Assembly: GCA_017856455.1 (NCBI GenBank)
Contig: JAFMEZ010000003.1
Coordinates: 1 to 64,000 of the forward strand
Length of the DNA: 64,000 nt
Direction: 5' to 3'
From: Parafilimonas sp.
GTDB lineage: Bacteria > Bacteroidota > Bacteroidia > Chitinophagales > Chitinophagaceae
Part shown: positions 1-64,000 of the stretch, piece by piece
Layout: every line of letters begins with the position of its first letter
How positions within the stretch are numbered: position 1 is the stretch's first letter
The notes under the pieces: model-generated
What the model was told of the DNA's origin: nothing
What the model saw: only the letters and a program-made list of their open reading frames with translations
Databases searched by the model: none
Position numbers and translations under genes: made by a program

Positions 1-92
1 ACTTTCTCCCATTTCTTTCTCCATGTGAAAGGCCGGTTGCAAACAATGCAAATCTTTTGAGGCAGGTTTTCTTTTTTGACTGCTTTTCTCAT
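1..92 (-). CDS. DUF2256 domain protein, N-terminal part (cut by window edge)
   Basis: The reverse strand opens with ATG at base 92 and reads through the window edge for 30 codons: [20 protein letters not shown], then [10 protein letters not shown]. The CxxC pair followed by [10 protein letters not shown] is the hallmark of DUF2256, a family of about 50 residues with Cys pairs that probably bind a metal. The gene is too short for the ORF track. Its ATG lies one base beyond the stop of the upstream oxidoreductase, so the two are probably co-transcribed. From general knowledge, DUF2256 genes often sit beside cryptochrome/photolyase-like genes, and such a gene lies two genes upstream here. The biochemical role is unknown. 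The call is firm on family and partial by necessity. Confidence 0.8.
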
Positions 93-93
93 T

Positions 94-1191
94 TTACTGC
101 AAGTAAACTGTTTTGCCTGTTGCAGCTGATTTTTTTGCAGCTTCTAAAATCTTTACAACAGTCAAATTGTTTTCGGGGGAGTATGTACCATTTTTAGGAA
201 TGGTAATTTTATTTCTGATGGCATCTGCGAAATAAAGAAACGGACTTGTATATGTTTTTGTTTCTTGTGCTGTTAGTTTGTATTCAACTTCATTGCCCGT
301 TTTGCCTTTTGCTTTCATGTTGTTGTTGTCTTTTGTAATTATGTAACCTTGGCTACCATAGATCGCCATGTCTTTTCTTGCAAAAGGCCAATTCCAAGAA
401 GCTTGTATAATGCATTGTGCAGATGGGTATTTCAATATAATTGTTGCTTCATCTTCAACTTTTGGATATATATGAGGTTTGATTTGAGAAGTTACTGCTG
501 TCACCGATAGTGGCATTTCACCATTCATCAACAGTGTCATCAGATTAGCACCATAGCATCCAAAATCCATTAGTGCCCCTCCTCCATTTTGAACAGGGTC
601 TGTCAGCCAGCTGAAAAATTCACTTGAAACACCAATTTCTTTCGGTCCTTCATGGCCGTCGTGCACAACAACCTTTCTGATCTTCCCCATAAATGAAGTA
701 TCACGTGTTAATTCAAACGACTTGTCAGTTGTTGGATACCATGAAGTCTCATAATTTGTGAGCAATAATATTTTATGCTTGTTTGCTAATGCTACCATAT
801 TTTCTGCATCTGCAACAGTGGTTGCCATTGGTTTTTCAACCATAACATGAATCCCCTTTGGTGCACATGCTTCTGCCACACTGAGGTGCTGTAGCGTTGT
901 TCCGAATCCTAATACTCCATCTGGCTTTACTTCATCAAGCATCTTATTTAAATCGTTATAAAAAAGGGAAGGAGCTAGATGATATTTATCCATCATCTTT
1001 TTGACGAGTACCTGATTTGTTTCAAAGATTCCAACAAGCTGTACTGCTGTGTCATTTTTCCTACCCAATATCCATGCGTTGTGTCCATGTGAAATTCCTG
1101 CAACTGCTAACCTTACTGTTTGGGAATGAGCTACTAGAAATTGAAGTAAAAGAAATGTATTTAAAAAGAGAACAAGTATATATTTTTTCAT
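94..1191 (-). CDS. Secreted Gfo/Idh/MocA family oxidoreductase
   Basis: A 365-residue predicted NAD(P)-dependent sugar or polyol oxidoreductase. I start at the ATG of [18 protein letters not shown] because it begins a Sec-type signal peptide ending near AHSQ; the 11 extra residues in the ORF track would block it. The mature protein begins with a Rossmann strand, but the loop reads VAGISHGH instead of a plain GxGxxG. The family EKP motif is present (VEKPMATT, about residue 130). The C-terminal alpha/beta domain contains [15 protein letters not shown], typical of the family. It sits between a photolyase gene and DUF2256, an unexpected place for a sugar enzyme. The substrate cannot be told from sequence. 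Confidence 0.85.
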
Positions 1192-1248
1192 CCTTAGTAT
1201 TTTTTCAATCTCTAAGTTAGTCACCTTCTTGCTAATAAATATCTATTC

Positions 1249-2754
1249 TTATTTAAGCTGGTGGATTCTTTTTAAAAAAGAGTTTGCAGCATCAAGATGG
1301 GAATTTTGTTTTTCTTTTTCCATTTTATCCCAGGTTTTTAGCAACATAGCCCATCTGGGATTTTTTGAAAAGACCTGTCTATGCTTCGATAAAAATCTCC
1401 AGAAGAGTCCGTCCCAGGTTTTCTGCCAATCACCTTTTTTAAAATCACCCATTTTCATCAAATAATTAGAACCTGCGATATAGGGCTTGCTGGTGATCAT
1501 TCCGCCATCACTAAATTGTGACATCCCATAAATATTTGGTACCATTACCCAATCGTATGCATCAATATACATCTGCATGAACCATTGATAAACATCATCT
1601 GGTTTGATTTCACAGAGCAGCATGAAATTCCCCAATACCATTAATCTTTCAATGTGATGTGAGTATCCTGTTTTTAAAAGTTTATCAATGGTTACATCAA
1701 TGGGATGTATTCCTGTGGTTCCATCATAAAAACTTGCTGGCATTTTATGTGTAAATCCCCAAAAATTATTTGTCCGTTGTATTACACCAATTTTTTGGTA
1801 AGTAAGTTGAACGAATTCTCTCCACCCCATGATCTGTCTTATGATTCCTTCAATGCTATTGATTGGAATAGCTTGTTTTTTATATGCTATGATTAATTTC
1901 TGGATGAACTGCTCAGGTGAAATCAAACCAATGTTGAGCAATGGACTCATTACGCTGTGAAATAAGGTAGATTCTTGCCATACCATAGCGTCTTCGTAAA
2001 TACCAAAAGAATTCAGTTTCTCTTTGATAAAAATTTCCAATGCCTGTTCAGCATCTTCATGTGTGCAAGGGTAGTATATGTTTTCTTTATTGTTATTAAA
2101 TGGTGCTCCAGATTTACCAAGGTTATTTTTATAATTTTTCTCTGTGTAAACTATGGCTTCTTCAATAAAGGCATTGCTGCTGAAAAAATGTAATGATGGG
2201 ATGGGTGTATTTTTTGGAATTTTTTTTCTGTTGTCAACATCATATGTCCATTTTCCACCTTCAGGCTGATTGTCTTTATCGATTAATATCTTTCTGATTT
2301 TTCTTTGTTCTGTATAAAATCCAGTTTGGTAGAATGGTTTACGTGTGCCCAATAGGGATACATCTTCCTTCTTATTATTAAGAAAATTTGGACTGGGTAG
2401 CAAGCTGATCGTTATACCATGTTGCTTGGTATATGTTTTCAATTGTTTCTCAAGCCAATTGTCATTTGGATGATACAATTGAATATGTTTTACTTTTTGG
2501 GAGTGAAGTTTATTAATGAGTGCAGAAACATTGCACTCGTTTTCTTGAGCAGTAATGTATATTGTTTTATACTTTCGTTTTTTGAGATAGTCCTCATAAT
2601 ATTTCATTGAAGACCTGTGCAGTATAATTTTTTGTTTATGAAATTGGTATTGATTGAAAAATAGATCGTTTTCAATCAGGTAAACTGGCGTTTTAACATC
2701 GATACCCGAAGTGTCTTTGAACAGTTGATGGGGGAAAACCAGAAATACCTGCAT
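1249..2754 (-). CDS. Cryptochrome/photolyase-related protein (CryB/PhrB-like, DPRP family)
   Basis: A 501-residue flavoprotein-type protein of the deoxyribodipyrimidine photolyase-related family. Relatives repair (6-4) photoproducts or act as light sensors. Recognisable segments are GIIRQIMGWREFV, the RLMVLGNFMLL helix, DAYDWVMVPNIYGMSQFSDG and SKPYIAGSNYLMKMGDF near the C-terminus. The classical members of the PhrB group hold a 4Fe-4S cluster through Cys residues that follow this last motif. Here the region reads FKKGDWQKTWDGLFWRF with no Cys, and the whole protein has only three Cys, so no four-Cys cluster can form. The N-terminal alpha/beta domain and overall length are normal. Start is the ATG of MQVFLVFPHQLF. 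Confidence 0.88.
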   Translation of the reverse strand: MQVFLVFPHQLFKDTSGIDVKTPVYLIENDLFFNQYQFHKQKIILHRSSMKYYEDYLKKRKYKTIYITAQENECNVSALINKLHSQKVKHIQLYHPNDNWLEKQLKTYTKQHGITISLLPSPNFLNNKKEDVSLLGTRKPFYQTGFYTEQRKIRKILIDKDNQPEGGKWTYDVDNRKKIPKNTPIPSLHFFSSNAFIEEAIVYTEKNYKNNLGKSGAPFNNNKENIYYPCTHEDAEQALEIFIKEKLNSFGIYEDAMVWQESTLFHSVMSPLLNIGLISPEQFIQKLIIAYKKQAIPINSIEGIIRQIMGWREFVQLTYQKIGVIQRTNNFWGFTHKMPASFYDGTTGIHPIDVTIDKLLKTGYSHHIERLMVLGNFMLLCEIKPDDVYQWFMQMYIDAYDWVMVPNIYGMSQFSDGGMITSKPYIAGSNYLMKMGDFKKGDWQKTWDGLFWRFLSKHRQVFSKNPRWAMLLKTWDKMEKEKQNSHLDAANSFLKRIHQLK

Positions 2755-2795
2755 GAAGACTATAACAAATGATCTTCAATTCGGTTCGAAACCAT

Positions 2796-3326
2796 CTACC
2801 AAACTATTTCGAATTTAACCTTCACTTCATTGTCAACTTTAGTGAGCATAAAAGAAGGTCTCTCAATTTTAAAGTCTTCCAGCAGGAAGATAAAATTTCC
2901 ATTTGCAGTATTCTCTTTGTCTTTCTTTTTTGTAGTAGTCTCGAAAGCAATTTCTTTTTTTACGCCGTGAAACTCCAGCATACCTTTTACAAGTAATTTA
3001 TTGTTTCCGGCTTCAGTTATTGAAGTTGACTGGAAAGTAATATTTGGAAATTTTAGTGATTCAACGATTTCAAGCATGTGTCCATCACGATTTGAACTTT
3101 TTGAATCAAACGAACTCACTTTAGCGAGTATGGCAATTTTTTCAATTTGTCCGTTTGAATTCAATTGAACAATTCCGTTCAATTGGTTTGATGTGCCTTC
3201 CCAGGCGTGCATGATATGGTTCATGCCATAGGTAATAGAGGATTTATTTTTATTGACGGAAATTTTTGTTTGTGAAAAAGATAAAAAGGGTAGACATGCC
3301 AATATGATATAGACGAATAATTTCAT
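2796..3326 (-). CDS. YceI family periplasmic protein
   Basis: A 176-residue YceI-like lipocalin-fold protein; relatives bind isoprenoid or other hydrophobic ligands in the periplasm. The ORF track begins 47 codons too early; MKLFVYIILACLPFLSFSQ is a clear signal peptide and its ATG follows the stop of the upstream gene by two bases. The mature part has the alternating beta pattern of the family, with HAWEGTSNQLNGIVQ, KSSNRDGHMLEIVESLKFP and KGMLEFHGVKKEIAFE, all recognisable YceI landmarks. It is co-oriented with, and probably co-transcribed with, a His-rich membrane protein. In E. coli yceI is coupled to a cytochrome b561 gene, which makes the pairing worth noting. Confidence 0.85.
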   Translation of the reverse strand: MKLFVYIILACLPFLSFSQTKISVNKNKSSITYGMNHIMHAWEGTSNQLNGIVQLNSNGQIEKIAILAKVSSFDSKSSNRDGHMLEIVESLKFPNITFQSTSITEAGNNKLLVKGMLEFHGVKKEIAFETTTKKKDKENTANGNFIFLLEDFKIERPSFMLTKVDNEVKVKFEIVW

Positions 3327-3328
3327 AA

Positions 3329-3919
3329 TTAAAATTTTATGCTGATGATGGCAGCACCAAAACTTGCAAAAGTGGTGATTGCTGCAGCTCTGTGAAGTGA
3401 TCTTGGTCCGTTTTCTGCCAATACGTTGGTCGTAATCATCCCTGCCATGTGTACAACTGACAGCCATTTATGCAAACGAATAGCAGATAATTTTTTATCA
3501 CGGTTGATCAATGGGGGAGGAGCAAAAAATGACATTGCAGCCGTTGCACCATAGGATATATTTACACCAACTGCAAGGTTTTCATGTAGATCTTTAATTT
3601 GATTATTCCCTCTATATAATTGAGTTCCTGTAATTGCTTGTCCTGCCATTCCCCCTAGGGTAATAAATCCAAGCACTTGGTGGGCAACCAACATTGCTCT
3701 TCTGATCTTTAACTCTTTTTCTCTGTTGGCTGTATTGAGTTGTATTACTGGTCGCATCAATCCTTTCTCTCCCCATAATACTCTTTGTGTGATAAGCATT
3801 TTTGGAGGGAGTAATTGAACTGATGTGTCGTTTGAGTTTTTTAATTCAGAGAGCAAATCTTCTTGTGCAGATACAAGTTGACTCAGTAAAAGGAAAATAA
3901 TAAAATTCAATGTTTTCAT
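3329..3919 (-). CDS. Membrane protein with conserved-looking His residues (cytochrome b561-like?)
   Basis: A 196-residue protein starting at MKTLNFIIFLLLSQLVSAQ, a signal peptide; the 23 extra residues in the ORF track are unlikely to be used. After a short hydrophilic region come about four hydrophobic segments. Histidines lie at or near their ends: MLVAHQVLGF, DLHENLAVG, RLHKWLSVVHMAGMI and SLHRAAAITTF. This arrangement resembles four-helix b-type cytochromes that bind haem through His pairs across the membrane, but I do not recognise the family for certain. It lies two bases upstream of a yceI gene, fitting a b561/YceI pair. The alternative is a plain DUF membrane protein with no cofactor. 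Confidence 0.7.
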   Translation of the reverse strand: MKTLNFIIFLLLSQLVSAQEDLLSELKNSNDTSVQLLPPKMLITQRVLWGEKGLMRPVIQLNTANREKELKIRRAMLVAHQVLGFITLGGMAGQAITGTQLYRGNNQIKDLHENLAVGVNISYGATAAMSFFAPPPLINRDKKLSAIRLHKWLSVVHMAGMITTNVLAENGPRSLHRAAAITTFASFGAAIISIKF

Positions 3920-4019
3920 GAGAGAGGGATTGCGCTGTAATTTAACAAATACTTGAAAGTGAATAAGCAATAAAATGCTAAAGTTCATTTAGCAGTTTAT
4001 CATATCTTAGATCAATCAT

Positions 4020-4772
4020 ATGAGGATTCGTTTAATTGTACTTTTTATTCTGTTGATATTTTTTGGGGGAGTTAAGGCTCAGGTTATAAAAGCAATCAAT
4101 CAAAATCTTTGGCTATCCTATGTAGGGGTACATCCCATTTCAAAAAATTTATCATTGCATGCAGAGGTTTCATGGCGTAGGAATGAATTATTCAGGAATC
4201 CACAGCAGCTATTACTGAGAACGGGATTGATTGGTAATCTTGGGAAAGGAATTAGTATAGGTGGTGGGTATTGTTATGTGATTACATATCCGTATGGGGG
4301 AATGCCTGCAAAATCTACTTTCCCTGAGAATAGAATCTGGCAGCAATTTCAGGTTAGAAAACAAGTCAAGCACTTGGAAATGGTAAGTAGAATTAGATTG
4401 GAGCAACGTTTTGTTTATCAGCCAACTTTACAGGCTGGCATTTGGGATGCTGGTCAGGCTGTATATTCAACCCGTTTCAGGTATATGCAAAGAGTGTCTC
4501 TTCCATTATCTGCTTCAGTTATAAAGGAAAATGTTTTTTATGCTACTGCATTTGATGAAATATTCTATGGTTTTGGTCGACAGATAGGTAAATACAATTT
4601 TGATCAGAACAGGGTATTTGCTGGATTAGGGTATGTTTTCCCAAAGTTTGGCAGAATGGAATTTGGATATTTTCATCAGCATATCAAAAGAAGCAGCGGA
4701 ACAAAAATCGAGAATAACAAAACGATTCAAATCAATTTTCTTCCCAATTTTTCGCTCTTCAATAATAAATAG
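4020..4772 (+). CDS. DUF2490 domain protein, outer-membrane beta-barrel-like
   Basis: A 250-residue protein with a signal peptide (MRIRLIVLFILLIFFGGVKAQ) followed by alternating beta-strand sequence such as NLWLSYVGVHPISKNLSLHA and NRVFAGLGYVFPKFGRMEFG. NQNLWLSYVG, SWRRNELFRNPQQLLLRTG and SRIRLEQRFV are typical of DUF2490, a Bacteroidota family predicted to form a small outer-membrane barrel. Function is not known. It ends at a TAG that directly abuts the stop codon of the convergent plug-domain gene, with no base between them. It is divergent from the YceI/b561-like pair across a 100-base gap that must hold both promoters; the closest match to TAnnTTTG on its strand is TATCTTAG at 4003-4010. 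Confidence 0.82.
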   Translation: MRIRLIVLFILLIFFGGVKAQVIKAINQNLWLSYVGVHPISKNLSLHAEVSWRRNELFRNPQQLLLRTGLIGNLGKGISIGGGYCYVITYPYGGMPAKSTFPENRIWQQFQVRKQVKHLEMVSRIRLEQRFVYQPTLQAGIWDAGQAVYSTRFRYMQRVSLPLSASVIKENVFYATAFDEIFYGFGRQIGKYNFDQNRVFAGLGYVFPKFGRMEFGYFHQHIKRSSGTKIENNKTIQINFLPNFSLFNNK

Positions 4773-5636
4773 TTATTTGTCTTGTATTTTTTCTTTGAGC
4801 AATTCCAATAGTCTTTTGCTGTCTGGTGAATTTTTAAAGTTTGATGCTCTTTCCCCGAAAATCCAAAGTGTATAAGGGAGTTCTTTCTGAATTTTTATTT
4901 CTTGGGGCAATGCATCATCATATCCACCCTTCTTTGTTTTGATAATGATTACTCCATTTGCACCTCTCACACCATACATGGCAGTTGATGAGGCATCTTT
5001 AAGCACTTCAACAGATGCAATATCATCTGGGTTGATACTATTGATATTATTAATAGGCACATCGTCTACAATGTACAATGGATTTGAATTTGAATTGACT
5101 GATGATATTCCTCTGATTCGAACTTTTGGAACACCTCCAGGTGAATTATCATTTCCAACATAAACTCCTGCAGCTTGTCCTTGCATTTTTTGTACCACTG
5201 TACCACTTGTCGCTGCCAATTGCTTTTGATCAATTGTACTGCTACTTGCATTGGATTCATCAGCAGTTTTTAATTTATTTTTTTTTGGTACCCATTCAAT
5301 ACCAATTCCATTTTCACCATTTGCACCTTTCCCTTTGGTAAGCAGTATTTTACCCAATTCATTTAGTGCTAACGAAGTGGTGTCATAAACTGGTCTTCCA
5401 GTTAAAACATCATTAGGGTCGTTATAAAAAATAATCAGGTTGTTGTCTTGGATAAAAAATTTTCTTTTAGCGTTTGATTCCTGAATGGAATTATTCACCA
5501 ATGCGAGCGATCCTAGTTTAGAAAAATGTTTATCTAAAATATTAATGATCTCGGTGTCTTTGGGAGTATTTCTCGTTTGCGCGTCTGAACTATTTATAAA
5601 AACAACGCACAAAAAAATTCCAAAAAGCTTTTTCAT
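4773..5636 (-). CDS. Secreted TonB plug-domain protein without a beta-barrel
   Basis: A 287-residue secreted protein. Start chosen at MKKLFGIFLCVVFINSSDAQ, a signal peptide. From about residue 140 it carries a SusC/RagA-type TonB receptor plug: QGQAAGVYV, PKVRIRGISSVNSNSNPLYI, VDDVPINNINSINPDDIASV, EVLKDASSTAMYGVRGANGV and IIIKTKKG. The chain then stops after about 50 more residues, where a full SusC protein would continue with several hundred residues of barrel. No frameshift or downstream barrel is visible, and the next sequence is a convergent gene, so this looks like a designed short protein and not a fragment. It is last in a row of four minus-strand genes with an ABC transporter and a LolA-like protein. 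Role unknown. Confidence 0.85.
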   Translation of the reverse strand: MKKLFGIFLCVVFINSSDAQTRNTPKDTEIINILDKHFSKLGSLALVNNSIQESNAKRKFFIQDNNLIIFYNDPNDVLTGRPVYDTTSLALNELGKILLTKGKGANGENGIGIEWVPKKNKLKTADESNASSSTIDQKQLAATSGTVVQKMQGQAAGVYVGNDNSPGGVPKVRIRGISSVNSNSNPLYIVDDVPINNINSINPDDIASVEVLKDASSTAMYGVRGANGVIIIKTKKGGYDDALPQEIKIQKELPYTLWIFGERASNFKNSPDSKRLLELLKEKIQDK

Positions 5637-5694
5637 GTTGTTATTTTTAATGAAGTTACATAAAAGTGAATTTTCAGAGAAACGATTTAACAAA

Positions 5695-6357
5695 TCAATT
5701 GATTTTGTATTGTTGAAATACAATTTCTGCTTTTCCCTTATTCAACATCGCAGTATTTACTTTTTCATTCTTCCGACTGCTATTATCAAAATCCAATGTC
5801 AATCCTTTGGGTATTTTATAGTCTTTTGCATTGAACGTAAATATTAATTTATCAGGTAAGCCGTATTGAATATATTTTCCGTATTGCATTTCCATCTCAT
5901 AAGTGCCCTCTTCTTTTGTGGTTGTACTACTTTTCTCCACAACTAAATCTGTTTCATTGATGTATACAGTTGACAAAACAATATTTGAATTTGAAGAATT
6001 AGGAAGAAGTTTTATTACTCGAAGTACTTTTTGTTTTACTGTTTCCCTCCCACCGTCAATTACAGTGAAATCATTTGAAAAAATGTTTTGTAGTGAAATT
6101 GCGTTTACTCCTTTGGGTATAAATGTTACTCCACTATTACTTTGAATGCTAATCTCATTTGGCTTTTTAAAATATACCTTTACTTTGGCAATAGGTATTT
6201 TTAAATAAGCAATGGTAGTTTTCATCGTACCATTTGCTTCATAGCGATTGATTTTCTCTAATTTGGATTTTACTTGATTAATGAGTTTATTGATATCCTG
6301 ACTTTTCAGATTTGTTTCAACCAATAAAAAAACAAGAAGAGATATAAGGTATTTCAT
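5695..6357 (-). CDS. LolA-like periplasmic lipoprotein-carrier protein
   Basis: A 220-residue secreted protein with signal peptide MKYLISLLVFLLVETNLKSQ. The mature chain has the LolA/LppX pattern: an early helix (INKLINQVKSKLEKINRYEA), then NGTMKTTIAYLKIPIAKVKV, YFKKPNEISIQS and repeated amphipathic beta strands to the end. That fold carries lipids or lipoproteins across the periplasm. The gene follows an ABC-2 permease by five bases and precedes the plug-only gene by 58 bases, so an envelope-transport role is plausible. The sequence is diverged from classical LolA, and I would not call it the housekeeping lolA. Confidence 0.65.
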   Translation of the reverse strand: MKYLISLLVFLLVETNLKSQDINKLINQVKSKLEKINRYEANGTMKTTIAYLKIPIAKVKVYFKKPNEISIQSNSGVTFIPKGVNAISLQNIFSNDFTVIDGGRETVKQKVLRVIKLLPNSSNSNIVLSTVYINETDLVVEKSSTTTKEEGTYEMEMQYGKYIQYGLPDKLIFTFNAKDYKIPKGLTLDFDNSSRKNEKVNTAMLNKGKAEIVFQQYKIN

Positions 6358-6362
6358 GAGTA

Positions 6363-7256
6363 TTATGATAAAATGTCCTTCTTTCTAAATATATATATGC
6401 TGATCAATAATATAGCTCCTATATGGGCTAATAAAATGCTTATACTTTTTTGAATGGCCTGAATATCTTCAACACTTCCTCTGATTGGAATACCCTCTTG
6501 GTTGGTAGCAATGTAAAAAAAGCCTTTCCATCCAACCAGGTAACTGGTGAAGAGATATGGTTTAACATATTCGTCGATGATTGGAATATTCATATTAGAC
6601 ACGATAGTGAAAACCAGTACTATACAAATTGTAGTGATGATTGGGCCGATTGAATTTTCAGCAAAAAGTGAAAAGAAAATCGCTAGTGCTGCAATGACCG
6701 TTAGTGCGATAGCTGCATAACCAAATGCGGCTAAATACCTCCAGAGAATATCATCACTGGTAATTTGCATGATCTGCGAAACTTCCCCTGCTACTCTAAA
6801 GACAAGCATATCTCCTGACCCAAAGATGATCAAGCTCAACCCAAGCGCACATATCGCCATCCATATCAATAAAATAACGGTATAAATCATGGAGGATAAA
6901 AATTTTGCGATCAATAACTCTTGCCTGCTGATGGGTTTACTTAATATAAGTCTTAATGTACCCATATTTGCCTCACCACTGATTGCATCTCCAGCAACCA
7001 ATGCAACCAATATTGGTACTTGTACCAGTAATGTATTGAGAATGATGTAGCACATAAAATAACCATTCATGGCATTAAGCTTGTTCAATTGAAAACTATC
7101 ATTGATTCCTTGCAGCATGAGGTTCATATAGTTTTCACCATCTGCTTTAAATGCAAATTGAAAAATCAATACAATTGCACATATCGCTGCAAAGGATATA
7201 TAGGTTCTCGGTCTTTTACTGATTTTAAACAATTCAATACCTAGTAAGGTCCACAT
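6363..7256 (-). CDS. ABC-2 type transporter permease
   Basis: A 297-residue integral membrane protein with about six hydrophobic segments and a large extracytoplasmic loop between the first two (KADGENYMNLMLQGINDSFQ). The stretch GDAISGEANMGTLRLILSKP followed by ISRQELLIAKFLSS is the typical ABC-2 permease signature. The ORF track uses a TTG at 7262; I prefer the ATG at 7256 (MWTLLGIELFKI), which follows the stop of the ATPase gene by two bases. It would form a half of an exporter with that ATPase. The substrate is not evident; the LolA-like and plug-only genes downstream suggest an envelope lipid or protein. Confidence 0.88.
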   Translation of the reverse strand: MWTLLGIELFKISKRPRTYISFAAICAIVLIFQFAFKADGENYMNLMLQGINDSFQLNKLNAMNGYFMCYIILNTLLVQVPILVALVAGDAISGEANMGTLRLILSKPISRQELLIAKFLSSMIYTVILLIWMAICALGLSLIIFGSGDMLVFRVAGEVSQIMQITSDDILWRYLAAFGYAAIALTVIAALAIFFSLFAENSIGPIITTICIVLVFTIVSNMNIPIIDEYVKPYLFTSYLVGWKGFFYIATNQEGIPIRGSVEDIQAIQKSISILLAHIGAILLISIYIFRKKDILS

Positions 7257-7258
7257 GA

Positions 7259-8164
7259 TCAATGATTGGTCAGTTTAAGAAAGTAGTTTTCAAGAGAATG
7301 CTTGGATTTAATATTTAATACTTCGATGTCTTTTTCAATTAAATATTTAATTAGCGCAGGGATATTGCTTTTGTTCATTTCAAACAATAATTCATTCTCT
7401 GAAATAAGTAGCTTTTCCCATTGTGTATTTCTGATGTAATTCAATGTTTGATTTAAATCAGCAGTATCTATTTGTACAATTGTTTTCGCTGGGTCTAATA
7501 GCTGATTCACTTTTCCTTCCACAATCTTTTCCCCTTTATGAAGAATGATCATATTATCTGCCACCATTTCAATTTCATTTAACAAGTGTGATGAAATCAA
7601 AATTGTTTTACCCTCGTTTTTACTAAAGTGACTGATTAAGTTTCTGATATCGGATATGCCCTGAGGATCCAGTCCGTTTGTTGGCTCATCAAGTATGATG
7701 AACTCAGGGTCGTTCAACAGTGCAATGGCAATTCCCATCCGTTGTTTCATGCCCTGACTGTATGATTTTACTTTATCATTTCCCCGCCCTTTTAATCCGA
7801 CTTTCTCCAACAACACATCAAGATCCTTTTTATAAGTAGGCAGCTTAAAAATTCTTGAAAATATTCTCAGGTTATCGTACCCACTCAAATAACCATAGGT
7901 TTCTGGCTTTTCAATGATGGCTCCAATATTCTTTAAAATATCTTTTTCATTGCCTTGAAGGGGTTTCCCAAAAATGTTGATTTTCCCTGCTGTGGGTTGT
8001 ATGAGTGAAAGCAGCATGCGCATGGTGGTGCTTTTCCCGGCACCATTCTGACCAAGAAAACCGTAAACGCTTCCTCTTTCTATCTGAAATGAAATGTTTT
8101 TAACAGCTTGAAAGGATTTGTAGGATTTTGATAATCCTTCAACTTCTACAATGTTTTGCCCCAT
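7259..8164 (-). CDS. ABC transporter ATP-binding protein
   Basis: A 301-residue cytoplasmic ABC ATPase of the type paired with ABC-2 permeases. Walker A is GQNGAGKST, the signature is YSQGMKQRMG, Walker B is EFIILDEPTNGLDP and the H-loop is ISSHLLNEIE; all are intact. A C-terminal extension of about 80 residues follows, as is usual in this subfamily. The stop lies just before the permease start, and the four genes from here to 4773 run in the same direction with short gaps, so a single operon is likely. Confidence 0.92.
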   Translation of the reverse strand: MGQNIVEVEGLSKSYKSFQAVKNISFQIERGSVYGFLGQNGAGKSTTMRMLLSLIQPTAGKINIFGKPLQGNEKDILKNIGAIIEKPETYGYLSGYDNLRIFSRIFKLPTYKKDLDVLLEKVGLKGRGNDKVKSYSQGMKQRMGIAIALLNDPEFIILDEPTNGLDPQGISDIRNLISHFSKNEGKTILISSHLLNEIEMVADNMIILHKGEKIVEGKVNQLLDPAKTIVQIDTADLNQTLNYIRNTQWEKLLISENELLFEMNKSNIPALIKYLIEKDIEVLNIKSKHSLENYFLKLTNH

Positions 8165-8230
8165 CGTATATATAACAAAACAATCCTGATATGGTTGATA
8201 TAAAACCCTATTTACAGATAATTTTCGTCC

Positions 8231-8935
8231 TTATTCAAAGATGATTTTCCCAAATTTTTCATAATCATGAAAATTCTTTCTGGTGGGCATCCAACTCCAC
8301 TGACTTGTTTTGTCATCGTAATCGATTCTGTAAAAATTTGCTCGCCAAATTGATCCAGACTTAGGTGGAACATTTTGAAGAGGGGTCAGAAGTTTATAAG
8401 GAATAAAGAATTCTGCAATCCAAGAGGTTGTTTTGCCTTTTGTTTTTTGAATAGAAGCTGCGTGTTTAGTCAAACGATCACCCTCATAATGCCATGGCCT
8501 CCAGCCTAGAAATTTTCCGTCGTAGTTCGGAACCAATATCGGGAGTTCGAAATTATAGGGGGATAGTTCATATTCAAAATAGATATTGGAAGATTCATTG
8601 GGCCAAAAGAACACTTCAACCACATCTTCATTAAATATATCTGCAAAATCTTCTTTGATCGTGGAGGTAATAATACTATCTTCTGAAACATAAAGACAAT
8701 AGATGCCATTATCTGAATATAAAATCTTGAACTCGCTTGAATAATGTTTATTCCCTTTTCTATGGTGTAGTGTTGTGAATGAAGTTTGATTCCAGCTTTT
8801 ATGATCGCCTTTTCCATTCAATTCAAAATCACTCGTTTTTTTAACTGTTAAAATACCTGAATCCTGAACATGAATGTTCGCAAACAATGTCTGAAAAGCG
8901 AGTGAAGAAATAAATAGCAGTTGAAAGAATTTCAT
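8231..8935 (-). CDS. Secreted CBM9-like carbohydrate-binding protein
   Basis: A 234-residue secreted protein (signal peptide MKFFQLLFISSLAFQTLFA) made of one family-9-like carbohydrate-binding beta sandwich. Recognisable parts are LNGKGDHKSWNQTSFTTLHH, FKILYSDNGIYCLYVSEDS, IFNEDVVEVFFWPNESSNIY and WIAEFFIPYKLL; SIWRANFYRIDYDDKTSQWS closes the domain. These domains bind sugar ends or act as small stand-alone glycan proteins in Bacteroidota. The gene lies five bases after the PIG-L deacetylase gene and probably shares its transcript. Confidence 0.85.
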   Translation of the reverse strand: MKFFQLLFISSLAFQTLFANIHVQDSGILTVKKTSDFELNGKGDHKSWNQTSFTTLHHRKGNKHYSSEFKILYSDNGIYCLYVSEDSIITSTIKEDFADIFNEDVVEVFFWPNESSNIYFEYELSPYNFELPILVPNYDGKFLGWRPWHYEGDRLTKHAASIQKTKGKTTSWIAEFFIPYKLLTPLQNVPPKSGSIWRANFYRIDYDDKTSQWSWMPTRKNFHDYEKFGKIIFE

Positions 8936-8940
8936 ATTTT

Positions 8941-9810
8941 TTATTTACGTAGCATTGGGAATAATCTTCTGATATCATCTTCAGTTGGCTGAGCACCATA
9001 TTCACATATCTCAAATGCCTCAACGTATTTTACCTGCTTTGCTTTTTCTTCACCATACCATTTTACCAACGATGCACGAAATTCGGGTTTGATATTTTCC
9101 TCGTATCGTTTCATCAACCATTGAAATCTTTCTTCTTTGCCGGCTGGCACTTCATTTTCATAATGACCAATCCAGGGCATCCATTCATAAAACTGTGATA
9201 CGTGTGCATCCAACCCTGATATTTTCTTTTTGTATACAGAGGTGATGTCTACAGTGATATCCGGACGAAATGGATTTGGTCTTTGGAAATTATCTCTTGT
9301 ATAAAGGAAAACAGGATTCTTTCTCAATGCTGGTACATCATAGGCAATATTTGGTACAGCAACCATGTAAGCCGCATCTTGCACCAATACTCCAGTATAT
9401 CGATGGTCGGGATGATAATCATTCGGACGAGGAGCAATCACAACATCTGCATTCCATTCTCTAATTTTTCGAATAATTTGTAGTCTCACTTCAAGATTTG
9501 GCAGCAACATTCCATCGTGGTTGTCTAATACATCATATTTAACACCAAGACGTTTTGCAACTTCTTGCGTCTCGGCATATCTTCTTTCTGCCAAAGCTTT
9601 GCCTTGTATTTTATGGTGACCTGCATCGCCATTGGTAACCGCTACAAATTTTACGGCATGTCCCATTTCCGCTAGCAATGCTGCTATGCCACCTGCATCA
9701 CTATCGCAATCATCTGGGTGTGCACCAATCACAATGATTCTGCTTTTTTCTTGTGCAGTTAATGAATGAATTGAAAAAAGCAATGTGAAAAATAGAATTA
9801 TTTTTTTCAT
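8941..9810 (-). CDS. PIG-L family deacetylase (LmbE-like)
   Basis: A 289-residue zinc-dependent de-N-acetylase with signal peptide MKKIILFFTLLFSIHSLTAQ. The metal and catalytic motif is IVIGAHPDDCDSDAGG and the second metal site is RPNDYHPDHRYTG; both are complete. Family members remove acetyl groups from GlcNAc conjugates or related N-acyl sugars. The signal peptide puts it in the periplasm or outside, away from small-thiol biosynthesis, and suggests work on glycans. It is sandwiched between a serine hydrolase (six-base gap) and a CBM9-like protein (five-base gap), all on the minus strand. Confidence 0.9.
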   Translation of the reverse strand: MKKIILFFTLLFSIHSLTAQEKSRIIVIGAHPDDCDSDAGGIAALLAEMGHAVKFVAVTNGDAGHHKIQGKALAERRYAETQEVAKRLGVKYDVLDNHDGMLLPNLEVRLQIIRKIREWNADVVIAPRPNDYHPDHRYTGVLVQDAAYMVAVPNIAYDVPALRKNPVFLYTRDNFQRPNPFRPDITVDITSVYKKKISGLDAHVSQFYEWMPWIGHYENEVPAGKEERFQWLMKRYEENIKPEFRASLVKWYGEEKAKQVKYVEAFEICEYGAQPTEDDIRRLFPMLRK

Positions 9811-9816
9811 GGTATT

Positions 9817-11034
9817 TTATTTTTTTAAAGCTGATAAAAATTTGCTGATCAGTTCGTTTAGCTGTTTATTCTCAATCCATCTTGCAACAATGACCAATTC
9901 GTTTTCTCGATCTACATAAATCATATTTGTTCCATTCCCAATATGTGCATAAGCAGATTCAGGAGCTGATGGGAATTCTTTTTTCCCTGTATTTAAGAAG
10001 AAGTTCATGAAACCGTAACCTGGATTTGCTTGTGTGGGGGTTGTTGAAAGCGCTATCCATTTTTCTGAAATGAGTTGTTGGTCATTCCATCTCCCTTTAT
10101 TATAAGTCAACCAACCAAATCTTGCCATGTCCATTGCGCTGATGAACATCCCCCCGCCAAAATGCCCACCGCCACTTACTGATTGAATCAATTTGCCATC
10201 CATTACAATCCAAGAATTTCTGTAGCCTGTCCAGTGCCATTGGTTGCTTGCACCGATGGGCTCCATAATTTTTTCTCTAAGTACATCCGGTAAAGATTTG
10301 TGCCAAACAGCTGTTGCAGCCAACGCCAATGCATTTACTCTTGTGTCATTGTATTTATATACTGTACCTGGTTCATTGTGTTTCCGGTTGATCCACTCTA
10401 AAGGTTTATCGTTGGGACGATCTGCCCAATCTGGTTTACCCCAAAGCGTACCTTCCCAATCACTTGTTTGTCGCAACATATGATCCCAGGTAATTTTTCG
10501 ATTGTGTTCACTATCAAAAAGCCTAATGAATTGTGGCTGCCCAATTTGTTCACCGGCTCTGAAAGGGTTAGGATCATATGGCTCAATCATTGGAACATAG
10601 TCGCCAACTTTATCTTCAATAGATTTGATCAATCCCTTATCAAACGCCAATCCCACAGCAGTTGAAACAAAACTTTTGGTAACGCTGTTTGTTTGTTCAG
10701 CAAAATTTACATCCCCCCAAGATCCAATGATGTATCCTTTGTAAACGATGATACCACTGGTAGACTTTCTATCTGCAAAGGGTCCCATTGCATCACTGTA
10801 AGGCTCTTTGTAAAAATTATACAGTTGCGCCAATTCTTGATTTTTTGGCATGCTTGTTTCGTGCTTAACGGCAAACTGAATGGCTTCATTTAGTTTGTTT
10901 TCATCAATCCCAAAAAAGGATGGCGATTTCGTTTCCCAGCTGCCTTTGGGTGGAAAATAAACGGTTGGAGGAGTTGCCTTTTTCTGTGCAAAAATCACCT
11001 GACAGGAAAATAGCAGTATAAATAATGGTTTCAT
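9817..11034 (-). CDS. Secreted serine hydrolase, beta-lactamase/PBP4 family
   Basis: A 405-residue class C-type serine hydrolase. The ORF-track start is 35 codons too early; MKPLFILLFSCQVIFAQ is the signal peptide. The catalytic SxxK motif is visible in TNSVTKSFVSTAVGLAF, and YKYNDTRVNALALAA sits where the Tyr motif is expected. GGGHFGGGMFISAMDMARFG precedes the C-terminal part, as in many esterase or D-aminopeptidase relatives. It is first of three minus-strand genes with the PIG-L deacetylase and the CBM9-like protein. It is divergent from the DUF1080 gene. Whether it cleaves peptides, esters or lactams cannot be told. Confidence 0.87.
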   Translation of the reverse strand: MKPLFILLFSCQVIFAQKKATPPTVYFPPKGSWETKSPSFFGIDENKLNEAIQFAVKHETSMPKNQELAQLYNFYKEPYSDAMGPFADRKSTSGIIVYKGYIIGSWGDVNFAEQTNSVTKSFVSTAVGLAFDKGLIKSIEDKVGDYVPMIEPYDPNPFRAGEQIGQPQFIRLFDSEHNRKITWDHMLRQTSDWEGTLWGKPDWADRPNDKPLEWINRKHNEPGTVYKYNDTRVNALALAATAVWHKSLPDVLREKIMEPIGASNQWHWTGYRNSWIVMDGKLIQSVSGGGHFGGGMFISAMDMARFGWLTYNKGRWNDQQLISEKWIALSTTPTQANPGYGFMNFFLNTGKKEFPSAPESAYAHIGNGTNMIYVDRENELVIVARWIENKQLNELISKFLSALKK

Positions 11035-11065
11035 CTCATTTGATATATACCTCAAGTTAATTAAG

Positions 11066-11102
11066 TTCAATAATTTCAACTCAATAAAATTCAATAATTT
11101 CA
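11066..11102. repeat. 13-bp direct repeat in a divergent promoter region
   Basis: TTCAATAATTTCA occurs exactly twice, at 11066-11078 and 11090-11102, start to start 24 bases apart, which is a little over two helical turns. The pair lies in the 90-base gap between the divergent serine hydrolase (minus) and DUF1080 (plus) genes. The spacing and position suit a regulator site that could control both directions, but the region is AT-rich and chance cannot be excluded. Confidence 0.4.
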
Positions 11103-11124
11103 GCAACAGAGATAAATCTTGATT

Positions 11125-11985
11125 ATGAAAATAAGTCACTTGTATTTTTTGGGTCTTTTATGCTTTGGATTAAACGCTTACTCCCAAAAGAAATCAACCG
11201 AGCATTGGGAGTCGATGTTTAATGGTAAGGATTTAACGGGTTGGACACCTAAGATTAGAAATTATCCCGCAGGTGAAAATTTTGGAAATACGTTTAGGGT
11301 GGAAGATGGTAAAATGGTGGTACGTTATGATGCCTATGAAAAATTTGATGAGCGATATGGTCACCTCTTTTACAATAAACCATACAATTATTATCGCATT
11401 AGATTGGAATATAGATTTGTTGGAGAGCAAGCAAATGGTGGTGCAGGATGGGCTTTGCGCAACAGTGGTATCATGGTACATGGACAATCACCGCAGAGTA
11501 TGGGATTGAAGCAAGATTTTCCTGTTTCAATAGAAGTGCAATTATTAGGAGGAGATGGTAAAAACAAAAGGACAACTTGTAATCTTTGTACACCAGGTAC
11601 AAATGTTGAAATAAATGGTAAACTCGAAAAAACACATTGCATCAATTCTACCTCAGAAACATATCATGGTGATCAATGGGTGAAAGCAGAGGTGCTTGTG
11701 TTGGGTGATTCGGTCGTAAAGCATTTTGCTAATGGGCAAGAGGTTTTGGTTTATATGAAACCACAAGTAGGTGGTGGGAACGTAGATGGGCAGGAAATTA
11801 TTTTTGGCAAGCCAGGTGAATTATTGACAGGGGGGACAATTTCATTGCAGAGTGAAAGCCATCCTGTAGAATTTAAAAACATTGAAATTTTAAACTTAGA
11901 AGGATGTATGGATCCAAAAGCATCTAACTATCAATCTTATTATATCAAATCAAAACCTTCTGATTGCAAATACAATAAAAAGTAG
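11125..11985 (+). CDS. DUF1080 (3-keto-disaccharide hydrolase-like) secreted protein
   Basis: A 286-residue secreted protein. The track starts at a TTG; the ATG at 11125 begins the signal peptide MKISHLYFLGLLCFGLNAYS. The DUF1080 jelly-roll domain is clear: SMFNGKDLTGWTPKI, FRVEDGKMVVRYD, GWALRNSGIMVHGQSP and ISLQSESHPVEFKNIEIL. Members of this family hydrolyse 3-keto-glycosides, working after a Gfo-type dehydrogenase. The C-terminus adds a short Cys motif, GCMDPKASNYQ ... SDCKY, related to the GCxDPxAxNY element seen in surface proteins of this phylum. The next gene begins three bases after the stop. Confidence 0.88.
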   Translation: MKISHLYFLGLLCFGLNAYSQKKSTEHWESMFNGKDLTGWTPKIRNYPAGENFGNTFRVEDGKMVVRYDAYEKFDERYGHLFYNKPYNYYRIRLEYRFVGEQANGGAGWALRNSGIMVHGQSPQSMGLKQDFPVSIEVQLLGGDGKNKRTTCNLCTPGTNVEINGKLEKTHCINSTSETYHGDQWVKAEVLVLGDSVVKHFANGQEVLVYMKPQVGGGNVDGQEIIFGKPGELLTGGTISLQSESHPVEFKNIEILNLEGCMDPKASNYQSYYIKSKPSDCKYNKK

Positions 11986-11988
11986 TTT

Positions 11989-13530
11989 ATGAAAAAGAGT
12001 TTATTTAGTTTATTTCTATCCGCTTCATTGATTTCATTTGCACAACAGCGTCCACCTGTTCCACCAATTGCACCAGCATCACCAGTTGCAGCTGATGCAA
12101 AGCCTAATCCTGCAAATATTCCATTCAATCCTGATCAATATGTTTCAGCTGATCATGAAGTAACCATCAAAGGAGTTAAAGTTCCTTACAAGACAACAAC
12201 TGGCATGATGCCGGTATGGGATACAGAGGGAAAAGTTCAGGCTGGTGTTTTCTTCACATATTATGAGCGATCAGACGTGAAAGATCGTGCTGCTAGACCT
12301 CTATTGATTTCATTCAATGGTGGTCCTGGTACTGCTTCATTATGGATGGAACTCGGATATACTGGTCCACGTATTTTAAATATAGATGATGAAGGATATC
12401 CAGTACAGCCATATGGATTGAGAGATAATCCGCATTCTTTATTGGATGTTGCAGACATCGTGTATGTAGATCCTGTTAATACTGGTTTCTCAAGAGCGGT
12501 GAGCAAAGACATTCCTACTTCCAGATTTTTTGGTGTGAATGCAGATATAAAATATTTGGCAGAGTGGATCAACACTTTTGTTTCACGCATGAATCGTTGG
12601 GCTTCTCCAAAATATTTAATTGGTGAAAGCTATGGAACAGGAAGGGTTTCAGGATTGGCACTTGAACTACAAAATAGCCATTGGATGTTTTTCAATGGAG
12701 TGATTTTGGTTTCACCAACAACATTAGGTATCGAAAGAGATGGTCCAGTTGCTGCTGCATTGCGTTTGCCATATTATGCTGCAACAGCTTGGTATCATAA
12801 AGCTTTGTCGGCTGATTTACAACAGAAGGATTTAACTGCCATGTTGCCTGAAGTTGAAAAATTTACTGTTGATGAATTGATCCCTGCGCTTACGAAAGGA
12901 GGATTTTTAGAAGATGCAAAAAGAAAAGAAGTTGCAGCTAAGATTTCAAAATACAGTGGTATTGCTGAAAAAGTTGTGTTACAGAATAACTTAGACGTAG
13001 TTCCGTCTTTGTTTTGGAAGGAGTTATTAAGAGACAAAGGATTTACAATCGGAAGATTGGATTCCCGTTATAAAGGAATTGATAAGAAAGACGGAGGTGA
13101 GCAATCTGATTTTAATGCAGAGTTGATCTCATGGGAACATTCATTTACTCCTGCTATCAATATTTATTTGCGTGAAGAGTTGAAATATAAAACGGATTTA
13201 AAATATTATGTGTTTGGTCCGGTGAATCCTTGGGACAGATCGGGAGACCAAACAGGTGAGAACTTGAGAAAAGCAATGGCTGAGAATCCATTTTTGCATG
13301 TGTTGATTCAATCTGGTTATTATGATGGAGCCTGTGATTATTTCAACGCGAAGTACAGCATGTGGCAGATGGATCCAAGCGGAAAGATGAAAGACAGGTT
13401 AAATTGGGAGGGATACAGAAGTGGACACATGATGTATCTGCGTCGCCCTGATTTGGAAACCAGCAATGAGAGTTTGAGAAATTTCATCAAGAAGACTACT
13501 CCAAAGCCTGGACAGTCAGCCAAATACTAA
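11989..13530 (+). CDS. Secreted S10 family serine carboxypeptidase-like protein
   Basis: A 513-residue alpha/beta hydrolase of peptidase family S10. It has a signal peptide (MKKSLFSLFLSASLISFA) and a Pro-rich linker (QRPPVPPIAPASP). The oxyanion region is FNGGPGTASLWMELGYTGPR, the nucleophile is in IGESYGTGRVSG, the Asp is probably in YYDGACDYFNAKY and the His in YRSGHMMYLR. The triad appears complete, so it should remove C-terminal amino acids or act as an acyl hydrolase in the periplasm. It follows the DUF1080 gene by three bases and ends at a stem-loop region facing a convergent phosphoesterase gene. Confidence 0.9.
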   Translation: MKKSLFSLFLSASLISFAQQRPPVPPIAPASPVAADAKPNPANIPFNPDQYVSADHEVTIKGVKVPYKTTTGMMPVWDTEGKVQAGVFFTYYERSDVKDRAARPLLISFNGGPGTASLWMELGYTGPRILNIDDEGYPVQPYGLRDNPHSLLDVADIVYVDPVNTGFSRAVSKDIPTSRFFGVNADIKYLAEWINTFVSRMNRWASPKYLIGESYGTGRVSGLALELQNSHWMFFNGVILVSPTTLGIERDGPVAAALRLPYYAATAWYHKALSADLQQKDLTAMLPEVEKFTVDELIPALTKGGFLEDAKRKEVAAKISKYSGIAEKVVLQNNLDVVPSLFWKELLRDKGFTIGRLDSRYKGIDKKDGGEQSDFNAELISWEHSFTPAINIYLREELKYKTDLKYYVFGPVNPWDRSGDQTGENLRKAMAENPFLHVLIQSGYYDGACDYFNAKYSMWQMDPSGKMKDRLNWEGYRSGHMMYLRRPDLETSNESLRNFIKKTTPKPGQSAKY

Positions 13531-13536
13531 ACAGTC

Positions 13537-13571
13537 AACTGTCAACCGTTAACAGTTAGCGGTTGGCAGTT
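13537..13571. terminator. Stem-loop between convergent genes
   Basis: AACTGTCAACCG (13537-13548) pairs with CGGTTGGCAGTT (13560-13571) except for one G-T pair, leaving an 11-base loop. It fills the 39-base gap between the S10 gene and the convergent phosphoesterase gene and touches the latter's stop codon. No U-tract follows, so termination is plausible but not proved. The sequence is built from variants of CAACTG/AACAGT and may instead be a dispersed intergenic repeat. Confidence 0.5.
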
Positions 13572-14379
13572 ATACTTCTGCTACGTTTATTTTTTCAGTT
13601 GGATTCATGATATAGGTTAGCATGGATCCATTTTTATATAATTCAACGATCCTGTATCCACGATAGGCTGTTCCCCAGTTCCCACCAACATGGCTATCGA
13701 ATAAATAAGGGATATTATCCTTCCACTTGATGCCATCCTGATCATGTTCATGACCATGAAATACTGCCTTCACATTTTTCTGTTTCTTGATCAATTCCTG
13801 GAACTCAGGTGAATCAATTCCATTGGCTGTCCATTTGATTGGGGGGATATGTATGAACAAGAAAATATGCTTGGCGTTTTTATGCTCTTCAAATTTTTGA
13901 GAGAGCCAATCAAGATTTGGGGGGAGATATTTTCCTTGTTTATTTGATGTTGTTGCAAAGAGTAGAACATTGTCGCCAATTACATGTTCAAAGTCAAGGG
14001 GTGAATGCCAACCAGATTCCCATTCTTCTTTTGTTGCAGTATCATGATTTCCTTGGGTAACAAAATACTTGAATGGCAATTGATCAAAAGTAGATTTCAA
14101 TGTTGGGATGTAACTGATATCATCATGAACAAGATCGCCATTGAAAACACAAAATTCAAATGGATCCATTGAATGGACATTTTTGATATGTGCTAATGCA
14201 GTATCCAACATTTCTTGGAAAGCAGTTTTAGGCTGACCAAAATGCAAATCTGATGCTATTGCAAATCGCAGAATAGGTTTTTTGTTCTCAAAAAAACTTA
14301 AATCTGTTGCAAAAACCGATTTACTGTTTAAAACAACAATAGCTGTTGAAATGCCTTGTAAAAACTTACGACGATTCAT
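13570..14379 (-). CDS. Metallophosphoesterase with RR-type signal
   Basis: A 269-residue calcineurin-like phosphoesterase. Start is the ATG at 14379 (MNRRKFLQGIST), which begins a twin-arginine-like signal; the track's TTG adds two residues. The metal-binding blocks appear in order: ASDLHFG, FNGDLVHD, TQGNHDTATK, FIHIPP and FHGHEHDQDG. All five are present, so it should be catalytically competent as an exported phosphatase or phosphodiesterase. It is last in the minus-strand run that includes the GlcNAc genes, 27 bases after the DUF4197 gene. Substrate unknown. Confidence 0.88.
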   Translation of the reverse strand: MNRRKFLQGISTAIVVLNSKSVFATDLSFFENKKPILRFAIASDLHFGQPKTAFQEMLDTALAHIKNVHSMDPFEFCVFNGDLVHDDISYIPTLKSTFDQLPFKYFVTQGNHDTATKEEWESGWHSPLDFEHVIGDNVLLFATTSNKQGKYLPPNLDWLSQKFEEHKNAKHIFLFIHIPPIKWTANGIDSPEFQELIKKQKNVKAVFHGHEHDQDGIKWKDNIPYLFDSHVGGNWGTAYRGYRIVELYKNGSMLTYIMNPTEKINVAEV

Positions 14380-14406
14380 GCTCAATGATTGAACACGAAA
14401 GATAAT

Positions 14407-15132
14407 TTATTTTTTTGCGATATTTCCAAATACTCTTTTAAGTAATTCTGAAGTTCTGGCGAGCGGGTCTTTTCTGATTTTTTTCTCCTCTTCTCCAATT
14501 TGATAGAAGATACCACCAATAGATTTTTCTGTAACATACGCTGTTAAATCTGGGTTGATTTTTTTTAGACTGACTTTATTGTATGCATTGATGATGGTTG
14601 CCCAATGTTTAGTCGCATTAACTTTATTCAAAGAATTTTCAATAACCGGTCTGAATTTATTCGTCAGCGAAAGTGTAGTCGTTTTTCTAAGATATGCTGT
14701 GCCAGCAGTATCAGTTCCTTTGATGATCGTAACCACATCTTCTACATTCATTGATTTGACTGCGTCTATGAATATTGTTGCAGCTTCTTTACAGGCATCT
14801 TCTGCTCCACGATTCATACTTAAAATAGCTTCATCAACTTGATTGCCCAATCCAAGATTGCGTAATGTTTTTTCAACTTTTTCAGCTTCAGGAGGCAATA
14901 AAATCTTTAGTAAATCATTTTTAAAAAATCCGTCTTCTTTTGATAATGTTGTTGCTCCTTTTTGCGCTCCTATGATTAAGGCTTCTTTAAGTCCTGCAAT
15001 CATATCTTCTTTTTCAGACCCCTTAGATTCAGTTATCCCTAATGCCTGATTTGCTTTTTGTAAAATCCCTTTCAATTGAGCATTGCTAAACAATCCAAGG
15101 GTTAATAATAAAGTGGTGAGAAAAATTTTCAT
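14407..15132 (-). CDS. DUF4197 domain secreted protein
   Basis: A 241-residue protein with signal peptide MKIFLTTLLLTLGLFSNAQ, then a mostly helical DUF4197 domain. Recognisable parts are GLKEALIIGAQKGATTLSKE, DGFFKNDLLKILLPPEAEKV, ILSMNRGAEDACKEAATIF, TAYLRKTTTLSLTNKFRPVI and ADLxxYV-like DLTAYVTEKSIGGIFYQIGE. This family is widespread in Gram-negative bacteria, and its function is unknown. The length matches the family. It lies 12 bases after nagA and may only be a passenger in the operon. Confidence 0.9.
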   Translation of the reverse strand: MKIFLTTLLLTLGLFSNAQLKGILQKANQALGITESKGSEKEDMIAGLKEALIIGAQKGATTLSKEDGFFKNDLLKILLPPEAEKVEKTLRNLGLGNQVDEAILSMNRGAEDACKEAATIFIDAVKSMNVEDVVTIIKGTDTAGTAYLRKTTTLSLTNKFRPVIENSLNKVNATKHWATIINAYNKVSLKKINPDLTAYVTEKSIGGIFYQIGEEEKKIRKDPLARTSELLKRVFGNIAKK

Positions 15133-15144
15133 GGTGAGCTATTT

Positions 15145-16329
15145 TCAGGATGTGAAAATAGTGCTCCCTTTTGATATCGTTCTGTTAATTTCGAGTTCGT
15201 TGTTGAAAATTACAATATCAGCATCGAGTCCTTTTTTAATTGACCCAATTTGATTGTTCATATTCATCATCCTGGCTGGTGTTGAAGAAAGCATTCTGAC
15301 TGCATCAACCAACGAAACCTCGGCTAACTCAGTCATGGTGCTAATTAACCTATTGGATGTAGCAGTACTCCCTGCAAATGCAGTACCGTCCATCAACTTT
15401 GCAACACCGCCTTCAACATTAACATCCATACCATTTGATTGATTGCCGAGTTTGTACACTCCGTTTGGCATGGCAGCACCTCTCATTGCATCTGTTATTA
15501 ATGCAATTCGATCAGGACCTTTTATCTTATAAATTAGTTTTAACAAGGGTTTAGGCAAATGAATTCCATCTGCAATGATTTCAACATCTAATTCATCATG
15601 TAGATATCCTGCTTCAACAACTCCGGCATATCTCATTGCATTTTTTCTGGTTACACTCGACATGGCAGAATAAAAATGAGTCAGGAGTGAAAATCCATTT
15701 TCAAATGCCAATTTAGCTTCATCATAAACAGCATCTGTATGCGCCATGGATGCAATGATTCCTCTTTTGCTTAATATTTTTCCAAGTTCTATTGCACCTC
15801 TCTTTTCTGGAGCAATACTCCATCTCTTGATATATGATGATCTCTCAAGGATCTCCATATATTCTTTTGGATCTGGATCACGTATGTATGCTGGATCTTG
15901 TGCGCCACGTTGATTCAATGAAAAATAAGGACCCTCCAGATGAATACCTAGAAATTTTGCGCCTTTATTTTCTTTAAAGTGCACATTGTTGTAAACGTCG
16001 AGTGTTTTTAGAATTCCTTCTTTATCAGCTGTTAGTGTGGTTGCAAGTAATGATGTGGTTCCAAATTTTGCGTGAAGTGCTGCAACATGCAGAAAAGCCT
16101 CCTCCGTTTCATCCATGAAATCATGTCCGCCTCCACCATGAACATGAATATCAATGAATCCAGGTGAAACATAGTTTCCTTTCGCATCAATTTCTTCAAA
16201 ATCACTTGTTGGGATATTTGTTTTTTCAATCCCAATAATTTTCTCGTCTTCTATGAACACAGTTCCATTAGAAAGGATGGCACTTTCAGTTATAATATTT
16301 CCATTGATGATTTTGAACTTTTTTTTCAT
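15145..16329 (-). CDS. nagA: N-acetylglucosamine-6-phosphate deacetylase
   Basis: A 394-residue cytoplasmic amidohydrolase that converts GlcNAc-6-P to GlcN-6-P plus acetate. Motifs in order: the metal loop DIHVHGGGGHDFMDE, GIHLEGPYFS, SMAHTDAVYDEA, LTHFYSAMSSVTRKN, IADGIHLPKPLL and ITDAMRGAAMPNG. The usual LFNAM-type loop is FYSAM here. The ORF-track start is 20 codons too early. The ATG at 16329 overlaps the TGA of the transporter gene as ATGA, which indicates translational coupling. Together with NagB and the NagP-like importer it forms a complete route from GlcNAc-6-P to fructose-6-P. Confidence 0.95.
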   Translation of the reverse strand: MKKKFKIINGNIITESAILSNGTVFIEDEKIIGIEKTNIPTSDFEEIDAKGNYVSPGFIDIHVHGGGGHDFMDETEEAFLHVAALHAKFGTTSLLATTLTADKEGILKTLDVYNNVHFKENKGAKFLGIHLEGPYFSLNQRGAQDPAYIRDPDPKEYMEILERSSYIKRWSIAPEKRGAIELGKILSKRGIIASMAHTDAVYDEAKLAFENGFSLLTHFYSAMSSVTRKNAMRYAGVVEAGYLHDELDVEIIADGIHLPKPLLKLIYKIKGPDRIALITDAMRGAAMPNGVYKLGNQSNGMDVNVEGGVAKLMDGTAFAGSTATSNRLISTMTELAEVSLVDAVRMLSSTPARMMNMNNQIGSIKKGLDADIVIFNNELEINRTISKGSTIFTS

Positions 16330-17627
16330 GCTTTCCATTTTCTGATGGCATGACCTTTGATCGCATAATAAAAAAGGTAAGCATAACAAGGAAGTAGAAT
16401 CCAGTATGCCTGTTGCACACCTATATTATCTGCAATGCTTCCATATATTAATGGTACCAATGCATTGCCACTTAATCCCATGATGAGTAGTGATGCACCT
16501 AATTTTGTAAATCTTCCTAGTCCGTCTAATGCAAGTGGCCAAATCGCTGCCCATACCAGTGAATTTGCTAAACCCAGTAAAACAACAAACCAGATTGATA
16601 TTGAAGCAGTATGTCCAAGAAACGTAGTATGTCCTTTTGAGAGTGTAATTAAAAAGGTGAGCACAATTCCAAGTCCGGTACAAATTCTCAAGGCATTTAC
16701 TTGCTTTAGATAAGTTGGGATAGTGATGATGCCAATAATATATCCGATGATGGTTGCACTGAGCACATATGCAGGGAAAGATTTTGCTTCCAGCAAAGGG
16801 ATATTCATTGAAAGCGCATAGTTAATAATGGTATCAACTGAAATAATTTGTGCACCAACATGCAAAAAAATTGCAATTGCACCGAGAATTAAATGTGGGA
16901 ATTGAAAAATATTCTTTTTGTCTGCATTTGCATTCGCAATTTCATCCGTTTCTTTTTCTGTATCAATTTCAGGTAGTGGGGAAAATCTAACCAGTAATCC
17001 CAAAAGCAGTAATACTGTGCCAACAATTGTATAAGGTTTGATGACTCTTCTAATTAACTCATCAAGCAATGGTGCTTTTTCATTTGCATTCATTGAATTT
17101 AACTGTGCAAATAAATCTGTATCTGTCGCTTTAAGCACTACCGCAGCGAAGAGAAGTGGTGCAATAATTCCGGCACCTTTGTTGAATATGCCCATGATGC
17201 TGATTCTTTGTGCAGCACTTTCTTTTGGTCCGAGTATAGTGATATAAGGATTTGCAGCAGTTTGCAGAATAGCAAGTCCAACACCAATTGTAAAGAGTCC
17301 GAGTAAAAACAACTCGTATGTCCGCCCCATTGCTGCAGGTACAAATGTGAAGGCTCCAATCGACATCAGTATAAACCCTGTCATCATTCCTTTTTTGAAT
17401 CCAACTTTTTTTAATAGATAGCTGGAGGGAACAGACATGATGAAATAAGAAATATAGAATGCAAATGTTACCAGGTATGATTCAAAGTGGTTGAGTTCAC
17501 ATGCAATTTTGAAATAGGGAATTAAAATTGAATTCACCCAGGTAACAAATCCGAAGATGAAAAAAAGTATTCCAATAATAAGTATTGAAATGGTTGTATC
17601 TCTTTTGGAAAGAACGGATGTTGACAT
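16326..17627 (-). CDS. nagP: Sugar MFS transporter, FHS family (NagP-like)
   Basis: A 433-residue inner-membrane transporter with about 12 hydrophobic segments. FFIFGFVTWVNSILIPYFK in the first helix and LGLFTIGVGLAILQTAANPY ITILGP in helices 4-5 are typical of the fucose/glucose/GlcNAc (FHS) MFS family, as is LVWAAIWPLALDGLGRFTKL late in the protein. The location between nagB (adjacent, zero gap) and nagA (ATGA overlap) argues strongly for GlcNAc uptake. The symbol follows from context; FHS members also carry other sugars. As this importer does not phosphorylate, a GlcNAc kinase is needed, and none is seen nearby. Confidence 0.85.
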   Translation of the reverse strand: MSTSVLSKRDTTISILIIGILFFIFGFVTWVNSILIPYFKIACELNHFESYLVTFAFYISYFIMSVPSSYLLKKVGFKKGMMTGFILMSIGAFTFVPAAMGRTYELFLLGLFTIGVGLAILQTAANPYITILGPKESAAQRISIMGIFNKGAGIIAPLLFAAVVLKATDTDLFAQLNSMNANEKAPLLDELIRRVIKPYTIVGTVLLLLGLLVRFSPLPEIDTEKETDEIANANADKKNIFQFPHLILGAIAIFLHVGAQIISVDTIINYALSMNIPLLEAKSFPAYVLSATIIGYIIGIITIPTYLKQVNALRICTGLGIVLTFLITLSKGHTTFLGHTASISIWFVVLLGLANSLVWAAIWPLALDGLGRFTKLGASLLIMGLSGNALVPLIYGSIADNIGVQQAYWILLPCYAYLFYYAIKGHAIRKWKA

Positions 17628-18368
17628 TTATTTATTTTTTAAAAGTGCAGCAGCATGTTGATCCAAGTATATATTGCAGTTAGGATGATTTTGCAAAATA
17701 CTTGCTGGATGAATATTACTAACTGGACCATTTAGACAATCACTTACTGCCTTAGCTTTTCTTTCATCAGGAACAGAGCAAATAATCATATTCGACTGCA
17801 TGATTTGATGAATAGACATGCTGATAGCTTTCTTTGGAACCTCATCCATGTTTGCAAACCATCCTTCTCCCCATTGTTGTTTTCTGCACGCTTCATCCAA
17901 ATCTACAATGATATAGGGATCAGTTGTTTCAAAATCGGCTGGAGGGTCATTAAACGCAAGGTGACCGTTTTCTCCAATGCCGACCAATGCAAGATCAATT
18001 TGAACGTTGCAAATAATAGCATTGAGTCTTTTGCATTCAGCTATTGGATTATTTTCTCCATCAATGAGGTGGTAACTTTTTAAGCCAGATATTTTCTTTA
18101 CAAATCTTTCCATCAAATATTTTCGAAAACTTGCTTTGTGAGTAATAGGGATACCGATATACTCATCCAGGTGAAACATGGTTACTTTACTCCAATCAAT
18201 TTCTTTGTCGTTTGTTATTAACTCCAGCACATGAAACTGACTGGTACCTGTTGCCAAAATAATATTTGCTTCGCCCTTTGCTTCAATTGTTTTTTTGATC
18301 GTTTCAGCTGCAAGAGAACCCGCAGCTTTTCCAAGCAGTTCTGCATTTTCAAAAATCTCCATCTTCAT
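17628..18368 (-). CDS. nagB: Glucosamine-6-phosphate deaminase
   Basis: A 246-residue enzyme converting GlcN-6-P to fructose-6-P and ammonia. Motifs: ILATGTSQFHVLELI (phosphate loop), FHLDEYIGIP with the catalytic Asp, LVGIGENGHLAFNDPPADF and YLDQHAAALL at the end. Length is typical of the short Bacteroidota and Gram-positive-like form, without the allosteric C-terminal part of the E. coli enzyme. Two ATGs lie close together (MKMEIF); I keep the upstream one. The stop abuts the transporter's start. It lies 11 bases after nagX. Confidence 0.93.
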   Translation of the reverse strand: MKMEIFENAELLGKAAGSLAAETIKKTIEAKGEANIILATGTSQFHVLELITNDKEIDWSKVTMFHLDEYIGIPITHKASFRKYLMERFVKKISGLKSYHLIDGENNPIAECKRLNAIICNVQIDLALVGIGENGHLAFNDPPADFETTDPYIIVDLDEACRKQQWGEGWFANMDEVPKKAISMSIHQIMQSNMIICSVPDERKAKAVSDCLNGPVSNIHPASILQNHPNCNIYLDQHAAALLKNK

Positions 18369-18379
18369 ACTTACACGAA

Positions 18380-19474
18380 TTATATCTTTAAAAATATTTT
18401 CTTATCGTATAAAAATTTTAAGAAAATCCATTTTAATGCGAGTGCTGTAATAGCCATTGCCACTGCATTGTATGGATCTCCAATCAAATCTCCTATCCAT
18501 TGAAAAAAACCTTTATTGGCATAGCCCCATTGAATAAACTTGCCCGACATATAGATCAAGATCGAGTTCATGCCAATGACTTTAAAAAAGAAAGCCCATT
18601 GTTGAATCCCTTTTACATCTATGATAAAATAAAACAAAGCCATTAAGAGCAGATTCCATCCGGTTGTGAATAGTACAAATGAGCTCGACCACATATTTTT
18701 ATTGATAGGAAAATCCAAATTCCAAATCAATGCAATGAAGAGTGAAGCAACACCTGCAATAATTAATGATTTTGTTTTTGTGATTTCGTTTGATGCAGTA
18801 TTTTTTAAATAGCTGCCTGTTAATACTCCTGCTAATGCAGTTGCAATCGCTGCTATATTATTAAATAGTCCAACTGTATCATGAATTCCTCTGGATAGTT
18901 TCCCCGGCAGTATAGTTCTGTCAAAATATGAAGCAAAATTTCCCTCTTCAGTGAGGTCGCCCAATGGAAATCCAGGTGCAGCAGTACATTTTAATATCAA
19001 CCAATATCCAATCAGTAATCCAACAAACCAGATGGCTTGAAATTTCTTATTGGCGTATACATATAAAATACATGACAGCGTGTATGCAATCCCTATTCTT
19101 CCCAGCACACTCATCACCCTGAAATCTGCCAACGGTTTTATCATCAAACCATTGTTGTAAATCAATCCAAGTATGAACAGGATTAATCCTCTTTTAATCA
19201 CTTTTACAAGCAGGTTTGATTTGCTTACTCCATCCAACAATGATTTATCGATCGAATAAACACTAGAAATACCTGAGATGAACATGAATAATGGGAAAAT
19301 CAAATCATAAGCATTGAATCCATTCCAATAGGGATGAGTAAATTGATTGGAGAGTGCATTCCAAAAGGGATGATGGGTTGCTTCAGACATGGTATGAAAA
19401 ATTTCTTCCGCACCAATGATCCAAAACATATCGAATCCCCGGAGTGCATCCAGTGAATACAAACGCTTATTCAT
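18380..19474 (-). CDS. nagX: DUF5009/heparan-alpha-glucosaminide acetyltransferase-like membrane protein (NagX-type)
   Basis: A 364-residue polytopic membrane protein related to human HGSNAT and bacterial NagX. The N-terminus carries the acyltransferase-3-like motif YSLDALRGFDMFWIIGAEEI, followed by LIFPLFMFISGISSVYSI and some ten hydrophobic helices ending with MNSILIYMSGKFIQWGYANK. The human enzyme acetylates terminal glucosamine across a membrane; bacterial relatives are regularly found in GlcNAc or GlcN clusters and may prepare amino sugars for uptake. The start codon lies three bases beyond the stop of the upstream Gfo gene, so it is in the same operon as nagB. Confidence 0.85.
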   Translation of the reverse strand: MNKRLYSLDALRGFDMFWIIGAEEIFHTMSEATHHPFWNALSNQFTHPYWNGFNAYDLIFPLFMFISGISSVYSIDKSLLDGVSKSNLLVKVIKRGLILFILGLIYNNGLMIKPLADFRVMSVLGRIGIAYTLSCILYVYANKKFQAIWFVGLLIGYWLILKCTAAPGFPLGDLTEEGNFASYFDRTILPGKLSRGIHDTVGLFNNIAAIATALAGVLTGSYLKNTASNEITKTKSLIIAGVASLFIALIWNLDFPINKNMWSSSFVLFTTGWNLLLMALFYFIIDVKGIQQWAFFFKVIGMNSILIYMSGKFIQWGYANKGFFQWIGDLIGDPYNAVAMAITALALKWIFLKFLYDKKIFLKI

Positions 19475-19477
19475 CGT

Positions 19478-20821
19478 TTATATTTTTGGCTCCCATCCTT
19501 TTTCGTATTCTCTGCTCCAGAGTTTCATTGCTTCTTTATCATTTAAAATATGGCCATTGCTTGGATCAATTTTTAATGCTCTGCCAGTTCTCTGTGCAAT
19601 GTTTCCAAGTTGTACCAACAATGTACTTTGGTGCCCACTTAAAATATCTGAATTCAATTTTGCATTTTTCTTGATTGCATCGAAGAAATTTCTGATGTGC
19701 AGCGCATCCAATTCCATACCCGGACCAGTTCTGTCTAATGCATTTGCAGTGATATCATTCTTCACTTCTTTTATCAATTTGCTTCTTGTGTCAAAAATCT
19801 TATATGAGTTACCTGATTCAATTAACAATGAACCGGTTTCTCCATAAAATATTACTCCAACACTGCTTCCCTCTGTGCTTTTGCCATTGCAAGATCTTCC
19901 TTCCCAACTGATCAATGTATTGTTGTTGAATTCAAGATCGATGACTTGTGTATCAGGCGTTTCCCAATCATCCTGATAGCGATACCTTCCCCCTGCAGAC
20001 GTTACACGTGTAGGATATTCTACTCCTAGTCCCCAACGCGCAAGATCCACCATATGTGTTCCATTATTCAACGCTTCACCAGTTCCCCAATGCCAGAACC
20101 AATGCCAATTGTAGTGAATAAGGTTGTCTTTGTATTGTCTTCGTGGTGCAGGGCCCTGCCATAAATCGTAGTTCAACCATGATGGTACATCTGCAACTTT
20201 TCCAACACCAATTGATTCCCTGTTATTGGTATACCAAGTTTTTGCATAGTATGGTCTGCCAATCACACCAGCCTTCAATTCAGCCATGGCCGCCATTACA
20301 TTTGGCCAAGATCTACGCTGATTACCCATTTGCAAAAGCTTATTGTGTTTTGCTGCTGCTTTTACAAGCATTTCTCCTTCATTGGGATTATGGCTGCATG
20401 GTTTTTCAAGATAAACATGTTTGCCAGCAGCAACTGCGAGTAAAGCTGCAGGTGCATGCCAGTGGTCTGGTGCTGTTACAATCAACAAATCCAATTGAGG
20501 ATCTTCCAATGCTTTTCTGAAATCACCTTCCGCTTTTGGTTTTTTATTTTGAATTTTCTCAACTGCATCAACACATTTAACCATTGCTCGATCATCAACA
20601 TCACATACATACATCAACTCACATTCTTTTTGTGAAGCAAAGTTGCTACCTACTGAAAGTCCTCTGCTGTTCACGCCCATTACTGCAGCAGTAATTTTTT
20701 CATTGGCTCCAACAATGCGACGATACTGGCTTGCAGAGAATCCAGGCAGTATTCCACCAAATGCAATGGCAGCAGAAGCTACAGATGATTTTTTGATAAA
20801 GTTTCTCCTTGAATTTTTCAT
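19478..20821 (-). CDS. Gfo/Idh/MocA oxidoreductase with RR-type signal
   Basis: A 447-residue predicted exported NAD(P)-dependent sugar oxidoreductase. It starts MKNSRRNFIKKSSVASAAIA, a twin-arginine-like signal (RRNFIKK). The Rossmann start is AAVMGVNSRGLSVGSNFA and the catalytic loop is YLEKPCSHNPNEGEML. LARWGLGVEYPTRVTSAGGR and the C-terminal DKEAMKLWSREYEKGW resemble the large Bacteroidota and Planctomycetes subgroup of secreted family members. Its ATG overlaps the TGA of the upstream Gfo gene (ATGA), and nagX begins three bases after its own stop. The tight coupling to the nag genes suggests an amino-sugar or glycoside substrate. Confidence 0.88.
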   Translation of the reverse strand: MKNSRRNFIKKSSVASAAIAFGGILPGFSASQYRRIVGANEKITAAVMGVNSRGLSVGSNFASQKECELMYVCDVDDRAMVKCVDAVEKIQNKKPKAEGDFRKALEDPQLDLLIVTAPDHWHAPAALLAVAAGKHVYLEKPCSHNPNEGEMLVKAAAKHNKLLQMGNQRRSWPNVMAAMAELKAGVIGRPYYAKTWYTNNRESIGVGKVADVPSWLNYDLWQGPAPRRQYKDNLIHYNWHWFWHWGTGEALNNGTHMVDLARWGLGVEYPTRVTSAGGRYRYQDDWETPDTQVIDLEFNNNTLISWEGRSCNGKSTEGSSVGVIFYGETGSLLIESGNSYKIFDTRSKLIKEVKNDITANALDRTGPGMELDALHIRNFFDAIKKNAKLNSDILSGHQSTLLVQLGNIAQRTGRALKIDPSNGHILNDKEAMKLWSREYEKGWEPKI

Positions 20822-21867
20822 GATGATAATTTTTTGAGTGTTTTATCTGATTGAGAAAGGTGCTGCTCATATACTGTTGCTAATGAAATCGTCATTCCAT
20901 TTTTTCTTTTGCTCTCATGGGCAGCTTCCATGAAAGTATATATTTCTAAAGTATCTTTTGTATCAACAGGTGATTGACTTGTTTTAAAAAATGTAATGAT
21001 TTGATCAAGTAAATAATCATATCCTTTGAATGGCCCTAACACTAAATTTCCTTTTTCACCAAAAGCAGTTCCTCCATAATCATGCTTTCCGTTTCTGGTA
21101 CCTCTGAAAGTTCCAATTCTCCCATCTTCCCAATTTCCAACAACCAATTCGGTTTCTGCAGTATGGCTCCTTTGTACAGTCTTGCAACCTCTGCCCATTA
21201 CAGTGTATAGCAATTCAACTCCATGAATACCATACCAGAAAAGATCTGGGTGAGTGGGTTCAAGTGTAGCTGGACTAAAACAATCAGCGCCCAAAACTTT
21301 TCCAATTTTTCCTGCTGCAACCTGTTGTGCGGTTTCCATGTAACGAAGTGAGGAACTGGAAAAAACCGGCACATTATTTTTTTCTGCTAATCTGTAAATA
21401 GAAATGATGTCAGAAAGACTTGCTGCAACTGGTTTGTCGATGAACAAAGGTTTTTTTGCTCGAATAACTTGTAATGCCTGTTCAAGGTGTGGACGGCCAT
21501 CATTGGTTTCCAAACAAACGAAGTCAACTTTTTGTAAAAGCACATCAATAGAGTCGACAATTTCAACACCATATTTTTTTACCTCATCAGTATAGCCAGG
21601 AATTCTTTTGGTGGATGATTCAATGTCTTTGCTTCCCAATGGATATGCTGCAATGATTGTACAATCCTGAAAATTTTTATTGGTAGGATTGTCATTCAAC
21701 GCTTTTACAAATGCAACACTGTGAGAAGTATCTAAACCGATAATCCCAATTTTAAGTGTATTAAAATGGGAAGGAGTAAAATCTTTTAATAGATCTATTG
21801 GCAAGTAAGCGCTAGCCAATAATGCATGATTCAGCCCTAAAAATTTTCGTCGTGAAAATTTTTTCAT
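20818..21867 (-). CDS. Gfo/Idh/MocA oxidoreductase with RR-type signal
   Basis: A 349-residue predicted oxidoreductase with the leader MKKFSRRKFLGLNHALLASA. The dinucleotide loop is KIGIIGLDTSHSVAFVKAL, in which the third Gly of the Rossmann motif is replaced by TSH, and the EKP motif is FIDKPVAASLSDI. The rest follows the family: SSLRYMETAQQVAAGKIGKV, then HPDLFWYGIHGVELLYTVMG. It begins 48 bases after the ABC ATPase gene and its stop overlaps the next Gfo start, so two different family members are translationally coupled. The TSH variant also appears, in altered form, in the Gfo genes at 94 and 36920. Confidence 0.86.
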   Translation of the reverse strand: MKKFSRRKFLGLNHALLASAYLPIDLLKDFTPSHFNTLKIGIIGLDTSHSVAFVKALNDNPTNKNFQDCTIIAAYPLGSKDIESSTKRIPGYTDEVKKYGVEIVDSIDVLLQKVDFVCLETNDGRPHLEQALQVIRAKKPLFIDKPVAASLSDIISIYRLAEKNNVPVFSSSSLRYMETAQQVAAGKIGKVLGADCFSPATLEPTHPDLFWYGIHGVELLYTVMGRGCKTVQRSHTAETELVVGNWEDGRIGTFRGTRNGKHDYGGTAFGEKGNLVLGPFKGYDYLLDQIITFFKTSQSPVDTKDTLEIYTFMEAAHESKRKNGMTISLATVYEQHLSQSDKTLKKLSS

Positions 21868-21915
21868 ATGACATAGTTAAGTGAAGCAGATCGTACTTAA
21901 ATATACTCAATTATC

Positions 21916-22620
21916 TTATTGAATATCCATGATTGCTTTAACATAATCATTGGCTGGGGCATTTAAAAGTAGTTCTGTGGTATTCACTTGTACCAGCCTT
22001 CCAGCTTGTAAGATCATTACCCTTTCAGCCCAGGGTAATATTTCTGCTGGGTTATGCGATACCATTATACAGCTGAGGTTTTTTTTGCTGAAAATGATAT
22101 TGATAGCTTCATGCATCAATTTTTTGTTGATCCCATCAAGATTGGAGAAGGGTTCGTCGAGCAATAAAAGTGAAGGGTTTGAAACCAGTGTTTTTGCCAA
22201 TGCGATCCGTTGACGTTCGCCACCTGAAATTTCATTTGTTCTGCGTTTTAACAGGTGGTCTACCTTACAGGTTACATAAAGTGATTCCGATTCCTCTTCA
22301 CTGCATTTAACATGCATGTCTAAAATTTCATGCACATAATAATTATTCAAAAGTTCAAAGTGCTGTGAGAGGTAGCCAATTTTTGGATGGCCTGGTAACA
22401 ATACTTCCTCCGGACCTTTTACTTTTTTGCCTTCATAAAAAACAGCACCTTCAGATGGCTGGATGAGTCCTGCTATCATTTTCAGCAAAGTCGTTTTTCC
22501 TGAGCCCGTTTCACCCATGAGACCCAATCGCTCACCCTTGTTCAGTGTAAAGCTGAGTGGTTGAAGGGTATAGTGCTCTTTTTCTAATCGACCAATCTGT
22601 TCAACAATAAGTTCAGGCAT
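21916..22620 (-). CDS. ABC transporter ATP-binding protein (no adjacent permease)
   Basis: A 234-residue ABC ATPase. Walker A is [11 protein letters not shown], the signature is [14 protein letters not shown], Walker B is [14 protein letters not shown] and the H-loop is [11 protein letters not shown]; all are intact. The track starts at a GTG (22638); I choose the ATG at 22620 ([10 protein letters not shown]) because an exact TAnnTTTG element covers the GTG itself, and a transcript starting downstream would not contain it. No permease gene is adjacent, so its membrane partner is encoded elsewhere or it acts with a broadly used permease. It is the first gene of the long minus-strand run down to 13570. 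Confidence 0.88.
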
Positions 22621-22637
22621 CCAGTTATTTTGGCCCA

Positions 22638-22645
22638 CAAAGCTA
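22638..22645 (-). promoter_or_regulatory. Predicted Bacteroidota -7 element upstream of the ABC ATPase/nag run
   Basis: On the minus strand TAGCTTTG matches the Bacteroidota -7 consensus TAnnTTTG exactly. It lies 17 bases before the ATG at 22620, predicting a leader of about a dozen bases. No good TTG is seen at the -33 position. It is the only clear promoter-like element upstream of the run that leads into the nag genes. Confidence 0.5.
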
Positions 22646-22725
22646 CTTCCAAATTTTAGTAATTGACACGCTATTCAAATGTACTCTCAGTAGAAATAAG
22701 TAAATTGATTCAATAATTATCAGGT

Positions 22726-24342
22726 ATGAAAAAGTTTCACAATTTGACATTCTGCTTAGTAACAATATTATGTTTACTAACTGCTTCAAGCAATGCACAG
22801 AAAAAATACGACGACAAGCAACTGAACGCCTTGAAAGTTCACTTGTCAGAGTCTGTCGGAAAGAAGGCAAAGGATATTCAAGTGATGGTTGATCAGATTT
22901 TCAGTTACAGTGAATTGGGTTTTCAAGAATGGGAAACATCTGCCTTCATCACTTCTGTTTTGGAAAAAAATGGTTTCACCATTGAAAAAGGTATTTCTGG
23001 TGTTCCTACTGCATGGATGGCAAAATGGGGAACAGGATCTCCAGTTATAGCACTCGGAAGTGATGTTGACTGTATTCCCAAAGCCTCACAGAAGCCAGGC
23101 GTAGCCTACAAAGCGCCCATTGTTGATGGTGCACCCGGACATGGAGAAGGGCATAATTCAGGACAGGCAGTAATTATATATGCAGCTATTGCCATGAAGG
23201 AATTGATGCAAAAAGAAAAAATTCAGGGGACGATTGTGATTTGGCCAGGTGTTGCAGAAGAGTTGGTTGGAACAAAGGCATGGTATATCAGAGATGGATA
23301 TTTTAAAAATGTTGACGCCTGCATCTTTACCCATGTAAGCGGTGACTTTACTTGCGACTATGGTGATAACGGGGGAAATGGATTGGTAAGTGTTCGCTTC
23401 GATTTTGAAGGTGATGCTGCACATGCTGCAGGTGCACCTTGGAGAGGAAAAAGTGCATTGGATGCAGTTGAATTGATGAATATTGGATGGAATTTTAAAA
23501 GAGAACATTTAAAGCCAACAAATCGATCTCATTATGTTGTGGTAGATGGTGGAGATCAACCGAATGTTGTTCCTTCAAAAGCAAGTGTTTGGTATTATTT
23601 CCGCGAAAGAACCTATGAAGACATCAAGGCGAATTATGAGTCGGGCATTAAAATTGCTGATGGTGCTGCTTTGATGAGTGGAACAAGTGTAAGCAGACAA
23701 ATATTAGGAACAGCATGGCCTGGTCATTTCAATAAACCATTGGCAGAAGCCATGTATGCGAATATTAAAAAAGTAGGAATGCCAGTATGGGATGATAAAG
23801 ATCAAGCAATGGCAAAAGCAGTTCAAAAGTTAGTGGAAGCACCAAAGAAAGATAATAGCGGAAAACCAATTGATGGTTTGAGAAAAGAAGTTGATTCTAT
23901 CAAAGGATCTGTGCCATTTTCTTGGGGCGGGGGATCTGATGATATTGCAGATATTTCATGGAATCTTCCTACAATTGTTTTGCGCTTTCCTGCAAATATT
24001 CCAGGTACCAAAGGTCATCATTGGGCGGATGCTATTGCAATGGCAACTCCTATTGCTCACAAAGGATCAACAGCTGGTGCAAAAGCTACTGCGATGACTT
24101 TGTTGGATTGCTTTACCAATCCAACATTGGTGACAGATGCAAAAAAATATTTCAAAGAAGTGCAAACAAAGGATACACAATACAAGCCATTTATTACAGA
24201 AAAAGATCCACCTGCCATTCATTTGAATCAAGGTATCATGAATCAGTATAAAGATCAACTTAAAAAATTCTACTACGATCCTTCCAAATACAATACGTAT
24301 TTGGAGCAATTGGGAATAGAATATCCAACAGTTAATAAATAA
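22726..24342 (+). CDS. M20 family amidohydrolase (AbgB-like), secreted
   Basis: A 538-residue zinc amidohydrolase or peptidase of family M20, closest in style to the p-aminobenzoyl-glutamate hydrolase AbgB subgroup. Signal peptide: MKKFHNLTFCLVTILCLLTASSNAQ. The active-site segments are IALGSDVDCIPKASQKPG, APGHGEGHNSGQAVI, WPGVAEELVGTKAWYIRDG and DFEGDAAHAAGAPWRGKSAL, the last being the dimerisation-domain motif. KGHHWADAIAMATPIAHKGS holds the C-terminal metal His. It should release amino acids or acyl groups from N-acyl or dipeptide-like compounds in the periplasm. The M24 gene starts seven bases after its stop. Confidence 0.88.
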   Translation: MKKFHNLTFCLVTILCLLTASSNAQKKYDDKQLNALKVHLSESVGKKAKDIQVMVDQIFSYSELGFQEWETSAFITSVLEKNGFTIEKGISGVPTAWMAKWGTGSPVIALGSDVDCIPKASQKPGVAYKAPIVDGAPGHGEGHNSGQAVIIYAAIAMKELMQKEKIQGTIVIWPGVAEELVGTKAWYIRDGYFKNVDACIFTHVSGDFTCDYGDNGGNGLVSVRFDFEGDAAHAAGAPWRGKSALDAVELMNIGWNFKREHLKPTNRSHYVVVDGGDQPNVVPSKASVWYYFRERTYEDIKANYESGIKIADGAALMSGTSVSRQILGTAWPGHFNKPLAEAMYANIKKVGMPVWDDKDQAMAKAVQKLVEAPKKDNSGKPIDGLRKEVDSIKGSVPFSWGGGSDDIADISWNLPTIVLRFPANIPGTKGHHWADAIAMATPIAHKGSTAGAKATAMTLLDCFTNPTLVTDAKKYFKEVQTKDTQYKPFITEKDPPAIHLNQGIMNQYKDQLKKFYYDPSKYNTYLEQLGIEYPTVNK

Positions 24343-24349
24343 CGCATAC

Positions 24350-25621
24350 ATGAAAAATAATTTCAACCGTAGAAAATTTTTAGGGTCTTCTGCATTGTTG
24401 TCTGGAGCTTTTGTATTGCCTTCATTTGATGTAAGTAATGATCTCCCTTCTTCTATTGAACAATTAAAACCTATGACAGATGGGGTAGTTCCAATTTCAG
24501 TAGAGGAGAGAAAAAATCGAATTGCAAAAGCACAAGCGTTGATGGCGCAAGAAAAGATCGATGCAATTTTCATGGAAGGCACAACAACTTGCACCTATTT
24601 TACAGGCATGCGATGGGGACAAAGTGAAAGAACGTTTGGTGTTGTCATCCCTGCAAAAGGTGAACTCGCATATGTATGTCCTAAGTTCGAAGATGATCGC
24701 GCAAAAGAGTTGATCAATACAGCGTTTGGATCAGAGCTTCGTTGTTGGGAAGAACATGAGAATCCTTATCAGGTTATATTAAACATCGTTAAGGATAGAG
24801 GTATTAAACACAGACGTATTGGAATTGAAGAGCGTGTTCGTTTTTTCATTGCAGATGGCTTGAAAAAAGTATCCAGCGGAATTGAAATCGTTGATGCTAC
24901 TCCTGTTACTGCAGGTTGCAGAATGTATAAAACCAAATCTGAAATTGCATTGATGCAAAAAGCAAATGATGTAACCATTGAAGCATATAAGGCCGCTTTT
25001 GCAACGATTGTACCTGGAATGTCTCAAGCCACATTATCGGCAAATATTTCCAGTGCTTTTAGAAAGTTGGGATATACTGGTGGAGCCAGTGTACAAGTAG
25101 GAAAATATTCTGCTCTGCCCCATGGCAGTATCACACCGCAAACCATTAAAGAAGGTGATGTGGTGATGGTAGATGGAGGCACAAGTTGTGAGGGGTATGC
25201 ATCAGATATAACCAGGACTATAGTAGTTGGGAAACCTACACAGCGACAAATTGATGTTTGGAACCTGGAAAAGAAAGCACAGGATGCTGCTTTTGCTGCT
25301 ATCAAAATTGGCGCAACATGCGAAACAGTGGATGCTGCAGCAAGAAAAGTTATTGAAGATGCAGGATTTGGAAAGAATTATGGTCTACCCGGACTACCGC
25401 ATAGAACTGGACATGGTATTGGAATGGAGGGGCATGAGTGGACAAATTTTGTAAAAGGAAATACAACAAAAATTGCTCCTGGAATGTGTTTCAGTGACGA
25501 GCCAACCATTTCAATTCCAGGTGAATTTGGCATTCGACTCGAAGACTGTTTATACATTGGTGAAGACGGTCCACATTTCTTTACCAAGCAAAGTATTTCA
25601 ATTGAACAACCATTCGGATAA
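24350..25621 (+). CDS. M24 family Xaa-Pro peptidase with RR-type signal
   Basis: A 423-residue pita-bread metallopeptidase (aminopeptidase P/prolidase-like). Leader MKNNFNRRKFLGSSALLSGA contains NRRKFLG, a Tat-like motif. The five metal ligands of M24 are all visible: Asp in VVMVDGGTSCEGY, Asp in ASDITRT, His in RTGHGIGMEGHEW, Glu in FSDEPTISIPGEFG and Glu in IRLEDCLY. It is the middle gene of a plus-strand trio with an M20 amidohydrolase and a class-C serine hydrolase, all secreted and separated by under ten bases. This looks like a small periplasmic peptide-degradation unit that deals with proline-containing peptides. Confidence 0.9.
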   Translation: MKNNFNRRKFLGSSALLSGAFVLPSFDVSNDLPSSIEQLKPMTDGVVPISVEERKNRIAKAQALMAQEKIDAIFMEGTTTCTYFTGMRWGQSERTFGVVIPAKGELAYVCPKFEDDRAKELINTAFGSELRCWEEHENPYQVILNIVKDRGIKHRRIGIEERVRFFIADGLKKVSSGIEIVDATPVTAGCRMYKTKSEIALMQKANDVTIEAYKAAFATIVPGMSQATLSANISSAFRKLGYTGGASVQVGKYSALPHGSITPQTIKEGDVVMVDGGTSCEGYASDITRTIVVGKPTQRQIDVWNLEKKAQDAAFAAIKIGATCETVDAAARKVIEDAGFGKNYGLPGLPHRTGHGIGMEGHEWTNFVKGNTTKIAPGMCFSDEPTISIPGEFGIRLEDCLYIGEDGPHFFTKQSISIEQPFG

Positions 25622-25630
25622 ATCAAATTT

Positions 25631-26779
25631 ATGATCAAGAAAATTTTATTAAGCTTTTTGGCAATCGTTTTGATTGTAGTTGGGCTCACTTTCACAAGTA
25701 GATTTTCTCACTTGAGAAATTTTGCTTCATGGGGTTTGCATACTATTCATGATTACAAAACACATCCTACAAGGTTAGTTGAAAGCGGTGACCAACCTCA
25801 ACCATGGGAATTTGATTCAGCATATAATAAAAAAGAAATTCCAGCTGAGTTCATGACGATCATTGATTCAAATGATACACATGCTTTTCTTGTCATTCAA
25901 AATGGGAAATTATTATACGAGAAATATTGGGATGGATATGATACTGCCAGATTGAGCGGATCCTTTTCTGCTGCAAAAAGCATTATCTCTTTATTGATAG
26001 GCATTGCATTGGATGAAGGAAAACTAAAATCAATCGAAGAACCAGTTTCCAATTATATCCCTCATTTTAAAACAAATGGGTTAGAGAAAGTACGCATTAA
26101 GGATTTGCTCACCATGAGTTCTGGCACCAATTACAATGAAGGAGATAAAGGATATTTTAGTTTAAATGCTACAGCATATTATGGTGATGATATGGAATAT
26201 TTGATCACGATGATGGAGAAAAAAGAAGAGCCGGGTGTCTATTGGCAATATAGAAGTGGAGACACACAGGTCCTTGGCTTAATCGTAGAAAAACTTTTTA
26301 ATCAATCAATATCAGATCTTGTTTCAGAGCGATTCATGAAACCCATGGGTGCAGAAGCTGATGCACTTTGGTTATTGGATGGCTCAAAAAAACATGAGAA
26401 AGCTTTTTGCTGTTTTAATGCAGTGGCTAGAGATTATGCGCGATTCGGACAATTGGTATTGAATAAAGGGAAATGGAATGACAAGCAAATTGTTTCCGAG
26501 AAATATATTAATGAAGCAACAACACCTGCCAGTTATTTGAAAGATCGATACGAGAATGATAATCCAGTAGATTTTTATGGTTATCAATATTGGATGGTTA
26601 ATCACAGTGGTGTTCATGCCATTGCTCAAAACGGATTATTTGGGCAATATGTTTACATCATCCCAGAAAAAAATGCTGTTGTGGTTAGACTGGGTGAATC
26701 TAAAGTAATCAAACCGATTCATCATCACCAACCTGAAAACTATACTTATATCGATGCAGCACTTGCTGTATTAAAGTAA
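25631..26779 (+). CDS. Class C-type serine hydrolase, membrane-anchored or secreted
   Basis: A 382-residue beta-lactamase-family serine hydrolase. The N-terminus (MIKKILLSFLAIVLIVVGLTF) is an uncleaved-looking signal anchor. The catalytic SxxK is in LSGSFSAAKSIISLLIGIAL and the Tyr motif in YWQYRSGDTQVLGLIVEKLF. GLFGQYVYIIPEKNAVVVRLG is the usual C-terminal segment. Relatives are D-stereospecific peptidases, esterases or 6-aminohexanoate oligomer hydrolases; no lactamase activity should be assumed. It closes the trio that begins at 22726 and is followed at once by a bidirectional terminator. Confidence 0.87.
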   Translation: MIKKILLSFLAIVLIVVGLTFTSRFSHLRNFASWGLHTIHDYKTHPTRLVESGDQPQPWEFDSAYNKKEIPAEFMTIIDSNDTHAFLVIQNGKLLYEKYWDGYDTARLSGSFSAAKSIISLLIGIALDEGKLKSIEEPVSNYIPHFKTNGLEKVRIKDLLTMSSGTNYNEGDKGYFSLNATAYYGDDMEYLITMMEKKEEPGVYWQYRSGDTQVLGLIVEKLFNQSISDLVSERFMKPMGAEADALWLLDGSKKHEKAFCCFNAVARDYARFGQLVLNKGKWNDKQIVSEKYINEATTPASYLKDRYENDNPVDFYGYQYWMVNHSGVHAIAQNGLFGQYVYIIPEKNAVVVRLGESKVIKPIHHHQPENYTYIDAALAVLK

Positions 26780-26781
26780 TA

Positions 26782-26811
26782 AAAAAGGCCAGATGAAAAT
26801 CTGGCCTTTTT
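26782..26811. terminator. Bidirectional Rho-independent terminator
   Basis: AAAAAGGCCAGAT and ATCTGGCCTTTTT form a perfect 13-bp stem around a GAAA loop, with A- and T-tracts serving both strands. It lies between the convergent serine hydrolase and VPS10-like genes, three bases before the latter's stop. Confidence 0.93.
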
Positions 26812-26814
26812 AAA

Positions 26815-29800
26815 TTAAAGTATGATGGCGTCTAGTTGTTGCGACTTATACAATTGGTTGTAATCCAGTATTGATTTTTTCAACGTCTCAAGATTTTTCT
26901 TTTGAGTATTCCACTCATTTTGTAAATCGGATAAACGATTTTTTATTCCCTGTGTTACACGTGGATCTGGAACATCGGCCAAGCTTTTGATATTGAAGAA
27001 TTCTGAATTGATTTTACTTGGCCAGTTGATGACATCCTGTCCATTTTGAATTCTGCTCTCCACCACATTTGATTCCCATCCTTCAATACTCTTCAATAAA
27101 TTTTTTGCTTCTGCTAGCACTTTTTCTGCTCCAGCTTTTTCTTTCAGTACATCAACTTGGTTCTGCAATTGTTTTTTTACTCTTCTTACTTCATTCACTG
27201 TTGTGTGAATTTCTTTAATGTTTGAAACAATTGTTTTAAGAATGCTTTGCTGCTCGTTCCATTCTGTTTCAGTTGCCTGAATGTTTGGATTGGGGAGTAA
27301 GGTAATTTCAGTTTCAGCATTTCCGTTTTTGGTTTCAAGTTTTGCTTTGTACTTACCTGGTTTAACAGCATATCCATTATAGGTTCCCCAAACATAAACG
27401 CCTTTCACATCAGGGGATACCTGATCAACTCTGAAATCCCACAAAAATCTATTATGACCTTTTGCAACTGGAATTGTTGGAAGGGGTGTTGGTCCGCCTG
27501 GATATTTGCTGTATGATTCGTCTTTTTTATTGATATAAGTTCTGATAACGTTACCATCAACATCACTGATGGTGATTTTGACAGTTTCACTATCGAGTGC
27601 TGCTGGAAGAAAATAATCTAGAATTACTCCCTCTGGAGCATTCTGGCCAGCAGTATATTTTTCTTCAGGCAAACCATTTCCTCCACCGAATTTATAAGAA
27701 GCTTTTGGAGATATAATTTTTACAGTTGATGCATCAACATATTGTTGGATTGCGCCAAGATCATCCAGAATCCAGAACGCACGACCTGCAGTAGATGCAA
27801 TCAAGTCATTATCTCTTATGATTAAATCTGTTACAGGAACAATTGGTAAATTTCTCTGGAAAGGCTCCCAAGTTGCGCCTGCATCTTTCGATAAATAAAA
27901 TCCTCTTTCACTTCCAGCATAAAGTATATTCTTATTTTTCTTGTCTTCACGAATCACTTTAATAAAATCATCTGCTTTTACGCCATTGATGATTTTTGTC
28001 CAGGTTTTTCCATAGTCAGTTGTTTTATAGGAATAAGCAGCATAATCATTGAACTTATATCTTGTTGCTGCGATGTAAGCGGTGCCTTTATCAAAAGAAG
28101 AAAGTTCAATGCTATTGATTTGGGATTCTGCCAAATCGCTTGGAGTTACATTTGTCCATGTCTTTCCTCCATCCATCGTCAATTGTACATAACCACAATC
28201 ACTTCCAGTCCAAATCACTCCTTTTTCAAGTGAGGATTCTGCGATGTAAAACAATGTATTGTAGTTTTCACCTCCGGCACCTTCGTTTGTGAATGGCATT
28301 CCGCCCGGACCTTGTTTAGATTTCTCATTGCGTGTAAGATCTGGACTGATCGCATCCCAACTCATTCCACCATTGGTAGATTTCAATAACACATTTCCAC
28401 CATGATAAATTGTTTTTGGATCATGAGGTGAAACGATGATAGGTGCATTCCAATTGAAACGATATTTCATATTGCGAGGTTCAATCGCAAGATTCATTGT
28501 TGGATATGCCTGTACATCTTTTGATTCATTTGTTTTGGTGTTCAATACTTCGATATACCCTTGGTAGCAACCAGCGTAGATCAAAGAAGGATCATTGATA
28601 TCAAATGCAGGGAATGCAGATTCGCAACCGGGGCCAATGCTCCAATCTCTTTCTGTAAGCGCAGGACCATTATTTCTGCTGGCTACAATTACAGAAGAAT
28701 TGTCTTGTTGACCAGCATATAATTTATAAGGAAATACATTGTCGGCATTCACTCGATAAAATTGTGCAGTAGGCTGATTCATGATACTTGACCATGATTT
28801 AGTATTATCGTAAGTGATTTCAGCACCACCATCGTCTGCCAGTGCAATGATTCCTGAATAGTTGGGATGAATCCATAAATCATGTGTATCACCATGTTGC
28901 ACTTTAACTGGTGCAAATGTTCTACCACCATCGATTGATTTCATCATTGGTGCATTCAGCACGTAAACAATATTTTCATTTTTAGGGTCGGCAAATACTT
29001 CCATATAATACCAAGAGCGTGAGCAGATATCTTGGTTGTTGGAAAGCAATGCCCAGTTTTTTCCGCCGTCATCTGATCTATATAAACCAGATTTTGCTTT
29101 TTCAGTTTCAACAATTGCAAATACTCTGTTTGAATTTGCACGAGAAACACTTATACCAATTTTACCCATCTGCTTTGGTAAACCATCTGTAAGTTTTGTC
29201 CAAGTATTTCCCTCATCAGTTGATTTCCAAATGGCAGATCCTGGTCCACCGCTCGATACTGTCCATGGAAATCTTCTGTGTTCCCAAGATGCTGCGTAGA
29301 GAATTCTTGGATTATTCATGTCCATCGACAATGATGCAATCCCAGTGCTGTCATTGATGTATAAAACTTTTTTCCATGTTGCACCACCATCAACGGATTT
29401 ATAAACACCGCGATCATTGTTGGGGCCATGTACTGTTCCCTGTGAGGCAACATAAACGATATCTGAATTTTTTGGATGGATTGCGATATCTGAGATATGA
29501 CGGGTTTTTTCTAATCCAATATTTTTCCATGTTTTACCTGCATCGGTTGATTTATATACTCCGTTGCCATAGCTTGTCATAACACCTCTAACTGCATGTT
29601 CACCTGTTCCAACATAAATTACATTGGGATCAGATTCAGCAACTGCAATGTCGCCTACGCTTCCCACTGTGAAAAATCCATCTGAAATGTTTTTCCAGCT
29701 GATTCCTCCATCTTCGGTCGTCCATACACCACCGCCAGTATAACCAACATAAAATTTTTGATCATTGTTGATGACACCACTGATTGCGTTAGCACGGCCA

Positions 29801-29949
29801 CCTCTAAATGGTCCAACATTTCTCCATTTCAAATTTTTGAAAATTGAATCTGGACTAACAGTTGTGACAGTAGGTGTGATTTCTTTTTTCTTTTGCGCTT
29901 GTGTGAAAAGAAAACTGAAGGCAAGTAATACGAGGATAACCTTTTTCAT
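26815..29949 (-). CDS. Large secreted VPS10/BNR beta-propeller protein
   Basis: A 1,044-residue secreted protein starting at MKKVILVLLAFSFLFTQAQK; the track's 19 extra residues precede this signal peptide. It consists of many sortilin/VPS10-type propeller blades with Asp-box-like repeats: WTTEDGGISWKNI, STDAGKTWKNIG, SVDGGATWKKV, STDEGNTWTKL, SDDGGKNWALL, TMDGGKTWTNV and SKDAGATWEPF. FRGGRANAISGV near the start matches the GPFRGGR motif of this family. The last 200 residues include a beta domain and a long coiled-coil-like stretch (IVSNIKEIHTTVNEVRRVKK). It is often annotated as glycosyl hydrolase, but no catalytic residues can be assigned. A paralogue lies at 31606 on the opposite strand. 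Confidence 0.88.
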   Translation of the reverse strand: MKKVILVLLAFSFLFTQAQKKKEITPTVTTVSPDSIFKNLKWRNVGPFRGGRANAISGVINNDQKFYVGYTGGGVWTTEDGGISWKNISDGFFTVGSVGDIAVAESDPNVIYVGTGEHAVRGVMTSYGNGVYKSTDAGKTWKNIGLEKTRHISDIAIHPKNSDIVYVASQGTVHGPNNDRGVYKSVDGGATWKKVLYINDSTGIASLSMDMNNPRILYAASWEHRRFPWTVSSGGPGSAIWKSTDEGNTWTKLTDGLPKQMGKIGISVSRANSNRVFAIVETEKAKSGLYRSDDGGKNWALLSNNQDICSRSWYYMEVFADPKNENIVYVLNAPMMKSIDGGRTFAPVKVQHGDTHDLWIHPNYSGIIALADDGGAEITYDNTKSWSSIMNQPTAQFYRVNADNVFPYKLYAGQQDNSSVIVASRNNGPALTERDWSIGPGCESAFPAFDINDPSLIYAGCYQGYIEVLNTKTNESKDVQAYPTMNLAIEPRNMKYRFNWNAPIIVSPHDPKTIYHGGNVLLKSTNGGMSWDAISPDLTRNEKSKQGPGGMPFTNEGAGGENYNTLFYIAESSLEKGVIWTGSDCGYVQLTMDGGKTWTNVTPSDLAESQINSIELSSFDKGTAYIAATRYKFNDYAAYSYKTTDYGKTWTKIINGVKADDFIKVIREDKKNKNILYAGSERGFYLSKDAGATWEPFQRNLPIVPVTDLIIRDNDLIASTAGRAFWILDDLGAIQQYVDASTVKIISPKASYKFGGGNGLPEEKYTAGQNAPEGVILDYFLPAALDSETVKITISDVDGNVIRTYINKKDESYSKYPGGPTPLPTIPVAKGHNRFLWDFRVDQVSPDVKGVYVWGTYNGYAVKPGKYKAKLETKNGNAETEITLLPNPNIQATETEWNEQQSILKTIVSNIKEIHTTVNEVRRVKKQLQNQVDVLKEKAGAEKVLAEAKNLLKSIEGWESNVVESRIQNGQDVINWPSKINSEFFNIKSLADVPDPRVTQGIKNRLSDLQNEWNTQKKNLETLKKSILDYNQLYKSQQLDAIIL

Positions 29950-29990
29950 ATAAGTGAATTGAGTGAATACAATTAAAGGGTATTGAAGAT

Positions 29991-30019
29991 ATAAAAAAAG
30001 CTCCACCGAAGTGGAGCTT
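29991..30019 (-). terminator. Rho-independent terminator of the Gfo gene, UUCG loop
   Basis: Read on the minus strand, AAGCTCCAC-TTCG-GTGGAGCTT forms a perfect 9-bp stem with a very stable UUCG tetraloop and runs into TTTTTTTAT. It lies 27 bases beyond the stop of the Gfo gene at 30046 and separates it from the VPS10-like gene, which must therefore have its own promoter in the 40 bases upstream of 29949. Confidence 0.93.
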
Positions 30020-30045
30020 GAAGTATAAAACTATGAGGTAAAACC

Positions 30046-31521
30046 TTATTTCTTGATCTCCCAACCTGCACGATAATTTCTCGTAACAAATTGATTCGCT
30101 TCTTCGAAATTGGTGATCTTCATGTTTGTGCCATCCCACAACAGTTTCTTTCTTCCGTAGAATTCAAAACCGTTTCTTCCTGCTGCGTTCTTCACTTCTC
30201 TGCGCAACATGTAACTTCTGATGGCAAGGTTACCCATGAGTACAGTTTCAGTAAGTGGACCAGAATAGTCAAATGAAGAAGTCAATCCTTTATGTTCTTT
30301 GCTATTGAATCCTGCTTTACAAGCTTCAGTCCAAGAAACCTGGTGACCCCATTCTGGTAAGCCTTTCGGAGCATTAGGATCTGGTGCAGGCATAGTGATT
30401 CGCTCACCATTATTGAGATAAATCTTCGGATTATTTCCATACATACCAATCACCATCACACCTTTGGAGCCATGCAAATAAACTCCATTGTCTCCGCCAG
30501 CATCTGGACTCAAAGGTTCGTCGGCTGGGATTTGATCAGGATGGAAAGGTTTTAATCCTCCATCCATCCAAACCATTTTCAATTGAGATTTATTTTTCTT
30601 GGTCTCTGGAAATTTAATTTCAACCAATGCAGAAGGAGGGCATCCTTCAGGAATGAATTCTGGTGTCCAGTCTTTGATGAATACCTGTCCAACACTGCAT
30701 TCAACTTCAGTTGGATATCCTAATCCCAATATTCTGAATGCTGAGTCAATGGTATGACATCCGATATCTCCCAATGCGCCAGTTCCGAAATTCCACCAAC
30801 CTCTCCATTTGAATGGATGGTAGAGTGGATGATAATCAACATAATCTGCGGGGCCGAGCCATGTGTTCCAATCTTCGGGCGACATTGATGTTGGAAGGTT
30901 TGGCTTGTCTTTTGGAACAGGAATTCCCTGTGGCCAAACCGGACGGTTCGTCCAGATCTCAACTTTATGAACTGGTCCGATTAATCCTTTGTTGAACCAA
31001 TCAATTGCAACTTGTTGTTGAGGATTCGATGAGCCCTGGTTACCCATTTGTGTAACCACTTTATATTTTCTTGCAGCTTCAGTAAGCATGCGCGCTTCAG
31101 CAATATTATGTGTCAATGGTTTTTGAACATATACATGTTTACCCATTTGCATACAAGCCATAGCAGCAAATGCATGGAAGTGGTCTGGAGTCGATATGGT
31201 TACAGCATCGATGTCTTTCCCAGATTCCTCAAGCATTTTTCTGAAATCCTTGTAGCGCTTGGCATTCGGGAATTTGTCTACTGCAACTTTTGCTCTATCA
31301 AAGTCGACATCCGTTAACGCAACAACATTACATGCACCATTGTTGTAAGCATTAATGATATCAGACTGGCCTTTACCGCCAGCTCCAATGGCAGCAATGT
31401 TTAGTTTATCGCTGGGTGCAGTATATCCTTTACCAATAACGTGACGGGGAACGATAAAGAATCCAGCTGCTGCGAGTGAACTTTCTTTGATGAAATTTCT
31501 TCGATTTTTTTGATTCGACAT
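30046..31521 (-). CDS. Gfo/Idh/MocA oxidoreductase with RR-type signal
   Basis: A 491-residue exported oxidoreductase of the large Bacteroidota/Planctomycetota subgroup. The leader is MSNQKNRRNFIKESSLAAAG with the Tat-like NRRNFIK. The dinucleotide loop NIAAIGAGGKGQSDIINAY is canonical, while the EKP motif is changed to VQKPLTHNIAEA. FGTGALGDIGCHTIDSAFRI and the C-terminal NFEEANQFVTRNYRAGWEIK are subgroup landmarks. It is monocistronic: a good UUCG terminator follows, and the divergent VPS10-like gene starts 84 bases upstream. Substrate unknown; sugar or glycoside oxidation at C3 is a reasonable guess. Confidence 0.88.
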   Translation of the reverse strand: MSNQKNRRNFIKESSLAAAGFFIVPRHVIGKGYTAPSDKLNIAAIGAGGKGQSDIINAYNNGACNVVALTDVDFDRAKVAVDKFPNAKRYKDFRKMLEESGKDIDAVTISTPDHFHAFAAMACMQMGKHVYVQKPLTHNIAEARMLTEAARKYKVVTQMGNQGSSNPQQQVAIDWFNKGLIGPVHKVEIWTNRPVWPQGIPVPKDKPNLPTSMSPEDWNTWLGPADYVDYHPLYHPFKWRGWWNFGTGALGDIGCHTIDSAFRILGLGYPTEVECSVGQVFIKDWTPEFIPEGCPPSALVEIKFPETKKNKSQLKMVWMDGGLKPFHPDQIPADEPLSPDAGGDNGVYLHGSKGVMVIGMYGNNPKIYLNNGERITMPAPDPNAPKGLPEWGHQVSWTEACKAGFNSKEHKGLTSSFDYSGPLTETVLMGNLAIRSYMLRREVKNAAGRNGFEFYGRKKLLWDGTNMKITNFEEANQFVTRNYRAGWEIKK

Positions 31522-31605
31522 AGCAAGCTTTTTTGGTGATTGTTGATTACCTAAGTTACAATTCGAGCTTAAGATTTATTACATTTAGTAATATAATTTT
31601 TTTAT

Positions 31606-34482
31606 ATGCTCAAATTACATTTTCGTTGGATGACAATTTTTGGAATGGTTTGCGTTCTAAATAGTGCAATTGCTCAAACGGCATCAAGTGATTTTTTATC
31701 CCATCTGTCTTGGAGAATGATTGGTCCTCATCGTGCTGGAAGGACTGTTGGAATTTGTGGAGTTCCATCTCAGCCTAATGTATTTTATATAGGCGTAAAC
31801 AATGGTGGGGTATGGAAGACAAACGATTTTGGACATACTTGGAAGCCAATTTTTGATGATCAAAACACTGGCTCTGTTGGGGATGTTGTAGTAGCTCCTT
31901 CAAATCCCAATGTTATATATGTTGGAAGCGGAGAAGGAATTCAACGTCCGGATCTTTCTGTAGGGAATGGCGTGTATAAATCTGTTGATGCGGGCAAGAC
32001 ATGGGTCAACTTAGGGCTACATGATGCGCAACAGATTGGTGGCATTGCAGTAGATCCAAAAAATGAAAACAGATTATTTGTTGCTGCATTAGGCCATCCA
32101 TATGGTCCGAACAAAGAGCGAGGAGTATATCGAAGTTTAGATGGAGGCAAAACTTTTGACCAAGTGTTGTACATCAACGAAAACACAGGTGCAGTGCAGG
32201 TTGCCATCGATCCGAATAATTCAAACATCATCATTGCTGATATATGGGCAGCTCGTCAGGGTCCTTGGGAGAATGGTGCATGGAATGGACTTGAGAGCGG
32301 TTTGTTTAAATCTGAAGATGGTGGAAATACTTGGAAGAAATTGACCAAAGGCTTGCCTACAACTGCTGAAGATGGTTTGGGAAGAATTGGCTTCACGATT
32401 GCGCCAACTGATTCTAAAAGAATGTATGCAACTGTTGATGCTGAAAAAAAAGGTGGAATATATAGAAGCGATGATGGTGGAGAATCATGGTATATGCTTA
32501 CTGATGATGGAAGATTATGGGGCAGGGGATCAGATTTTGCAGAAGTAAAAGTTGATCCAAGAAATCCTGATATCGTTTATTCAGCAAATGTGGTGACATG
32601 GAAATCTGTAGACGGTGGTAAATCATGGAAGGGCATCAAAGGTGCTCCTGGTGGCGATGATTATCACAGAATTTGGATCAATCCAAATAATCCCAACATC
32701 ATTGCTATGGGCCTTGATCAGGGAGGAACAATTACGGTGAATGGCGGTGAAACATGGTCGTCTTGGTACAATCAGGCAACTGCACAGTTTTATCATGTAA
32801 GCACTGACAATGCATTTCCTTATAATGTTTATGGAGGTCAACAAGAAAGTGGTTCAGTTGGCATTGCATCAAGGTCAAATGATGGGAACATTACATTCAG
32901 GGAATGGCATCCAGTGGGAGTTGAAGAATATGGGTATGTTGCAGCCGATCCATTGGATCCCAATATTATTTATGGAGGAAAGATTACCAAATTTGATAAG
33001 CGTACTGGTCAGGTGCAAAATATTTCTCCCGTTCCGGTGAGAGATGGTAAAGTAAGATTTATTAGAACGGCACCTGTTCTGTTTTCTCCAGTTGACAAGA
33101 AAACATTGTATTTCGCTGGTAATATTATTTTTAAAACTACAGATGGAGGAAACAGCTGGACTACTATTAGTCCTGATTTGACACGCGAGAGGTATGATAT
33201 TCCGAATAGTGTTGGTGTTTATACTGATGAAAAAATGAAGAACATGCCAAGAAGAGGAGTTGTGTATGCATTGGCACCTTCAAATAAAAATATCAATACA
33301 ATATGGGCTGGTACTGATGATGGACTGGTGCATATTACAAGAGATGGCGGATTGCATTGGAAAGATATTACTCCTACAGGTGTAACCTCTTGGAGTAAAG
33401 TGTCGCAGATTGATGCTAGTCATTTTGATGACAATACGGCTTATGTGGCAGTCAATAGAATTCGTTGTGATGATTTGAAACCACATATTTACAGAACACA
33501 TGATGGAGGATCAACCTGGAAAGAAGTTGTCAATGGTTTGCCGAATGAACCCATCAACACAGTAAGAGAGGATCCTGTTAGAAAAGGTTTGCTTTATGCA
33601 GGTTCAGAAAATGGAGTATATGTTTCATTTGATGATGGAGAACATTGGCAATCGCTTCGTCAAAATATGCCAAGCACATCTATTAGGGATTTAGTGGTTA
33701 AAGATGATGACTTGGTCATTGGAACACATGGAAGAAGTTTTTGGATCATGGATAACATATCTGTTCTTCGACAGTTGAATACGTCATCAGTTAAAAAAGA
33801 AAATATTTTATTCAAACCTCAAACTACTTACAGGGTTAGATGGAATATGAATACAGATACACCATTGCCTCCGGAAGAACCAGCTGGGAAAAATCCTCCT
33901 GATGGTGCGATGATCGAATTTTATTTGAATGAAAATGCAGCTTCAGTAGAATTAGACATATTGAATGAAAACGGGAAGCTTGTAAGAAAATTTACAAGCA
34001 ATGATACCTTGTATAAAATTCCTGCTGTAAATATACCATTGTACTGGATCAGGCCACAGCAGCTGCTTTCAACAAATGCAGGCATGCAGCGATTTTTATG
34101 GGATTTCCATTATCAGCCATTGAATGAAGCGCCAAGTTATCCTATTGCAGCAGTTGTAAACAATACTGCTCCAGAACCTTCGTCTCCTTGGGTGATGCCA
34201 GGTACTTATATAGTGCGATTGAAAATAAACGGGAAAATATTAGAGCAAAGATTAAGTGTATTGATGGACCCTCGCGTAAAAACAAGTGTAAAGGATTTAC
34301 AAAGACAACATGATCTTGCTATGATTTGCTATGAAGGAAAAAAATCAACTGAGCATAAACATCCTCAGCTGTACCGTCAGTTTCAAACATTATTTGAAAT
34401 TCTTACTTCATCAGATATGCCTCCAACAACACAAACTGAGAAAGCTGTTTTGAAAGCAAAGCAAGAACTGTCAAAGCTTTAA
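31606..34482 (+). CDS. Large secreted VPS10/BNR beta-propeller protein (paralogue)
   Basis: A 958-residue paralogue of the protein at 26815. Signal peptide: MLKLHFRWMTIFGMVCVLNSAIAQ. The family opening RMIGPHRAGRTVGICGVPSQ is followed by propeller repeats with TNDFGHTWKPI, SVDAGKTWVNL, SLDGGKTFDQV, SEDGGNTWKKL, SDDGGESWYML, TTDGGNSWTTI, THDGGSTWKEV and SFDDGEHWQSL. A C-terminal beta domain follows (PDGAMIEFYLNENAASVELD), ending in a short helical tail. It lacks the long coiled-coil of its paralogue. The rhamnosidase gene begins 19 bases after its stop, so co-transcription is likely and a glycan-related role is possible. Confidence 0.88.
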   Translation: MLKLHFRWMTIFGMVCVLNSAIAQTASSDFLSHLSWRMIGPHRAGRTVGICGVPSQPNVFYIGVNNGGVWKTNDFGHTWKPIFDDQNTGSVGDVVVAPSNPNVIYVGSGEGIQRPDLSVGNGVYKSVDAGKTWVNLGLHDAQQIGGIAVDPKNENRLFVAALGHPYGPNKERGVYRSLDGGKTFDQVLYINENTGAVQVAIDPNNSNIIIADIWAARQGPWENGAWNGLESGLFKSEDGGNTWKKLTKGLPTTAEDGLGRIGFTIAPTDSKRMYATVDAEKKGGIYRSDDGGESWYMLTDDGRLWGRGSDFAEVKVDPRNPDIVYSANVVTWKSVDGGKSWKGIKGAPGGDDYHRIWINPNNPNIIAMGLDQGGTITVNGGETWSSWYNQATAQFYHVSTDNAFPYNVYGGQQESGSVGIASRSNDGNITFREWHPVGVEEYGYVAADPLDPNIIYGGKITKFDKRTGQVQNISPVPVRDGKVRFIRTAPVLFSPVDKKTLYFAGNIIFKTTDGGNSWTTISPDLTRERYDIPNSVGVYTDEKMKNMPRRGVVYALAPSNKNINTIWAGTDDGLVHITRDGGLHWKDITPTGVTSWSKVSQIDASHFDDNTAYVAVNRIRCDDLKPHIYRTHDGGSTWKEVVNGLPNEPINTVREDPVRKGLLYAGSENGVYVSFDDGEHWQSLRQNMPSTSIRDLVVKDDDLVIGTHGRSFWIMDNISVLRQLNTSSVKKENILFKPQTTYRVRWNMNTDTPLPPEEPAGKNPPDGAMIEFYLNENAASVELDILNENGKLVRKFTSNDTLYKIPAVNIPLYWIRPQQLLSTNAGMQRFLWDFHYQPLNEAPSYPIAAVVNNTAPEPSSPWVMPGTYIVRLKINGKILEQRLSVLMDPRVKTSVKDLQRQHDLAMICYEGKKSTEHKHPQLYRQFQTLFEILTSSDMPPTTQTEKAVLKAKQELSKL

Positions 34483-34501
34483 AGTTTTTTAAACCATTAC
34501 C

Positions 34502-36919
34502 ATGAAAAGAGTTTTTTTATTTTTTCTGTTACTCGGCTTCGTAACAGTTTTTGCACAAAGTCCGATTAATCCTGATTTGCTAAAAGGCTCCTGGAAAGCA
34601 TCATGGATCAGTTGTCCGAATATTGGTCAAAGAGATTATGGTGTTTATCATTTCAGAAAAACATTTGAGTTAGATTCAATGAAAGAAAAATTCATTGTAC
34701 ATGTAAGCGCAGATAATCGCTATCGCTTGTTTGTAAATGGTGTTGCAGTATGCAGTGGACCCGCACGTGGTGATTTATACAATTGGTATTTTGAATCGGT
34801 TGATATTGCTCCTTATTTACATAAAGGAAATAATACCATTGCTGCACTTGTTTGGAATATGGGTGTACATGCTCCTGTTGCACAAATTTCTAATCAGACA
34901 GCTTTTGTATTGCAAGGAGATTCAGAGTTTGAAAAAATAATTAACACAAATTCATCTTGGAAAGTAATGAGTGATACTGCATATATACCATGTTCACTCG
35001 ATAATGGCGCAAGGGTTAAATCTTATATGGTTGTTGGTCCGGGTGATCAGGTTGATGCAAGTAAATTTCCATGGGGATGGGAACAGGAAAATTATAAAGA
35101 TGATACTTGGGCAAAAGCTGTGTCTATTACAAATCCTGTGAATGTTGGTTATGGTTCAGATAATTTATGGAGTCTCAAGCCAAGAAATATTCCATTGATG
35201 TTTGAAAAAATTCAGCGTATCCCTGCTGTGAGACGAAGTGAGGGAATGCAAGTTGGCAGCGATTTTTTGAATGGCAATAAGCCATTGATTGTTCCAGCAA
35301 ATAAAACTGTTTCTATTTTATTGGATCAATCATTTAATACTGTTGCCTATCCACAATTGATTACCAGTGGAGGAAAGCATGCATCAATCAAGTTGAGTTA
35401 TACCGAAGCATTACTTGTTGATACGAATACTGCACGATACAAAGGGATAAATGTTAATGGCCAAAATCGTAGAAAAGATTTTCAAAAAGGTAATCGGAAT
35501 GATGTAGAGGATAAACTTGTCATTGGCAACTATGATATTTTTATAGCAGACGGAGGTTCGAAAAGAATGTTCAGACCATTGTGGTTTAGAACATACCGTT
35601 ACATGCAGGTGGATATCACTACGAAAGATGAACCACTTGAGATCAATGATTTATACGGAATGGCAACAGGTTATCCTTTTGAAGTGAAGGCTTCCTTCAA
35701 ATCAAATGATTCTTCGCTTCAGCAAATTTGGGATATAGGATGGAGAACAGCACAGCTTTGCGCAGGTGAAACATATTTTGATTGTCCTTACTACGAACAA
35801 TTACAGTATGAGGGTGATACAAGAATTCAGTCATTGATATCGTTGTATGTTACTGGTGATGATCGTTTGATGCGAAAAGCAATATTGGATTTTTATCATT
35901 CAAGGGTTCCAGAGGGACTTACCCAAGGGCGATATCCAAGCAGCAGGTTGCAGGTGATTCCTCCTTTTTCATTGTATTGGATCAGCATGTTGTATGATTA
36001 TTGGATGCATCGAAATGATTTCAAGTTTGTAGAGCAATTTTTAATGCCAATCGCAGGCGTGTTGGATTGGTATGAAAGGAAAATTGATCAGCAAAAAAAC
36101 ATACTGGGTCCAATGAAGTGGTGGAATTTCGTTGACTGGAATCAAAAATTTCCTGGTGGGACTCCAGATGGTGCGAATGACGGGAATTCCTCAGTGATTA
36201 CTTTTCAATATGTATATACTTTAAAACAAGCAGCTGATTTGTTTGATTATTTTGGTAAAACCAATGAGGCAGCACGTTACAGAGCATTGGCAGAAAAATT
36301 AGGAAAGGCAACTTTCGATTTATGTTATGATGCAAAAAAATCTGTGATTGCAAATACTCCATTGAAAAACACTTTTAGTCAACATGCCAGTATCATGGGA
36401 ATTTTATCCGGGAGTGTGCCCAAAGCATTGCAACAGCAAATTATCTTAAACACCTTGACGGATACTTCAATCAGTCAGGCTACATTCTATTATCGTTTTT
36501 ATTTGAACAGGGCCTTGAATGTTACAGGCAATGCAAACAGGTATTACAAGGAGTTGAAGCCTTGGCGGGATATGATTGACCTGGGTTTAACCACATTTGC
36601 AGAAGAGCCAGATCCAACAAGATCTGATTGTCATGCATGGAGTTCGAGTCCCAATTACGATTTCTTTGCAACTATATGTGGGATCAATCCATCCAAACCA
36701 GGATTTGCAGCAGTGAAGATTGCACCCGCATTGGGAGAGTTGAATCATATTGTTGGATCCATGCCACACCCAGAGGGTACAATCAAAGTGGAGATCAAAA
36801 AAACAGGTACAAATGGTATTGATGCAGCAATAGAATTGCCTAAAAATACACCAGGTGAATTTTTATGGAATGGTAAAGTAATTGCACTTAAACCAGGATC
36901 TCAGCGCATCAAACTCTGA
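34502..36919 (+). CDS. Alpha-L-rhamnosidase family protein (GH78)
   Basis: An 805-residue secreted glycoside hydrolase with signal peptide MKRVFLFFLLLGFVTVFAQS. An N-terminal beta domain (WISCPNIGQRDYGVYHFRKT; FVNGVAVCSGPARGDLYNWY) precedes the family's second beta domain and an (alpha/alpha)6 barrel. The barrel carries ETYFDCPYYEQLQYEGDTRI, the GH78 active-site segment, at about residue 420, and WWNFVDWNQKFPGGTPDGAN. SDCHAWSSSPNYDFFATICG near the end matches the conserved His region, followed by a C-terminal beta domain. It should release terminal rhamnose from glycans or glycosides. Its stop abuts the stop of the convergent Gfo gene with no base between. Confidence 0.9.
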   Translation: MKRVFLFFLLLGFVTVFAQSPINPDLLKGSWKASWISCPNIGQRDYGVYHFRKTFELDSMKEKFIVHVSADNRYRLFVNGVAVCSGPARGDLYNWYFESVDIAPYLHKGNNTIAALVWNMGVHAPVAQISNQTAFVLQGDSEFEKIINTNSSWKVMSDTAYIPCSLDNGARVKSYMVVGPGDQVDASKFPWGWEQENYKDDTWAKAVSITNPVNVGYGSDNLWSLKPRNIPLMFEKIQRIPAVRRSEGMQVGSDFLNGNKPLIVPANKTVSILLDQSFNTVAYPQLITSGGKHASIKLSYTEALLVDTNTARYKGINVNGQNRRKDFQKGNRNDVEDKLVIGNYDIFIADGGSKRMFRPLWFRTYRYMQVDITTKDEPLEINDLYGMATGYPFEVKASFKSNDSSLQQIWDIGWRTAQLCAGETYFDCPYYEQLQYEGDTRIQSLISLYVTGDDRLMRKAILDFYHSRVPEGLTQGRYPSSRLQVIPPFSLYWISMLYDYWMHRNDFKFVEQFLMPIAGVLDWYERKIDQQKNILGPMKWWNFVDWNQKFPGGTPDGANDGNSSVITFQYVYTLKQAADLFDYFGKTNEAARYRALAEKLGKATFDLCYDAKKSVIANTPLKNTFSQHASIMGILSGSVPKALQQQIILNTLTDTSISQATFYYRFYLNRALNVTGNANRYYKELKPWRDMIDLGLTTFAEEPDPTRSDCHAWSSSPNYDFFATICGINPSKPGFAAVKIAPALGELNHIVGSMPHPEGTIKVEIKKTGTNGIDAAIELPKNTPGEFLWNGKVIALKPGSQRIKL

Positions 36920-38023
36920 TTAGATTTTCTTTGCAAACTTTTGTGCTTTCAATGAAAGCTCAGTAGCAAGGAAGCAATGGTCTTGTGTCATTGCAGTCTC
37001 CGTTCTGTTGACAATATCGTCTACAAATAATTTTCCAAACGGTAGTGAAACATCTCTGCAATCAATATATTTTGTTTCCTGATTGTTTGCATAATAGAGG
37101 TGATTCCCACTATCATATCTTGCGATGTCGATATTTTTTCTGATTTCAATAAATCCTTCAGTACCAAGAATTGTCAATCTTCCATCACCCCATGTTTTGA
37201 GTCCGTTTGGCGTAAACCAATCAACTCTTATATATCCTTGTCCACCGTTCCCCTTCAGCATCACATCACCAAAATCTTCGAAATCTGCTTTATCTGGATG
37301 GTTTACGTTTCCAATTTGTGAAGCGACTACTTCAGCGCTTGTTGAATTGGTGAAGAAAAGAAATTGATCGAATTGATGTGAAGCGATATCAGTGATGATT
37401 CCTCCAAATTTCTTTTTGTCCCAAAACCATTCTGGTCTTGATTTTGGATTGATGCGGTGTGGACCCAGTCCGATGGTTTGAATTACTTTCCCAATCAATC
37501 CTTGTTTAACCAATTCACCTGCTTTGATGGTTGCTTTATTTTCGAAACGTTCGCTGAACATGATGGAGTAAATGCGCTTGGTTTCTTTTTGTACTTTTTT
37601 TACTGCCGCCAATTGTTCGAGTGTAGTAATACCAGGTTTGTCTACCAGGTAGTCTTTGCCATGTTTCATTACTTCAATGCCAAGTGGGGCTCTTTCAACT
37701 GGAATACCAGAGCTAAGGATCAGTTGAATTGAATTGTCTTCTAAAATTTCTTTTTCGCTGGATGCAACTTTGGCTTGCGGAAATGCTTTGGTGAAAGCAG
37801 CAATCAATTCTGGTTCTTTTGCATAAACCGCAACCAATTCTCCTCCTCCATTGATGACTGAATTGCACATGCCATAGATGTGATTGTGATTGATATTGAT
37901 CACAGAAAATCTGATGCGTTTTTCTATGGCTTGATTTTCTTCTTTTGTTGTCGAGAATGAAGAAAGCAAAGGCATACCTGAAGCTGCAATGGTTGACTTC
38001 AGAAAAGTTCTTCTTGGAAACAT
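36920..38023 (-). CDS. Gfo/Idh/MocA oxidoreductase with RR-type signal
   Basis: A 367-residue predicted exported oxidoreductase. Leader MFPRRTFLKSTIAASGMPLL has PRRTFLK, a Tat-like motif. The nucleotide loop is unusual: RFSVININHNHIYGMCNSV, lacking the glycines of GxGxxG. The EKP motif is VDKPGITTLEQL. ITDIASHQFDQFLFFTNST is the usual substrate-side segment. With the genes at 94 (GISHGH) and 20818 (GLDTSH) it shares a His-containing replacement of the glycine loop. Transcription is opposite to the rhamnosidase, with abutting stops; the GntP permease gene lies 84 bases upstream in the same direction. Confidence 0.85.
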   Translation of the reverse strand: MFPRRTFLKSTIAASGMPLLSSFSTTKEENQAIEKRIRFSVININHNHIYGMCNSVINGGGELVAVYAKEPELIAAFTKAFPQAKVASSEKEILEDNSIQLILSSGIPVERAPLGIEVMKHGKDYLVDKPGITTLEQLAAVKKVQKETKRIYSIMFSERFENKATIKAGELVKQGLIGKVIQTIGLGPHRINPKSRPEWFWDKKKFGGIITDIASHQFDQFLFFTNSTSAEVVASQIGNVNHPDKADFEDFGDVMLKGNGGQGYIRVDWFTPNGLKTWGDGRLTILGTEGFIEIRKNIDIARYDSGNHLYYANNQETKYIDCRDVSLPFGKLFVDDIVNRTETAMTQDHCFLATELSLKAQKFAKKI

Positions 38024-38107
38024 AAACGTGATTTTATAAGTATGTGATCAGTTGTATTTCGAATTTACAGAATCATATTGGATAATGGGTGCTATCTACG
38101 AAATCGA

Positions 38108-39421
38108 TTACTTGATGAAATAATCGATAATTAAAACGCCAATTAATCCCATCACTGACACAATGGTTTCCATGATTGTCCATGATCTCAGGGTTTGTTT
38201 GATACTGAGATTAAAATATTCTTTGAACAACCAAAACCCGCTATCGTTAACGTGCGACAGGGTCAAGCTTCCTGATCCAACTGCCAGCACCATCAAGCTT
38301 GGATCAGTATTGGTAGCAACTACCAGTGGCGCAATGATTCCAGCAGTAGTCAATCCAGCAACAGTTGCTGAGCCCATCGCAACACGAATGATGGCGCTGA
38401 TCATCCATCCAAGCAACAATGGTGGGAGTTGAAATTGATTGAGTATTTCTGCGAGTTGCGCACTTACGCCGCTGTCAACATACACTTGCTTGAGTGCACC
38501 AGCACCAGATACAATTAAAATAATCATCAACACATCTTTGATGGAGTCTGCATAAGTAGACATGATAGAAGCAAGTGATGTTCCCCTTACGATGCCAAGT
38601 GCAACAGTTGCATAGATCATAGAGATAAACATGAGCATACTTGGATCCGAAATAAATTGAATGATTGTGGGGGTATTCGATGATTGCTTGTTCAAGCTGA
38701 AATAGGTTGTTATCAATAGAATAAAAACGGGAAGAAGACAGGTGATGATGCTATTGAGAAATCCTGGTAATGCTGCGGTTTCAATTTCTTTCGGCTTGAA
38801 CGTTTGAAGCGGTTCTACATTCATTTTTTTGAGGGTGCTTGCGAAAAGGGGCCCCGCAACAATGATGGTAGGGATAGCAATACAGATACCATACAAAAGT
38901 GTTTTTCCCATATCCGCATGGAGTTGATTCACCAATGCTGCAGGTGACGGATGGGGAGGGAGGAGCCCGTGTGTAACTGAAAGTGCCGAAAGCATTGGGA
39001 TCCCAACGTAGACTGCAGGCAGTTTGAGTCTGTATACAATAGAAAAAATCAATGGTACAAGAAGGACAAAGCCAACGTTATAAAATAGAGGAATCCCTAC
39101 AATGAATCCTGTTAGTACCAGCGCCCAGGTAATTCTTTTCTCTCCAAAGGTTTTTAATAAAACGTCACTGATTTTTTGGGCTGCTCCTGATTCTGCAACC
39201 AGTTTCCCAATCATGGCTCCAAAGAGGATCACCATCAATAAAGAGCCAAGTGTATCACCCACACCTTTTTGAATAGAGGATGGAATTTTTTCGATGGGCA
39301 TCCCAAGGAGGAGTCCACCGATCAGTGAAACAATAATAAAAGAAATAAATGTGTTGCATTTTAACCAGGAAATCAAAAGGATTAGGATAATAATGCAAAG
39401 GGCAATCGTTATGAAAAGCAT
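38108..39421 (-). CDS. GntP family gluconate:H+ symporter
   Basis: A 437-residue inner-membrane carrier with about a dozen hydrophobic helices, from MLFITIALCIIILILLISWL to the C-terminal VMGLIGVLIIDYFIK. GGLLLGMPIEKIPSSIQKGV, PLFYNVGFVLLVPLIFSI, LSVTHGLLPPHPSPAALV and LTLSHVNDSGFWLFKEYFNL are family signatures; the PPHP and HVNDSGFW motifs are particularly clear. The family imports gluconate and related sugar acids. This fits with nearby Gfo and TIM-barrel enzymes that could generate or use keto- or aldonic acids. It is divergent from the TIM-barrel operon across 97 bases. Confidence 0.93.
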   Translation of the reverse strand: MLFITIALCIIILILLISWLKCNTFISFIIVSLIGGLLLGMPIEKIPSSIQKGVGDTLGSLLMVILFGAMIGKLVAESGAAQKISDVLLKTFGEKRITWALVLTGFIVGIPLFYNVGFVLLVPLIFSIVYRLKLPAVYVGIPMLSALSVTHGLLPPHPSPAALVNQLHADMGKTLLYGICIAIPTIIVAGPLFASTLKKMNVEPLQTFKPKEIETAALPGFLNSIITCLLPVFILLITTYFSLNKQSSNTPTIIQFISDPSMLMFISMIYATVALGIVRGTSLASIMSTYADSIKDVLMIILIVSGAGALKQVYVDSGVSAQLAEILNQFQLPPLLLGWMISAIIRVAMGSATVAGLTTAGIIAPLVVATNTDPSLMVLAVGSGSLTLSHVNDSGFWLFKEYFNLSIKQTLRSWTIMETIVSVMGLIGVLIIDYFIK

Positions 39422-39518
39422 TGCGTGAATTTATTTAGGTCAAATTTTATGTTGGATTAAAACTTTAAGTAATTTAAGCATTCTGATTTAATAATATTGA
39501 TTTCAAAAACTTGCCTTT

Positions 39519-40340
39519 ATGAAGAATAGACGATCATTTCTACAGTTATCTGCACTGGGTATTGCAGGTACCCTTTCCAATCCATCTTTTGCGATGCAGT
39601 CAGCTCCAAAGTCAGTTGAATTTCCTTTAGGCTTTGCAGGGTATTCATTTGCAAAGTTCAACATCGACCAAATGATTGCCATGTTGCAAAAATTGAATGT
39701 GAAGAATTTATCTGTGAAAGAAATTCATTTGCCATTGAACAGCAGTGTGGAAGCAATTGAAGCAGCCAAGAAGAAATTTGCCGACGGCGGCATCAATGTA
39801 TACACATTGGGTGTAATCTATATGCGTTCGAAAGAAGCTGTAGATCAGGCATTTGATTATGCAAAGAAAGTTGGCGTGAATATGATTGTGGGTGTTCCAC
39901 TTCCTGAACTGCTTGAACATGCTGAACAAAAAGTAAAAGAAACAAATATCAGGCTTGCCATACATAATCATGGTCCAGAGGACAAACTATATCCATCTCC
40001 GAAAGATGTGTATGACCGCATCAAAAATTTTGATGCCAGGGTTGGACTTTGTATTGACATTGGGCACACATTGCGTGCGGGTGTTTTGCCGGAGAAAGCT
40101 GTAAAAGATTACAAAGACAGGTTATTTGATTTGCATATTAAGGATGTAACTGCTATGGCTAAAGATGCCAAGGTGATTGAAATTGGTAGAGGCGTAATCA
40201 ATTATCCTGCATTTTTTGAATCATTGGGAAAGATAAATTACCAGGGCATGTGCAGTATTGAATATGAAAAAGACATGAGTGATCCTTTGGCAGGAATGGC
40301 AGAGTCGGTTGGTTATGTGAAAGGAATCATGAGAGGTTAA
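39519..40340 (+). CDS. Secreted sugar phosphate isomerase/epimerase-like TIM-barrel protein
   Basis: A 273-residue xylose isomerase-like TIM barrel with the leader MKNRRSFLQLSALGIAGTLS (RRSFLQ, Tat-like). LPLGFAGYSFAKFN-type opening, VNMIVGVPLPELLEHAEQKV, IRLAIHNHGPEDKLYPSP, VGLCIDIGHTLRAG, FDLHIKDVT and MCSIEYEKDMSDPLAG hold the expected metal ligands (Glu, Asp, His and Glu). In Bacteroidota such exported barrels accompany Gfo oxidoreductases and act on 3-keto-glycosides. It starts a four-gene plus-strand operon (TIM, SET, class-A-like hydrolase, amidohydrolase) with gaps under ten bases. Confidence 0.87.
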   Translation: MKNRRSFLQLSALGIAGTLSNPSFAMQSAPKSVEFPLGFAGYSFAKFNIDQMIAMLQKLNVKNLSVKEIHLPLNSSVEAIEAAKKKFADGGINVYTLGVIYMRSKEAVDQAFDYAKKVGVNMIVGVPLPELLEHAEQKVKETNIRLAIHNHGPEDKLYPSPKDVYDRIKNFDARVGLCIDIGHTLRAGVLPEKAVKDYKDRLFDLHIKDVTAMAKDAKVIEIGRGVINYPAFFESLGKINYQGMCSIEYEKDMSDPLAGMAESVGYVKGIMRG

Positions 40341-40349
40341 TACTTACCT

Positions 40350-40832
40350 GTGCAGGCAAAATCATATAAGGTTATTGAAAATCATGGAACTGTATCATTG
40401 GTAGAGGATGATGCAGGTATGAAGTCCCTTTTTTCAAATAAAGTATTTAAACCAGGGGAGATGATCTCCCCTTTTTTTGCAAAAGAAACTTTATCGACGC
40501 CAACATATTTGACGCTTCAACTTGATGATCAACAACATATATTATTGGGTCCAGCACATTTGCAATACACCAATCACAGTTGCGATCCTAATGCATTCTT
40601 TGATACAACTGAAATGAAAATGGTTGCTTTGCGGGAAATTCAACCAGGAGAGGAGATAACATTTTTTTATCCATCTACAGAGTGGAAAATGGATCGTGCA
40701 TTTGATTGTCATTGTGGGTCTCCACGTTGTTTAAAAAATATTCAAGGCGCATTTTACTTAACCAAAGAACAACAAAATCATTATAAACTCAATAACTTTA
40801 TCATTCATAAAATTCAGCAGACCTCTGATTAA
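40350..40832 (+). CDS. SET domain protein, probable protein lysine methyltransferase
   Basis: A 160-residue cytoplasmic protein that is almost entirely a SET domain. It begins at a GTG; no ATG is suitably placed before the domain. AKSYKVIENHGTVSLVEDDA is the opening strand, YTNHSCDPNAFFDTTEMKMV contains the NHSCxPN motif that binds S-adenosylmethionine, and GEEITFFYPSTEWKM is the second core motif. A CxCxxxxC post-SET segment follows: FDCHCGSPRCLKNIQGA. All landmarks of a working lysine methyltransferase are present. It lies nine bases after the TIM-barrel gene and five before the serine hydrolase gene. Its target is unknown, and SET domains are unusual in such a metabolic operon. Confidence 0.88.
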   Translation: MQAKSYKVIENHGTVSLVEDDAGMKSLFSNKVFKPGEMISPFFAKETLSTPTYLTLQLDDQQHILLGPAHLQYTNHSCDPNAFFDTTEMKMVALREIQPGEEITFFYPSTEWKMDRAFDCHCGSPRCLKNIQGAFYLTKEQQNHYKLNNFIIHKIQQTSD

Positions 40833-40836
40833 AATT

Positions 40837-41709
40837 ATGCAATTGAAAAAGTTTCTTGTTGTTCTGTTTTGTTTACTTCCGTTTATAGAATCATATGCTC
40901 AACGTAACGATGATAAACTCCATCGTCAACTTACAAGTTTAATCAAAGGGTTCAATGGTAATATAGGCATCTACATAAAAAGTCTACGTAATGGAAAAAC
41001 AGTTTCCATCAATGGGGATACTGTATTCCCAACCGCCAGTATCGTTAAGGTTCCCATCTTGATAGGCATTATGGATCGTATTCAGAAAAAGGAACTTGAC
41101 TATCATCAGAAATTGGTATGGTACGATACATTAAACTATGATCCAGGTGAAGATATTGTTGCTTATCTCAAGCCTCAAACTGAAATAGAATTAAGTAAAG
41201 TGATGATGTTGATGATGACGATTTCAGATAATACCGGAAGCTTATGGCTTCAAAGTATTGCAGGCACTGGCACAAGAATCAATGACTTGATGGATCGCAT
41301 GGGCTATCGAGCAACAAGGGTAAACAGCAGAACTCCAGGAAGAGAATCTGATCGAACTGTATTTGGCTGGGGACAAACAACTCCTAATGAAATGGGTAAA
41401 ATTTTTGAAGATATTAAAGATGGTAAAATAATCAGCAGAGAAGCCTGCGATAAAATGTTGCGTATCATGGGAAGGCAATATTGGGATGAAGAAGCATTGT
41501 CTTCGATTCCTCCAAGTGTTTTTGTTGCATCAAAAAATGGAGCTGTTAATGCAAGTCGAAGTGAGGTTTTATATGTTAATGGTAAGCACCCATATATTTT
41601 AAGTTTGTTTACGAAAAACAATAAGGATATAAGTTGGAAACATGATAATGAGGCATGGGTGTTGACCAGAAAAATTTCAACATTGGTTTGGGATTATTTT
41701 AATAAATAA
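40837..41709 (+). CDS. Class A beta-lactamase-like serine hydrolase, atypical
   Basis: A 290-residue secreted protein with signal peptide MQLKKFLVVLFCLLPFIESYAQ. Class A landmarks are present: S68-x-x-K71 in PTASIVKVPIL, S130-D-N132 in MTISDNTGSLWL and a KNG triad (VASKNGAVNASR) in place of KTG. The omega-loop motif ExxxN, which provides the deacylating Glu, is not visible: the stretch before TTPNEMG reads NSRTPGRESDRTVFGWGQ. This suggests an esterase, peptidase or slow enzyme instead of a true lactamase. It is the third gene of the TIM-SET operon. The class and fold are clear, the activity is not. Confidence 0.85.
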   Translation: MQLKKFLVVLFCLLPFIESYAQRNDDKLHRQLTSLIKGFNGNIGIYIKSLRNGKTVSINGDTVFPTASIVKVPILIGIMDRIQKKELDYHQKLVWYDTLNYDPGEDIVAYLKPQTEIELSKVMMLMMTISDNTGSLWLQSIAGTGTRINDLMDRMGYRATRVNSRTPGRESDRTVFGWGQTTPNEMGKIFEDIKDGKIISREACDKMLRIMGRQYWDEEALSSIPPSVFVASKNGAVNASRSEVLYVNGKHPYILSLFTKNNKDISWKHDNEAWVLTRKISTLVWDYFNK

Positions 41710-41716
41710 ATTATTG

Positions 41717-43363
41717 ATGATGAAACAACTATTTTTTTTGTTGATCATTGCAGCTATTTTTTCTTGTAACTCAACAAATAAGGCTGACAAGGTATATATC
41801 AATGGGAATATTTGGACAGGTGATTCTGTAAATTCCACTGCTTCGGTTATTGCGATTAAAGGAGATAAAATTATTTATGTTGGAAATGATGCAACTCAAA
41901 TAGAAAGTGCAGAAGTGATTGATTTGGGTGGGAAAATGGTGGTTCCCGGCTTTACAGATAATCATACGCATTTTCTTTCTGCAGGTTATGGTTTATCTAG
42001 TGTGAAGCTTAAAGATGCGATGACAAAAGCTGCATTTATACAGCGCATCAGTGATTATTGCAAACAACATCCTGGTGATAATTGGATTAGAGAAGGGAAT
42101 TGGGATAATGAAAACTGGGGAGGAGAACTGCCAAGTAAAGAGTGGATTGATTCTGTTACAGGAGATCATCCAATATTTATTTCTAGATATGATGGTCATA
42201 TGGCATTTGCCAATTCAAAAGCAATGGAGCTGGCAGGTGTAAATAAAAATACAATTTCTCCAGCTGGCGGGGTAATAGTAAAAAATGCAAAAGGTGAATT
42301 AACGGGATGTTTCAAAGATAAAGCCATGGCTTTGATTGATAAGGCAATACCTGATCCTACTGAAATCGAACTCGAAGAATATTATAAGTCAGCCGCAATG
42401 TACGCATTAGAGAGAGGAGTGACACATGTTAATGATATGGGTTCATATGGCGGATGGATGGATTTGAATACGTATAGAAGAGTGGCTGAGAAAAATAAGT
42501 CATTGATTAGGATGTATGCATTTATGCCATTGTCGACATGGAATAAGTTGGATTCATTTGTGCAAAAAAATGGAAGAGGTGACGACATGTTGAAGTGGGG
42601 TGGATTAAAAGGTTATGTTGATGGATCATTGGGTTCAACTACTGCATGGTTTCATGAGCCATATTTGGATGACCCTCATTCTCATGGACTTACCATAACC
42701 GATACCACAGATTTGAGAAATTGGGTAAAAGGTGCAGACAAAGCTGGTTTGCATATTGCGGTTCATGCTATAGGTGATCGTGCGAATGATTTTATTCTGT
42801 CTGTATATGATGAAGCAGAAAAAATCAATGGGGCAAGTGATAGACGGTTTAGGGTTGAACATGCGCAACATGTTCGTTTAGCTGCAATAGAAAATTTTGC
42901 GAAGCAAAAAGTTATTGCCTCCATGCATCCGTATCATTTAGTAGATGATGGTATTTGGGCAAATAAGCGATTGGACGAAAGCAGATTAAAAGGGACATAT
43001 GCGATCAAAGAAATGATGGACAAAGGTGCAACTGTTACATTCGGTTCTGATTGGCCCGTAGCTCCAGTAGACGCACTGTTTGGAATTTATGCTGCTGTAA
43101 CAAGACAAACAGGGGATAATAAAAATCCAAACGGATGGTATCCAGATCAGAAAATATCTGTTGAAAATGCATTGCGTTTTTACACCTTAAACAATGCATA
43201 TGCATCTTTTAGAGATGGAAAAATAGGAATGCTTAAAACGGGATACTACGCAGATTTTGCAGTGTTAGAACAAGACCTGTTTAAGATTGATCCAATAAAT
43301 ATTAAAAACGTAAAAGTAGATTTGACAGTTTTGAATGGGAAAGAAGTTTTTAAAAGAAAGTAA
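41717..43363 (+). CDS. Amidohydrolase family lipoprotein (YtcJ-like)
   Basis: A 548-residue amidohydrolase of the YtcJ/imidazolonepropionase-like group. The track starts at a TTG; two ATGs follow directly and I use the first (41717). MMKQLFFLLIIAAIFSCNST ends in a lipobox-like AIFSC, so it is probably a lipoprotein. Metal-site motifs: FTDNHTHFLSAG, IAVHAIGDRANDF, FRVEHAQHVR and VTFGSDWPVAPVD, all expected for a zinc-dependent hydrolase acting on N-C bonds. YTLNNAYASFRDGKIGMLKTG closes the barrel. Last gene in the TIM-SET operon; it ends ten bases before the convergent winged-helix gene. Substrate unknown. Confidence 0.87.
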   Translation: MMKQLFFLLIIAAIFSCNSTNKADKVYINGNIWTGDSVNSTASVIAIKGDKIIYVGNDATQIESAEVIDLGGKMVVPGFTDNHTHFLSAGYGLSSVKLKDAMTKAAFIQRISDYCKQHPGDNWIREGNWDNENWGGELPSKEWIDSVTGDHPIFISRYDGHMAFANSKAMELAGVNKNTISPAGGVIVKNAKGELTGCFKDKAMALIDKAIPDPTEIELEEYYKSAAMYALERGVTHVNDMGSYGGWMDLNTYRRVAEKNKSLIRMYAFMPLSTWNKLDSFVQKNGRGDDMLKWGGLKGYVDGSLGSTTAWFHEPYLDDPHSHGLTITDTTDLRNWVKGADKAGLHIAVHAIGDRANDFILSVYDEAEKINGASDRRFRVEHAQHVRLAAIENFAKQKVIASMHPYHLVDDGIWANKRLDESRLKGTYAIKEMMDKGATVTFGSDWPVAPVDALFGIYAAVTRQTGDNKNPNGWYPDQKISVENALRFYTLNNAYASFRDGKIGMLKTGYYADFAVLEQDLFKIDPINIKNVKVDLTVLNGKEVFKRK

Positions 43364-43373
43364 ATCTAAACTG

Positions 43374-44759
43374 TTAATCTTCTAATACTCTCTCTGCTTC
43401 TTTGATCATATCTTTTCTGATCATGTATTCAAAGTATCTTTTGTCATTCTCACTTCTTATACTTTGTACAAGTGGTTCATCCCAATCTGAAATCAATTTG
43501 AATTTTTCATTTACTGCATTGAACACTTCACTTCTGACTTTCTTTTGAAGTCCTATGTTTTTGTCTTTGACACCAAGCACATAGTTGATTTCATTGATGG
43601 TGGCAGTTTTATGCGAATTAGATTTCTCCAGCAACATACGTATCAAAGCTTTTTCAATATCTGAAAATTCAAATTTGAAATTTTTTGAATCTGACGATAG
43701 GGCTTTAATACGCTGTACTCTTTTGTCAATAATAATTTTGATAGATATAAAAGTTGAAACCAAAAATATAACTCCACCTAGAATCCATAGCCAAGTATAA
43801 TCTTTTATGGGGTTATATATATGTTCGCCAGTAAATTCAAATGCGTCTATATCCAAATGCACCGAATCAATTTTTTCAGATTCTCTGTCAATAGAATACA
43901 GTGTTTTATTTGTATGAAAGACCATGCTGTGGTCAGTTATTCTCATATAAAGCTGTGCGAATACATTGTCATTAAGTTTTAAAATTTTATTATTTAAGTA
44001 ATCAAAAAGGTATAATTGTTCAAAACTAAGTACAATAAGTCCTCTCTCTGTGCTAAGGAATAGATTAGATTCTTTTAATAAGTTAACAGCAATTTCTGTG
44101 GTATTACCTAAAACACTCCAATCATTTGATTTTAAATCAAATTTGTATGCAATTGGTAAAATTTTACCAATTTGGTAAGCGTTTTCTTTTAAAGCCGCGT
44201 TGATATCATATTGAAAGGCAGTGAAAAGTAGATTGTTTTTATAATCATGCCAGACATTAATGATTTTCAAAATTTGTGGTGCTACCTCAATATTTGTTTT
44301 AAGGACACTCCACTCCCTACTTTTTTCATCAAACTTTCTAATTAGTCCATTGTTTTTCCAAAATCCATACCCCCCATAATTATAGATGTCTGATTTGCTT
44401 GTGAAGTTGAATGAACCTATACAGTAATTTAAGTTTACTGTTTTGTCGATTTTTTTAAAAACAGCATTACTATCATTCAATTCAATTAGTTTATAAAGGA
44501 ATCCTCCTCCATCGTACCTCACATATATGTCATTATTTACTTTCATTAGAACCTGTTCTCTTTCCAAGAAGGATCCGTATGGAATTTTTAAATAACCGTT
44601 GGCAACTTTACTATAGATGGGATATATATATTGATTAGTACTCCTTAACAAGTTTAAAATTTTGACTTTATTTGTCTGAACTATTGAGTCATTCGCTTGA
44701 GAAAAGGTTATTTCCGATATCAGCAGGAATGAAAAAACCAAGGAAATAATAAATTTCAT
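43374..44759 (-). CDS. Membrane-tethered winged-helix protein with periplasmic propeller-like sensor
   Basis: A 461-residue protein I cannot assign to a named family. A signal peptide (MKFIISLVFSFLLISEITFS) leads to a periplasmic region of about 290 residues with repeated beta strands, including NYGGYGFWKNNGLIRKFDEK, SREWSVLKTNIE and SNDWSVLGN, suggestive of Kelch-like propeller blades. One membrane helix follows (YTWLWILGGVIFLVSTFISI, residues 322-341). The cytoplasmic tail of about 115 residues looks like a winged helix: SDIEKALIRMLLEK, TINEINYVLGV, IGLQKKVRSEVFNAVNEKFK and a wing LVQSIRSENDKRYFEYMI. This would make it a one-protein transmembrane regulator. A palindrome lies just upstream of its start. 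Function inferred from layout only. Confidence 0.75.
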   Translation of the reverse strand: MKFIISLVFSFLLISEITFSQANDSIVQTNKVKILNLLRSTNQYIYPIYSKVANGYLKIPYGSFLEREQVLMKVNNDIYVRYDGGGFLYKLIELNDSNAVFKKIDKTVNLNYCIGSFNFTSKSDIYNYGGYGFWKNNGLIRKFDEKSREWSVLKTNIEVAPQILKIINVWHDYKNNLLFTAFQYDINAALKENAYQIGKILPIAYKFDLKSNDWSVLGNTTEIAVNLLKESNLFLSTERGLIVLSFEQLYLFDYLNNKILKLNDNVFAQLYMRITDHSMVFHTNKTLYSIDRESEKIDSVHLDIDAFEFTGEHIYNPIKDYTWLWILGGVIFLVSTFISIKIIIDKRVQRIKALSSDSKNFKFEFSDIEKALIRMLLEKSNSHKTATINEINYVLGVKDKNIGLQKKVRSEVFNAVNEKFKLISDWDEPLVQSIRSENDKRYFEYMIRKDMIKEAERVLED

Positions 44760-44782
44760 AAAATATTGGTATTCAATTATTT

Positions 44783-44800
44783 AACAGGAAATTTCCTGTT
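44783..44800. promoter_or_regulatory. 18-bp perfect palindrome upstream of the winged-helix gene
   Basis: AACAGGAAATTTCCTGTT reads identically on both strands. It lies 24 bases upstream of the ATG at 44759, where a repressor or activator dimer could control that gene. It is a candidate operator; a self-regulating role for the tethered winged-helix protein is only a guess. Confidence 0.5.
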
Positions 44801-44867
44801 TATTAATTTTGGATTTATCTTATAAATATAGGCAATAACCTAGAAATTATCCAGTTACATAACCTAA

Positions 44868-44954
44868 ATGATCAATATTGACAATATGGTAAAGCAATTT
44901 TGTTTGACTGTAACTCTTGATTATTTGTCCAACATACTGTTTGCTAATTCATGA
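44868..44954 (+). CDS. Possible 28-codon ORF ahead of a terminator (doubtful)
   Basis: MINIDNMVKQFCLTVTLDYL and eight more residues, ending 13 bases before a strong terminator in the divergent gap between the winged-helix and M16 genes. The presence of a terminator in a divergent gap implies that something short is transcribed here. No ribosome-binding site is seen, so it could equally be a small RNA of which this ORF is a chance part. Confidence 0.2.
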   Translation: MINIDNMVKQFCLTVTLDYLSNILFANS

Positions 44955-44966
44955 TTAGGCACCAAC

Positions 44967-44996
44967 AAAAACCCATGTTTTAACATGGGTTTTTTG
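44967..44996. terminator. Strong terminator inside a divergent gap
   Basis: AAAACCCATGTT (44968-44979) and AACATGGGTTTT (44982-44993) form a perfect 12-bp stem with a two-base loop, followed by further Ts on the plus strand and preceded by As. It lies between divergent genes, where no annotated transcript ends, about 60 bases upstream of the M16 gene. It could stop a short RNA, or act as an attenuator for the M16 mRNA if transcription starts upstream of it. Confidence 0.85.
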
Positions 44997-45055
44997 ATGA
45001 CTGGTAATCAGTCCTGATATCTACTTATTAATTTTAACCCCTTAAAACCTTTGTG

Positions 45056-47869
45056 ATGAAGAATAAATTTTTAGGACTCCTTTTTATTTATGTTGTTTCG
45101 GTCTTTCAATCCTTTTCTCAAGTAGATCTCAATGCTGCTTTGCCCATTGACCCTAAACTTGTCACTGGAAAATTGACCAATGGATTGACTTATTATATCA
45201 GAGAGAATAAGAAACCTGAGAAAAAAGTAGAATTGCGACTGGTAGTTAAAGTAGGATCTATTGTAGAGGATGATGATCAACAGGGATTAGCGCATATGGC
45301 TGAGCATATGGCATTTAACGGCACCAAAAATTTCAAAAAGAATGAAATCGTTTCATACTTGCAATCTATTGGAGTAGAATTTGGAAATGATTTAAATGCA
45401 TATACATCTTTTGATGAAACAGTCTATATCCTTCCTATTCCAACAGATCAACCAAACAATCTTGAAAAAGGATTTCAGATTTTAGAAGATTGGGCTCATC
45501 AGGTAACTTATTTTGATGAAGACATCAACAGTGAGCGTGCAATCATTTTAGAGGAGAGTCGTTTGGGAAAAAGTGGTGAGGAGAGAATGTTTAAGAAAAT
45601 ATATCCTGAACTTTTTAAAGGATCTCAATATGCCAACCGTTTGCCTATTGGGGTTGATAGCATTATCAAGGGTTTTCAACCTGATGCCATCAGAAGGTAT
45701 TACAGAGATTGGTATCGTCCAGATTTAATGGCAGTAATCGTAACAGGAGATATTTCAAAAGAGGAAGCACTCAAATACATCAATAAACATTTTGGAGGTA
45801 TTCAATCAAGCAGTAAAAGAGTCAGAAAATATTTTGATGTGCCACCATATCAATCATCTAAAGCGATGATCGTAACAGATAAAGAGGCTACTGGTTTTGA
45901 TTTTGGTATTATATATCCGGCTTTTAATTTTAAGCGCGCTACGAATGTGAAAGAATATAAGCAAGAGATTATTGAATCGCTGTATTCATCAATGTTATCA
46001 AATAGATTACAGGAATTGGTAAAAAAAGAAAATCCACCATTTGTATTTGCCTATGCTGGATTTGATGGATATGCTAGAAATTATAAATCTTTCATGATTC
46101 AGGGAGTTACAGGTACTAACGATGTTCAGAAAGGTATTGATGCAGCATTGACGGAAGTAGAAAGAGTAAAGCGTTTTGGTTTTACTGTTGCAGAATTGGA
46201 AAGAGCAAAGAAGACTGTATTGAGTAATTATGAAAAAAGCTGGAATAACAGAGATAAGACAGAGTCTGAAAATTATGCGCAAGAATACATCAGCAATTTT
46301 ATAGAGAATGAACCAGTTCCTGGGATAGAGTATGAGTTTGATATGGTAAAGAAATTATTACCAACCATTCAACTTAACGAAATCAATGCGGTAACTGATA
46401 GCTATAAAAATGAAAAAAATCGTTTCAGTTTTGTAATGGGGCCGGATGCATCAACAATTAAACTACCATCTGAGTCAGATATCGTAAAGATGTTGGATGC
46501 CAAGTCGGCCGATGCAAATATTAAACCATATGAAGAAAAAGCAATTGCTTCTTCATTGCTGAGTGTTGAACCCAAGGCAGGAAAAATTATTTCGACAACA
46601 AAAAATACAGTTTTAGGTACAACTGAACTTACACTTTCCAATGGGGTGAAAGTAACTTTAAAGCGAACTGATTTTAAAGATGATCAGATTCTACTCAATG
46701 GATCTCGTTATGGTGGCACCACAAATTATGGTTTGAAGGATAAGTATAGTGCAGAAAATGCAGTTGCTATTGTTTCAAGCATGGGAATCGGTGCCTTTAG
46801 TCCTGTTGATCTCGGAAAGGCGATGGCAGGGAAAGTTGCATCTGTTAGACCTTCTATGAGTCAGTATTCAGCAGGTTTTTCTGGAAGTTCAAGCAACAAG
46901 GATGTGGAGAGCATGTTCCAGTTGCTTTACTTAAACGTTACATCTCCAAGAAGAGACAGCGGATTGTTCAATGCTTATTTGCAAAGAGCAAAGGCTCAAG
47001 TTTCTATGTTGAAGTCGAATCCTCAAATCGCATTCATTGATACACTTTATACTGAGATATTCAATGGTAATCCATTGGCTCCCACAACAGTGCCCAAGAT
47101 GGAGCATTTTGATAAAATACAATTGGATAGGGTCATGTCAATATACAATGATCGATTGGGTGATGTAGGGGGGATGCATTTTAGTATTGTTGGAAGTTTT
47201 GATGAAAAGTTGATTACAGGGATGATTGAAAAATATATCGCATCATTACCTGCAAAAGGGAAGTCACTGTTTGTAGACAACAAGGTGAATGAATTTACTG
47301 GTGTAAAAGATTTCCGTTTCAGAAAAGGTAAAGAAGAAAAAAGTTTGATTGTTGGAATACTTCATGGTGAATTACCTTATTCAGAATCAAATGCTTTAAA
47401 ATTATTGGGATTAAGTGATGCATTGAACATCATTATTATTGAGGAAATGCGTGAAAAAATTCAAGGAATTTATGGAGGAGGCACCAATGTCTCACTCGAT
47501 AAAATTCCAGCAGGTAAATATCAGTTGGTCCTCCAATTGCCATGCGGACCAGATAAGGTGGATACACTCATCAAGGCATTCAACGCTGAATTAAAGTCGA
47601 TCGCTGAAAAAGGGATTGACCAGTCGTATGTAGAAAAGATTAAGAAGGCATGGGTTGAGAAGAGAAAGGTCGATATCAAGAAAAACGAATATTGGCTATC
47701 TGTTTTGCAGGCCTTAAAATCTGGGGAGAGAACAATAGATAGGGTTGTCAATGGCGAAAAATATTTGAATGCATTTTCTGCAAAAGATGTGCAGGATGCC
47801 GCCAAAATAGTTATGTCGGCCAAAGGCAAAATGATGGCCGTTCAGTTGCCAGAATCTCCAAAAAAGTAA
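45056..47869 (+). CDS. M16 family zinc metallopeptidase, secreted
   Basis: A 937-residue pitrilysin-family peptidase made of two fused M16 halves. I use the ATG at 45056, not the GTG three bases before it. Signal peptide: MKNKFLGLLFIYVVSVFQSFS. The inverted zinc motif HxxEH is in QGLAHMAEHMAFNGTKNFKK at about residue 80, and the distal Glu is probably in SERAIILEESRLGKSGEERM. The C-terminal half (FRKGKEEKSLIVGILHGELP; REKIQGIYGGGTNVSLDKIP) lacks a zinc motif, as usual. It should degrade peptides in the periplasm. A terminator follows directly, so it is probably monocistronic. Confidence 0.93.
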   Translation: MKNKFLGLLFIYVVSVFQSFSQVDLNAALPIDPKLVTGKLTNGLTYYIRENKKPEKKVELRLVVKVGSIVEDDDQQGLAHMAEHMAFNGTKNFKKNEIVSYLQSIGVEFGNDLNAYTSFDETVYILPIPTDQPNNLEKGFQILEDWAHQVTYFDEDINSERAIILEESRLGKSGEERMFKKIYPELFKGSQYANRLPIGVDSIIKGFQPDAIRRYYRDWYRPDLMAVIVTGDISKEEALKYINKHFGGIQSSSKRVRKYFDVPPYQSSKAMIVTDKEATGFDFGIIYPAFNFKRATNVKEYKQEIIESLYSSMLSNRLQELVKKENPPFVFAYAGFDGYARNYKSFMIQGVTGTNDVQKGIDAALTEVERVKRFGFTVAELERAKKTVLSNYEKSWNNRDKTESENYAQEYISNFIENEPVPGIEYEFDMVKKLLPTIQLNEINAVTDSYKNEKNRFSFVMGPDASTIKLPSESDIVKMLDAKSADANIKPYEEKAIASSLLSVEPKAGKIISTTKNTVLGTTELTLSNGVKVTLKRTDFKDDQILLNGSRYGGTTNYGLKDKYSAENAVAIVSSMGIGAFSPVDLGKAMAGKVASVRPSMSQYSAGFSGSSSNKDVESMFQLLYLNVTSPRRDSGLFNAYLQRAKAQVSMLKSNPQIAFIDTLYTEIFNGNPLAPTTVPKMEHFDKIQLDRVMSIYNDRLGDVGGMHFSIVGSFDEKLITGMIEKYIASLPAKGKSLFVDNKVNEFTGVKDFRFRKGKEEKSLIVGILHGELPYSESNALKLLGLSDALNIIIIEEMREKIQGIYGGGTNVSLDKIPAGKYQLVLQLPCGPDKVDTLIKAFNAELKSIAEKGIDQSYVEKIKKAWVEKRKVDIKKNEYWLSVLQALKSGERTIDRVVNGEKYLNAFSAKDVQDAAKIVMSAKGKMMAVQLPESPKK

Positions 47870-47879
47870 CTTTTGAACC

Positions 47880-47911
47880 AATAAGGGGCTTAAATGCCCC
47901 TTATTTTTTTG
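47880..47911 (+). terminator. Rho-independent terminator after the M16 gene
   Basis: AATAAGGGGC and GCCCCTTATT form a perfect 10-bp stem around TTAAAT, and Ts follow on the plus strand. It starts 11 bases after the M16 stop. Confidence 0.95.
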
Positions 47912-47925
47912 AATCTTACGAAAAC

Positions 47926-47950
47926 GGGAATAAATTCTTAAAATATTCCC
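47926..47950. promoter_or_regulatory. Inverted repeat upstream of the secretion-operon promoter
   Basis: GGGAATA (47926-47932) and TATTCCC (47944-47950) are perfect inverted copies 11 bases apart. They end seven bases before the TTG of the predicted promoter, a place suited to an activator. Candidate site only. Confidence 0.4.
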
Positions 47951-47956
47951 TATGAG

Positions 47957-47987
47957 TTGTTGAAACTATCGTTCCAATTTAGTTTTG
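47957..47987 (+). promoter_or_regulatory. Predicted Bacteroidota promoter of the type I secretion operon
   Basis: TTGTTG at 47957-47962 and TAGTTTTG at 47980-47987 match the -33 TTG and -7 TAnnTTTG consensus of this phylum; the spacer is 17 or 20 bases depending on which TTG is used. The start codon is 86 bases beyond the -7 element, giving a leader of about 80 bases. Confidence 0.65.
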
Positions 47988-48073
47988 CAGGATTGAACAT
48001 TTCCACTATATCATTTGTTTTCAAATGGTTATAAAAATGATCAAGGCTCCCGTTGTAGTTCTAAACTAATCCG

Positions 48074-49798
48074 ATGGCAATTTTAAAAGAATCAGTTTCC
48101 CTGAGTGGGGCACTCAAAAAATTTTTTCAGGTAATTCGACTTGAAAAAAAGGAAGTATCTGCCATCTATTTTTATTCCATTTTGAGTGGATTGATTCAAC
48201 TTTCTCTTCCATTAGGTATACAGGCGATCATCAATTTTGCACAGGCAGCGGCAGGATCTGGACGTCTTCCTGTTTCCATAGGAATATTAATTGCCCTGGT
48301 ATTGGGCGGGGTGTTGGTTGCTGGCATATTGCAGGTCAATCAAATGAAGATCATTGAAAAAATCCAACAACGACTTTTTACCAGATACGCATTTGAATTT
48401 AGTTTTAAAATTCCCAGGGTTGATTCCAACGCGATCAATCATTACCATTTTCCAGAATTGGTGAATCGATTTTTTGAAACAGTTACTTTACAGAAGGGGT
48501 TGTCTAAATTTTTGCTGGATATCCCTATGGCAATCATCCAAATTCTATTTGGATTGATATTATTATCGTTCTATAATCCCACATTCATTTTTTTAGGACT
48601 GTTACTCTTTATGCTTTTATACCTTGTTTTGTATTTCACTGCAAAACGTGGTTTGGCAGAGTCCATGAACGAGAGTGACTATAAATATAAAGTTGCGGGA
48701 TGGATGCAGGAGGTTGCAAGAGCTTTTAAGAGTTTTAAGGTTTCCGGAATGCATAATCTCCATTTGAAAAAGACGGATGAATATCTTGAAGGATACATAG
48801 CTTCTAAAACTGCACATTTTAAAACACTTGCTTACCAGTATTGGAGCCTGATCATTTTTAAATTATTGATCAGTGCAACGATGTTGATTATTGGATCTGT
48901 ACTCTTGGTTAACCAGCAGTTAAATGTTGGTCAATTTATTGCTGCTGAGATTGTTATTTTGTTGGTATTGAATGCAGTTGAAAAATTGATATTGAATTTA
49001 GAAAATGCATATGATCTGCTCACCGGACTGGAAAAAATAAGTAAAATAACTGATCAGCCTAGTGAGTCTGAAGGAAACATCAAGTTCGAGTCAACCCATT
49101 CAGGAATCACGATTTCTTCTCACAATATTGATTTTTCATATGACGAGGGACATCAAGTATTAAAAGATATAAACATAAATATTGCACCAGGTCAAAAAGT
49201 ATGCATCATGGGTGATGCGGCATCAGGTAAATCGACATTGATGGAATTATTGACTGGTAATCTAAAGTCCTTTGAAGGGAATCTGCTTATTAACAATATT
49301 CCTATCAATAACCTTGATATGGATTCATACCGAAGACATATTGGTGTCTTCTATGATGAGCAGGATATTTTCTATGCAAGTCTTATGGACAATATCTGTA
49401 TGGGCAATACTTCCATCACAGCCAATGAACTCATGCAACTAGCAGATGTAATTGGATTAAAGGAATACATCAATCAGTTGCCGAATGGTCTCGACACTAT
49501 GTTGGAACCTACCGGTAAGGGATTGAGTACCATTATTGCAAAAAAGGTTTTGTTATTGAGGACTATTGTCAATCAGCCTAAACTACTCTTGTTAGACGAG
49601 CCATTTGAGTTAGCAGGCGCCGAGTCGAGTAAAAATATAAGTGACTATTTACTTACGTTGAAAAACATAACAACAGTAGTCATTACTGGATATAAACCAT
49701 TTGCTGAGAAAGCAGATCTTGTAATTTGGATGGACCATGGCAAGATAAAACATATGGGTTCACCTTCTGAAGTTTTCACTAAACATGGGATTGCATGA
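48074..49798 (+). CDS. Type I secretion ABC transporter/ATPase with degenerate signature
   Basis: A 574-residue fusion of an ABC exporter membrane domain (about six helices, from IYFYSILSGLIQLSLPLGIQ to IGSVLLVNQQLNVGQFIAAE) and an ATPase domain. There is no C39 peptidase domain at the N-terminus. Walker A is MGDAASGKSTLMEL and Walker B is [13 protein letters not shown]. The LSGGQ signature is altered to GLSTIIAKKVLLLRT, and the H-loop His appears lost (VVITGYKPFAEKADLVIWMD). Similar departures occur in a Bacteroidota subfamily, so this may be its normal state. The stop overlaps the HlyD gene's start (ATGA). Inner-membrane energy source of the secretion trio. Confidence 0.88.
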   Translation: MAILKESVSLSGALKKFFQVIRLEKKEVSAIYFYSILSGLIQLSLPLGIQAIINFAQAAAGSGRLPVSIGILIALVLGGVLVAGILQVNQMKIIEKIQQRLFTRYAFEFSFKIPRVDSNAINHYHFPELVNRFFETVTLQKGLSKFLLDIPMAIIQILFGLILLSFYNPTFIFLGLLLFMLLYLVLYFTAKRGLAESMNESDYKYKVAGWMQEVARAFKSFKVSGMHNLHLKKTDEYLEGYIASKTAHFKTLAYQYWSLIIFKLLISATMLIIGSVLLVNQQLNVGQFIAAEIVILLVLNAVEKLILNLENAYDLLTGLEKISKITDQPSESEGNIKFESTHSGITISSHNIDFSYDEGHQVLKDININIAPGQKVCIMGDAASGKSTLMELLTGNLKSFEGNLLINNIPINNLDMDSYRRHIGVFYDEQDIFYASLMDNICMGNTSITANELMQLADVIGLKEYINQLPNGLDTMLEPTGKGLSTIIAKKVLLLRTIVNQPKLLLLDEPFELAGAESSKNISDYLLTLKNITTVVITGYKPFAEKADLVIWMDHGKIKHMGSPSEVFTKHGIA

Positions 49799-51147
49799 AA
49801 AAATTAGCAGAATCCATCATACATCAAACGGGTTTCCAACCTAATTCACCCAATTTGATATACAGGGCTAATAAAATCAGCAATGTAAAAAAATGGTTTT
49901 GGGGATTTTTCATTTTTTTAATCATTTTTCTGTTTTTGCCTTGGACACAAAATATTTCTACTTCTGGAACTGTTACAACACTGTATCAAGATCAACGTCC
50001 ACAAGAATTGAACTCAGTAATTCCTGGTAGAATTACAAAGTGGTGGGTGAAAGAAGGTGATTTTGTAAACAAAGGCGATACCATCTTAGAATTGGCAGAT
50101 GTTAAAGATGATTATCTAGACACGAACCTTGTTAAAAGAACTGAGGCTCAGTTAGAAGCGAAAGAACAAAAAATTATTTTTTACAACGAAAAAATAAATG
50201 CAATCGTTAATCAAATCGATGCCATAGAAAATGGTCGTGATTTGAAACTGAAATCACTTGAAAATAAACTTGAACAGTTCAAGAGAAAATTGGTAAGTGA
50301 CAGCGCTGAAGTAGTTGCAGCCGAAATGGAGAACAACATTGCAAATCAACAGTTGATTAGGGGTAAACAGATGTTTGCACAAGGTGTCATTCCTTTAACA
50401 GAACTCGAAAAAAGAACAGCGCAGCACAACAAAACAATGGCTGTTTTTACAGAGAAACAACAAAAGTATTTAAACACCAAGCAAGATCTGATCATTACAA
50501 AACTTGAAATGAACAGTGTTCAGCAGGATGCTGCAGATAAAATTTTCAAATCGAAAAGTGAAATCGCTATTTCAAAGAGTGAAATTGCTACCACTGATGG
50601 TGATGTTGCAAAAAATCAAAATCAACTATCAAACTATATTACGCGCGGTAAACAACGCTGGCTGATTGCACCACAAAGCGGACAAATCATTAAAGCAAAA
50701 AAATCGGGGATAAATGAAATTGTGAAAGAAGGTGAAATGATTGTAGAAATCGTACCCAATAAAGTAAATTATGCTGTAGAATTGTTTGTAGAGCCAATGG
50801 ATTTGATTTTGATCAATATTGGTCAGCCTGTTCGTTTGATTTTTGATGGTTTCCCTGCAATTGTTTTCTCGGGTTGGCCAAGGAACAGTTATGGCACATT
50901 TGTTGGAAGGGTTGTTGCGATTGAAAGCAACCGAAATGAAAATGGGAAATTTAGAATTCTTGCAGTGCCAGATGTAAATGAAAAACCATGGCCACTTGAG
51001 TTGAAATTAGGTGCTGGGGTAAAAGGATTTGCATTGCTTAAGAATGTTCAAATATGGTATGAGTTATGGCGTCAAATCAATGGATTTCCACCAGATTACT
51101 ACAAACCCGTTAATACAAGCGAAAATACTGATTCAAAGAAAAAATAG
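49795..51147 (+). CDS. HlyD family membrane fusion protein
   Basis: A 450-residue periplasmic adaptor. After a cytoplasmic N-terminus comes one membrane helix (WFWGFFIFLIIFLFLPW). A split biotinyl-lipoyl half follows (GRITKWWVKEGDFVNKGDTI), then a long coiled coil of about 180 residues (residues roughly 110-290; AQLEAKEQKIIFYNEKINAI). The second half reads LIAPQSGQIIKAKKSGINEI, and a beta-barrel domain comes last (VNYAVELFVEPMDLILINIG). This order is standard for type I secretion adaptors. It overlaps the ABC gene by four bases and precedes the TolC gene by two, so all three should be made together. Confidence 0.92.
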   Translation: MKKLAESIIHQTGFQPNSPNLIYRANKISNVKKWFWGFFIFLIIFLFLPWTQNISTSGTVTTLYQDQRPQELNSVIPGRITKWWVKEGDFVNKGDTILELADVKDDYLDTNLVKRTEAQLEAKEQKIIFYNEKINAIVNQIDAIENGRDLKLKSLENKLEQFKRKLVSDSAEVVAAEMENNIANQQLIRGKQMFAQGVIPLTELEKRTAQHNKTMAVFTEKQQKYLNTKQDLIITKLEMNSVQQDAADKIFKSKSEIAISKSEIATTDGDVAKNQNQLSNYITRGKQRWLIAPQSGQIIKAKKSGINEIVKEGEMIVEIVPNKVNYAVELFVEPMDLILINIGQPVRLIFDGFPAIVFSGWPRNSYGTFVGRVVAIESNRNENGKFRILAVPDVNEKPWPLELKLGAGVKGFALLKNVQIWYELWRQINGFPPDYYKPVNTSENTDSKKK

Positions 51148-51149
51148 GC

Positions 51150-52553
51150 ATGAATAAAAAGTATGCTTTCATTTTTATCAGCCTGATGATTTCAGCAGTT
51201 GAGTTGAAATCACAAAGCAATACATTATCACTAGATAATGCATTGAGTGTAGTTAGGAAATTTCATCCAATTGTCAATCAATCAAACTTGATCATTGAGC
51301 AGTCATCAAATGCTTTGCAGTCTTCAAGAGGACTCTTTGATCCCACATTGATGATCAATAATGAAAGTAAAACTTTTGATAATAAACAATATTTCAGTTA
51401 CTATAATCCAGAATTGAGAATTCCTACATGGTACGGCATTGATTTCAAAGCAGGACTCGAAAACAATACTGGTGATCGCATTGATCAATCGCTAACACAA
51501 AATCGAAGCGCATATCTTGGAGTATCTCTTGATCCCTTAAGGGGATTGATTTATGATAAACGAAGAGCAGCTGTTCAACAGGCAAGCAATATGATCAAGC
51601 TCACAAAACAAGAACAATTACTTGTTGTGAATGATTTGTTATTTGAAACGGCTGAGGCATATTGGAGCTGGGTAAATGCATACTTGGTCAAAAAAATATT
51701 TCAAGAAGCAGTCAAAACAAATCAGTTTCGTTTTGATTTCGTTAAACAAGCCTTTCAACAAGGTGACCGCGCTTCTATCGATACCATAGAAGCACTTGCT
51801 CAATTGCAGTTTGTTCAATCAATGAGATTACAAGCTGATTTGGACCTTCAGAAAGCGAGGTTTTTGTTGAGTAATTATTTTTGGACGGAACAAAATCAAC
51901 CTTATACTTTCAGTGATGAAATTGTTCCAGATACGATTTCTAGCCAATTTGATTATACAAAAATACAATTGCCAATATTGGACAAGCTACTTGACAGAGC
52001 CATGTTGGACCACCCTAAGCTGATTTCAATCGATAGGAAAAGAGACATGTTAGAGATAGATCGAAAAGTCAAGACCCTTGATTTGCTTCCAAGTTTTAAG
52101 GTCAATTATAATTTTTTGGGTAAAGGTTATTCATCATCAGATTTTTTTAAACAGGCGTTGTTTCAGAATAATTATAAATACGGTGTTTCATTTGGACTGC
52201 CATTGCTGCAACGCCAAGCTAGAGGCGAACTTGCAAAAACTAAAAATAAAATTGCAGAAATTGATTATGGTAGAAAATTGGTTGAGCTGGAAATTCAAAA
52301 TAAAGTAAAAAGTACTGTTGCTGAATCAACTTCTTTATTCAGCCAGATCAATGTATCTGCACAAAATTATTTGAACAATAAGTTGTTGTTGGAAGCAGAG
52401 AATATAAAGTTCTCAATGGGAGAAAGCAGTATGTTTCTTGTGAACTCACGTGAAATCAAATTGATAGAAAGTGAGCAAAAGCTGATTGCACTCAAAACCA
52501 AATATTTCAAAAGCATCATTGCGAATCAGTGGGCAGCAGGATTGCTCAGATAA
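51150..52553 (+). CDS. TolC family outer-membrane efflux protein
   Basis: A 467-residue outer-membrane channel protein. Signal peptide: MNKKYAFIFISLMISAVELKSQ. SLDNALSVVRKFHPIVNQSN is the usual TolC opening, and two long helical repeats follow (LFDPTLMINNESKTFDNKQY; ELEIQNKVKSTVAESTSLFS) separated by beta-rich inserts. It completes the ABC/HlyD/TolC trio. No substrate gene with glycine-rich repeats, a double-glycine leader or other known secretion signal is found next to it, so the cargo is unknown. The stop overlaps the convergent sialidase gene by eight bases. Confidence 0.9.
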   Translation: MNKKYAFIFISLMISAVELKSQSNTLSLDNALSVVRKFHPIVNQSNLIIEQSSNALQSSRGLFDPTLMINNESKTFDNKQYFSYYNPELRIPTWYGIDFKAGLENNTGDRIDQSLTQNRSAYLGVSLDPLRGLIYDKRRAAVQQASNMIKLTKQEQLLVVNDLLFETAEAYWSWVNAYLVKKIFQEAVKTNQFRFDFVKQAFQQGDRASIDTIEALAQLQFVQSMRLQADLDLQKARFLLSNYFWTEQNQPYTFSDEIVPDTISSQFDYTKIQLPILDKLLDRAMLDHPKLISIDRKRDMLEIDRKVKTLDLLPSFKVNYNFLGKGYSSSDFFKQALFQNNYKYGVSFGLPLLQRQARGELAKTKNKIAEIDYGRKLVELEIQNKVKSTVAESTSLFSQINVSAQNYLNNKLLLEAENIKFSMGESSMFLVNSREIKLIESEQKLIALKTKYFKSIIANQWAAGLLR

Positions 52554-53601
52554 GTTTTATAACCACATGCTTAACCTTCTTTCTTTTCCATGTGTACGTC
52601 ACATGAATATTTCCATCTGCTGTTTGCATAACTGTTGGGTATGAAAATTCTCCTTTAGGTTCGTTTTCAAGGATTAAAAGGGGTTTCCAGTTTATACCAT
52701 CTTCAGAGATAGCAACATTGAGCGGTGATCTGTCACTCCAACCATCTTCTTCATTCTTTCTAGGTGTTACATGATTGTAAACCATTACATGTCTTCCATC
52801 CTTCAGTGTAATTGCATCTATACCTGAATTAGGATTTGGGATGGACGTTTGTGTCAGCGATGTCCAAGTCTTTCCATTGTCCTTGCTCCATGTTTGATTG
52901 ACTGTTCCATTGGTGCTTCTGCAGAGTGCTTGAAGTGTTGAAGCATTATGTCTTAGAATGGAGGGCTGTATTCCAGTAATCGGTTTGGCATCATTCAAAT
53001 CTTCTCCTCTTTCCCATGTTCTACCATTATCATTTGTGTATTCAAAGTGAACTTTCCATCCATCTCTTTCGGTACTGGTTGGACAAACAAGTGTTTTACC
53101 GATGAGCAGAGGTTTATTCTTTATGGGACCAAGAATGCCATCCGGTAATTTTTCTGGTTTACTCCATGTAGCACCATGATCATAACTTCTCACAAGCCAT
53201 CCAGTCCAATCAATTACCCTTGGTCCTATTTTATAAAAAAGGATCAGCTCACCTCCAGGCACTTGATACAGTACAGGATTGTAACAGGCATATCTTGTTT
53301 TCTCGTCTATCTTCCCTTCTGCAGCAATTGTTGGAGCAGTCCACTGATTATTTACCAGTCGGCTTACATAAATATTAACGTCATTGTTACCTTCTCTTGT
53401 GCCACCAAACCAAGCAGTAACCAGCCCATTAGGAGTTTCTTCAATCGTTGAAGCATGACATTGTGGGAATGGTGCAACCTCATAGATGAATTCATCTGTT
53501 ATGATTCCTTTTCTTAAACTATCTGCAATTTCAGATCTGTGAACTTGTGCATGAATGTTGATCGATGCAATCAAACCTAAGATTAAGTATATCTTCTTCA
53601 T
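52546..53601 (-). CDS. Sialidase-like BNR-repeat protein, secreted
   Basis: A 351-residue six-bladed propeller-type protein with signal peptide MKKIYLILGLIASINIHAQ. Asp boxes: SYDHGATWSKPEKL, TNDNGRTWERGEDL and SKDNGKTWTSLTQ, plus a degenerate SEDGINWKPL. The opening FPQCHASTIEETPNGLVTAW FGGTREG is typical of the BNR_2 neuraminidase-like family and differs from the FRIP start of classical sialidases (compare 57680). It may cleave sialic acid or another glycosidic bond. It is transcribed with the Nramp gene upstream by a one-base gap, and sits in a locus with NanA and a classical sialidase. Confidence 0.8.
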   Translation of the reverse strand: MKKIYLILGLIASINIHAQVHRSEIADSLRKGIITDEFIYEVAPFPQCHASTIEETPNGLVTAWFGGTREGNNDVNIYVSRLVNNQWTAPTIAAEGKIDEKTRYACYNPVLYQVPGGELILFYKIGPRVIDWTGWLVRSYDHGATWSKPEKLPDGILGPIKNKPLLIGKTLVCPTSTERDGWKVHFEYTNDNGRTWERGEDLNDAKPITGIQPSILRHNASTLQALCRSTNGTVNQTWSKDNGKTWTSLTQTSIPNPNSGIDAITLKDGRHVMVYNHVTPRKNEEDGWSDRSPLNVAISEDGINWKPLLILENEPKGEFSYPTVMQTADGNIHVTYTWKRKKVKHVVIKLI

Positions 53602-53602
53602 T

Positions 53603-55483
53603 TTAAATATTGATTACCAATACAGGTATTTTTAAATTATGCCTTACACCGCTTACTGTTTGTCCGTATACAATATCTTTCAAACCTTTATGTCCATGTG
53701 ATCCAATCACCAGTAAATCTATTTTGTTGTCTTCAACCATTCTAATGATCTCGTTCACACGATCATTATAGCCTAGGCATGTTGTTGTTGAAATATTTTT
53801 TCTTGATAATTCAAGTGCATATTTATCAAGTCTTTCTTGATCTATTCTTGTCTCCAAGTCATCTACAGCACTCCCCATTATTCTGGTTGCGGCACTTTCT
53901 ACTACATGTATTAAGAAATAATTTGAATTTTCATTTCCTTGTCCTAATGCATGTGAAATCAACTTCTTGTCATCTTTACTGAAATCAAGTGCAATGCCAA
54001 TGTTTTTATATACAGGTACTTCAATTTCTACGGATTGATCAGCTTCAGGATGTAGTTTGATTTTTTCTTCCTGTTTTTTGTTCAATAACGGATATATTAT
54101 TGCAACAACAAGCAATCCTAAGTAGGCTAGTCCACCTGCAATGATCAATAATTTTATCAGTGTATTATTTGATTCATGAAAAAAGAGTAGTGCTTGTTCA
54201 AAAACCATTCTTATGTTCAGATAAACAAGAATACTTGTTATTAATATTGCGATGGCAATAATAAAAGGCTTGATTGCAAACTCACCCATTTTGTTTTTAT
54301 CGCTGGTGAAATGGATGAGAGGAATAATAGCAAAGCCGAGCTGAAGACTCAGTAATACCTGACTGAATATTAAGAGTGCATCAACGTTCTCTTCACCTTT
54401 GATTAAAATAACCAGCATGGCAGGAATAACTGCTACCAGTCTAGTGATCAGCCTTCTTACCCAAGGTGTTATTCTCAAATGAAGATAACCTTCCATTACA
54501 ATTTGTCCTGCTAATGTTCCAGTGATGGTGGAGCTTTGTCCTGCTGCTATCAAAGCAATAGCAAAAAGCATCGGTGCCAGATTCGATCCTAAAATCGGAG
54601 CGAGCATTTCATGTGCTTGTTTGATTTCAACAATATCATTTCTTCCAGTCTTATAAAATGCAGTGGCAGATAGGATGAGTATAAAGGCATTGACAAAAAA
54701 TGCAGCATTCAGTGCAATAGCACTATCAATGAAATTTAATTTTAATGCTTTTTTAATGCCAGTTCTATCTCTTTTGATTTTTCTTGTTTGAACAAGAGCA
54801 GAGTGTAAGTAAAGATTATGCGGCATTACAGTTGCTCCTATAATTCCAATTGCAATATATAGTGCTTCTTCATTTGGAAGACTTGGAATAAAACCTTTTG
54901 CGATTTCGTTCAACTGAGGTTTGGCTAAAAACATTTCAGATAGAAAGCTGAATCCGATGATGGCAACAAGACAAATGATAAACGCCTCCATCTTTCTAAT
55001 ACCAAGTCTTTGTAATAACAGGAACAAAAATGTATCAGCTACAGTGAGTAATATTCCCCACATAAGGGATAATCCTGTTAGCAGTTGAATCCCAATGGCC
55101 ATTCCAAGAATTTCTGCAAGGTCGGTTGCAGCGATAGCAATTTCTGCGAGTATATAAAATGTAAAGTTGATGTACCTGGGGTAGGTTTCTCTATTGGCTT
55201 GTGCAAGATCTCTTCCTCTTACAATTCCGAGTCTGGCTGAAAGGCTCTGCAAAAGCAATGCCATCATATTGCTCATCAGCAAAACCCATATCAGTGTATA
55301 ACCGAATTTACTGCCACCAGCTAAATCGGTTGCCCAATTTCCCGGATCCATGTAACCGACACTTACAAGGTAAGCAGGACCAAAAAAAGCGAGGATGCGC
55401 TTGATGCCATTTCTTTTCCCTGTATCAACACTTTGATTGACTTCTCCTAGTGAAGTAAATTCTTTATGGTGAACCCTTGCCAT
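53603..55483 (-). CDS. mntH: Nramp divalent metal transporter fused to a universal stress protein domain
   Basis: A 626-residue fusion. Residues 1 to about 460 form an Nramp-type H+-coupled Mn/Fe transporter with the metal-site motifs MDPGNWATDLAGG in helix 1 and TVMPHNLYLHSALVQTR in helix 6, about 11 helices in all. After a charged linker (KKQEEKIKLHPEADQSVEIE) comes a cytoplasmic UspA-like domain of about 130 residues, beginning YKNIGIALDFSKDDKKLI and ending IGSHGHKGLKDIVYGQTVSG with the nucleotide-loop pattern. Stand-alone MntH is about 410 residues. The fusion suggests regulation of uptake by ATP or stress signals. The link to sialic-acid neighbours is unclear. Confidence 0.92.
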   Translation of the reverse strand: MARVHHKEFTSLGEVNQSVDTGKRNGIKRILAFFGPAYLVSVGYMDPGNWATDLAGGSKFGYTLIWVLLMSNMMALLLQSLSARLGIVRGRDLAQANRETYPRYINFTFYILAEIAIAATDLAEILGMAIGIQLLTGLSLMWGILLTVADTFLFLLLQRLGIRKMEAFIICLVAIIGFSFLSEMFLAKPQLNEIAKGFIPSLPNEEALYIAIGIIGATVMPHNLYLHSALVQTRKIKRDRTGIKKALKLNFIDSAIALNAAFFVNAFILILSATAFYKTGRNDIVEIKQAHEMLAPILGSNLAPMLFAIALIAAGQSSTITGTLAGQIVMEGYLHLRITPWVRRLITRLVAVIPAMLVILIKGEENVDALLIFSQVLLSLQLGFAIIPLIHFTSDKNKMGEFAIKPFIIAIAILITSILVYLNIRMVFEQALLFFHESNNTLIKLLIIAGGLAYLGLLVVAIIYPLLNKKQEEKIKLHPEADQSVEIEVPVYKNIGIALDFSKDDKKLISHALGQGNENSNYFLIHVVESAATRIMGSAVDDLETRIDQERLDKYALELSRKNISTTTCLGYNDRVNEIIRMVEDNKIDLLVIGSHGHKGLKDIVYGQTVSGVRHNLKIPVLVINI

Positions 55484-55560
55484 AGCGTATACGAATCTAA
55501 AAATAATTTAGGCTCAATACATCATTTGTTGCATTAACTTTAATTAAAAGAGCTTTCCAT

Positions 55561-56481
55561 ATGAAAATTGAGAAATTAAGTGGACTCATACCAGCTACAT
55601 TTACTCCGATGCATCAAGATGGGACTTTAAATCTCAGTGCAATTGATGAATATTATGCATTACTTATTCGAAATAATATTGAATCCATTTTTATTTGTGG
55701 TACAACTGGAGAGGGTGAATTACTGACAGTTGATGAGCGTAAGCAAATTGCAGAAAAATGGTTGACGGTATCAAAAGGAAATAAAAATTTTAAAGTAATT
55801 GTAGTTGTTGGGTCTAATCGAATTACGGAGGCTATAGCATTGGCACAACATGCTGAAGCAAATGGATGTTTTGGTATTTCATATATTTCACCATTTTATT
55901 ATAAACCAATTTCAGCCGACGATTTGCTTGAGTGTTGTGTGAAAGTTGCAAGTGCGACGCCAAATCTCCCATTCTACTATTATCATATTCCTATTTTGAC
56001 TCATGTCAAATTTCCAATGATCGATTTCGTTGGTAAGGCAAAAAATAAAATTGAAAATTTTGCGGGAGTAAAATATTCTGATGAAGACCATGTAGATTAT
56101 TTCAAATGTCTTGAATTTGAAAATGCTTCATTAAATGTATTCTGGGGGAAGGATGAAACACTATTAAGTGCAATTTCGCTTGGTGCAGTATCCGCTATTG
56201 GCAGCACATATAATTATATGACACCTTTGTATAATGAAATTATTAGTGCTTTTACTCATCATGATGTTACCACTGCAAAATCATTACAGTTGAAGTCAAT
56301 TGAAGTTGTAAACCTTTTGAATAAATATACTGGACTCTCAACGGGGAAATATTTTATGAAATTAGTTGGTGTCGACTGCGGACCCAGCAGAAATCCACTT
56401 CGTAATTTGAATGATACAGATAAGAAAGCACTTGAAAATGAATTAACTGCAATTGGGTTTTCAAATTTTTGCATGAAATGA
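55561..56481 (+). CDS. nanA: N-acetylneuraminate lyase-type DHDPS family aldolase
   Basis: A 306-residue class I aldolase of the DapA/NanA family. GLIPATFTPMHQDGTLNLSA opens the barrel and FICGTTGEGELLTVDERKQI is the phosphate-like loop. LPFYYYHIPILTHV holds the Tyr typical of NanA, and NFAGVKYSDEDHVDY contains the Schiff-base Lys. It splits N-acetylneuraminate into ManNAc and pyruvate. Context supports this over dihydrodipicolinate synthase: an MFS transporter (ATGA overlap) and a sialidase follow in the same operon. Subsequent ManNAc epimerase and kinase genes are not in the window. A divergent Nramp gene lies 77 bases away. Confidence 0.9.
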   Translation: MKIEKLSGLIPATFTPMHQDGTLNLSAIDEYYALLIRNNIESIFICGTTGEGELLTVDERKQIAEKWLTVSKGNKNFKVIVVVGSNRITEAIALAQHAEANGCFGISYISPFYYKPISADDLLECCVKVASATPNLPFYYYHIPILTHVKFPMIDFVGKAKNKIENFAGVKYSDEDHVDYFKCLEFENASLNVFWGKDETLLSAISLGAVSAIGSTYNYMTPLYNEIISAFTHHDVTTAKSLQLKSIEVVNLLNKYTGLSTGKYFMKLVGVDCGPSRNPLRNLNDTDKKALENELTAIGFSNFCMK

Positions 56482-57683
56482 GAACAAAAAAATCTTATCC
56501 CTGGGTCGTTACACTCATGCTAGCATTTGTTGCGATGCTGAATTACATCGATCGGCAAATGATATCTACCATGCGTCCTGCAATGCAGGTCGATATCCAT
56601 GAATTAACATTGGCTGCCAATTTCGGAAGGTTAATGGCAGTTTTTTTATGGGTATACGGAAGCATCAGTGCATTCTCTGGGGTAATAGCAGACAGAATCA
56701 ATAGAAAATGGCTGATTGTTGCGAGTTTATTCATTTGGTCGACCCTCACATTATTGAACGCATTTACAACAACCTTCGACCAGTTGTATATATTAAGAGC
56801 CTTGATGGGATTCAGTGAAGCGCTGTATTTTCCTGCCGCACTTTCATTGATTGCCGACTACCATGATCAACGCACAAGATCCAGGGCAGTTGGGATCCAC
56901 GCAACTGGAATTTATCTTGGACAGGTATTTGGTGGATTTGGTGCTACGATTTCAAAGGCTTACTCATGGCAGGATACATTTCTATTGTTTGGAATTATTG
57001 GAATGGCATATGCAGTGATCTTAATATTTTTTGTACACGAAAAAGAAAGAGAAAAAACTGAAACAACGTTTCCATTGGGGGATCATCTAAAATCTCTTTT
57101 TACATCATTTCCTTTTTGGATCATTCTTTTGTATTTCACGATTCCTTCCCTGCCTGGTTGGGCCATTAAAAACTGGGCCCCTACTTTAATTGCCAATAGT
57201 TTGAATCTTGATATGGCAGTTGCTGGTCCACTTACAACCATCTCAATTTCACTTTCTTCCTTTTTTGGAGTATTGATTGGAGGTGCATTGGCTGATAAAT
57301 GGTTTCTTGTAAATCCCAAAGGAAGAATTTATACAAGTGCAATCGGCTTGGCATTGACTATTCCATCATTGATATTGCTTGGATTCGGGTCAAGCTTTAT
57401 ACATATTATAACTGCTGCTGTCATTTTTGGACTTGGATTCGGCATGTTTGATACTAACAATATGCCAATACTTTGTCAGTTTGTTGGTAAAAATCAACGG
57501 GCAACAGGATATGGGTTCTTAAATATGGGAGGAATTTTTGCAGGGGCAATGATCACCGATTTTCTTGGAAAGTCGACCGATGCTGGTCATCTAGGAAGAG
57601 ATCTTGCATATTTATCAGTAGTTGTTTTGTTTATTATCATCGTTCAATTGAATTTTTTAAAACCTAAAAAAACCAATTCTTGA
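56478..57683 (+). CDS. MFS transporter, candidate sialic acid importer
   Basis: A 401-residue, 12-helix inner-membrane carrier. Start is the ATG at 56478, which overlaps the nanA TGA as ATGA; the track's TTG three codons earlier is unlikely. AMLNYIDRQMISTMRPAMQV is the helix-1 motif of the anion:cation symporter family, which handles organic acids and acid sugars. GVIADRINRKWLIVASLFIW carries the family loop between helices 2 and 3, and RALMGFSEALYFPAALSLIA helix 4. Its place between nanA and nanH points to sialic acid, a nine-carbon acid sugar. Specificity is inferred from context. Confidence 0.85.
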   Translation: MRTKKSYPWVVTLMLAFVAMLNYIDRQMISTMRPAMQVDIHELTLAANFGRLMAVFLWVYGSISAFSGVIADRINRKWLIVASLFIWSTLTLLNAFTTTFDQLYILRALMGFSEALYFPAALSLIADYHDQRTRSRAVGIHATGIYLGQVFGGFGATISKAYSWQDTFLLFGIIGMAYAVILIFFVHEKEREKTETTFPLGDHLKSLFTSFPFWIILLYFTIPSLPGWAIKNWAPTLIANSLNLDMAVAGPLTTISISLSSFFGVLIGGALADKWFLVNPKGRIYTSAIGLALTIPSLILLGFGSSFIHIITAAVIFGLGFGMFDTNNMPILCQFVGKNQRATGYGFLNMGGIFAGAMITDFLGKSTDAGHLGRDLAYLSVVVLFIIIVQLNFLKPKKTNS

Positions 57684-58843
57684 AGAGGGTAATCATTATT
57701 TCTATACTTCTTATTGGCAATGTGTTTGCTCAAGAGAATATTGTTTTTCAATCAGGTGAGGGTGGGTATGATTTTTTTAGAATTCCAGCAATTGTTCAAT
57801 TGAAGCCTAATCATTTGATTGCATTTGCAGAAGGAAGAGTTAATGGTTCTGGAGATTTTGGAAATGTTGATATTGTTTATAAAGAAAGCCAAAACGGTGG
57901 CGAGACCTGGACTGTTTTGAAAACTTTAATCGACAATAAAACTTTACAGGCCGGTAATCCAGCTCCTGTAATTGATTTGATGGACCCAATGTTTCCCAAT
58001 GGGGTACTTTATCTATTTTATAATACTGGAAATAATCACGAAAATGAAGTGAGGAAGGGTAACGGAGTAAGAGAGGTATGGTATGTAAAATCGACCGATG
58101 GTGCTAAGAATTGGTCAACACCTGTTAATATAACCTTGCAGGTGCATCGGCCAAAAAATCCAGCGTATAATGCTTCTTATGTTTTTAAAGAGGATTGGAG
58201 AAGTTATGCGAATACACCAGGACATGCCTTACAGATTAGTTCAGGAAAATTTGCAGGGCGATTAATTGTGCCGGCCAATCATTCCTCTGGAAATCCCATC
58301 TCTAAATTTTTAGATTATAGAGCACATTTATTTTTTTCAGATGATCATGGAAAAACATTTCATCTTTCTGATGATGTTGATATTCCAGGATCAAATGAAT
58401 CAACTGCAGCAGAACTGTCTAAAGGAGGAGTTTTAATGAATATCAGAAATCAATCTGGTAATCCAAGGAATAGAATCCTGTCATTTAGTTCAAGTGGCGG
58501 ACAACATTGGGATACAAGCTATTCATCTGAAAAATTAATTGATCCAGTATGTCAGGGTTCACTATTGAATATTCAAAATAAAAAGAAATCATATTTGTTG
58601 TTTTCTAATGCTCATTCCATGCAATCAAGAGACAGTTTAAGTATTCATCTTAGCAGCAATGATGGTCATTCATGGGAATTGAAAACGATTATAGATAAAT
58701 CGCCAATATCATTCAAAGGTGATTGGACTGCCTACAGTGATTTAGTTGAAGTAAATACCAAATCAATTGGTATAATTTATGAGCGCAATAATTATAAAGA
58801 AATCGTCTTCAAGAAAATTGACAAGAAGATAATTATAAATTAA
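57680..58843 (+). CDS. nanH: Exo-alpha-sialidase (GH33)
   Basis: A 387-residue secreted sialidase. It begins at a TTG that overlaps the MFS stop (TTGA); no ATG lies before the domain, and MKRVIIISILLIGNVFAQ is a good signal peptide. GGYDFFRIPAIVQLKPNHLI contains the (F/Y)RIP motif with the first Arg of the triad. LIAFAEGRVNGSGDFGNVDI follows, with the Asp region. Asp boxes: SQNGGETWTVL, STDGAKNWSTP, SDDHGKTFHLS, SSSGGQHWDTS and SSNDGHSWELK. The Glu and Tyr of the active site fit NESTAAELSKGGVL and DWTAYSDL. It should release terminal sialic acid for NanA. The 3-prime end overlaps the convergent DUF5916 gene by 11 bases. Confidence 0.93.
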   Translation: MKRVIIISILLIGNVFAQENIVFQSGEGGYDFFRIPAIVQLKPNHLIAFAEGRVNGSGDFGNVDIVYKESQNGGETWTVLKTLIDNKTLQAGNPAPVIDLMDPMFPNGVLYLFYNTGNNHENEVRKGNGVREVWYVKSTDGAKNWSTPVNITLQVHRPKNPAYNASYVFKEDWRSYANTPGHALQISSGKFAGRLIVPANHSSGNPISKFLDYRAHLFFSDDHGKTFHLSDDVDIPGSNESTAAELSKGGVLMNIRNQSGNPRNRILSFSSSGGQHWDTSYSSEKLIDPVCQGSLLNIQNKKKSYLLFSNAHSMQSRDSLSIHLSSNDGHSWELKTIIDKSPISFKGDWTAYSDLVEVNTKSIGIIYERNNYKEIVFKKIDKKIIIN

Positions 58844-61052
58844 ACCAGTAAGTTGCTTTTAGCACAAGTGCACTTCCTTTTGACTTATATAAGTCTGCAT
58901 AATAATTATCTGTGTATACAATGAACAAATCTGATGCAGGGGCAAATCTCCATTGAAATCTTACATTCATGTTGATATTGTTGATTTGATTATTGTATTG
59001 TATCAATGTTGAAAGAAACAACGATCTGGTAAAAGTTAAATCTATTTTTGGACCAATCAAAATCAAGTCTCTGCTCGTATAAGGTTGCGGAAACCTCAAT
59101 CGATTATATGAAAAAACAGACGATATACTTCCATGTGGTTGAATTCTGTAATTCACTTCAGCATCGAGGTTGATTCTTGATCCGTTAAAGTATTGTCCAG
59201 CTCTTGAATTTAATCTTGCACCAACTTTTTTTCTTTGATCAGTAGTTAAACTACAAATGAAAGAAAGATAATTGTATGAAGTATTTGCCTTTAGTTTTTC
59301 TCCCCCAGAGTTAGTAGGATCAAAGTCGCTCGTGAGTTTAGTGTAATCATTTCTGAACCTCATGAGAAGCGTTACATAATTTTTATATTGAACGTTGTAC
59401 AAAATATTTACATCGTAATCCGTTATGCCAATATTTGGGAAAATGGTAATATCATAGTCAAACATCGGTCCCCATTTATTGATGCGGCCTGTTCTAGGAT
59501 AAATTTTTGGTTGAAAGTAGCCTGCAAATTTGTAAAATCCTGCTCTTCTTAGATAACCAACTTCCGGATTAAAGTTTGCACCGATATAATAGAGGGTTTG
59601 TTTTGATTCAAAATATCTTTTGTTATAGAACATGCTTGATCCGAATACAGCGTTATCATTGTTCTTGATGGGGTCAAATGATTTCATGAAGAAGAATTTG
59701 CCATTCCACACATTACTTTTTGATGCAACATTGTAATCTAATCCTGCAACCCTGTTAAAGTCATTTCTGCCAATTGCATCTTTATTCGTAAGTATGAAGC
59801 TGATATTGGATCTTCCAAAAACTCTTTGTTGTAAGCTTAAAACCGAATAATTATATGCTGGTTCGTTGATCTCAGGAATTGCAGCCGATTTCATGTCTAA
59901 TAGTCCTACGCGCAAATTATTATTGATTTTCCCACTGAGTCTAAACCCAGCATCAATTTTATTCTGAATGTTTTGTCCGGTACTCTGATCTCTTGTTACA
60001 CCAATACGACGAGAAAAGAATGGACGAACGCCGTCGATACCAAAATTTGCAAACAGATCTGCATTTTCTAAAAAGAACTGTCTTTTTTCAGGAAATAGAA
60101 TTTCAAAGCGATCAAGATTGGTGACTTGGTTATCTACTTCAACTTGCGAAAAATCAGGATTAACCGTGAGGTCGAGATTGAGTGAAGAGCCAATACCAAT
60201 TTTTGCATCACCACCAAATGTCAGATTGGATGAATTTGAATATTTATCAGTTCCAGCAATAGGTTTTCTAAAATTTCCTGGAGACACATAAGGAATCATT
60301 GAAATATTTGTTCCCTTTTTTTGAATAGGCGATTCAAATAAGATGGGTTTTGAATATGCAAGGGAGATAGGACTGTACTGATTGGGAACTCTTGACCAAC
60401 TTGAGCGTTCAGCGTTATAGCTATCAATCCTGTAAAAATTGATCAACCATTTATTTGTACCACTTCTAAACCTAATGGTATTCAATGGTATAGCAATTTC
60501 AGCAGTCCAATAGTCCTCATATATTTTTGCCTCACTGAACCATTTATTATCCCATGATAAGCTCAGATCTTCGCTTATTACACCACCATTAACCACCAAT
60601 CCTTCTCTTTGAACTCCATATGGGTTGATGCCAAATGAAAATGCATTCATACGATCCATGAATGGATCTATGTTAATGACAAAAGCATCATTAGCCTCCC
60701 CACGATAATCACGTTTTAAAGAAGGAGTTACATAACGTTGATTTTTAACTGTATTGTATATTCTTGCAGCAACGTATAAAAATTTATCATCGTAGGATAC
60801 CATCACTTCCTGTCTTGCTTTTGCAGTCATGGTATCTGTAGGAAAATTTTGAATAAAATTGCTTGCTTTCTGTGCGTCAAACCACGTACGTTCTGATATG
60901 ACTCCATCAATCTTAATTGGATCAATGTTGCGTTTAGCAAAGTATCCTGTGTCAAGTTCATCTTTAATTGAAAAATAGGGAACTTGTTGGGCTTTAGCTG
61001 TTGTAAACAGCAATGTTAAGATTAAGAGAAATATAGGGGGACGAGTCATCAT
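58833..61052 (-). CDS. DUF5916/CBM9-domain outer-membrane beta-barrel protein
   Basis: A 739-residue secreted protein with signal peptide MMTRPPIFLLILTLLFTTAKAQ (two adjacent ATGs). Residues about 40-230 form a CBM9-like domain: IKIDGVISERTWFDAQKASN, VSYDDKFLYVAARIY and WTAEIAIPLNTIRF. The rest is DUF5916: SQVEVDNQVTNLDRFEILFP EKRQFFLENADLFANFG, then about 400 residues of alternating beta strands ending in aromatic-rich KATYWFNL, which looks like an outer-membrane barrel. It may sense or transport oligosaccharides, but the function is unknown. Promoter-like sequence lies only eight bases from its start. Confidence 0.88.
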   Translation of the reverse strand: MMTRPPIFLLILTLLFTTAKAQQVPYFSIKDELDTGYFAKRNIDPIKIDGVISERTWFDAQKASNFIQNFPTDTMTAKARQEVMVSYDDKFLYVAARIYNTVKNQRYVTPSLKRDYRGEANDAFVINIDPFMDRMNAFSFGINPYGVQREGLVVNGGVISEDLSLSWDNKWFSEAKIYEDYWTAEIAIPLNTIRFRSGTNKWLINFYRIDSYNAERSSWSRVPNQYSPISLAYSKPILFESPIQKKGTNISMIPYVSPGNFRKPIAGTDKYSNSSNLTFGGDAKIGIGSSLNLDLTVNPDFSQVEVDNQVTNLDRFEILFPEKRQFFLENADLFANFGIDGVRPFFSRRIGVTRDQSTGQNIQNKIDAGFRLSGKINNNLRVGLLDMKSAAIPEINEPAYNYSVLSLQQRVFGRSNISFILTNKDAIGRNDFNRVAGLDYNVASKSNVWNGKFFFMKSFDPIKNNDNAVFGSSMFYNKRYFESKQTLYYIGANFNPEVGYLRRAGFYKFAGYFQPKIYPRTGRINKWGPMFDYDITIFPNIGITDYDVNILYNVQYKNYVTLLMRFRNDYTKLTSDFDPTNSGGEKLKANTSYNYLSFICSLTTDQRKKVGARLNSRAGQYFNGSRINLDAEVNYRIQPHGSISSVFSYNRLRFPQPYTSRDLILIGPKIDLTFTRSLFLSTLIQYNNQINNINMNVRFQWRFAPASDLFIVYTDNYYADLYKSKGSALVLKATYWFNL

Positions 61053-61059
61053 TAAAGTG

Positions 61060-61091
61060 CAAATGTAATGCTAAAGTTATTTCTGTGACAA
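61060..61091 (-). promoter_or_regulatory. Predicted promoter of the DUF5916 gene, near-leaderless
   Basis: On the minus strand TTG (61091-61089), 21 bases, then TACATTTG (61067-61060), an exact TAnnTTTG. The element ends seven bases before the ATG at 61052, so the mRNA would have a leader of only a few bases. Confidence 0.6.
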
Positions 61092-61120
61092 AAGTCATGT
61101 TCCTAAATAATGATCGACAG

Positions 61121-61128
61121 TAACTTTG
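61121..61128 (+). promoter_or_regulatory. Predicted -7 element of the DUF6132/thioredoxin operon, leaderless
   Basis: TAACTTTG matches TAnnTTTG exactly and ends four bases before the ATG at 61133. The predicted transcript starts at or very near the start codon. A weak -33 (TTC) lies 18 bases upstream. Confidence 0.5.
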
Positions 61129-61132
61129 TAAC

Positions 61133-61336
61133 ATGCAATCATTTAAAACATTGATCCAGAAAAATATACTCTATATAATTGGTGCTATTGCAGGAGCGAT
61201 TGGAGGATTTTTTTATTGGAAGACCATTGGCTGTATTTCTGGCACATGTAAAATAACTTCAAGTCCAATCAACAGCACATTATATTTTGCTTTATTGGGG
61301 TCCTTGATTTTTAGTTTGTTCAAAAAAAATAAATAA
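61133..61336 (+). CDS. DUF6132 family small membrane protein
   Basis: A 67-residue protein with two hydrophobic helices ([20 protein letters not shown] and [13 protein letters not shown]) flanking a short loop [16 protein letters not shown] with two Cys. This pattern is that of DUF6132, small Bacteroidota proteins of unknown function. The terminal A of its TAA is the first base of the thioredoxin ATG, so the two are translationally coupled. The Cys pair next to a thioredoxin suggests redox exchange across or near the membrane. Confidence 0.85.
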
Positions 61337-61641
61337 TGGAAGCAACTTCAACATTTGGAGAGATGATCAAGGGTGAAAAACCAGTGTTGGTTGATTTTTT
61401 TGCAGAATGGTGTGGTCCTTGCAAAATGATGGCACCAATTCTGAAGGAATTGAAAGTTGCTATAGGTGAAAAAGCTACAATAATCAAAATTGATATTGAT
61501 AAGAACCCTGCTATTGCACAGCATTTTCAAGTACAAGGAGTGCCAACATTGATGGTGTTTCAACAAGGATTGGTGAAATGGCGTCAATCTGGAGTTGTGC
61601 CTGCAAAACAACTTCAACAGGTTTTAGAAGGATTAGCCTAA
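61336..61641 (+). CDS. trxA: Thioredoxin
   Basis: A 101-residue cytoplasmic thioredoxin without signal peptide. The active site is [16 protein letters not shown], the Asp before it is in VDFFAEW and the cis-Pro loop is [13 protein letters not shown]. Length and all landmarks are standard. It is the second gene of a two-gene operon with the DUF6132 protein. Other thioredoxins surely exist in the genome, so the symbol is generic. Confidence 0.93.
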
Positions 61642-61652
61642 TTGCCCTAGTA

Positions 61653-62540
61653 TTATGATAAAAGTTTTTCAGTTACTTTTCTGAAAAATACAGGGACTTC
61701 ATTGATAGGGTCTTTCATTCCCAATGTTTCAATTGGAATATTCCCTTTATAGTTTGATTCCTTTATGATGGCGCAAAGTTTTTCAATGTTCATAGGTGTT
61801 TGAACATTATTGATAAGCAATTTCTCTTTGAATTGCCAGTTCACAGCAAGAGGAATTGATTTTCTTATTTCTTCATATGGATCCTCTGCAACAAAATTAC
61901 CTGTATCCAAAACCAGTCCTAGCCATGGGCTATCCATAGATTTGATAAGTTCGAAACATTCTGAAGAAGTTCTTAAAAAGTCATTGTGATTTTGAATGCC
62001 AAGGATAACGCCGTGCTTGCTTGCAACAGGGATACATTTGCTCAATGCATATTGGATATTTTGAAATACTCTTTTTCTCTCTTCTCCAACATAATATTTT
62101 TTTGCTGTGTATATGCGCAATACTGGAGCTCCCAATTTAGCTGCAACCTCAATCCATTTTATCACCAAACTGATTTCATTGTCTAGTGCTTCACCTTTAT
62201 CATATGAAAATTCATTTCTGATTCCTGTGCCACTGATTTCTAGTCCGAGTGAATGCGCTTTTCGTTTGAATATAAAAATTTCTTCGTCAGTTGGTACTTG
62301 AGGATAAGTTGAAAAATAATATCCTGTAAAATCTATAGCATCAAATCCGGTTTGTTCGCAAAACTCCAGCAATTGAATTGGCGTAATTTTTTTCTGTATT
62401 AGCCATTCATTAAATGAATAGGCATTTAAACTTATTTTAAATTTTTTATGATGGTTTTTGCTTCTTTCAAAAGAAAAAGCCCTTGCCATTGGCATCAATG
62501 AAAGGGCTGATAAAAAAATTCTTCTATCTATTCTAGACAT
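61653..62540 (-). CDS. Secreted sugar phosphate isomerase/epimerase-like TIM-barrel protein
   Basis: A 295-residue xylose isomerase-like TIM barrel. I start at the ATG at 62540 (MSRIDRRIFLSALSLMPMAR), a Tat-like leader with DRRIFLS; the track's TTG overlaps the upstream gene. FKISLNAYSFNEWLIQ, GFDAIDFTGYYFST, VILGIQNHNDFLRTS, WLGLVLDTGNFVAED, NWQFKEKLLI and GNIPIETLG follow the barrel strands, with metal-binding Asp and Glu at expected places, although the Glu usually found in the ExxxH region is less clear (GIQNHND). It begins two bases beyond the stop of the alcohol dehydrogenase gene, in the same direction. Confidence 0.85.
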   Translation of the reverse strand: MSRIDRRIFLSALSLMPMARAFSFERSKNHHKKFKISLNAYSFNEWLIQKKITPIQLLEFCEQTGFDAIDFTGYYFSTYPQVPTDEEIFIFKRKAHSLGLEISGTGIRNEFSYDKGEALDNEISLVIKWIEVAAKLGAPVLRIYTAKKYYVGEERKRVFQNIQYALSKCIPVASKHGVILGIQNHNDFLRTSSECFELIKSMDSPWLGLVLDTGNFVAEDPYEEIRKSIPLAVNWQFKEKLLINNVQTPMNIEKLCAIIKESNYKGNIPIETLGMKDPINEVPVFFRKVTEKLLS

Positions 62541-62541
62541 A

Positions 62542-63588
62542 TCAAATGGTTGACATATCAATTACAAAACGGTATTTGATATCACCTTTAATCATTCTTT
62601 CATATGCCTCGTTAATAGAAGACATTGGTATCTTTTCAATGTCAGCATAAATTTTATGCTCATGACAAAAGTCAAGCATTTCCTGTGTTTCCTTTATACT
62701 TCCAATCATTGAACCAATAATGCTTCTACGATTTTTAATCAATGCGAAAGGAGATACTTTTGGATTATGTTCAGGTAATCCAACAACCATTAATTTTCCA
62801 TGTACTGCCAACAAATTCAAGTATTGTGTATAATCATGATCTGCTGAGATGGCATCTAATACAACATCAAAACTAGAATCATATGGTTTCAGCGCATCTG
62901 CATCTTTTGCCAATACAAAATGATGTGCACCAAGTTTACTTGCTTCAGCAACTTTTGATGCTGATGTTGAAATGACAGTTACCTCGGCACCAAATGCTAC
63001 TGCAAATTTCACTGCCATATGTCCTAGTCCACCTAACCCAACAACAGCAACTTTGGTTCCTTTTTTTACATCTGCAAATTTTAATGGAGAATAAGTGGTG
63101 ATTCCTGCGCAAAGAAGCGGAGCCACACCTGCAAGGTTATCCTGCTCTTTAACGCTCAAGACATAATTTTCATCTGTTACAATTTCAGCTGAGTATCCAC
63201 CCATTGTTCTCTTGCCTGAACCATTTCTTTCCAGTGCATTGTAAGTGCCTGTCATACCCTCTTTACAATACTGCTCGTAATTGTTTTTACAATTCGGACA
63301 AGTTCTGCAACTATCTACCATCACACCAACTCCAACCGTTTGCCCCAATTGAAATTTAGTTACAGCAGAACCCACTCCTTTTACTTTTCCAACAATTTCA
63401 TGTCCGGGTACAACTGGGTATACTGTCCCGCCCCATTCATTTCTCGCGGTATGAATATCTGAATGACAAACTCCACAATACAAGATTTCAACTTGAACAT
63501 CATGTGGACCAAGTGCTCTGCGTTCGATGGAAAGCGGAGCAATAGATGACTTGCTGTCTGAAGCAGCATAAGCTTTAACTGTTGGCAT
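62542..63588 (-). CDS. Zinc-dependent NAD(P) alcohol dehydrogenase (CAD/YahK-like)
   Basis: A 348-residue cytoplasmic medium-chain dehydrogenase that reduces aldehydes, probably with NADPH. Catalytic zinc: VCHSDIHTARNEWGG and VVPGHEIVGKV. Structural zinc Cys: CRTCPNCKNNYEQYC. Rossmann loop: VVGLGGLGHMAVKFA. All motifs match the cinnamyl alcohol dehydrogenase/YahK group, and length is typical. It precedes the TIM-barrel gene by two bases and follows the YHS lipoprotein gene by seven, all on the minus strand. Possible use: detoxifying aldehydes. Confidence 0.93.
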   Translation of the reverse strand: MPTVKAYAASDSKSSIAPLSIERRALGPHDVQVEILYCGVCHSDIHTARNEWGGTVYPVVPGHEIVGKVKGVGSAVTKFQLGQTVGVGVMVDSCRTCPNCKNNYEQYCKEGMTGTYNALERNGSGKRTMGGYSAEIVTDENYVLSVKEQDNLAGVAPLLCAGITTYSPLKFADVKKGTKVAVVGLGGLGHMAVKFAVAFGAEVTVISTSASKVAEASKLGAHHFVLAKDADALKPYDSSFDVVLDAISADHDYTQYLNLLAVHGKLMVVGLPEHNPKVSPFALIKNRRSIIGSMIGSIKETQEMLDFCHEHKIYADIEKIPMSSINEAYERMIKGDIKYRFVIDMSTI

Positions 63589-63595
63589 ATTTAAA

Positions 63596-63871
63596 TTATT
63601 TTGTTGCTAAGTATTTTTTAGGATCCTTTAAAAACTCATCCTTGCATTCTGTAGAACAGAAGCCATATGCTTTACCATCATAATGAGTAGTATCTGAAAT
63701 TCCTGCTGTAACAGGCATCCCACAAGCATAGTCTTTTTCATTCACCACCATCGCTGGAGTATATTTTGAACTATCAGCCGATGCAACAGGTGCTTCAACT
63801 TTTTTTTCTTCTTGTTGACCGCATGCAGTTAATAACATGAAAATCAAGGAGGTAAATAATATTTGTTTCAT
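63596..63871 (-). CDS. YHS-domain lipoprotein
   Basis: A 91-residue lipoprotein starting MKQILFTSLIFMLLTACGQQ with lipobox LTAC; the track's 18 extra residues are dropped. A short acidic and Ala-rich linker leads into a YHS domain: YACGMPVTAGISDTTHYDGKAYGFCSTECKDEFLKDPKKYLA, with three Cys typical of metal-binding YHS (TRASH-like) domains. It probably binds copper or another heavy metal in the periplasm. It is the first gene of a minus-strand run with the alcohol dehydrogenase and TIM barrel. Confidence 0.9.
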   Translation of the reverse strand: MKQILFTSLIFMLLTACGQQEEKKVEAPVASADSSKYTPAMVVNEKDYACGMPVTAGISDTTHYDGKAYGFCSTECKDEFLKDPKKYLATK

Positions 63872-63958
63872 AAGGAGGGAATGTCTGAGGTATTTTGATC
63901 TCAGCAATACAAAATTGCTATACATTGTCTAATTTTCAATATTCAATCTGTTTTTTTT

Positions 63959-64000
63959 ATGTCATTTCTCAAGTACACGTTTTTGGGTATTTTATTGATT
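63959..64000 (+). CDS. Possible start of a membrane or secreted protein (cut by window edge)
   Basis: An ATG at 63959 reads MSFLKYTFLGILLI to the window edge, which looks like the start of a signal peptide or membrane helix. It would be divergent from the YHS gene across 87 bases. Only 14 codons are visible, so this is tentative. Confidence 0.35.
   Translation, partial: MSFLKYTFLGILLI

Follow-up and report, generated by a model that had tools for sequence, protein, structure and literature searches.

The window analysed here is a 64,000-nucleotide stretch of a Parafilimonas sp. contig, taken from a 1.94-Mb assembly of 102 contigs that is 89% complete. A minus-strand reading frame in this window encodes a protein of 461 residues, the length given in the original prediction. 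The protein, referred to below as the regulator, is divided into the following parts.

43374 to 44759, minus strand: coding sequence of the transmembrane regulator, 461 residues (open reading frame call, homologues)
44697 to 44759, minus strand: signal peptide, residues 1-21 (MKFIISLVFSFLLISEITFSQ; read from the sequence, with a hydrophobic N-terminus in 31 of 31 homologues examined)
43809 to 44687, minus strand: predicted periplasmic beta propeller, residues about 25-317 (AlphaFold2, Foldseek, Pfam kelch and NHL-like 'Pizza' profile)
43725 to 43796, minus strand: single transmembrane helix, about residues 322-345, with a positively charged C-terminal flank (AlphaFold2, topology)
43380 to 43667, minus strand: predicted cytoplasmic winged helix, residues 365-460 (AlphaFold2 secondary structure, pLDDT 84-92 over most of it)
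43488 to 43556, minus strand: H3, the predicted recognition helix, residues 402-424 (Q405 and R409 do not vary; the net charge averages +2.9 over the family)
43419 to 43469, minus strand: wing hairpin, residues 431-447 (R435, D439, R441 and Y445 invariant or nearly so)

The architecture was computed with AlphaFold2 (AF2). A run on the single sequence gave a useless model (pLDDT 38) and was superseded by a run on an alignment of 33 homologues, which reached a mean pLDDT of 89.3. This model places about 290 residues of strands before a helix at residues 322-356, which is followed by the tail, with a low-confidence linker at residues 351-360. The membrane span located by hydropathy (residues 326-344) lies within that helix. 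Over 31 homologues, 163 Lys and Arg residues were counted on the C-terminal side of the span compared with 47 on the N-terminal side, and the tail is therefore placed in the cytoplasm by the positive-inside rule. The signal peptide and single membrane helix proposed earlier thus agree with the hydrophobic N-termini, the one transmembrane segment and the charge distribution of these 31 homologues. A Pfam and NCBIfam search of the 461-residue protein returned nothing above cut-off, and the histidine kinase, receiver and sigma-factor parts that had been said to be missing were not found by this domain search.

The N-terminal beta repeats had been described as propeller-like, and the AF2 strands and several kelch-type matches support this description. 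By our own strand count the model has five blades, each four-stranded, and one of them carries an invariant kelch-like GGYGFW...W sequence. Pfam kelch matches were obtained in 15 of 33 family members (best E 4.6e-5), and the concordant NHL-like 'Pizza' profile also matches the propeller. The best solved structures found by Foldseek were six-bladed kelch domains (E 6e-8, probability 1.00), with TM-scores of only 0.4-0.5, below 0.55, so that the exact fold is assigned provisionally. GG...W repeats folded as a propeller are present, as in kelch-type propellers, and the domain is best described as kelch-like with an uncertain blade number.

The tail had been read as a winged helix, and structure prediction returned the element order of that fold: H1 (367-381), a bridge residue at 386, H2 (388-395), an unusually long H3 (402-424), two strands (431-435 and 443-447) and H4 (449-460). 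Residues N392, G396, Q405, R409, D439, R441 and Y445 are invariant in the 33-sequence alignment. Family assignment of the tail was less direct. None of the curated Pfam DNA-binding models scored above cut-off against 33 full-length and 32 tail sequences, a tail profile found nothing significant among the sequences of solved structures, and hhalign comparisons with the E. coli OmpR, MarR and NarL domains were not significant as fold assignments. Sub-threshold matches to SarA/Rot (four members, best E 0.023), MarR, Rep WH1, DnaD_N and GerE serve as leads and do not indicate membership. The hhalign comparison also aligned the wing with the D-x-R wing of MarR, at a probability of 2%. Given this wing pattern and the sub-threshold SarA/Rot, MarR and ZitR matches, the predicted tail may resemble a MarR/SarA-type winged helix; it differs from those proteins in being membrane-tethered and in having no family match above cut-off. 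Winged helices can also bind protein or RNA, and the domain as a whole has only a mildly positive net charge (median +2), so the regulator could instead be an envelope adaptor. This is considered very unlikely in view of the strongly positive H3 with its invariant Q405 and R409, and of upstream dyads and repeats that track the regulator gene family. The tail is better read as acting on DNA, and the gene very probably encodes a one-piece sensor whose propeller-shaped head would detect a signal outside the inner membrane.

About 50 relatives keep the order of signal peptide, propeller, transmembrane helix and winged helix, and almost all of them belong to the Chitinophagaceae. Of 299 sampled genomes of this family, 20 (own genome included) contain a homologue, as do 20 of the 24 genomes of the regulator's own genus in a later sampling around G142; homologues were also found on ten further contigs. 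In other families of the class homologues are sparse and have the same whole architecture. The regulator is single-copy in its own genome; the only other match there (E 0.12) lies inside a reading frame that reads as malic enzyme and was rejected as chance. Other genomes contain several paralogues, with at least five loci in G255. At one of these (L114, on contig C1, 7321-10193) the regulator is present in tandem copies, and the upstream copy is broken into overlapping frames of 259 and 264 residues, which suggests a decaying or frameshifted duplicate.

The divergent neighbour of the regulator in the window is an M16 peptidase gene. It begins a row that continues with ABC transporter, HlyD-like and TolC-like genes (45053-52553; the four names are our own reading of the sequences), an export-type cluster also seen in L031-L034, L038 and L098 with the regulator in varying positions. 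A terminator-like hairpin (AACCCATGTTTTAACATGGGTTTTTT, 44967-44994) with T-runs on both strands lies between the divergent regulator and M16 genes, and a similar hairpin occurs in L031 near 5771-5793. The M16 gene is adjacent to the regulator in L031, L032, L033, L034, L038 and L098. This adjacency is lost in L099, L035 and L037, and it is therefore read as probably inherited synteny. The M16 gene is an unlikely target of the regulator, since the adjacency is confined to the close clade and the hairpin separates the gene from the upstream sites described below. The neighbourhood also bears on whether the tail might become active only after regulated intramembrane proteolysis, with the propeller sensing for a protease cascade. 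The single-pass layout and the low-confidence linker would suit cleavage. However, no protease is consistently adjacent, and the M16 peptidase, itself no intramembrane protease, is a neighbour in only part of the close clade, so that this route is regarded as improbable and a tail acting from the membrane is preferred.

Four features were recognised upstream of the regulator gene.

44783 to 44800, no strand: perfect 18-bp palindrome AACAGGAAATTTCCTGTT, the third AGG-type site, with its core AGGAAATTTCCT at 44786-44797 (sequence, orthologue alignment)
44823 to 44830, minus strand: TATATTTA, which overlaps the conserved site and is a candidate Bacteroidota -7 element (most of the ten close orthologues have a TAnnTTT-like sequence here)
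44829 to 44841, minus strand: AGGTTATTGCCTA, the site at about -82 relative to the ATG, with deep conservation (all ten close orthologues)
44860 to 44865, minus strand: upstream half-site AGGTTA, with the following AGGTTA (44836-44841) at a distance of 24 bp (genome count, homologue spacing)

The palindrome, proposed earlier to lie 24 bases before the start, is real and lies 23 bases before the ATG. By itself it is weak evidence, because 0.47 perfect 18-bp palindromes are expected by chance per 64 kb and a second one (TTGGTAAAATTTTACCAA, 44153-44170), itself probably due to chance, lies inside the same coding sequence. It is the surrounding set of conserved AGG-type sites that stands above chance, not the palindrome itself. 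The suggested search for homologues with conserved upstream palindromes did find homologues, but of the two closest only L032 keeps the palindrome perfect and in L031 it is broken. A TTACTTTCCT-type sequence is present at its position in L003, L035 and L037. The palindrome is real but is not the main or deepest element: wider conservation is seen for AGGTTATTnCCTA at about -82 and for the AGGTTA direct repeat with its 24-bp period.

The ten close orthologues represent about eight lineages, with near-duplicates such as L034/L038 and L035/L037. At about -82 lies their most conserved upstream stretch, AGGTTATtnC(C/T)T(A/G), and AGGTTATtnCCTA or a near variant is found upstream in all ten, at protein identities of 31-63%. 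An extra orthologue, 73% identical to L038, has AGGTTATAACCT at -82. An AGGTTA-like half-site lies 24 bp upstream of the -82 site in a subset of the close orthologues, and a third site lies 43-44 bp downstream of it; the palindrome is that third site. The -7 consensus of Bacteroidota promoters is TAnnTTTG, and the candidate -7 element would fall partly under the -82 site.

Distant homologues, 21 in number and excluded from motif definition, were used as an independent check set. Their enriched upstream hexamers include TAGGTG, TTAGGT and TAGGTT in second to fourth place, and AGGTGA replaces AGGTTA in some subgroups. In the close and the distant set alike, 24 bp is the leading spacing of AGGT direct repeats, present in six close and three distant homologues. 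In the distant set the three occurrences compare with a mean expectation of 0.05, and no spacing reached three in 300 resamplings. TAGGT[TG]A was counted seven times in eleven divergent intergenic regions compared with 0.69 expected. The repeat is absent upstream of several of the 21 distant members. A further arrangement was seen upstream of L007, L014 and L023, where 86-87 bp separate the two members of AGGTTA pairs, roughly double the 43-44 bp found in the close clade.

Within the regulator's own genome the exact sequence TAGGTTATTNCCTA occurs once, at the 44829-44841 site, and AGGTTA-N17-19-AGGTTA also occurs once, at the regulator's promoter. A wider regulon was considered and rejected for this genome: all remaining AGGWWATNNCCT sites sit within reading frames, as does the one further match to AGGTTA-N18-AGGT, and the motif search identified no second target there. 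Across 299 genomes of the family AGGTTATTNCCTA, a pattern of 13 bases, is found no more often than its reversed control, so placement, and not number, carries the argument from the sites. The restriction of the strict repeat to its own promoter points to autoregulation as the simplest reading. Negative control appears more likely because of the site positions, since one site overlaps the likely -7 element.

Upstream conservation as such could also stem from promoter elements or from the action of another regulator. In that case the AGGTTA-type sites may be part of the core promoter or serve some other regulator, with the targets of the transmembrane regulator elsewhere. The link between sites and protein is solely one of upstream conservation, one site overlaps the -7-like element, and the motif search in the genome yielded no other target, all of which would fit. 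This explanation is nevertheless thought unlikely, though it deserves some weight, because the 24-bp spacing recurs at distant paralogues with different neighbours and the AGG site type is enriched across the family. Ownership of the sites by the regulator is the preferred reading.

A candidate target comes from the distant members. In seven loci (L104, L106, L107, L110, L111, L112 and L113), which represent seven genomes and six genera and are all distant family members, the divergent neighbour is a lipoprotein-type reading frame with a C-terminal LamG domain, 153-377 bp from the regulator. Its stalk is variable, with a coiled coil or Fn3 in some. The genomes of these loci contain only 3-6 LamG matches among several thousand genes, so the seven pairings are far above chance; the divergent arrangement at one locus is estimated at about one in a thousand. 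At two of these loci, L104 and L111, about 50 bp separate the 24-bp repeat from the start of the lipoprotein, which makes the LamG lipoprotein a natural target. No LamG domain was found in the window or elsewhere in the 89%-complete genome. Exported lipoprotein-type frames are also frequent as divergent genes in members that have no LamG partner, for example in L105 (6102-6701), L109 (6257-6640) and L114 (10459-11424); Lcl_C, DUF6567 and BNR-like types are represented.

Taken together, these observations favour a one-component transmembrane regulator of SusR-like topology that would bind AGGTTA-type sites in its own promoter, with a probability of roughly 0.7. The signal peptide would send the N-terminal propeller to the periplasm, one helix would cross the inner membrane and the MarR/SarA-like winged helix would remain cytoplasmic. 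A dimer or higher oligomer would most likely occupy the predicted operator, made up of the 24-bp direct repeat, one copy of which overlaps the likely -7 element, and the third site 43-44 bp downstream. The regulator would in this way set its own level, and negative control is the more likely sign. When the propeller binds a ligand or a protein partner in the periplasm, the way the winged helices are spaced or paired may change. Because distant members stand head-to-head with a LamG gene, the common job of the family is probably the switching of a cell-surface lipoprotein. The direct membrane-to-DNA signalling claimed in the original prediction is well supported in its architecture by the AF2 model and family conservation, and the contact with DNA is predicted.

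Several known systems resemble the regulator. ToxR and CadC also combine a winged helix, one transmembrane helix and a periplasmic sensor in one chain. Their winged helix is at the N-terminus, whereas the order is reversed here, with an N-terminal signal peptide, a C-terminal winged helix and no match to the OmpR-type PF00486. The Bacteroides hybrid two-component proteins likewise fuse a large periplasmic sensor to a cytoplasmic DNA-binding output (predicted here), but the regulator has no kinase, receiver or AraC domain. The layout had not been recognised as a named system in the phylum, but it is not unnamed there. SusR is a membrane protein of a Bacteroidetes-specific family, in which the sensor is periplasmic and the DNA-binding domain cytoplasmic (PMC3878776). 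By this published description, on which the comparison is based, the regulator shares the periplasmic sensor, a C-terminal cytoplasmic DNA-binding domain (predicted here), the Bacteroidetes-specific distribution, a DNA-binding domain that lacks similarity to known families and predicted direct-repeat sites. The tandem sites of SusR are 67 or 77 bp apart (PMC3878776), in contrast to 24 and 43-44 bp here, and SusC and SusD genes are not adjacent to the regulator. The wider class, transmembrane transcription regulators, is also named and is enriched in Bacteroidia (PMC10269533). The regulator fits this class as a single-pass, one-component protein that would act from the inner membrane, with the transmembrane helix and the AF2-predicted cytoplasmic DNA-binding domain in one polypeptide. 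The census of the class identified DNA-binding domains by Pfam models (PMC10269533). The regulator has no domain recognised in this way, and its family would probably have been missed by that census; Pfam recognition is a method of identification and not a biological definition.

Literature searches found no description of this domain combination, and the LamG pairing is undescribed as far as searched. The layout is therefore known, and what appears to be new is the regulator family, with its uncurated tail, predicted sites unlike those of SusR and pairing with LamG genes. This previously unlabelled family is best filed as a new one inside the transmembrane transcription regulators. A broader proposal, held tentatively and at a little under even odds, is that the family has its own winged helix and an operator grammar of AGGTTA/AGGTGA at 24 bp, that the head-to-head LamG pairing is ancestral, and that the propeller tunes a surface lectin or adhesin.

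Few of the transmembrane transcription regulators, a class enriched in Bacteroidia, are understood, and a family that has no Pfam model suggests that the class is undercounted. The confident structure, predicted operator and conserved candidate target gene make this family directly testable. If the link to LamG is true, it would be a simple system in which a single membrane protein links a signal from the envelope with the production of a surface lipoprotein.
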